Part shown: piece by piece, positions 1 to 19,832 of the stretch
How positions within the stretch are numbered: position 1 is the stretch's first letter
Layout of the letters: each line of letters opens with the position of its first letter
Source: a bacterium
GTDB taxonomy: Bacteria; CSSED10-310; JAJRTK01
Assembly (NCBI GenBank): GCA_024278345.1
Contig: JAJRTK010000264.1
Location: 1 to 19,832 of the forward strand
DNA: 19,832 nt
Direction of reading: 5' to 3'
Translations under genes and position numbers: made by a program
Notes under the pieces: model-generated
Told to the model about the DNA's origin: nothing
Databases searched by the model: none
Seen by the model: the letters and a program-made list of their open reading frames with translations, nothing else

Positions 1-527
1 CAAGGCCTTGGGAGAAGCCCACGGCCTACCCGAGAACCGGAAAACCCTGAAAAAGGTGAGAAAACAGATCGAAGGCTTGGCTTCCTTGGTGGATCTTTGG
101 TGGGACAGAGTTCGCCTCTATGTTGGAGCGTTGCCCTTGCCTCCGCACCAGAAAAATTGGCTCGAAGAGGTTCTGCTTCTCTTTCCAGAAACATCCTACG
201 ACTCAGGAGATTTCGCAAGAAGAAATCTCCCGCTGGCAAATCTGGGCAATGGACTATGTCAAGGGCTTCCAGCGTGCTTCCTCGGCTCTTGAAGGGCGCA
301 ATGGCTATCTCTCCCAGATGCATCACAACCACTGTGGATTACCCAAACGACGGTACAAGGCCTGGAGGGTGATTCATAACTTTGACTGTCGCGCATCCGA
401 TGGCACAACCCCAGCCTCTCGCTTTTTCCAACACTCGTTTCCTGACTTTTTTGAGACTTTGCTCTCGAAAATCGACCAGCTACCATTGCCTCGCGGCAGG
501 AGGCAACCTACCAGGCTTCTTGCTTGA
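1..527 (+). pseudogene. DUF6399-type transposase remnant, frameshifted, 5' end off the window
   Basis: This is the C-terminal part of a transposase-like protein. The first part reads in frame 2 (VDLWWDRVRLYV region, about 2-210). The second reads in frame 3 and ends at the stop at 525-527. The switch falls roughly between 140 and 215. The frame-3 part carries the conserved-looking block SSALEGRNGYLSQMHHNH, then VIHNFDC and DGTTPASRFF, which I recognise from memory as the C-terminal signature of DUF6399-domain transposase-like proteins. No frame is open across the whole region, so one gene has been broken by an indel. Terminal inverted repeats are not visible because the left end lies outside the window. 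It stands at the start of a stretch of broken genes. The family name is from recall, not a search. Confidence 0.7.
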
Positions 528-605
528 TACCATCGGCTTTGTCCCGCCTTAAGTGAATACCCCTGACTGATTATTAGTGTTTTGACTCAAGTAAAAGAGA
601 CAATC

Positions 606-755
606 ATGGCGACGTGCAAAGGGTGTCACGGGAATGGAAAATGTTCGGCATGCAATGGGAAGGGGCGAGTTGCCCGAGGCTTTGGAGGTAGCCAATGTAA
701 GAAATGCAACGGTTCAGGGAATTGCACAGTCTGCGATGGGAAGGGCAGACGGTAG
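606..755 (+). CDS. 49-residue CxxCxGxG zinc-knuckle microprotein
   Basis: A short, complete gene from ATG 606 to TAG 753-755. The protein has eight cysteines in four CxxC units: C4/C7, C13/C16, C31/C34 and C40/C43. Most are followed by the glycine pattern of the DnaJ central domain (CKGCHGNG, CSACNGKG, CKKCNGSG, CTVCDGKG). In DnaJ four CxxCxGxG units bind two zinc ions, so this is almost a free-standing DnaJ cysteine-rich domain, here as two tight pairs joined by a glycine/arginine linker (residues 19-30). No J domain or substrate-binding domain is encoded nearby. Upstream AAAGAGA is only a modest ribosome site. It sits between a dead transposase and an Rhs fragment. Zinc binding is inferred from the motif; its partner or function is unknown. 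The regular motif makes a chance ORF unlikely. Confidence 0.75.
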   Translation: MATCKGCHGNGKCSACNGKGRVARGFGGSQCKKCNGSGNCTVCDGKGRR

Positions 756-887
756 CGTCGTTTCTGTGTAGTCCTTAACCTGCTGGACGAGTGGAGGTTC
801 ATACCTCTGCGTTGGGGTGGTAGATTTCCTGTCCGAGGAACCTGTTTCGAGTGAAACCGCTTTTATTCCAGGGTTCCCTTCAAGGCT

Positions 888-1289
888 GTGTTTTCCGGGG
901 CTGAGACGTGGGTCGAAACGAAGGCAGGATCACTTCTTAGATCGCGAGGAACGTGGAAGTATACCACTCCACCTCTGACGGATGGGACTTGGGAGTGTGC
1001 CTACACCCCTGGCAGCGCTCTCAAGAGCAAGACGAACCTGGCGACCGGGGCAACGACGAGCTACAGCTACGATCATTTCGGGAACCTGCGGAAGGTGGTG
1101 CTCCCCAACGGCCGGGTAATCGAGTACGTCATCGACGGTCAGAACCGGCGGATCGGGAAAAAGATCGACGGGGTGCTGGTGCAGGCCTGGCTCTACGGAG
1201 GCCAGCGAGGGATCGCCGCCGAGCTGGACGGAACCGGGCAGGTGGTGAGCCGGTTCGTGTCAGGAGTTCAAGGTAGACGCGGAAAATAA
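888..1289 (+). pseudogene. Rhs/YD-repeat protein fragment
   Basis: The reading frame contains a stretch typical of the C-terminal core of Rhs/YD-repeat proteins: TTSYSYDHFGNLRKV, then VIEYVIDGQNRRIGKK, then a WLY...AELDGTGQVVSRFV segment (about residues 55-125). Intact Rhs proteins run to well over a thousand residues. They continue after this point with further repeats, the core-closing motif and a variable toxin tip. Here the match stops abruptly near 1260 and the frame closes after about ten unrelated residues. Residues 1-40 also do not look like Rhs sequence. I read it as a remnant left by deletion or recombination rather than a working gene. No toxin or immunity gene is visible beside it. 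Confidence 0.7.
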
Positions 1290-1338
1290 GCTCCGCCGCC
1301 TGCAACAAGAGTTGCGGGAGAGGAGATACAGACCGCTA
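1264..1338 (+). pseudogene. Possible reverse-transcriptase N-terminal scrap
   Basis: Directly after the Rhs match ends, frame 1 reads about 25 residues ending LRRLQQELRERRYRPL. This resembles the segment just before domain 1 in retron-like and group II-type bacterial reverse transcriptases, where a helix 'LxxLxxxLxxGxYxP' precedes the palm. No downstream RT motif such as YADD follows. The frame then runs antisense through the PEGA gene. The match is short and from memory. If right, the Rhs fragment was joined to a piece of an RT gene during decay of the region. Confidence 0.3.
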
Positions 1339-2229
1339 GTGGTCCGCTTTTTCCATCCGGATGGTCATCTGTTTTGTTTCTCCTGGCTTGAGCGCAAGGT
1401 GCCGGATTTCCTCAGAGTAGCCCTTTCGCTTGACCTCTAGAAGATGCCTGCCCGGAGAGAGGGTGATTCCCATGGGACAAAGGCCCTTTCTCTTTCCGTC
1501 TAGGAATACGATTCCCCAGGGTTGGCAGTCGATCCGCACATTGGCAGCCTCTTCCAGGCGATGCACTGAGGCTGGTGGGAAGTCGCGCTGAATCTTGAAG
1601 GTCAGACGAACATTGGGACGGACCTCCATCTGGCGTTTCCACCGTCGCCCCTGGAAGGAGGCCTCGCAGTCGTGGAATCCCACGCTGAGCTCCAGCGGGT
1701 CCAGTGGCAGGCGACCGATTTCCCTCCCGTCAATCCAGATTGCGGTGCCTTGGGGACCCAGGAGGCGGATCTGGCCCGTCTGTTTCTTGAGTTTGAGATG
1801 GAGTTGGAGGTTCTTGGAGCGGATCTCGAATTCCCGCCTGGCGGGAGTATAACCGTACCGCTTGGCCAGGAGATCATGTCTGCCCTGGCGAATGCCGTCA
1901 AGGCGAAGAGGAGAGGTGCCGGCGTAGACGCCGTCGATGTAAATGTGGGAGTTGGGAGGAGTAGACTGGATCTCCAGTGTTCCTTTCGGTTGCGTCTGAT
2001 TGGAAGGACTGGAGTTTTGGGGTTCGGAAGCCGATTCTCGGGAAACCTGCTGGATCCCCATTTCGTCCAGGCTGAACCTTGAATAGGCGTAATCGAGGAG
2101 CGTGCGGTAGTGATTGATCGTCAGGGCGGGAACCACGACTGATCCGCTGATGAGCACGAAATAAGTCGCCAGCAGAAGCGGCTTCCTTAGCCACCTGCCG
2201 CCCCTTGCCTTGACGAATCTTCTGACCAC
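1336..2229 (-). CDS. Membrane-anchored protein with three PEGA domains
   Basis: I start this at GTG 2229, which has AAGGAG about ten bases upstream. The frame is open further, to 2364, but that would run into the divergent gene and add an unconserved-looking leader. The protein (297 aa) has a short basic N-terminus, one membrane helix (about 17-37), a Ser/Gln/Asn-rich linker (58-81) and then three beta-rich units of about 65 residues. The first shows the classic PEGA pattern: ST.P.N..IYIDG, then G.SPL, then GRHDLLAKRYGY. The second (IWIDGREIGRLPL, GFHDCEA) and third (IVFLDGKRKGLCPM, GRHLLEVKRKGY) follow it. PEGA domains are surface or periplasmic beta-sandwich modules, often in proteins contacting the cell wall or other surface layers. 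The exact role is unknown. Confidence 0.8.
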   Translation of the reverse strand: MVRRFVKARGGRWLRKPLLLATYFVLISGSVVVPALTINHYRTLLDYAYSRFSLDEMGIQQVSRESASEPQNSSPSNQTQPKGTLEIQSTPPNSHIYIDGVYAGTSPLRLDGIRQGRHDLLAKRYGYTPARREFEIRSKNLQLHLKLKKQTGQIRLLGPQGTAIWIDGREIGRLPLDPLELSVGFHDCEASFQGRRWKRQMEVRPNVRLTFKIQRDFPPASVHRLEEAANVRIDCQPWGIVFLDGKRKGLCPMGITLSPGRHLLEVKRKGYSEEIRHLALKPGETKQMTIRMEKADH

Positions 2230-2343
2230 CGGTACCGTTCTCCTTCCCTTGGCCCGAAAAGCGTGGGGTCGAGAGGTTTGTGGTGACGAATCTTGGAATG
2301 AGACCCCAAAGGATACTATCCACAAGATGGATGAGGAAGCGAA
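2230..2343. promoter_or_regulatory. Divergent promoter region between PEGA and hydrolase genes
   Basis: This 114-bp gap separates the GTG of the PEGA gene from the ATG of the DUF457-like gene, so it must hold both promoters if the chosen starts are right. The plus-strand gene has GAGGAA just upstream of its ATG; the minus-strand gene has AAGGAG. I see no convincing -35/-10 pair in either direction. Confidence 0.35.
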
Positions 2344-2934
2344 ATGGCGTTGCCGTTGGGACATGCCGTGGCCGGATGGAGCCTCTGTCTACTGGTGGCC
2401 AATCCGAAACGGATCGAGTGGCGGGCCGCTGCTTTGGTGGGACTCTTGACGGTTGTGGCGGACTTTGATCTGTTGGCCTCGTTCTTGCTCCCGTTTCCCG
2501 CTGGACGCTATTGGCACCACACGGTGACCCACACCTTTGCCTTTGGTTTGTTGACTTGGGTGGTGGCTGGGGGCGTATTCTGGCTGGCTCGAGGGAAGGC
2601 ATCTTGGCGGGAGGCGGGATTGGTAGCGTTGCTGGTGGCATCGCATACTGTAGTAGATTACTTCACCGTCGATGAGAGTGAGCCCAGGGGCGTTCCCCTT
2701 TTCTGGCCGCTGAACACGGAGTTCTATATTGCCGCTCATCCGTGGTTTTTGAATATCCAGCGGCAGGATTTGTGGCACCTCTTGAGCTGGCACAACGTCC
2801 GGGCGGTTGTGGGAGAGCTTCTGGTCACGGGGCCCATGCTGGCCCTAAGTTTCGCCTGGTGGAGGTTTTATCCGCCGTGCCGGCGCCGCCAGCCGGGTTG
2901 GCCATGGAAACCACGCCATGGCAGCCGATCCTAG
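2344..2934 (+). CDS. DUF457/YdjM-like membrane-bound metal-dependent hydrolase
   Basis: A 196-residue polytopic membrane protein. Its pattern fits the YdjM/DUF457 family of inner-membrane putative metal-dependent hydrolases: an N-terminal PLGHAVAGW with His7, a helix ending VADFDLL (Asp40, Asp42), then WHHTVTHTFAFG (His58, His59, His63), and later ASHTVVDYF (His101, Asp105). The spaced His and Asp residues are the expected metal ligands. Hydrophobic stretches fall at about 10-19, 28-50, 63-82, 90-104 and 157-171. The substrate of this family is not established; in E. coli ydjM is an SOS (LexA) target, but I see no LexA box here. The ATG at 2344 follows GAGGAAGCGA. It is the first gene of a + strand run ending in two glycosyltransferase-type genes, suggesting an envelope-lipid role (inference). 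Confidence 0.75.
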   Translation: MALPLGHAVAGWSLCLLVANPKRIEWRAAALVGLLTVVADFDLLASFLLPFPAGRYWHHTVTHTFAFGLLTWVVAGGVFWLARGKASWREAGLVALLVASHTVVDYFTVDESEPRGVPLFWPLNTEFYIAAHPWFLNIQRQDLWHLLSWHNVRAVVGELLVTGPMLALSFAWWRFYPPCRRRQPGWPWKPRHGSRS

Positions 2935-2961
2935 GGAAGCCGGTCGAGCGGCGTCGGGGGG

Positions 2962-2995
2962 CTCGCGCCGTAGGCGCGGGGTGATGGGAGCGGAA
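2962..2995 (+). repeat. REP-like intergenic element, copy A
   Basis: A GC-rich hairpin, CTCGCGCC (2962-2969), loop GTA, GGCGCGGG (2973-2980), pairs over eight positions with one G-U. It is followed by GATGGGAGCGGAA (2983-2995). The same 13-base tail follows a different GC-rich hairpin at 10226 on the + strand and at 7790 on the - strand. Because the stem differs while the tail is kept, this looks like one family of structured repeats. This copy lacks the GTAG head of the other two. It lies in the gap between the hydrolase gene and the GT2 gene. Confidence 0.55.
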
Positions 2996-3058
2996 ATCGA
3001 CCATAAAAAGGGCCATTTGAGGTTCTAAATAGGTGTTTGGAAAAGGAGACCACCGGGA

Positions 3059-4042
3059 GTGAGTGGACCCAAAAAAACTGAAACAGTGGAGCCGGATCCG
3101 GGGGTGCAGATTTCCGTGGTGATTCCTGTTTTCAACGAAGAGGAAAGCATTTCGGGGTTGCTTGTCAGTCTTGCCAGCTCCATGGATGAGCTGGGGATGA
3201 CCTATGAGGTGATTGTTATCGACGATGGCTCGGTGGACGGGACGTTCCAGCGCCTCCTGGATTCGCGGAAGCTGTTCAAACAGATGATGGTTGTTCGGTT
3301 CCGGCGGAACTACGGTCAGACCGCTGCGTTGAGCGCTGGGTTTGACCGGGCGCGGGGTGAGTATGTCGTCACCATGGACGGGGATGCTCAGAACGATCCG
3401 GGGGATATTCCGCTGCTGGTGAAGAAGATCCAGGAGGGATACGACCTGGTGAGTGGTTGGCGGAGGGTTCGCCGGGATGCCTTCATTTCCCGGAAGCTCC
3501 CGAGCCGTGCGGCGAACTGGCTGGTTTCAGCGGTGACCGGGATTAAGACCCGGGATCTGGGCTGCGCGCTGAAGATCTACCGAAACGAGGTGCTCCAGGA
3601 GATCTCCATGTATGGTGATCTCCACCGCTTTTTGCCGGTCCTGATTCACCAGGTGGGCGGGCGTATCGCCGAGATCCCGGTTCGCCATCATCCACGGGTT
3701 GCCGGGCAGTCTAAATACGGACTTTCCAGGACGAAGCGGGTCTTGCTCGATCTGGTGACAGTCCGCTTTCTCATGTCTTACGGGACTCGGCCCATGCACT
3801 TTTTTGGAACGTGGGGGCTGCGCTGCTTGAGCCTGAGCCTGGCTGCCGGTTTTCTGACGGGCGTGGCACGGGTGCTTGATTTCCGTACAATGACGCGCAA
3901 CCCGCTTCTCTATCTGTCGCTGGTCCTCTTTTTTCTTGGCATGCAGTTTATTTGCATCGGACTCTTGGGCGAAATCAATATCCGGACCTACCACGAGTCC
4001 CAGGGAAAGCCGATCTATCTTGTGAAGGAGGAGGTGGGGTGA
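3059..4042 (+). CDS. GT2 polyprenyl-phosphate glycosyltransferase (DPMS/GtrB/ArnC-like)
   Basis: A 327-residue family 2 glycosyltransferase that should transfer a sugar from a nucleotide-sugar onto a polyprenyl phosphate at the cytoplasmic membrane face. The GT-A domain (about 17-240) shows VSVVIP-type strand 1 with FNEEES, then VIDDGS (Asp55-Asp56), the metal-binding MDGDAQNDP (Asp107, Asp109), the YGQTAA segment, GCALKIYR and the lipid-proximal GQSKYG (217-221). Two membrane helices (about 247-268 and 283-305) follow, as in GtrB and ArnC. The start is GTG 3059 with AAGGAG twelve bases upstream. It overlaps the next gene by four bases, so the two are translationally coupled. That partner looks like a GT-C enzyme that could use the lipid-linked sugar made here. 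Sugar identity cannot be read from the sequence. Confidence 0.9.
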   Translation: MSGPKKTETVEPDPGVQISVVIPVFNEEESISGLLVSLASSMDELGMTYEVIVIDDGSVDGTFQRLLDSRKLFKQMMVVRFRRNYGQTAALSAGFDRARGEYVVTMDGDAQNDPGDIPLLVKKIQEGYDLVSGWRRVRRDAFISRKLPSRAANWLVSAVTGIKTRDLGCALKIYRNEVLQEISMYGDLHRFLPVLIHQVGGRIAEIPVRHHPRVAGQSKYGLSRTKRVLLDLVTVRFLMSYGTRPMHFFGTWGLRCLSLSLAAGFLTGVARVLDFRTMTRNPLLYLSLVLFFLGMQFICIGLLGEINIRTYHESQGKPIYLVKEEVG

Positions 4043-5772
4043 CTCTGCTTGCCGGTGGAGGAGGTGTGACCGTAGAAGCTGGCGAAGGTTCTTCCTTTCT
4101 TCGAGAGGTGCTGCTTCTTCTGACGGTTTTGATCATTGTTCCGCCTTTTTTTGTGAGCAGAAGCCAGTTGCGGGAACCGTTGGCTGGGTCGGAGCTGGAG
4201 ATACTGCTGGCCTCCACAAGCCTTTTGGGGGACGGCGATCTCTGGCTTGGACCAACGGATCAGGTCCGGATGAGCCGGAACCATCTGGAGCGTCTGGGGC
4301 GCTTCCCCCGCCGTGCTTTGAGACTGGAACAGCCCCTCTACTCTTTGTTGGCTGCGCCCCTTGCCCTGGCCATGGGTGAATCGGGATTTTTCCTTCTGAA
4401 TGCCCTGATGTTTGCTTTCCTGCTCTGGGTGGCATCGGGCATTCTTGGCTTCGTCCGGAATCGATGGTTCTGGTGGGTTTTGGGCTATTTCCTGCTGTCG
4501 GCTTACCCGATTTTGGTATGGCGGTTGGACAGCGCGATTTTTGCAGGGGTTTTGATCTATTTCATATGTGGTCGGTGGGGGGGCGGGGCTCCTTTCGCCA
4601 GTGGCTTTGTCTTTGGACTTTTGCTTGTGACCAGGATCTGGCTGCTTCCTCTGCTTGGGGCCTTGGCCTGGGTTCGGGGCCGGCGTTTTGCCGCAGGTAC
4701 CGCGCTAGGAGCAGTTTTTCTGGCGTTGCTCCTTGTTCTTGGCGGAGCATGGCCCTCGGCCCCCGGGGACCTGTCTCAGGGAGCGGTCGGGGAGGTGAGT
4801 AAAATTGCCAAAAAGCTTGTGGAGGCGCCAGCAGTCTCGACCGAGCCGGCCAAGATCCGTTTCGATCCGCCCTCCGTTTCCCAGTCTCTTTCTCCAGAGC
4901 TTCGCCATAGCTGGTTGATGGAAAGTTTTTTTGGCCGGAGTCGGGGCCTCGTTCCCTATTTTCCCCTCCTGTTTGTCGGCCTGTTTCTCTATATGGGCTA
5001 CGCCCGGGAATGGTGTGGTGGGCCGCTGGCGGCAGGACTTCTTGGGAGCCTGGCATGCGGGTTGTGGCTGGTTTCCATTCCATCAACTCCTCCTGTCAAC
5101 TTGGCCCTGGCTACGCTGTTGCCGGCCTTCCTCCAAGTAACGAGGCCGGTGCGGCGGTTCTCCACCCTGGCGCTCCTCTGGTGCGCGGCCAGCGTGACAA
5201 CAGGGGCCTTGGTTCTCAACCCCATCTACAGCGCGTCCCATCCCGAGCAGGTCTTGTCAGGTTGGCCTTACCGGAACCTCCCACTGGAGTTTGGTGCGCC
5301 CCACAGGGATCTGTTTCATTGGTACAGCGATTCAAAAAGTGGAATCATCGTTGCGGGGATCGGGCGGCATGTTTTCCCCTCCCGCGGCGGTGCCCTGGCA
5401 ATCCGGGGCAAGCAGTGGGCGCAGCTCCTTGTGGCGGTGCCGGAGTCGTCGGCACCACCGCGGATCTTCATGCGGGCTCCGGTGGATCTGGAGATGGAGA
5501 TCTGGGCCGAGGGAAGAGGTGGCCGGCTGCATCTGGCGGCTGACAAGCTGTACCGGTTCGAGCTGCCGGCGGAGTGGTTTGTCCGCCGCGCCGGCCTGCG
5601 TCAGACAGAGCTTTTCGTCAGGACTTCCGCCGGGTTGGTGCCTCGCCTCCATGCCGGCCGTGGTGCCGGGATCGAGTACGTCGGCGCTGAGATCTGGTTT
5701 TCCCAAGGCGAAGAACCGCCAGTATCTCCACGTGGGCTGTCTGGGGAAACAGGTCGAACAGCTCCACTCTGA
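4039..5772 (+). CDS. Polytopic GT-C-like membrane protein, probable lipid-sugar-dependent glycosyltransferase
   Basis: I start this at GTG 4039, which overlaps the GT2 stop as GTGA and follows AAGGAGG with good spacing; the frame is open upstream but inside the GT2 gene. The 577-residue protein has a first membrane helix (about 22-40), then a loop with GDGDLWLGP and acidic residues where GT-C enzymes carry catalytic Asp/Glu. Several more helices follow to about residue 365, among them a long hydrophobic block with LLLVTRIWLLPLL. The C-terminal ~170 residues are soluble and beta-rich-looking. The topology and the coupling to a polyprenyl-phosphate glycosyltransferase suggest an ArnT/PMT-like GT-C enzyme on the periplasmic side. 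I do not recognise a named family. The last 155 bases overlap the convergent methyltransferase gene. Confidence 0.7.
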   Translation: MTLLAGGGGVTVEAGEGSSFLREVLLLLTVLIIVPPFFVSRSQLREPLAGSELEILLASTSLLGDGDLWLGPTDQVRMSRNHLERLGRFPRRALRLEQPLYSLLAAPLALAMGESGFFLLNALMFAFLLWVASGILGFVRNRWFWWVLGYFLLSAYPILVWRLDSAIFAGVLIYFICGRWGGGAPFASGFVFGLLLVTRIWLLPLLGALAWVRGRRFAAGTALGAVFLALLLVLGGAWPSAPGDLSQGAVGEVSKIAKKLVEAPAVSTEPAKIRFDPPSVSQSLSPELRHSWLMESFFGRSRGLVPYFPLLFVGLFLYMGYAREWCGGPLAAGLLGSLACGLWLVSIPSTPPVNLALATLLPAFLQVTRPVRRFSTLALLWCAASVTTGALVLNPIYSASHPEQVLSGWPYRNLPLEFGAPHRDLFHWYSDSKSGIIVAGIGRHVFPSRGGALAIRGKQWAQLLVAVPESSAPPRIFMRAPVDLEMEIWAEGRGGRLHLAADKLYRFELPAEWFVRRAGLRQTELFVRTSAGLVPRLHAGRGAGIEYVGAEIWFSQGEEPPVSPRGLSGETGRTAPL

Positions 5773-7003
5773 CGATTTCATAAACGGTTTGAAAGATCTC
5801 CAGGTCCCGGGCTAATGTCGCCGGATCGCAGGAAACGTAGACGAGCCGCTTTGGCGCCAACCGCAGGATCAGTCGGCGCGTTCTTGGTTCAAGCCCGGCT
5901 CTGGGCGGATCGACCAGGATGGTCGTCGGCTTTGGGCGAGTCTTTCCCCGCCGCTCCAACTGGTTTGCCGGAAGATTCACAACCTTGGCGCGAAGGCCGT
6001 GTCGGCGGAGGTTTCTGACCAGCGCCCGGCACGTTCGGCCATCCCGTTCCACCGCTGTGATTTGCCCCGGGCTCCGCTCCGCTAAGGGGAGTGTAAAGAG
6101 GCCAACACCGGCATGGAGTTCCAGAATCCGCTCCGCCGTGCCCACTGGTGAAGCATCTGGCGCATCACCCTTTGGCATCACCGCCTCGCAAACCCGATCT
6201 CGCAGGAGTCCGGTCAAGTTCGCGTTCGACTGGAAGAAGCAGCCCACGGGAAGCTCGTAGGTGAAGGGCGGAACCAAAACCAAGACATTGGTTTTCCCCG
6301 TGAATCCACCCGTGCCGTCCTCCAGGACGATACCGGAAACTCCGTGAGGCTCCAGCCGCTTCAGAAGATCTTCCGGCTGGATCTCCAGTCGCCGTGAAGA
6401 TCGGAGCGCGAGGACCGTTTTTCCCGATCCGGCCACAACTTCGATTTCAGCCAGGCCGTCCAGACCTTGGAGAGCATCATTCAAGGGGGCGAGCAGCCCA
6501 TCGATCTCGGGGGCCAGGATGGGGCAACGGTCCAGATGGATCACAAGGTGACTCTCTCTGGCCAGAAAACCAAGCCCGCTCTTCGCCGCCCATCGGAACC
6601 GGGCTCTTCGTCGGTAGGCAAGACGATTTTGGGAAGAAAAGGGCCCCAATATCGGGAAACTGGTTCCCCGGCGAACGCGGTGCAGGGCGTCTTCAGCCAG
6701 CCGTCGCAGGATCTCTGGCTGGTGTTCCTCCGGGAGATCAAGCCACTGACATCCCCCACAGACCCCGAACTTTTCACAACCGCTGGCCACGCGCTCGATG
6801 CTTGCTTTCAGCAACTGGACCAGCTCTGCCAGGGCGTATCCGGAATAGATCCGTCGCACCCGCACCAGGGCTCGATCCCCCGGAACCAGGCCCCGGACAA
6901 AGAGAACGAAGCTCTCGTGGCGGCAGAGCGCCTGTCCGGTGGCCACGACTTTTTCTACCGTAACCTCCAGTTCTTGGCCGACAGTGACGGGTGGCATCAC
7001 CAT
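5618..7003 (-). CDS. rlmD: 23S rRNA (uracil-5-)-methyltransferase, RlmD/TrmA (RumA) family
   Basis: A 461-residue class I SAM-dependent RNA m5U methyltransferase. An N-terminal TRAM-type beta domain (about 5-65) is followed by iron-sulfur cluster cysteines Cys76, Cys82 and Cys85 (CEKFGVCGGC) plus Cys160, the set that marks RlmD/RumA-type enzymes. The catalytic half has FFQSN (256-260), the SAM loop LELHAGVGLFTL (294-305), DPPRAGL (365-371) and the nucleophile Cys392 in VSCDPATLARDL, with the base Glu426 in HVE. Residues 435-461 form a very basic tail (RRRTRSRHHGRHGG) beyond the usual end of the fold. ATG 7003 is preceded by GGAG. The target (U1939, U747 or a tRNA) cannot be fixed from sequence alone; RlmD is the best guess from the cysteine set. 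Confidence 0.88.
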   Translation of the reverse strand: MVMPPVTVGQELEVTVEKVVATGQALCRHESFVLFVRGLVPGDRALVRVRRIYSGYALAELVQLLKASIERVASGCEKFGVCGGCQWLDLPEEHQPEILRRLAEDALHRVRRGTSFPILGPFSSQNRLAYRRRARFRWAAKSGLGFLARESHLVIHLDRCPILAPEIDGLLAPLNDALQGLDGLAEIEVVAGSGKTVLALRSSRRLEIQPEDLLKRLEPHGVSGIVLEDGTGGFTGKTNVLVLVPPFTYELPVGCFFQSNANLTGLLRDRVCEAVMPKGDAPDASPVGTAERILELHAGVGLFTLPLAERSPGQITAVERDGRTCRALVRNLRRHGLRAKVVNLPANQLERRGKTRPKPTTILVDPPRAGLEPRTRRLILRLAPKRLVYVSCDPATLARDLEIFQTVYEIVRVELFDLFPQTAHVEILAVLRLGKTRSQRRRTRSRHHGRHGGEAPTRRKS

Positions 7004-7117
7004 TCGTTTTTCTCCATGGGGTGCATTGGAGTATGCTGATTCACCAGGGGAACCGGCGGTTGCCTGCCCACCCTCCGGTGCCGACCGAACTGTGGAATAA
7101 CCAGCAAGGGGGCTTCA

Positions 7118-7672
7118 GTGGCAATTTTGGCAAAGATACTGGTGGAATTGAAGGCCCAGGCCTTCTTCTTTGTACCGCAATTCGTCGTGGGGTTAGCGGT
7201 TTTTCTGGGGTTTTGGGTTGCGGGAGTGACGCAGCGGGCGCTCATACGCCGGTTTGCGAGGCAAGATCCAGAGAATAGAGCAGTTTTGGAGCTGTTGGGA
7301 AGAAGTGTCAAGATCGCTCTTGTCATTGTGGGGGCCATCATGTCTCTTGGGACGATGGGAATCGACGTTTCAGCTCTCGTCGCCGGCCTGGGCCTAAGCG
7401 GTTTCGCCCTGGGTTTTGCTCTCAAGGATGCCCTTTCAAATCTCTTGGCCGGTGTCTTGATCCTGGTCTATCGACCCTTCAACCGCGGCGACACCATCCT
7501 GGTCAATAAACACGAGGGCGTTGTCACCGAAATCGACCTCCGCTACACCACGTTGCAAGGTGAGGATCGGATTATCCTCATCCCCAACGCCACCCTGTTT
7601 CGCAACGTCATCAGCGTGATCACGACTCCACAAATGCAGGAGACGGATCACCTGGGAATCCCCAAGCTTTGA
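7118..7672 (+). CDS. Short MscS-family mechanosensitive channel
   Basis: A 184-residue small-conductance mechanosensitive channel that would open under membrane tension and release solutes after osmotic downshock. Helices lie at about 14-36 and 63-82, then the pore-lining TM3 with alternating Gly/Ala packing (VSALVAGLGLSGFALGFAL, 84-102) and KDALSNLLAGVLIL. The beta domain follows (RPFNRGDTI, GVVTEIDLRYTTL, IPNATLFRNVI). The protein stops right after it, so the C-terminal alpha/beta cage domain of E. coli MscS (286 aa) is missing. Short MscS proteins of this type exist, so this may be natural. The start is GTG 7118, with AAGGGGG upstream. It is divergent from the rRNA methyltransferase gene. 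Confidence 0.85.
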   Translation: MAILAKILVELKAQAFFFVPQFVVGLAVFLGFWVAGVTQRALIRRFARQDPENRAVLELLGRSVKIALVIVGAIMSLGTMGIDVSALVAGLGLSGFALGFALKDALSNLLAGVLILVYRPFNRGDTILVNKHEGVVTEIDLRYTTLQGEDRIILIPNATLFRNVISVITTPQMQETDHLGIPKL

Positions 7673-7677
7673 AAGAA

Positions 7678-7705
7678 GGCGAAACCCCGGAGTCTCCCTT
7701 TCGCC
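7678..7705. other. Inverted repeat after the MscS stop codon
   Basis: GGCGAAA (7678-7684) pairs with TTTCGCC (7699-7705) six bases after the MscS stop. The 14-base loop contains GGAGTCTCC, itself partly self-complementary. It could form a transcription-end hairpin for mscS, but no T-run follows on either strand, so it is not a standard intrinsic terminator. Confidence 0.3.
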
Positions 7706-7776
7706 CTCACGAGGCCAGCCGTCTTATCTCCACCTCTTCGGGAGTTTTCGGTTCGCCCTTTTTCTCCTAGTGTTGG

Positions 7777-7820
7777 CTTCCGCTCCCATCGGGCGCCATC
7801 CGGCACCCGCTACTCGCCCC
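7777..7820 (-). repeat. REP-like intergenic element, copy C
   Basis: Read on the minus strand, it runs GGGCGAGTAGCG, then the hairpin GGGTGCC-GGAT-GGCGCCC, then GATGGGAGCGGAAG and CCAAC. The stem is seven pairs with one G-U, plus an outer C-G pair. Head and tail match copy B at 10198-10245 almost base for base, whereas the hairpin bases differ. A GTAG tetranucleotide directly before an imperfect GC-rich hairpin is the hallmark of REP sequences mobilised by TnpA(REP)/RAYT transposases. It sits between the convergent 3' ends of the MscS and pseudopilin-like genes. Confidence 0.6.
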
Positions 7821-7870
7821 TCTCTCCCCACTCGCCATCCATGACCCACGAAACCCCAATCACCCCGCAT

Positions 7871-8734
7871 TCATGGGCGCCTCGGCCACTCTCCCAGGGG
7901 CAGCCGGAGATGCTTTTTGGGACCCCAAGTGGGGATCACCCAGACCCTGCCGTCCGAGCTTATCTCGTAGCTGGGGAAGGCCGGTTTGTCGCTGAGCATT
8001 TGGAAAGCCCAAGCATGGCAGCCCTCCGATCCCGGCACCCCGGAGAGAGTATACCGGAAGTAGTCGCGGCCTCGCTCCAGACCCTCGGGCAGAAGAGGGA
8101 ATCCCGCGGCTTTCTCCCCAGCCAGTTCCTTGAGCAGACAGGCATAACCTTTTTTGCGGAGGTAGCGGACACGTTGTGCCTCCCAAACCCGTAAGCCATC
8201 GAGAAGGGCATCGAGATCGCGGCTCCCTTCCAGCAGCTTTTCCAGCCTAGCTTCCAGTTTTCGCAAGTCAAGTGGTTTGGGCCGTGAGTCTTTTTCGCCG
8301 GCACTTTGGACGCGGACCCCCTCCCACTCCGATGAAATGCGCAAGATGAGATCCGAATCCGGGAGGAGCGGGAAGACCGAGACGTTCCAGCTCTCGCTTC
8401 CGAAATCTTGCACCACGCGGAAATCCGTGGCGACGTTTCGGTGGGCCAGCCAGAGCCAGGCGACTCCTCCCTGCGGATTTCTGGGTTTTCTCAAGAGGTT
8501 CTGGAACGAGACCGGCCACCGACCATGGCGCGCCCGGAACGCTCCTATCCACTGCCGGAGCTCCAAGAGCTGCCGCGCTTCGCGGATTTCCCGGAGCAGC
8601 GTGACGGGAGACGGCTCCAGGGCGGACACCGCCCTGGGACAAGAGACGATGCTCACGGCCAAAAGGAAAGCAGCGATGGCTGTTTTTCCCGGCATTCCTA
8701 GCTTTTTACCATCCTTGGAGATCGGGGATTTCAT
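7871..8734 (-). CDS. Exported protein with two pseudopilin-like segments
   Basis: A 287-residue protein with a signal peptide: basic residues, hydrophobic core about 19-31, and a likely signal peptidase I site AVSA|LEP near residue 39. A Cys at 32 could instead be a poor lipobox. Residues 57-80 (ELRQWIGAFRARHGRWP) look like the helix-plus-'GxYP' segment following the N-terminal helix in type II secretion pseudopilins. A second similar helix lies at 183-206. It is followed by a YFRYTLSGVPG...HAWAF stretch (225-244) and SYEISSDGRVW (255-265), resembling the beta-sheet of type IV pilin-like domains. No prepilin peptidase site is present, so it would not be processed as a pilin. It starts 21 bp after the TPR gene with GGGAAGAAG before ATG 8734, probably co-transcribed. 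Function unknown. Confidence 0.65.
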   Translation of the reverse strand: MKSPISKDGKKLGMPGKTAIAAFLLAVSIVSCPRAVSALEPSPVTLLREIREARQLLELRQWIGAFRARHGRWPVSFQNLLRKPRNPQGGVAWLWLAHRNVATDFRVVQDFGSESWNVSVFPLLPDSDLILRISSEWEGVRVQSAGEKDSRPKPLDLRKLEARLEKLLEGSRDLDALLDGLRVWEAQRVRYLRKKGYACLLKELAGEKAAGFPLLPEGLERGRDYFRYTLSGVPGSEGCHAWAFQMLSDKPAFPSYEISSDGRVWVIPTWGPKKHLRLPLGEWPRRP

Positions 8735-8754
8735 CTTCTTCCCAAGCCTGTTTT

Positions 8755-9951
8755 TTATCTCACCGGAAGCCGCCTGAGCATATCCCTGGCTTCGTCGATC
8801 AGGTGCTCTGGAGCTTCTTCGTTGCGAGCCACTTTCAGGGCCATCCGTCTGGCCCGGCGAAGCTGATCGATACTGAGGTAGCCCCGCGCCAGGCCCATCT
8901 GGGGATGGGGATCGTCTGGCGCAAGGCTCGTCGCCAGCTTCAGAAGGCGGACCCCTTCTTCAAGGTTTTTATGAGCTCCCTCTTCCAGAAGCAGAGTCCC
9001 GAGACGGCAGGCGCTTTCCCAGGAGTCCGGATCGAGCTCGTGGGCCTTGGAGTACTCCTGGACGGCATTTTCCAGATGGCCCGAGTCCTCCAAAATGGTC
9101 GCGAGCTGGTGGTGGCCGGGTCCGTAGTTGGGCGCGAGGGCGACGAGCCTCGTGGCGATCCGCTCCGCGCCGTCCATGTGCCCTAGCTGAATGGCTCGCT
9201 GACTGAGGTCCAGCGCCAGTTTGCAGGCTTCGGTGTTATCGGCCACCTGGTTGGTCAGGCTGTGGAGGGCGGCCTGGAAATCTTCGCTGTTCACCGCTGT
9301 TTGGACCAGGAGGCGCAGGCAATCGCGGTTCCAAGAGCCTCCGGTCTCTTCCAGTCCCTGCCGGAGGATTGTACAGGCTTCATCTTCGCGACCGAGCTCC
9401 ATGAGGATCTTCCCGAGCATCGGATAGGCCTCGGCGAATCCGCCATCGACTTCGATGGCGCGCTCCAGGCGAAGAACGGCTTCGTTCATACGCTTGTTAT
9501 CGACGAAAGCACATCCCAGAAGATAATAGCCAAGAGGATTGTTCGGATTGAGATGAACGGCGGTCTGGAGTTGGACTTCGGCCAGGGTGGGGCGGTTTTC
9601 TTCCAGGAGCGCACGACCGTAGACGATGCGGAAGGTGGGGTTGTCAGGGTCGATTTCAATGGCATCGTGGTACCTTTTCAGGGCGAGATCTCGCTCTTCT
9701 TGCTTTTCGTGCAGGAGGCCACGGTAGACCAGGGCGGTGGCATTGTGCGGCTGTCTTTCCAGGAGCTCTTCGAACGACAGGATGGCGGCATCCCAGTCGC
9801 CCATGGCATACGCGGAGCGTCCCAGCCCTGAAAGTGCCCCTTCCGACGTGGCCATATCCCCGTCGAGTTCGAGGAAGAGGGCGCGAGCTTCTTCGAACTC
9901 GCCTTGCTCCAAGCGTTCATTGGCTTCCGCCAGTTTCCCCGACTCAGACAT
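8755..9951 (-). CDS. TPR-repeat protein
   Basis: A 398-residue protein made almost wholly of tetratricopeptide repeats, about ten in a row. Examples are the unit with AAILSFEELLERQPHNATAL, the next with ALKRYHDAIEIDPDNP, and a late unit with AVQEYSKAHELDPDS. Each has the usual small residues at positions 8 and 20 and a closing Pro/Asp. TPR arrays are protein-binding scaffolds. There is no signal peptide, so it is probably cytoplasmic. I start at ATG 9951 because AAGGA lies seven bases upstream; a GTG two codons earlier (9957) is too close to it. The exported pseudopilin-like gene follows after about 20 bp. A perfect inverted repeat lies just upstream of the ribosome site. Confidence 0.88.
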   Translation of the reverse strand: MSESGKLAEANERLEQGEFEEARALFLELDGDMATSEGALSGLGRSAYAMGDWDAAILSFEELLERQPHNATALVYRGLLHEKQEERDLALKRYHDAIEIDPDNPTFRIVYGRALLEENRPTLAEVQLQTAVHLNPNNPLGYYLLGCAFVDNKRMNEAVLRLERAIEVDGGFAEAYPMLGKILMELGREDEACTILRQGLEETGGSWNRDCLRLLVQTAVNSEDFQAALHSLTNQVADNTEACKLALDLSQRAIQLGHMDGAERIATRLVALAPNYGPGHHQLATILEDSGHLENAVQEYSKAHELDPDSWESACRLGTLLLEEGAHKNLEEGVRLLKLATSLAPDDPHPQMGLARGYLSIDQLRRARRMALKVARNEEAPEHLIDEARDMLRRLPVR

Positions 9952-9970
9952 CTCCACTTCCTTTCGCCTC

Positions 9971-10010
9971 GGCTGTCAGGGGATTGGCCTGCTCGTTCTT
10001 CCTGACAGCC
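9971..10010. promoter_or_regulatory. Perfect 10-bp inverted repeat upstream of the TPR gene
   Basis: GGCTGTCAGG (9971-9980) and CCTGACAGCC (10001-10010) are exact reverse complements with a 20-bp spacer, so equivalent points are 30 bp, about three helical turns, apart. The element ends about 20 bases before the TPR start codon, just upstream of its Shine-Dalgarno. A related half-site CTGACAGG is at 10121-10128. It may be an operator bound by a dimer pair or a 5' leader hairpin. Confidence 0.5.
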
Positions 10011-10197
10011 GTATCTCTCTTTCGATGGGTTGATTTCGGTCTCCGGTCCCTTGTTCGTTGTACGGATCACTTCCATGACCCGGAGCTCCGATCTTGATCC
10101 TAGTGCCAATATGCCGGAAACTGACAGGTTCGTCATCACCACCAGCCGTTGTCCGTGGGCCTTGGCCTTGGGGAAAGACCGGAAGAGGGGCGATGAA

Positions 10198-10245
10198 GGG
10201 CGAGTAGCGCGCAGCGGACGCGAGCGATGGGAGCGGAAGACAACC
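10198..10245 (+). repeat. REP-like intergenic element, copy B
   Basis: GGGCGAGTAGCG (10198-10209) leads into a GC-rich imperfect hairpin (CGCG at 10208-10211 pairs with CGCG at 10219-10222), then GATGGGAGCGGAAG (10226-10239) and ACAACC. Head, tail and overall length match copy C on the opposite strand, and the tail matches copy A. The hairpin bases differ from copy C. It lies about 60 bp beyond the helicase stop. Confidence 0.6.
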
Positions 10246-10305
10246 AAAAGAGAAAATTGCGACAAGGGCGATTCAGAGCCGTAGGCAGTCTGAAATGGGG
10301 GTCCA

Positions 10306-12675
10306 CTAGAGGACGACCCTCACCACATCGCGATCCATTCCGTCGATGCAGGTATTGAGAAACATGAGCATCTTCTCATCTTCCCGGTAGACGTCCTTGA
10401 GCTGTTTGATGAGATCAATGGTCTGGCGGAAGCAACTGATGATGTCGCCCTCGTCGAGATTGCTCAGCTCCAGGAGCTCGGAAAAGGAGGCGCCCCGGGA
10501 CCACATCATCCCCACAATGGCGTAGTCGAAGTTGATCTCGATGGGATCAACCTGTTCAGCACCCGCCGCCCGAAGGCGCCTGAGAATCTCGCGAATCCGT
10601 CTCAAATGGGACCGGGATATGGGCACTGGCGCCAGTTGGTTTTCTCCTCGCCTTTTTTCCGACTGCCCAATGCAACAAAGAAGTGCGTTGAGATGAGGCA
10701 TATCGAGATCATCGAGCATTCCGGACAAGATGAGCTCGGCTACGAGAAGCTCTTGAATGTGCAAGACCTTGACCAGGTGGGCGCCGTTGTTGAAACGGTA
10801 ATCCTCGGTGAGGAAGCCAAGGTGCTCCAGCACGCGGCATCGTTCTCGGAAGGTGCGCATCAGATGGGATTCGTAGTAGTGGATCTCTTCCGCGATCCGG
10901 TGGAGCCGCCGCCTGAGCTTGGGAACGCGTTTCCGACCGTGGGAGCCGCGGCTGCGGATCAGGATCCGGAGTGTTTCCAGCGTGGTGAGCTGTTGCTGGA
11001 GTCCCGTCAAGAGGTCGTTCTGTTTGTCCAATTCCCGCGGGTCAGGCCGGCGGCTTTGCTTCAAGCGATCAACTTTCGTTTGGATGCTCCGCAGCTCTCG
11101 CCTTAGGTCGCCCGTTCTTCGGACGACGGCCTGTTTGTCATGGGATATTTCCACGCCGTCGATGCGCAGAAGATCCGCAAGAATCTGATCCACCTGATTT
11201 CGCAGGGAGCGTACCTTCTCTTGGGTCTGGAATTGCCAGAAGGAGTCCCGCAGCAGGACATCGATCTGTTCGATGGAATAGGTCTCCAGGAGATTGACCA
11301 CTGAATTGTAGGAAAGGTTCAGAGCACTTTGAATGGGCTGGATATCGCTTTCGGCGAAGGTGGGGATCTTTTCCGAGGAGCGCAGGTTGCGCCGGATGAC
11401 GACGTAACCGACTTCGTCGATTCCGCGGCGACCGGCTCGACCGGCCTTTTGGAAGAACTCCAACGGCGTCAGAACTCGGGACTGGTGGCCGTCGAACTTG
11501 ACGACGGACTGAAAGCATGCTGTCCGGGCGGGAAAATTGACGCCTAACGCGAAGGTGGACGTGCAGTAGAGGACCCGTATAAGTCGCATCTCGTAGAGTG
11601 TTTCCACCACTTCCTTGAGGAAGGGAAAAATGCCGGCGTGGTGGTAGCCGATGCCTCGCAGAAGGAGCTCTCGGATTCGCTTGACGGCGGTGTAGCCTTC
11701 GAAGTTGGCCAGCCGATCCTTGAGGAATGCGCGAACTTCTTTTTTCTCGTTTGGAGTCAAAAAGTCCTTGAACCCCAGTTCCTGGCCCATGAGCTCACAT
11801 TTTCGGCGGGAAAAGACGAAGAAGAGACAGGGCAAAAGCTCTTTTTCTTCAAGATGCTCTACAATATCGACGTGAGTCGTTTCTTGGAAGAGCCCATGAT
11901 AAAGGCTTGGCTTTCGGCTGAAGCGGCGGCTGTATCGTCGGCCCCGGCGAGCACCTCGGCCCCTTTCCTCTTCGCTTTTGCGCTTCAATCGCCGGTACTC
12001 GGCAGTTTCCTGAAACTCGATGATCGTTTCTCTTCGAAATCGCTCGACTTCTTCAGGTTGTCTCAAGCCGGTTTCATGAGAAAACCCGAAAATCTTGAGA
12101 GGAACTGGCCGCGTGTTGTGCTTGATGGAAACGACTTCCGTCTCCTTGATCGTGCGGAGCCACTGGCAGACCTCGTCGATGTTCGCGATGGTAGCCGACA
12201 ACCCCACAATGGGGATCTTCGGCGGCAGCAGAACCAGGGTCTCTTCCCAGACAGTCCCGCGATCTTCATTGGCAAGGAAATGCAATTCGTCGAAGATGAC
12301 GCACCCGACCCGTTCTACCCGGGACATTTCCCGGTGGAGCAGGTTCAGAAGGACTTCGGTTGTCATGATCAGGAAGGGCGCGTTGATATTGATGACGACG
12401 TCGCCCGTCATAATTCCCACTTGATCCGGGCTGAGCAGCGAGCAGTAGTCGCGATATTTTTGGTTCGACAGCGCCTTGAGGGGCGCTGTATAGATACACT
12501 TCTGGCCACTCCTGCCTAGGATTCGTTCCACGGCAAAATCCGCAATCAGCGTCTTGCCGGATCCCGTTGGGGCTGACACGATCACGGATTTGTGGGCTTC
12601 AATGGCCGCAATGGCACGCTGCTGAAACTCGTCCAGCTTGAGGTTTCTGTAGTACGAGCGGGGAAGAGGTTCCAT
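10306..12675 (-). CDS. Ski2/Mtr4-like DExH-box RNA helicase with DSHCT domain
   Basis: A 789-residue superfamily 2 helicase. The ATP-binding core has APTGSGKT (35-42), TAPLKALSNQKY (63-74), MTGD with MTTEVLLNLL, the DExH box DELH (129-132) and SAT (160-162). The second RecA domain has FALGVNFPART (375-384) and the Q-x-x-G-R-x-G-R motif KAGRAGRRG (410-418). Between them lies a strongly basic insert (230-256, KRKSEEERGRGARRGRRYSR). A charged, coiled-coil-like arm (483-615) and a C-terminal DSHCT domain (about 620-789) follow, as in Ski2/Mtr4, which feed RNA to exonucleases. Bacterial members are known but their roles are less clear. I start at ATG 12675; GTG 12693 (AAAGG seven bases upstream) is equally possible. 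The open frame up to 12984 gives a leader that does not look conserved. Confidence 0.9.
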   Translation of the reverse strand: MEPLPRSYYRNLKLDEFQQRAIAAIEAHKSVIVSAPTGSGKTLIADFAVERILGRSGQKCIYTAPLKALSNQKYRDYCSLLSPDQVGIMTGDVVININAPFLIMTTEVLLNLLHREMSRVERVGCVIFDELHFLANEDRGTVWEETLVLLPPKIPIVGLSATIANIDEVCQWLRTIKETEVVSIKHNTRPVPLKIFGFSHETGLRQPEEVERFRRETIIEFQETAEYRRLKRKSEEERGRGARRGRRYSRRFSRKPSLYHGLFQETTHVDIVEHLEEKELLPCLFFVFSRRKCELMGQELGFKDFLTPNEKKEVRAFLKDRLANFEGYTAVKRIRELLLRGIGYHHAGIFPFLKEVVETLYEMRLIRVLYCTSTFALGVNFPARTACFQSVVKFDGHQSRVLTPLEFFQKAGRAGRRGIDEVGYVVIRRNLRSSEKIPTFAESDIQPIQSALNLSYNSVVNLLETYSIEQIDVLLRDSFWQFQTQEKVRSLRNQVDQILADLLRIDGVEISHDKQAVVRRTGDLRRELRSIQTKVDRLKQSRRPDPRELDKQNDLLTGLQQQLTTLETLRILIRSRGSHGRKRVPKLRRRLHRIAEEIHYYESHLMRTFRERCRVLEHLGFLTEDYRFNNGAHLVKVLHIQELLVAELILSGMLDDLDMPHLNALLCCIGQSEKRRGENQLAPVPISRSHLRRIREILRRLRAAGAEQVDPIEINFDYAIVGMMWSRGASFSELLELSNLDEGDIISCFRQTIDLIKQLKDVYREDEKMLMFLNTCIDGMDRDVVRVVL

Positions 12676-13057
12676 ATTACCTTTCGAGGCCACCGGCGCG
12701 CCTTTCTTTACAGAGGAGCGCTGGGGCGATGTCAACCGGAGTCGTGTCCTGTGATGGCCGTGCCGTTCAATCCGCGCCCCTGGGCGGTGTGACCAGTGGG
12801 GAACGAAATGGACGGGACTTTCCGAACTTAGCTCATCAAGAGGCGCGGATGGCGGGCTCCGTCTGCCCGTATTCTTCGTCCCGGCCAGGGTTGCCCATGA
12901 CAGGAGGATCGCGGAAAGTCCAGAAAACCGCGGTGCCTGACACGCTGCTTCACGTGGTTGCCTAAATCGGTGTCTCTTGGTCAATGTCAGCGTAGGGATA
13001 AATTCCTACTCCATTTCCCCTGTGGGTCGCAACATTAACCCTATTCAGGAGTGAACC
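12676..13057. other. Divergent gap between helicase and nucleotidase genes
   Basis: About 380 bp with no supported gene. Although the helicase frame stays open to 12984 on the minus strand, that stretch is low-complexity Arg/Ser/Pro and lacks family resemblance. A small hairpin CGGGC/GCCCG lies at 12853-12869. A weak sigma70-like pair for the nucleotidase is at 12977-13004. The helicase promoter must also lie here, but I cannot place it. Confidence 0.35.
12977..13004 (+). promoter_or_regulatory. Weak sigma70-like promoter candidate for the nucleotidase
   Basis: TTGGTC (12977-12982) and TAAATT (12999-13004) are spaced by 16 bp and lie about 50 bp before ATG 13058. Each box matches the consensus only partly, so this is a suggestion based on position more than strength. 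Confidence 0.25.
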
Positions 13058-14743
13058 ATGGCCCAGCGTCCAACCACCATCCGTTTTCACGGATTCATCT
13101 GGAGCGCTAGCCTCCTTTGTCTCTGTTTCATCACAGCGATTCCGGCGGCTGGCGCCAGTGAATCGATCACCGTCACCCTCCTAGCCACTTCCGATGTCCA
13201 CGCCCATGTTTTTCCCTACGATTACTTTCGCGGCGAAGCCGCCCCCCGCGGATTCGCCAAGATATCAACCCTGGTGGAGCAGATTCGCTCCCAATCTCCG
13301 AACGTACTGCTCTTCGACTCCGGAGACACCATCCAGGGCTCACCTTTGGCCTACTACCACTACCGCGTCGACCCCACACCCGTGAATCCGGTGATCGCCG
13401 CAATGAATGCCATGGGCTACGATGCAATGGCCATCGGCAACCACGAGTTCAACTACGGAAGAGAGATCCTGGACCAAGCGCGGACCCAGTCCCGCTTTCC
13501 ATGGCTGGCGGCGAATATCCTGCGCAATGATGGAGAACCAGCCTTTGGCTCCTACGTCGTCCTGGAAACGGGAGGCGTTCGCATCGGTGTTCTCGGGCTT
13601 ACGACCCATAAGATCCCCTATTGGGAAAAGCCCCGGTTTATCGAGGGCCTCCAATTTCTGCCCAGCCTTGACGCGGCAAAAAAACTGGTTCCCTTCTTGC
13701 GTGAAACAGAGCGCTGTGACGCCGTCGTCCTTCTCGCGCATCAGGGATTCGAACGCGACCTCCGGACGGGGGAGGATCTGAGACGCTCCGACGAAAACCA
13801 GGCTTACGCCATCGCCACCCAGGTTCCCGGTATCGACGTGATCCTCGCCGGACACGCTCACAAAAATATCCCACCCCGCACCGTGGGGAACGCACTGGTA
13901 TCGATGCCTTCTTCTTATGGCCAGCGCTTGACTCGCATCGATCTCGCTTTCCAGCCCCGACCCGGCGGAGGCTTTCGCCTTCTCTCCAAGTCCGGTGAGA
14001 ATCTTGCCGTCAAAGGCGTTGAACCCGATCCCCGAATCCTGGATATCTGCCGCCCCTTCCACCAGCGGACCCTGGCCTACATCGAAGGCCCCGTGGGAAA
14101 CCTCAGCGCACCCTTGGATGGGCGTCGAGCCCGCCTCGAGGACACCGCCATGATGGACCTCCTCCAAGAGATGCAACTGGAAGTCACCGGAGCCGATCTC
14201 TCCCTAGCCTCAATGCTCCCCTGGGAACCTCCAGTCTTCCGCGCCGGTATGATTACCGTTCGCGATATCTACTCCTTCTACATTTACGACAACACCCTCA
14301 TGGTCATCGAGGTCACCGGTCGCAAAATCAAGGAAGCTCTCGAGGTTGCCGCCAGCTACTACAAGGATGCAAAAATGGATCCCACCGGTGCCTTGCTCCT
14401 TCGACGGAACCCAAAGGTTGCCCCCTACAATTTCGACATCCTTGCCGGTGCCACATACCGTATCGATCCCACGAAACCAGTAGGAGAGCGAATCCTGAAT
14501 CTCCGATACCAAGGCCGCCCCATGGATCCCGATCAGCGCTTCCGCTTGGCGCTGAACAACTACCGTGCCGGAGGGAGCGCCGGCTATTCCATGTTCCGAG
14601 ACGCACCCAGAGTCTGGGAATCCACCCAGGAGATACGGAGCCTTCTCATCGACTATATTCGGCGAAAAGGCACCATTTCGCCCCATTGCGACCAGAATTG
14701 GGTGCTTGCGCCCACCGCCAACTTCGTTCAGGAGCAAAGATGA
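13058..14743 (+). CDS. Exported 2',3'-cyclic-nucleotide 2'-phosphodiesterase / 5'- or 3'-nucleotidase (CpdB/UshA family)
   Basis: A 561-residue periplasmic-type metallophosphoesterase that would strip phosphate from extracellular nucleotides. A signal peptide covers about residues 1-33 (AIPAAGA|SES). The catalytic domain has DVH (Asp46, His48), DSGD (87-90), GNHEFNYG (127-134), LLAHQG (His228) and GHAH (His266, His268), the full dinuclear metal set. The C-terminal nucleotide-binding domain (about 345-530) includes the YIYDNTL segment and NNYRAGGSAGYSMF. GNHEFNYG and a YRIDPTKPVGERI-like stretch resemble CpdB more than UshA; substrate preference is inferred. AGGAG precedes ATG 13058. The stop overlaps the start of the next gene (ATGA), so both are translated together. 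Confidence 0.9.
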   Translation: MAQRPTTIRFHGFIWSASLLCLCFITAIPAAGASESITVTLLATSDVHAHVFPYDYFRGEAAPRGFAKISTLVEQIRSQSPNVLLFDSGDTIQGSPLAYYHYRVDPTPVNPVIAAMNAMGYDAMAIGNHEFNYGREILDQARTQSRFPWLAANILRNDGEPAFGSYVVLETGGVRIGVLGLTTHKIPYWEKPRFIEGLQFLPSLDAAKKLVPFLRETERCDAVVLLAHQGFERDLRTGEDLRRSDENQAYAIATQVPGIDVILAGHAHKNIPPRTVGNALVSMPSSYGQRLTRIDLAFQPRPGGGFRLLSKSGENLAVKGVEPDPRILDICRPFHQRTLAYIEGPVGNLSAPLDGRRARLEDTAMMDLLQEMQLEVTGADLSLASMLPWEPPVFRAGMITVRDIYSFYIYDNTLMVIEVTGRKIKEALEVAASYYKDAKMDPTGALLLRRNPKVAPYNFDILAGATYRIDPTKPVGERILNLRYQGRPMDPDQRFRLALNNYRAGGSAGYSMFRDAPRVWESTQEIRSLLIDYIRRKGTISPHCDQNWVLAPTANFVQEQR

Positions 14744-15732
14744 TCTTCTCACCAGAAATCTCCCCCTCTCCCATTGTCAAACATCGCCAGCCTGCCACCT
14801 TCCGCTTACGAAATCTCTTTGGGGCCACTCTCCTACCAATGCTGGCGCTTCTAGCTGTCCCGCTCCCACCAAATCTTGCCCACGCAGCCGATCCCTTCTG
14901 GGGGACCTGGAGTGACGGGAAGGCTGAACTCAACGGCTACGAGCTAACACAGCCCCGCTACGGAGAACCGCGGCCAGGCTACGCTGTCCTCATCTATGTC
15001 ACGGAACCCTTCTCTAAATCGAAACTGGTCAAAGTCAACCAATACGATTCCACCGACCCCGATCAGTTCGTGGCGCTCAAGCTCAACTATATCAAGAAAT
15101 TTCAAACCGGGATCTACGACTACAGCACCATGACCAGCACCTTCGTCGATCCGGACGCCCAGTTTCGGCCCCTAAAAATCGCTTTCTCGTCACAGGAATG
15201 GTGCGGCCAAGTCTACCAGGAACTCAGTTTCCCGGGGGCCACGGTCCGGTCATTTGTCCGGAGCTATTTCGAGGGGGAAACATCATCCCAGACGATGAAG
15301 CTCGACGGTTCGTTCGATTCGTGGGACGCCCTCTTCATCCGGCTCAGAAATCTCCGCGGCCTGGACCTGTCCAAGAAGAGTTCCAGCCTCCACCTGCTGG
15401 ATACGCTCTTTGACCTCAGGTTGCTCCACCGGAAGCTAGAGGCGCGGAAAACCCGGATTCGGTGGTCGCCAAAGATCAGTGTGACGGTAGTTCCGGCAGG
15501 GAGCTTCGAAGTTCGAGATGTCGAGGTTTCCAGCGAGGGCGGCCGCGATTGCACGTTCCAGATCGAACTGGCCTACCCCCACAAAATCGTCACCTGGCGT
15601 TGCCGCGATGGAGAAGAGGCGAAGCTCACCGGTTCAGCCAGGATCGCCTATTGGGATGCCAAGAAAAAGCGGGACAAGACTCTTCTCAAACGCCTGGGAA
15701 TTCCCCCTCTTGCGCCAGCTCCCACCCAGTGA
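14740..15732 (+). CDS. Exported protein of a family often misannotated as 'septum formation inhibitor Maf'
   Basis: A 330-residue protein starting at ATG 14740, which overlaps the nucleotidase stop as ATGA and has AGGAG five bases upstream. The N-terminus has a hydrophobic signal (about 28-43) ending NLAHA|ADP. The body shows WSDGKAELNGYELTQPRYGE, a VLIYVTEPFSKSK strand, LKLNYIKKFQTGIYDYS and SSQEWCGQVYQEL. From memory these blocks recur in exported bacterial proteins that databases label 'septum formation inhibitor Maf'. True Maf proteins are cytoplasmic nucleotide pyrophosphatases of a different fold, so that label is not supported. The invariant-looking EWCG motif suggests a functional Cys. 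Coupling to a nucleotidase hints at a shared role outside the cytoplasm, but the function is unknown. Confidence 0.75.
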   Translation: MIFSPEISPSPIVKHRQPATFRLRNLFGATLLPMLALLAVPLPPNLAHAADPFWGTWSDGKAELNGYELTQPRYGEPRPGYAVLIYVTEPFSKSKLVKVNQYDSTDPDQFVALKLNYIKKFQTGIYDYSTMTSTFVDPDAQFRPLKIAFSSQEWCGQVYQELSFPGATVRSFVRSYFEGETSSQTMKLDGSFDSWDALFIRLRNLRGLDLSKKSSSLHLLDTLFDLRLLHRKLEARKTRIRWSPKISVTVVPAGSFEVRDVEVSSEGGRDCTFQIELAYPHKIVTWRCRDGEEAKLTGSARIAYWDAKKKRDKTLLKRLGIPPLAPAPTQ

Positions 15733-15744
15733 AATACAATGAAA

Positions 15745-15759
15745 GCCCGCCAATCGGGC
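15745..15759 (-). terminator. Weak terminator-like hairpin
   Basis: GCCCG (15745-15749) and CGGGC (15755-15759) form a five-pair GC stem with a five-base loop, 13 bases after the Maf-like stop. On the minus strand the stem is followed by TTTCATTGTATTT, a loose T-rich tail, so it could end transcription coming from hflK-hflC-yjbQ. On the plus strand no T-run follows. Confidence 0.3.
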
Positions 15760-15790
15760 CTCGAAAAGGAGCGCCAACCCGACGCCTCCT

Positions 15791-15967
15791 ACCCGGTTTT
15801 CTCATCAAATCCCGTCGCGAGGCGGCGCGGGCGCGCAACCGTCGAGTCCGACGACAGGCAGGCACCGGAGGCGTAGTAGAACTACGTTGAGGATGCCTGA
15901 CCGGGGAGGGTGCTGTTGGCTGCGATGATTGCGTTGACGCAGCAGGGATTTGGTGAGATTTCCCGGT
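15791..15967. mobile_element. MITE-like structured element with imperfect terminal inverted repeats
   Basis: The ends are imperfect inverted repeats. The left has ACCCGG then TCTCATCAAATCCC (15800-15813); the right, read inward on the opposite strand, has ACCGGG then TCTCACCAAATCCC (15945-15958). CCTA occurs just outside both ends (15788-15791 and 15968-15971), as a 4-bp target duplication might. Inside are two hairpins: 15859-15899 (CAGGCA/TGCCTG outside, CGTAGT/ACTACG inside) and GCTGCG/CGCAGC (15919-15943). No open reading frame of note is present. It occupies the gap between two convergent genes and abuts the yjbQ stop. The mobile nature is inferred from structure only. Confidence 0.55.
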
Positions 15968-15968
15968 C

Positions 15969-16385
15969 CTAGTCCCCCATGAATTGGACCAGGATCTCCC
16001 GCCGCCTTGGACGATTGTCGAAGTCCACCAAGACGATCTGTTGCCAGGTCCCTAACGCCAGTCTTCCACCGATGAGAGGGATTGACAACGACGGACCCAG
16101 GAGAGCCGCCCGGACGTGGGAAAATCCGTTGCCGTCGCCCCACCGCGCATCGTGCTGGTAGTGGAGATCCACGGGGGCCATTCTTTCGATGGCCGCCTTG
16201 AGATCCGCAACCGCGCCGGGCTCGAATTCGATGGTCGTCACACCCGCCGTGGAACCGCCCGCAAAGATCGTGACCAATCCGTTGATGAGACCGCTCTCTT
16301 TTAGGGCGGCAAGAACCGAGCCGCTCAAATCCAGCACGTCACAGAAACCCTGACTCTGGATCGGAATCGTCACCGAAAAGATCAA
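15969..16385 (-). CDS. yjbQ: YjbQ-family protein (UPF0047, secondary thiamine-phosphate synthase-like)
   Basis: A 138-residue protein of the usual length for the YjbQ/UPF0047 family. It shows the family's conserved end: the metal-site-like HYQHDARWGDGNGFSHVRA (His75, His78, His90), LLGPSL, GRLALGTWQQIVLVDFD and RPRRR. E. coli YjbQ has weak thiamine-phosphate synthase activity, which gave the family its name; its physiological role is unsettled. The start is a TTG at 16385 overlapping the hflC stop as TTGA, so it is the third gene of the hflK-hflC operon and probably made by translational coupling. Its stop codon is the last thing before the MITE-like element. Confidence 0.9.
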   Translation of the reverse strand: MIFSVTIPIQSQGFCDVLDLSGSVLAALKESGLINGLVTIFAGGSTAGVTTIEFEPGAVADLKAAIERMAPVDLHYQHDARWGDGNGFSHVRAALLGPSLSIPLIGGRLALGTWQQIVLVDFDNRPRRREILVQFMGD

Positions 16386-17599
16386 CGTTGGCCCTCGCCC
16401 GGCCCAGAAGTTCTGGGTGGACCATCGGTTGGTGTGGCCTCCGACGTCTCAGATTCTCCCGAGGCGGAACCTGGAGCGGCTTTCGGCCTGTTTTCTTCCC
16501 GGTCTCCAGCGCTTTCACTTGCCGCCGGACCCGGTGCGGGCTCAGCCGCCGGCAGGGCGGATTGTTGACCCTTCGCGGGATCGGTGCCCCCGCTAGCCGC
16601 AGAATCGGGTTCCCCCTCTTCATGGCGGAGGCCCAGAAGTTTTTCAAGAACCTTTTCATCGACCTCACCCTGCAGGAACTTTTCTAGGGCCTGGTCTTGA
16701 GTTGCGGGGCTGCTGGCAGTGGTTTGTTCCTGGATCTCAAGGGCACCGGACTCCTTGAAGAGTCCGAAGATCTCCATTTCCGGCGTCATCACCAGTGTGG
16801 TGCCTTGGGTGAGCCCGGCCTTGTAGACTGCCAGAGTGCGGTAAAACCGGAAAAAATCGACATCATGCTCGTAGGCTCGAGCGAACACCTGAGTCGCTAG
16901 GGCGTCGGCGCGGCCCCGAAGCTCTTCCGCTTCCTGGCGCGCCCTGGCAAGGATAATCTGCTTGCTCTTGTCCGCCAGAGCACGGATTTTTCGGGCTTTC
17001 TCGGCGCCTTCAGACCGATATCGCTTGGCTTCACGAACACGTTCTTCCCGCATGCGGGCAAAGATTGCCTGCTCGTTTTCCCTGGGAAGATCGGCCCGCT
17101 TGATCCGCACGTCCAGAATCTCGATGCCATAGTCTCGAGCTTGAAGGTTCGAGCGGCGAGTCACGGCCGTCATGATCTCCGAACGATGCTCCTTGACGAT
17201 CTCCTCGAACGTGTAATTACCCAAGGATTGCCGCAGTTCCGAGTAGATGATGTCATCGAGGCGGCTCTGGGCGCCAGCGACGTTCCGCACGGTCTGATAA
17301 ACAAGGAGGGGATCGATGATACGCCATTTAGCGTAGTTATCGACCACCAGATTCTTCTTGTCCTTCGTGATGATCTCTCGTGGCCGGGAATCATAGTCGA
17401 GGAGCCACCGCTCAAACACTACTTTTTCTTCGATGAATGGCAGCTTGAAGTGAAGACCCGGTGAGGCGATGGTGCGGCTGAACTTCCCGAGGCGAACGAT
17501 GATCACCGTTTCCATTTCGCTCACCGTGTAGGTCATGGTCGCGCTGGCGAGCACGGCAAGTAGTAAAACCGCGACGATGATGGCCTTGAATACTTTCAT
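16382..17599 (-). CDS. hflC: HflC, SPFH-domain protease modulator, with long C-terminal tail
   Basis: A 405-residue membrane protein; with HflK it forms the ring assembly around FtsH that restrains membrane-protein degradation. One N-terminal helix (about 5-23) is followed by the SPFH/band-7 domain: ETVIIVRLGKF, SPGLHFKLPFIEE, LDYDSRPREIITKDKK, YAKWRI-D-P, GNYTFEEIV, then the charged coiled coil (RMREERVREAKRYRSEGAEKA, 182-201) and FFRFYRTLAVYK. The typical end comes near residue 282 (MTPEMEIFGLFKE). Here about 120 more residues follow; 327-405 are rich in Ala, Pro, Gly, Ser and Glu and probably disordered. E. coli HflC is 334 residues, so the tail is unusual. AGGGAG precedes ATG 17599. Confidence 0.93.
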   Translation of the reverse strand: MKVFKAIIVAVLLLAVLASATMTYTVSEMETVIIVRLGKFSRTIASPGLHFKLPFIEEKVVFERWLLDYDSRPREIITKDKKNLVVDNYAKWRIIDPLLVYQTVRNVAGAQSRLDDIIYSELRQSLGNYTFEEIVKEHRSEIMTAVTRRSNLQARDYGIEILDVRIKRADLPRENEQAIFARMREERVREAKRYRSEGAEKARKIRALADKSKQIILARARQEAEELRGRADALATQVFARAYEHDVDFFRFYRTLAVYKAGLTQGTTLVMTPEMEIFGLFKESGALEIQEQTTASSPATQDQALEKFLQGEVDEKVLEKLLGLRHEEGEPDSAASGGTDPAKGQQSALPAAEPAPGPAASESAGDREENRPKAAPGSASGESETSEATPTDGPPRTSGPGEGQR

Positions 17600-17646
17600 G
17601 TGGATCTCCCTAACGCTGGAAAAGGAAAGAGCGTGCCAAGATCAAC

Positions 17647-18711
17647 CTACTTGGGTGTCTTGCCCGCGAGGGTTTCCAACGGTAGATAGGGCAGGATCTG
17701 GCCTGCGGTCTTCGTTTCGATGATGATCTTCTTCGCACCTTCGAGCACCTCTTGCATGGCATCGAGGTAGAGCCTTTCACGAGTCACTTTCCTGGACATC
17801 TGATAGGCTTCCATCAAGCTCAAGAAACGGCTCGCACGTCCCTTGGCTTCAATCACCTGGGACTTGGAGTAACCCTCGGCCGCAGCCTTGATTGCTTCGG
17901 CTTCACCTCGCGCCTTTGGTAGGAGATCATTCGCGTAGCTCTGAGACTCGGTTTCAAGGCGAACCTTGTCTTCACGGGCGCTGGCCACGTCCTTAAACGC
18001 CAATTGAACTTCTCTGGTAGGAGGCTGGACATCCTGGAGCTGGACGGCGGTGATTTCGATGCCCGCCCCATATTTGTCAAGAATAGACTGCATCAATTCG
18101 GCGGTTTCTCGTTGCACGAGCTCCTTGCCCTCCGTGAGAACCTCGTCGATAATATGCCGTCCTACAACTTCCCTCATGGCTGCTTCCGCCACCTGCTTGA
18201 CCACCTTATTCTGGCCTTTTCTGGTGCGAATTGGCCGAATGTTGAAAAGGTAGTCCTTCACGGCATATTTACCTTGCTCCCGCTTGACCCGAAACTGCAC
18301 GATGAATTCCAATGAGACGATATTCTCATCGCCCGTCAGCATCCTGGCTTCCTGCTCCACGGTTTCGTATTCGGCCGGAGGGCCCGCCGTGACCGTCCAG
18401 AAACCCACTTCTATGCGCTGAACTTCCGTAACTTGAGGTTTCAATACGGATTCGATGGGCCAGGGAAGCCGGAGATGCGGCCCCGGATCCGTCACCCGAA
18501 CCATCTTCCCAAAACGCATGACCACGCCCCGTTCGTCAGGAGCCACAGTGTAGATGCCCGTGGACAACCAGAGAAGCAAGAGAATGGCACCGAGCACCCA
18601 GATACCGGCACCAAGCTTGGGTATCCGGTTCTTGAGATCCTGGAACATCACCTCGAGTTCTGCGTAGTCATCCGAGCGGCCGCGGTTCCGATTTTGATCG
18701 TCCCAGGCCAT
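17647..18711 (-). CDS. hflK: HflK, SPFH-domain protease modulator
   Basis: A 354-residue partner of HflC, encoded first in the operon with a 47-bp gap to hflC. A short acidic, Asn/Arg-rich N-terminus and one helix (about 33-53) lead into the band-7 domain: YTVAPDERGVVMRFGK, DPGPHLRLPWPIE, MLTGDENIVSLEFIVQFRV, AAMREVVGR and AVQLQDVQPP. A coiled-coil arm (KDVASAREDK through RGEAEAIKAAAEGY) follows, then RERLYLDAMQEVL. After YLFNIR (154-159) the usual short DP-containing turn is replaced by a longer basic stretch, PIRTRKGQNK (160-169). A strong GGAGGAGG lies upstream of ATG 18711. Confidence 0.93.
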   Translation of the reverse strand: MAWDDQNRNRGRSDDYAELEVMFQDLKNRIPKLGAGIWVLGAILLLLWLSTGIYTVAPDERGVVMRFGKMVRVTDPGPHLRLPWPIESVLKPQVTEVQRIEVGFWTVTAGPPAEYETVEQEARMLTGDENIVSLEFIVQFRVKREQGKYAVKDYLFNIRPIRTRKGQNKVVKQVAEAAMREVVGRHIIDEVLTEGKELVQRETAELMQSILDKYGAGIEITAVQLQDVQPPTREVQLAFKDVASAREDKVRLETESQSYANDLLPKARGEAEAIKAAAEGYSKSQVIEAKGRASRFLSLMEAYQMSRKVTRERLYLDAMQEVLEGAKKIIIETKTAGQILPYLPLETLAGKTPK

Positions 18712-18911
18712 AGTTGCTACCTCCTCCGACGGAGTTTTCTACCAAATCTGACGACAAGAAACCTCACGTTACCCGGTTTCCGTCTTTGTCACAAATGTGC
18801 CCTCTGAGTTTTCCGTTCGCTCTCTTGCGCCGGGTCGTGAAATCGGAGTAACGCTACTTGGTTGTCAGAGTTCTGGGCTGCGGGAGGGCTCGTTCGTGGA
18901 GCAGGAGTGAG

Positions 18912-19832
18912 ATGCCGGTGCGCAGTTATTGGGGAATCGCTGATTCAACCCTCCTTTTAGGCCTGTTTGGAGTTGCTCTCCACTCCATGGCCGTTGTTCC
19001 CGCCATGGCCCATACCCCTGCTGTTCACCGACTCATGACCCAATGGGCTCTCCTTTCGGAGCCTCCAGTCGAACGAGATTGGGGGAATGGTCCCGGTGTC
19101 GATGACCTCGCTGCTTTCAGAGATTGGCTCTACCTGCGGCTATCGACCATGGAGAGCTCGGAGCTTCGCCAGCGTTTTCTTCACCGCTACCCGTCGCTCC
19201 AACGGTTTCGCGTGGCTGATCTCAAGCTGTTCTTGGGGCTAAACCCCGTGGCACGGATTCAAGGGATCGATGGCGTGCCGGCCGCTGGCGACTTCAGAGC
19301 GATCATGGAGAAAGCATCGGCCCTCCCTGCCACAGATGGCCGGAATCGACCCTATGACTTGCTTGCCCCTGAATGGAGAGAAAACAAGGGTGGGTCCGCC
19401 ATTTCCGGGGCACATATCTTCGACCCGGCAATCCTCAATATCTCCGTCCCTGGAGGCGTGTCAGCGGAGAGCTGGGCTCACTGCGGGTTACCCGCTAACG
19501 GTCTTTCCCTGGATGCCGAGTCGCCCACGGAACATCCCTCCAAATTCCTGCGGCACGTGGGCTTTCCGCCGGGGCCAGTCTTTGCGGCTGCACCCCAAAT
19601 GGCCCAGATACACACCTAATTGGCTTTGCTGGCGGCTTTGAGTCCGATTCCTTACCGGCGGCAGTTGGGATGGCTGTTCGCCGCCCATGCCTGGCACTAT
19701 ATCGAAGACGGTTCTAATCAGCTTCGCGCCATGCAGTTTGGGACTTTGGAGTACATTTCCGATGCCCGGCGAGCCTATGTTCGGCGTGCGCTCGGGACCG
19801 TCGGTGGCCTGTGGGGGGATCTCCGATCGAAA
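18912..19832 (+). pseudogene. Exported zinc-dependent phospholipase C / P1-nuclease-like protein, split by an in-frame TAA, 3' end off the window
   Basis: ATG 18912 follows AGGAG. The frame is open for 235 codons to TAA 19617-19619. The next codon is TTG, and the same frame stays open for the remaining 71 codons to the window edge, still looking like protein. A signal peptide ends near AMA|HTP (residue 33), leaving a His-rich start (HTPAVHRLM). Just before the stop is APQMAQIHT; just after it come LALLAAL and a helix with AHAWHYIEDGSNQLRAMQFG. That His-x3-Glu-Asp pattern is what I expect at the zinc site of phospholipase C/P1 nuclease-type proteins. The stop therefore lies inside one domain. 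It may be a true nonsense mutation, a sequence error or recoding. Family assignment is from motif memory and is moderate. Confidence 0.55.

Follow-up and report, generated by a model that had tools for sequence, protein, structure and literature searches.

The cysteine-rich domain of DnaJ (PF00684; structure 1exk) carries four CxxCxGxG units, separated in the E. coli protein by spacers of 9, 14 and 6 residues, and DnaJ also has a J domain and C-terminal domains. In the structures of both DnaJ and BSD2, the first unit pairs with the fourth and the second with the third. BSD2 and ZnJ2 (PF25436; 6ekb, 6ekc) are small stand-alone chloroplast chaperones with four such units. BSD2 forms a hairpin with two zincs bound by four cysteines each, stabilises RbcL8 and is said to occur only in plants and algae (PMC5859369), while ZnJ2, which lacks a J domain, binds zinc and keeps proteins from aggregating (PMC5818400). 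Motifs of the DnaJ type also occur in a small zinc protein of bacteria, anti-TRAP (RtpA, NF058604/PF15777; 3lcz, 2bx9), which has 53 residues, needs zinc for its assembly and inactivates TRAP by binding to it (PMC2896485); it has two units and a C-terminal helical segment. Partial DnaJ zinc motifs, two in each case, are found inside the HMO-2011-type DNA polymerase (PMC9038755) and C-terminally in a protein of the Bacillus phage Riggi (PMC3853051).

We analysed a stretch of 19,832 nucleotides (the window), which is an entire contig (C188) of a 6.06 Mb bacterial genome in 550 contigs. It contains a complete 49-codon ORF with stops on both sides, whose product MATCKGCHGNGKCSACNGKGRVARGFGGSQCKKCNGSGNCTVCDGKGRR consists of four CxxCxGxG units and almost nothing besides. 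The sequence-only reading had described exactly such an ORF, four CxxC units with DnaJ-type glycine spacing, and the sequence bears this out. Its label "zinc knuckle" is a misnomer, however, since that term denotes the CCHC motif: all eight ligand candidates are cysteines in CxxC pairs, CX2CX4HX4C is absent, and the motif is of the DnaJ cysteine-rich type. In contrast to DnaJ, the protein has neither a J domain nor C-terminal substrate domains, and its spacers of 1, 10 and 1 residues group the units into two tight pairs. Unlike the polymerase and the Riggi protein, it has four motifs and is free-standing. The coordinates are collected in Table 1.

Table 1. Positions of features in the window and of selected genes in related loci.
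Feature	Sequence	Position	Strand	Remark
Right part of multi-copy insertion sequence, DUF6399 transposase	window	1..566	+	frame-broken; Pfam, other copies
Weak purine-rich ribosome-binding-like stretch AAAAGAGACAATC	window	593..605	+	before ATG
Twin-pair CxxCxGxG microprotein ORF	window	606..755	+	complete, 49 codons, ATG 606, TAG 753-755
First CxxCxGxG-x-CxxCxGxG pair, CKGCHGNG K CSACNGKG	window	615..664	+	DNA pattern match
Ten-residue basic loop between the pairs, RVARGFGGSQ	window	666..695	+	
Second CxxCxGxG-x-CxxCxGxG pair, CKKCNGSG N CTVCDGKG	window	696..745	+	DNA pattern match
Rhs/YD-repeat gene fragment	window	888..1289	+	133 aa, E 4.5e-9, neighbour only
"Tat pathway signal protein" gene	L012	4354-4989		Streptomyces plasmid
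"Tat pathway signal protein" gene	L014	2368-2973		Streptomyces plasmid
"Tat pathway signal protein" gene	L203	858-1442		Streptomyces plasmid
"Tat pathway signal protein" gene	L204, L205	862-1446		Streptomyces plasmids
Larger ORF ending in the twin-pair module	L055	233-1630		contig C184 of the same genome
ORF overlapping the microgene start	L063	23-535		viral contig

The 50-base pattern of one pair matches the window at both pairs and matches none of 200 dinucleotide shuffles; together with the existence of homologues this rules out a chance or out-of-frame artefact. An internal piece of a broken DnaJ gene was rejected as well, because the units are spaced differently and relatives occur as free-standing ORFs; the DnaJ genes of this genome are located elsewhere, on contig C202. 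The sequence-only reading had argued for a separate gene, to be given up if eight-cysteine homologues were missing or occurred only inside full DnaJ genes. This search was run, and it returned short, free-standing eight-cysteine ORFs in several bacterial genomes, on Streptomyces plasmids and on viral contigs. From its sequence and theirs, we judge that the ORF is a genuine gene and a member of a separate stand-alone family, a small one to which no function is assigned and whose twin pairs make it a pared-down version of the DnaJ/BSD2 cysteine-rich domain. The window protein has the features of the free-standing twin-pair class, that is a short ORF, two tight pairs, one-residue spacers and a variable loop, the latter measuring 6–18 residues among relatives and 10 here.

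Compared with known families, the protein reaches no cut-off in Pfam, NCBIfam or PHROG. Its best sequence matches, both under cut-off, are DUF5351 (PF17302, 23.7 bits, cut-off 27) and DUF7895 (PF25433, 23.6, cut-off 27), two families for which, to our knowledge, no function is known; a literature search on DUF5351 found nothing. DnaJ_CXXCXGXG (PF00684) scores 16.1 bits (cut-off 32.7), and the matches of the window protein up to E 1 do not include BSD2 (PF25436, cut-off 27). Two relatives with three-residue spacers, L049 and L050, form a bridge to the known families: L050 passes both DUF5351 (39.7, cut-off 27) and BSD2_CRD (33.3, cut-off 27), and L049 reaches 31.2 with DnaJ_CXXCXGXG against a cut-off of 32.7. 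When a profile of 18 sequences (A3) was compared with solved structures, it matched the DnaJ cysteine-rich domain 1exk (E 6.1e-6) and anti-TRAP 3lcz (E 1.1e-4). An early structure model from three sequences was poor (pLDDT 51) and was discarded. The AlphaFold model from the 18-sequence alignment reached pLDDT 86 and pTM 0.60, with three of the five models failing. Foldseek ranked 1exk first for this model (E 1e-3) and BSD2 6ekb second (E 4.9e-3). VIA Z scores were at most 3.2; for 6ekb, with which the UvrA zinc region ties, Z was 3.0 at an rmsd of 3.9 over 43 aligned residues, the model being metal-free. The modelled structure is thus consistent with a DnaJ/BSD2-type fold, an assignment that is weak when taken alone. 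The bridging relatives and the fold matches would fit a stand-alone zinc chaperone-like domain, one of the options raised in the sequence-only reading.

The reading that we favour, tentatively and with somewhat less than even confidence, is that the window protein may be a two-zinc hairpin of the DnaJ type that acts as an adaptor or holding chaperone and clamps one particular protein partner, in the manner of BSD2 and anti-TRAP. One zinc site would be formed by units 1 and 4 and the other by units 2 and 3. The two zincs would make the hairpin rigid, with the specificity carried by the loop and the solvent-exposed residues, so that it could clamp one partner or an exposed peptide in the way BSD2 holds RbcL and anti-TRAP holds TRAP. 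Having no J domain, the protein would not recruit DnaK. A rival account, in which it would be an anti-TRAP-like antagonist that caps and inactivates one regulatory protein, appears distinctly unlikely. The profile match noted above, which is to the B. licheniformis protein, the similar size (53 against 49 residues) and the fact that anti-TRAP is a protein binder with zinc-dependent assembly (PMC2896485) speak for it. However, no helix is predicted for the window protein, which carries four units where anti-TRAP has two plus its helical C-terminus, and the RtpA model (NF058604) scores only 17.2 bits against a cut-off of 65.

Free-standing homologues with eight cysteines were found in at least six bacterial genomes besides this one, with lengths of 58 (G036), 66 (G148), 56 (G312), 54 (G423), 63 (G617) and 69 (G077) residues, and clear or strong Shine-Dalgarno sites precede several of the free-standing relatives. 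Profile scans, in which the best 17–18 candidates per genome were scored, gave relatives in at least 13 of 386 and at least 4 of 396 genomes. The DNA pattern matched 15 of 386 genomes, some matches being of low complexity, and the reversed-pattern control matched 4. The relatives of G312 and G423, which are the bridging L049 and L050, share as neighbours YidD, a DUF4177-like gene and an ankyrin-repeat gene, the last named by reading its sequence. The same module further forms the C-terminal end of some larger proteins, namely a 624-residue Eggerthellaceae ORF, a Planctomycetota ORF and one ORF on C184 of the present genome. The latter has about 465–514 codons, is rich in Pro, Ser and Arg, of low complexity, and ends in the twin-pair module ATCHGCAGQGICPLCFGTG...CHGCQGTAMCSVCGGDG. 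Contig C313 of G106 (L021/L028) carries a lipoprotein-like ORF of 261 codons with about ten CxxCxGxG units, adjoined by a 114-codon ORF that is likewise an expanded array.

Seven Streptomyces plasmid loci (L011–L014 and L203–L205) carry free-standing eight-cysteine homologues of 41–43 codons. Four were obtained by tblastn and three more by a DNA search with one of these four, in which the other records matched at the DNA level within the ORF only. The PLSDB gene table, which is incomplete, lists no gene at the microgene in any of the seven. Between distinct plasmid genes the pairwise dN/dS is about 0.05–0.25, so that the check for synonymous-biased substitution proposed in the sequence-only reading had a positive outcome and the coding sequences support selection on the Streptomyces family members. 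Within the window gene itself, one half is identical to the other at 12 of 17 first and 14 of 17 second codon positions, but the third positions are shared in only 5 of 16 cases. If the halves arose by duplication, this codon-position bias would indirectly support selection inside the gene. Compared with L050, the differences at the three codon positions number 14, 10 and 35, and the bias recurs against distant relatives, where dS is saturated and the comparison therefore speaks for past constraint and not for current selection.

In five of the seven plasmid loci (L012, L014, L203, L204 and L205) a gene annotated as "Tat pathway signal protein" lies directly upstream of the microgene on the same strand. 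Its product is small and secreted-looking, with a conserved NNCLTK motif, and the L203 copy matches nothing in Pfam. This recurrent neighbourhood suggests a specific partner, and the Tat-signal protein is a possible candidate for it. It also bears on the idea that the eight thiolates serve as a zinc or redox buffer, which would store zinc or protect from thiol stress with no specific partner. The composition of the window protein, little besides cysteine, glycine and charged residues, and the free variation of surface residues among relatives would suit a buffer. Yet the glycines and the exact CxxCxGxG spacing are kept, beyond what metal storage needs, and a conserved gene for a secreted-looking protein adjoins in most of the Streptomyces loci, which leaves us to regard the buffer as very unlikely and the partner-clamping hairpin as the better account.

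A DNA pattern scan of viral contigs (IMG/VR predictions, mostly phage, of which some may be host DNA) gave at least 80 loci. Among the 80 listed, about 21 are short ORFs (at most 100 codons between stops) that are not of low complexity and have three or four units; examples with eight cysteines are L135 (48 residues), L063, L095, L096, L073 and L110. A peptide-based scan of the viral contigs had found nothing, whereas the DNA pattern later matched there. A tblastn search of INPHARED phages, run with four queries, gave no match, a negative weakened by the short length as well as by the low-complexity filter of BLAST. L110 adjoins a terminase-like gene and L096 is near an integrase-like gene, both named by reading their sequences, and L101 and L114 have signal-peptide-like starts. 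In L063 the microgene start overlaps the stop of the upstream ORF, which contains further CxxC-x-G motifs; this arrangement suggests a translationally coupled pair. Seven loci (L067, L071, L081, L097, L100, L117 and L131) have near-identical ORFs of about 106–114 codons with GGC/RCGGFRC-type cysteine-glycine repeats after NIVYWDQQNQYPYYYIEDAARR, and these represent another kind of Cys-Gly repeat protein, likewise picked up by the pattern.

On the same scaffold the net charge ranges from +9 in the window protein, which is strongly basic, to -12 in L073, and several phage relatives lie between -9 and -12. Such a wide range fits partner-specific surfaces. A basic protein is also compatible with nucleic-acid binding, and the gene could then encode a small regulatory zinc-finger protein, which would use its basic surface and the zinc hairpin to bind RNA or DNA and is possibly spread by plasmids and phages. 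Along with the charge, the carriage on plasmids and viral contigs would suit such a regulator, the weak fold matches include the UvrA zinc region and the phage antiterminator Q-lambda, and three relatives match the PHROG antitermination Q-like family weakly (E 0.02–0.05). But these PHROG matches are at noise level, there are no matches to DNA-binding families, and the acidic phage relatives on the same scaffold make a nucleic-acid role unlikely for the family as a whole. We consider this regulator unlikely, and membership in a known phage family was rejected since none of the PHROG matches of the window protein is better than E 0.39.

Finally, we looked at the surroundings of the window gene. 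The transposase piece upstream matches DUF6399 at model positions 33–145 of 146 (Pfam E 7.6e-47); its N-terminal part apparently lies in another frame, and the piece is cut by the contig start. Copies of the insertion sequence on C390, C507 and C393 match the window up to 563–566 and then diverge, which places its right end about 40 bp before the microgene ATG. These copies are likewise degraded or truncated. The microgene lies outside this end and is absent from the other copies, and it is therefore not cargo of the insertion sequence. After the Rhs piece, ordinary chromosomal genes follow on both strands (PEGA, YdjM, glycosyltransferase, RNA methyltransferase, TPR, 5'-nucleotidase). The sequence-only reading had placed an intact ORF between a broken transposase and a broken Rhs gene in a decayed region. 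Both neighbours are indeed fragments, but the left truncation is in part an assembly edge, because the window spans the whole contig and the decayed region is also the contig end. Its suggestion of a regulator of neighbouring mobile genes is not supported, as the other copies of the insertion sequence have no such gene and the relatives lie in unrelated neighbourhoods; around the window gene, no conserved neighbourhood was found. An Rfam scan of the window and a PADLOC search gave no match, and an RNA element and a defence gene were rejected.

The position of the insertion sequence means that the native upstream region of the microgene was cut off. One may ask whether a once-functional gene has fallen silent here, its promoter removed by the insertion and its decay yet to come. 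With the insertion end so close, a promoter scan found no sigma-70-like site near the ORF, fragments lie on either side, and no copy of the microgene was found in seven other genomes of the phylum. However, promoters of other than the sigma-70 type escape such scans, the frame is still open with each of the eight cysteines and the glycines in place, and the insertion sequence itself has had time to degenerate. We hold a silenced gene to be quite unlikely, and retain the clamping hairpin as our reading.

Beyond this locus, a wider picture is conceivable, though we regard it as doubtful: bacteria, plasmids and phages may share widespread, mostly unannotated twin-pair zinc hairpins of 40–65 residues, a family easily missed because its members are very short. 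One scaffold would be re-surfaced to clamp different partners and would serve as a reusable mini-binder, with the phage versions possibly acting on host proteins. If true, partner searches would gain a small set of microproteins that are easy to test. If the minimal two-zinc scaffold is real, the zinc domain of DnaJ would work alone in prokaryotes, as BSD2 does in chloroplasts.
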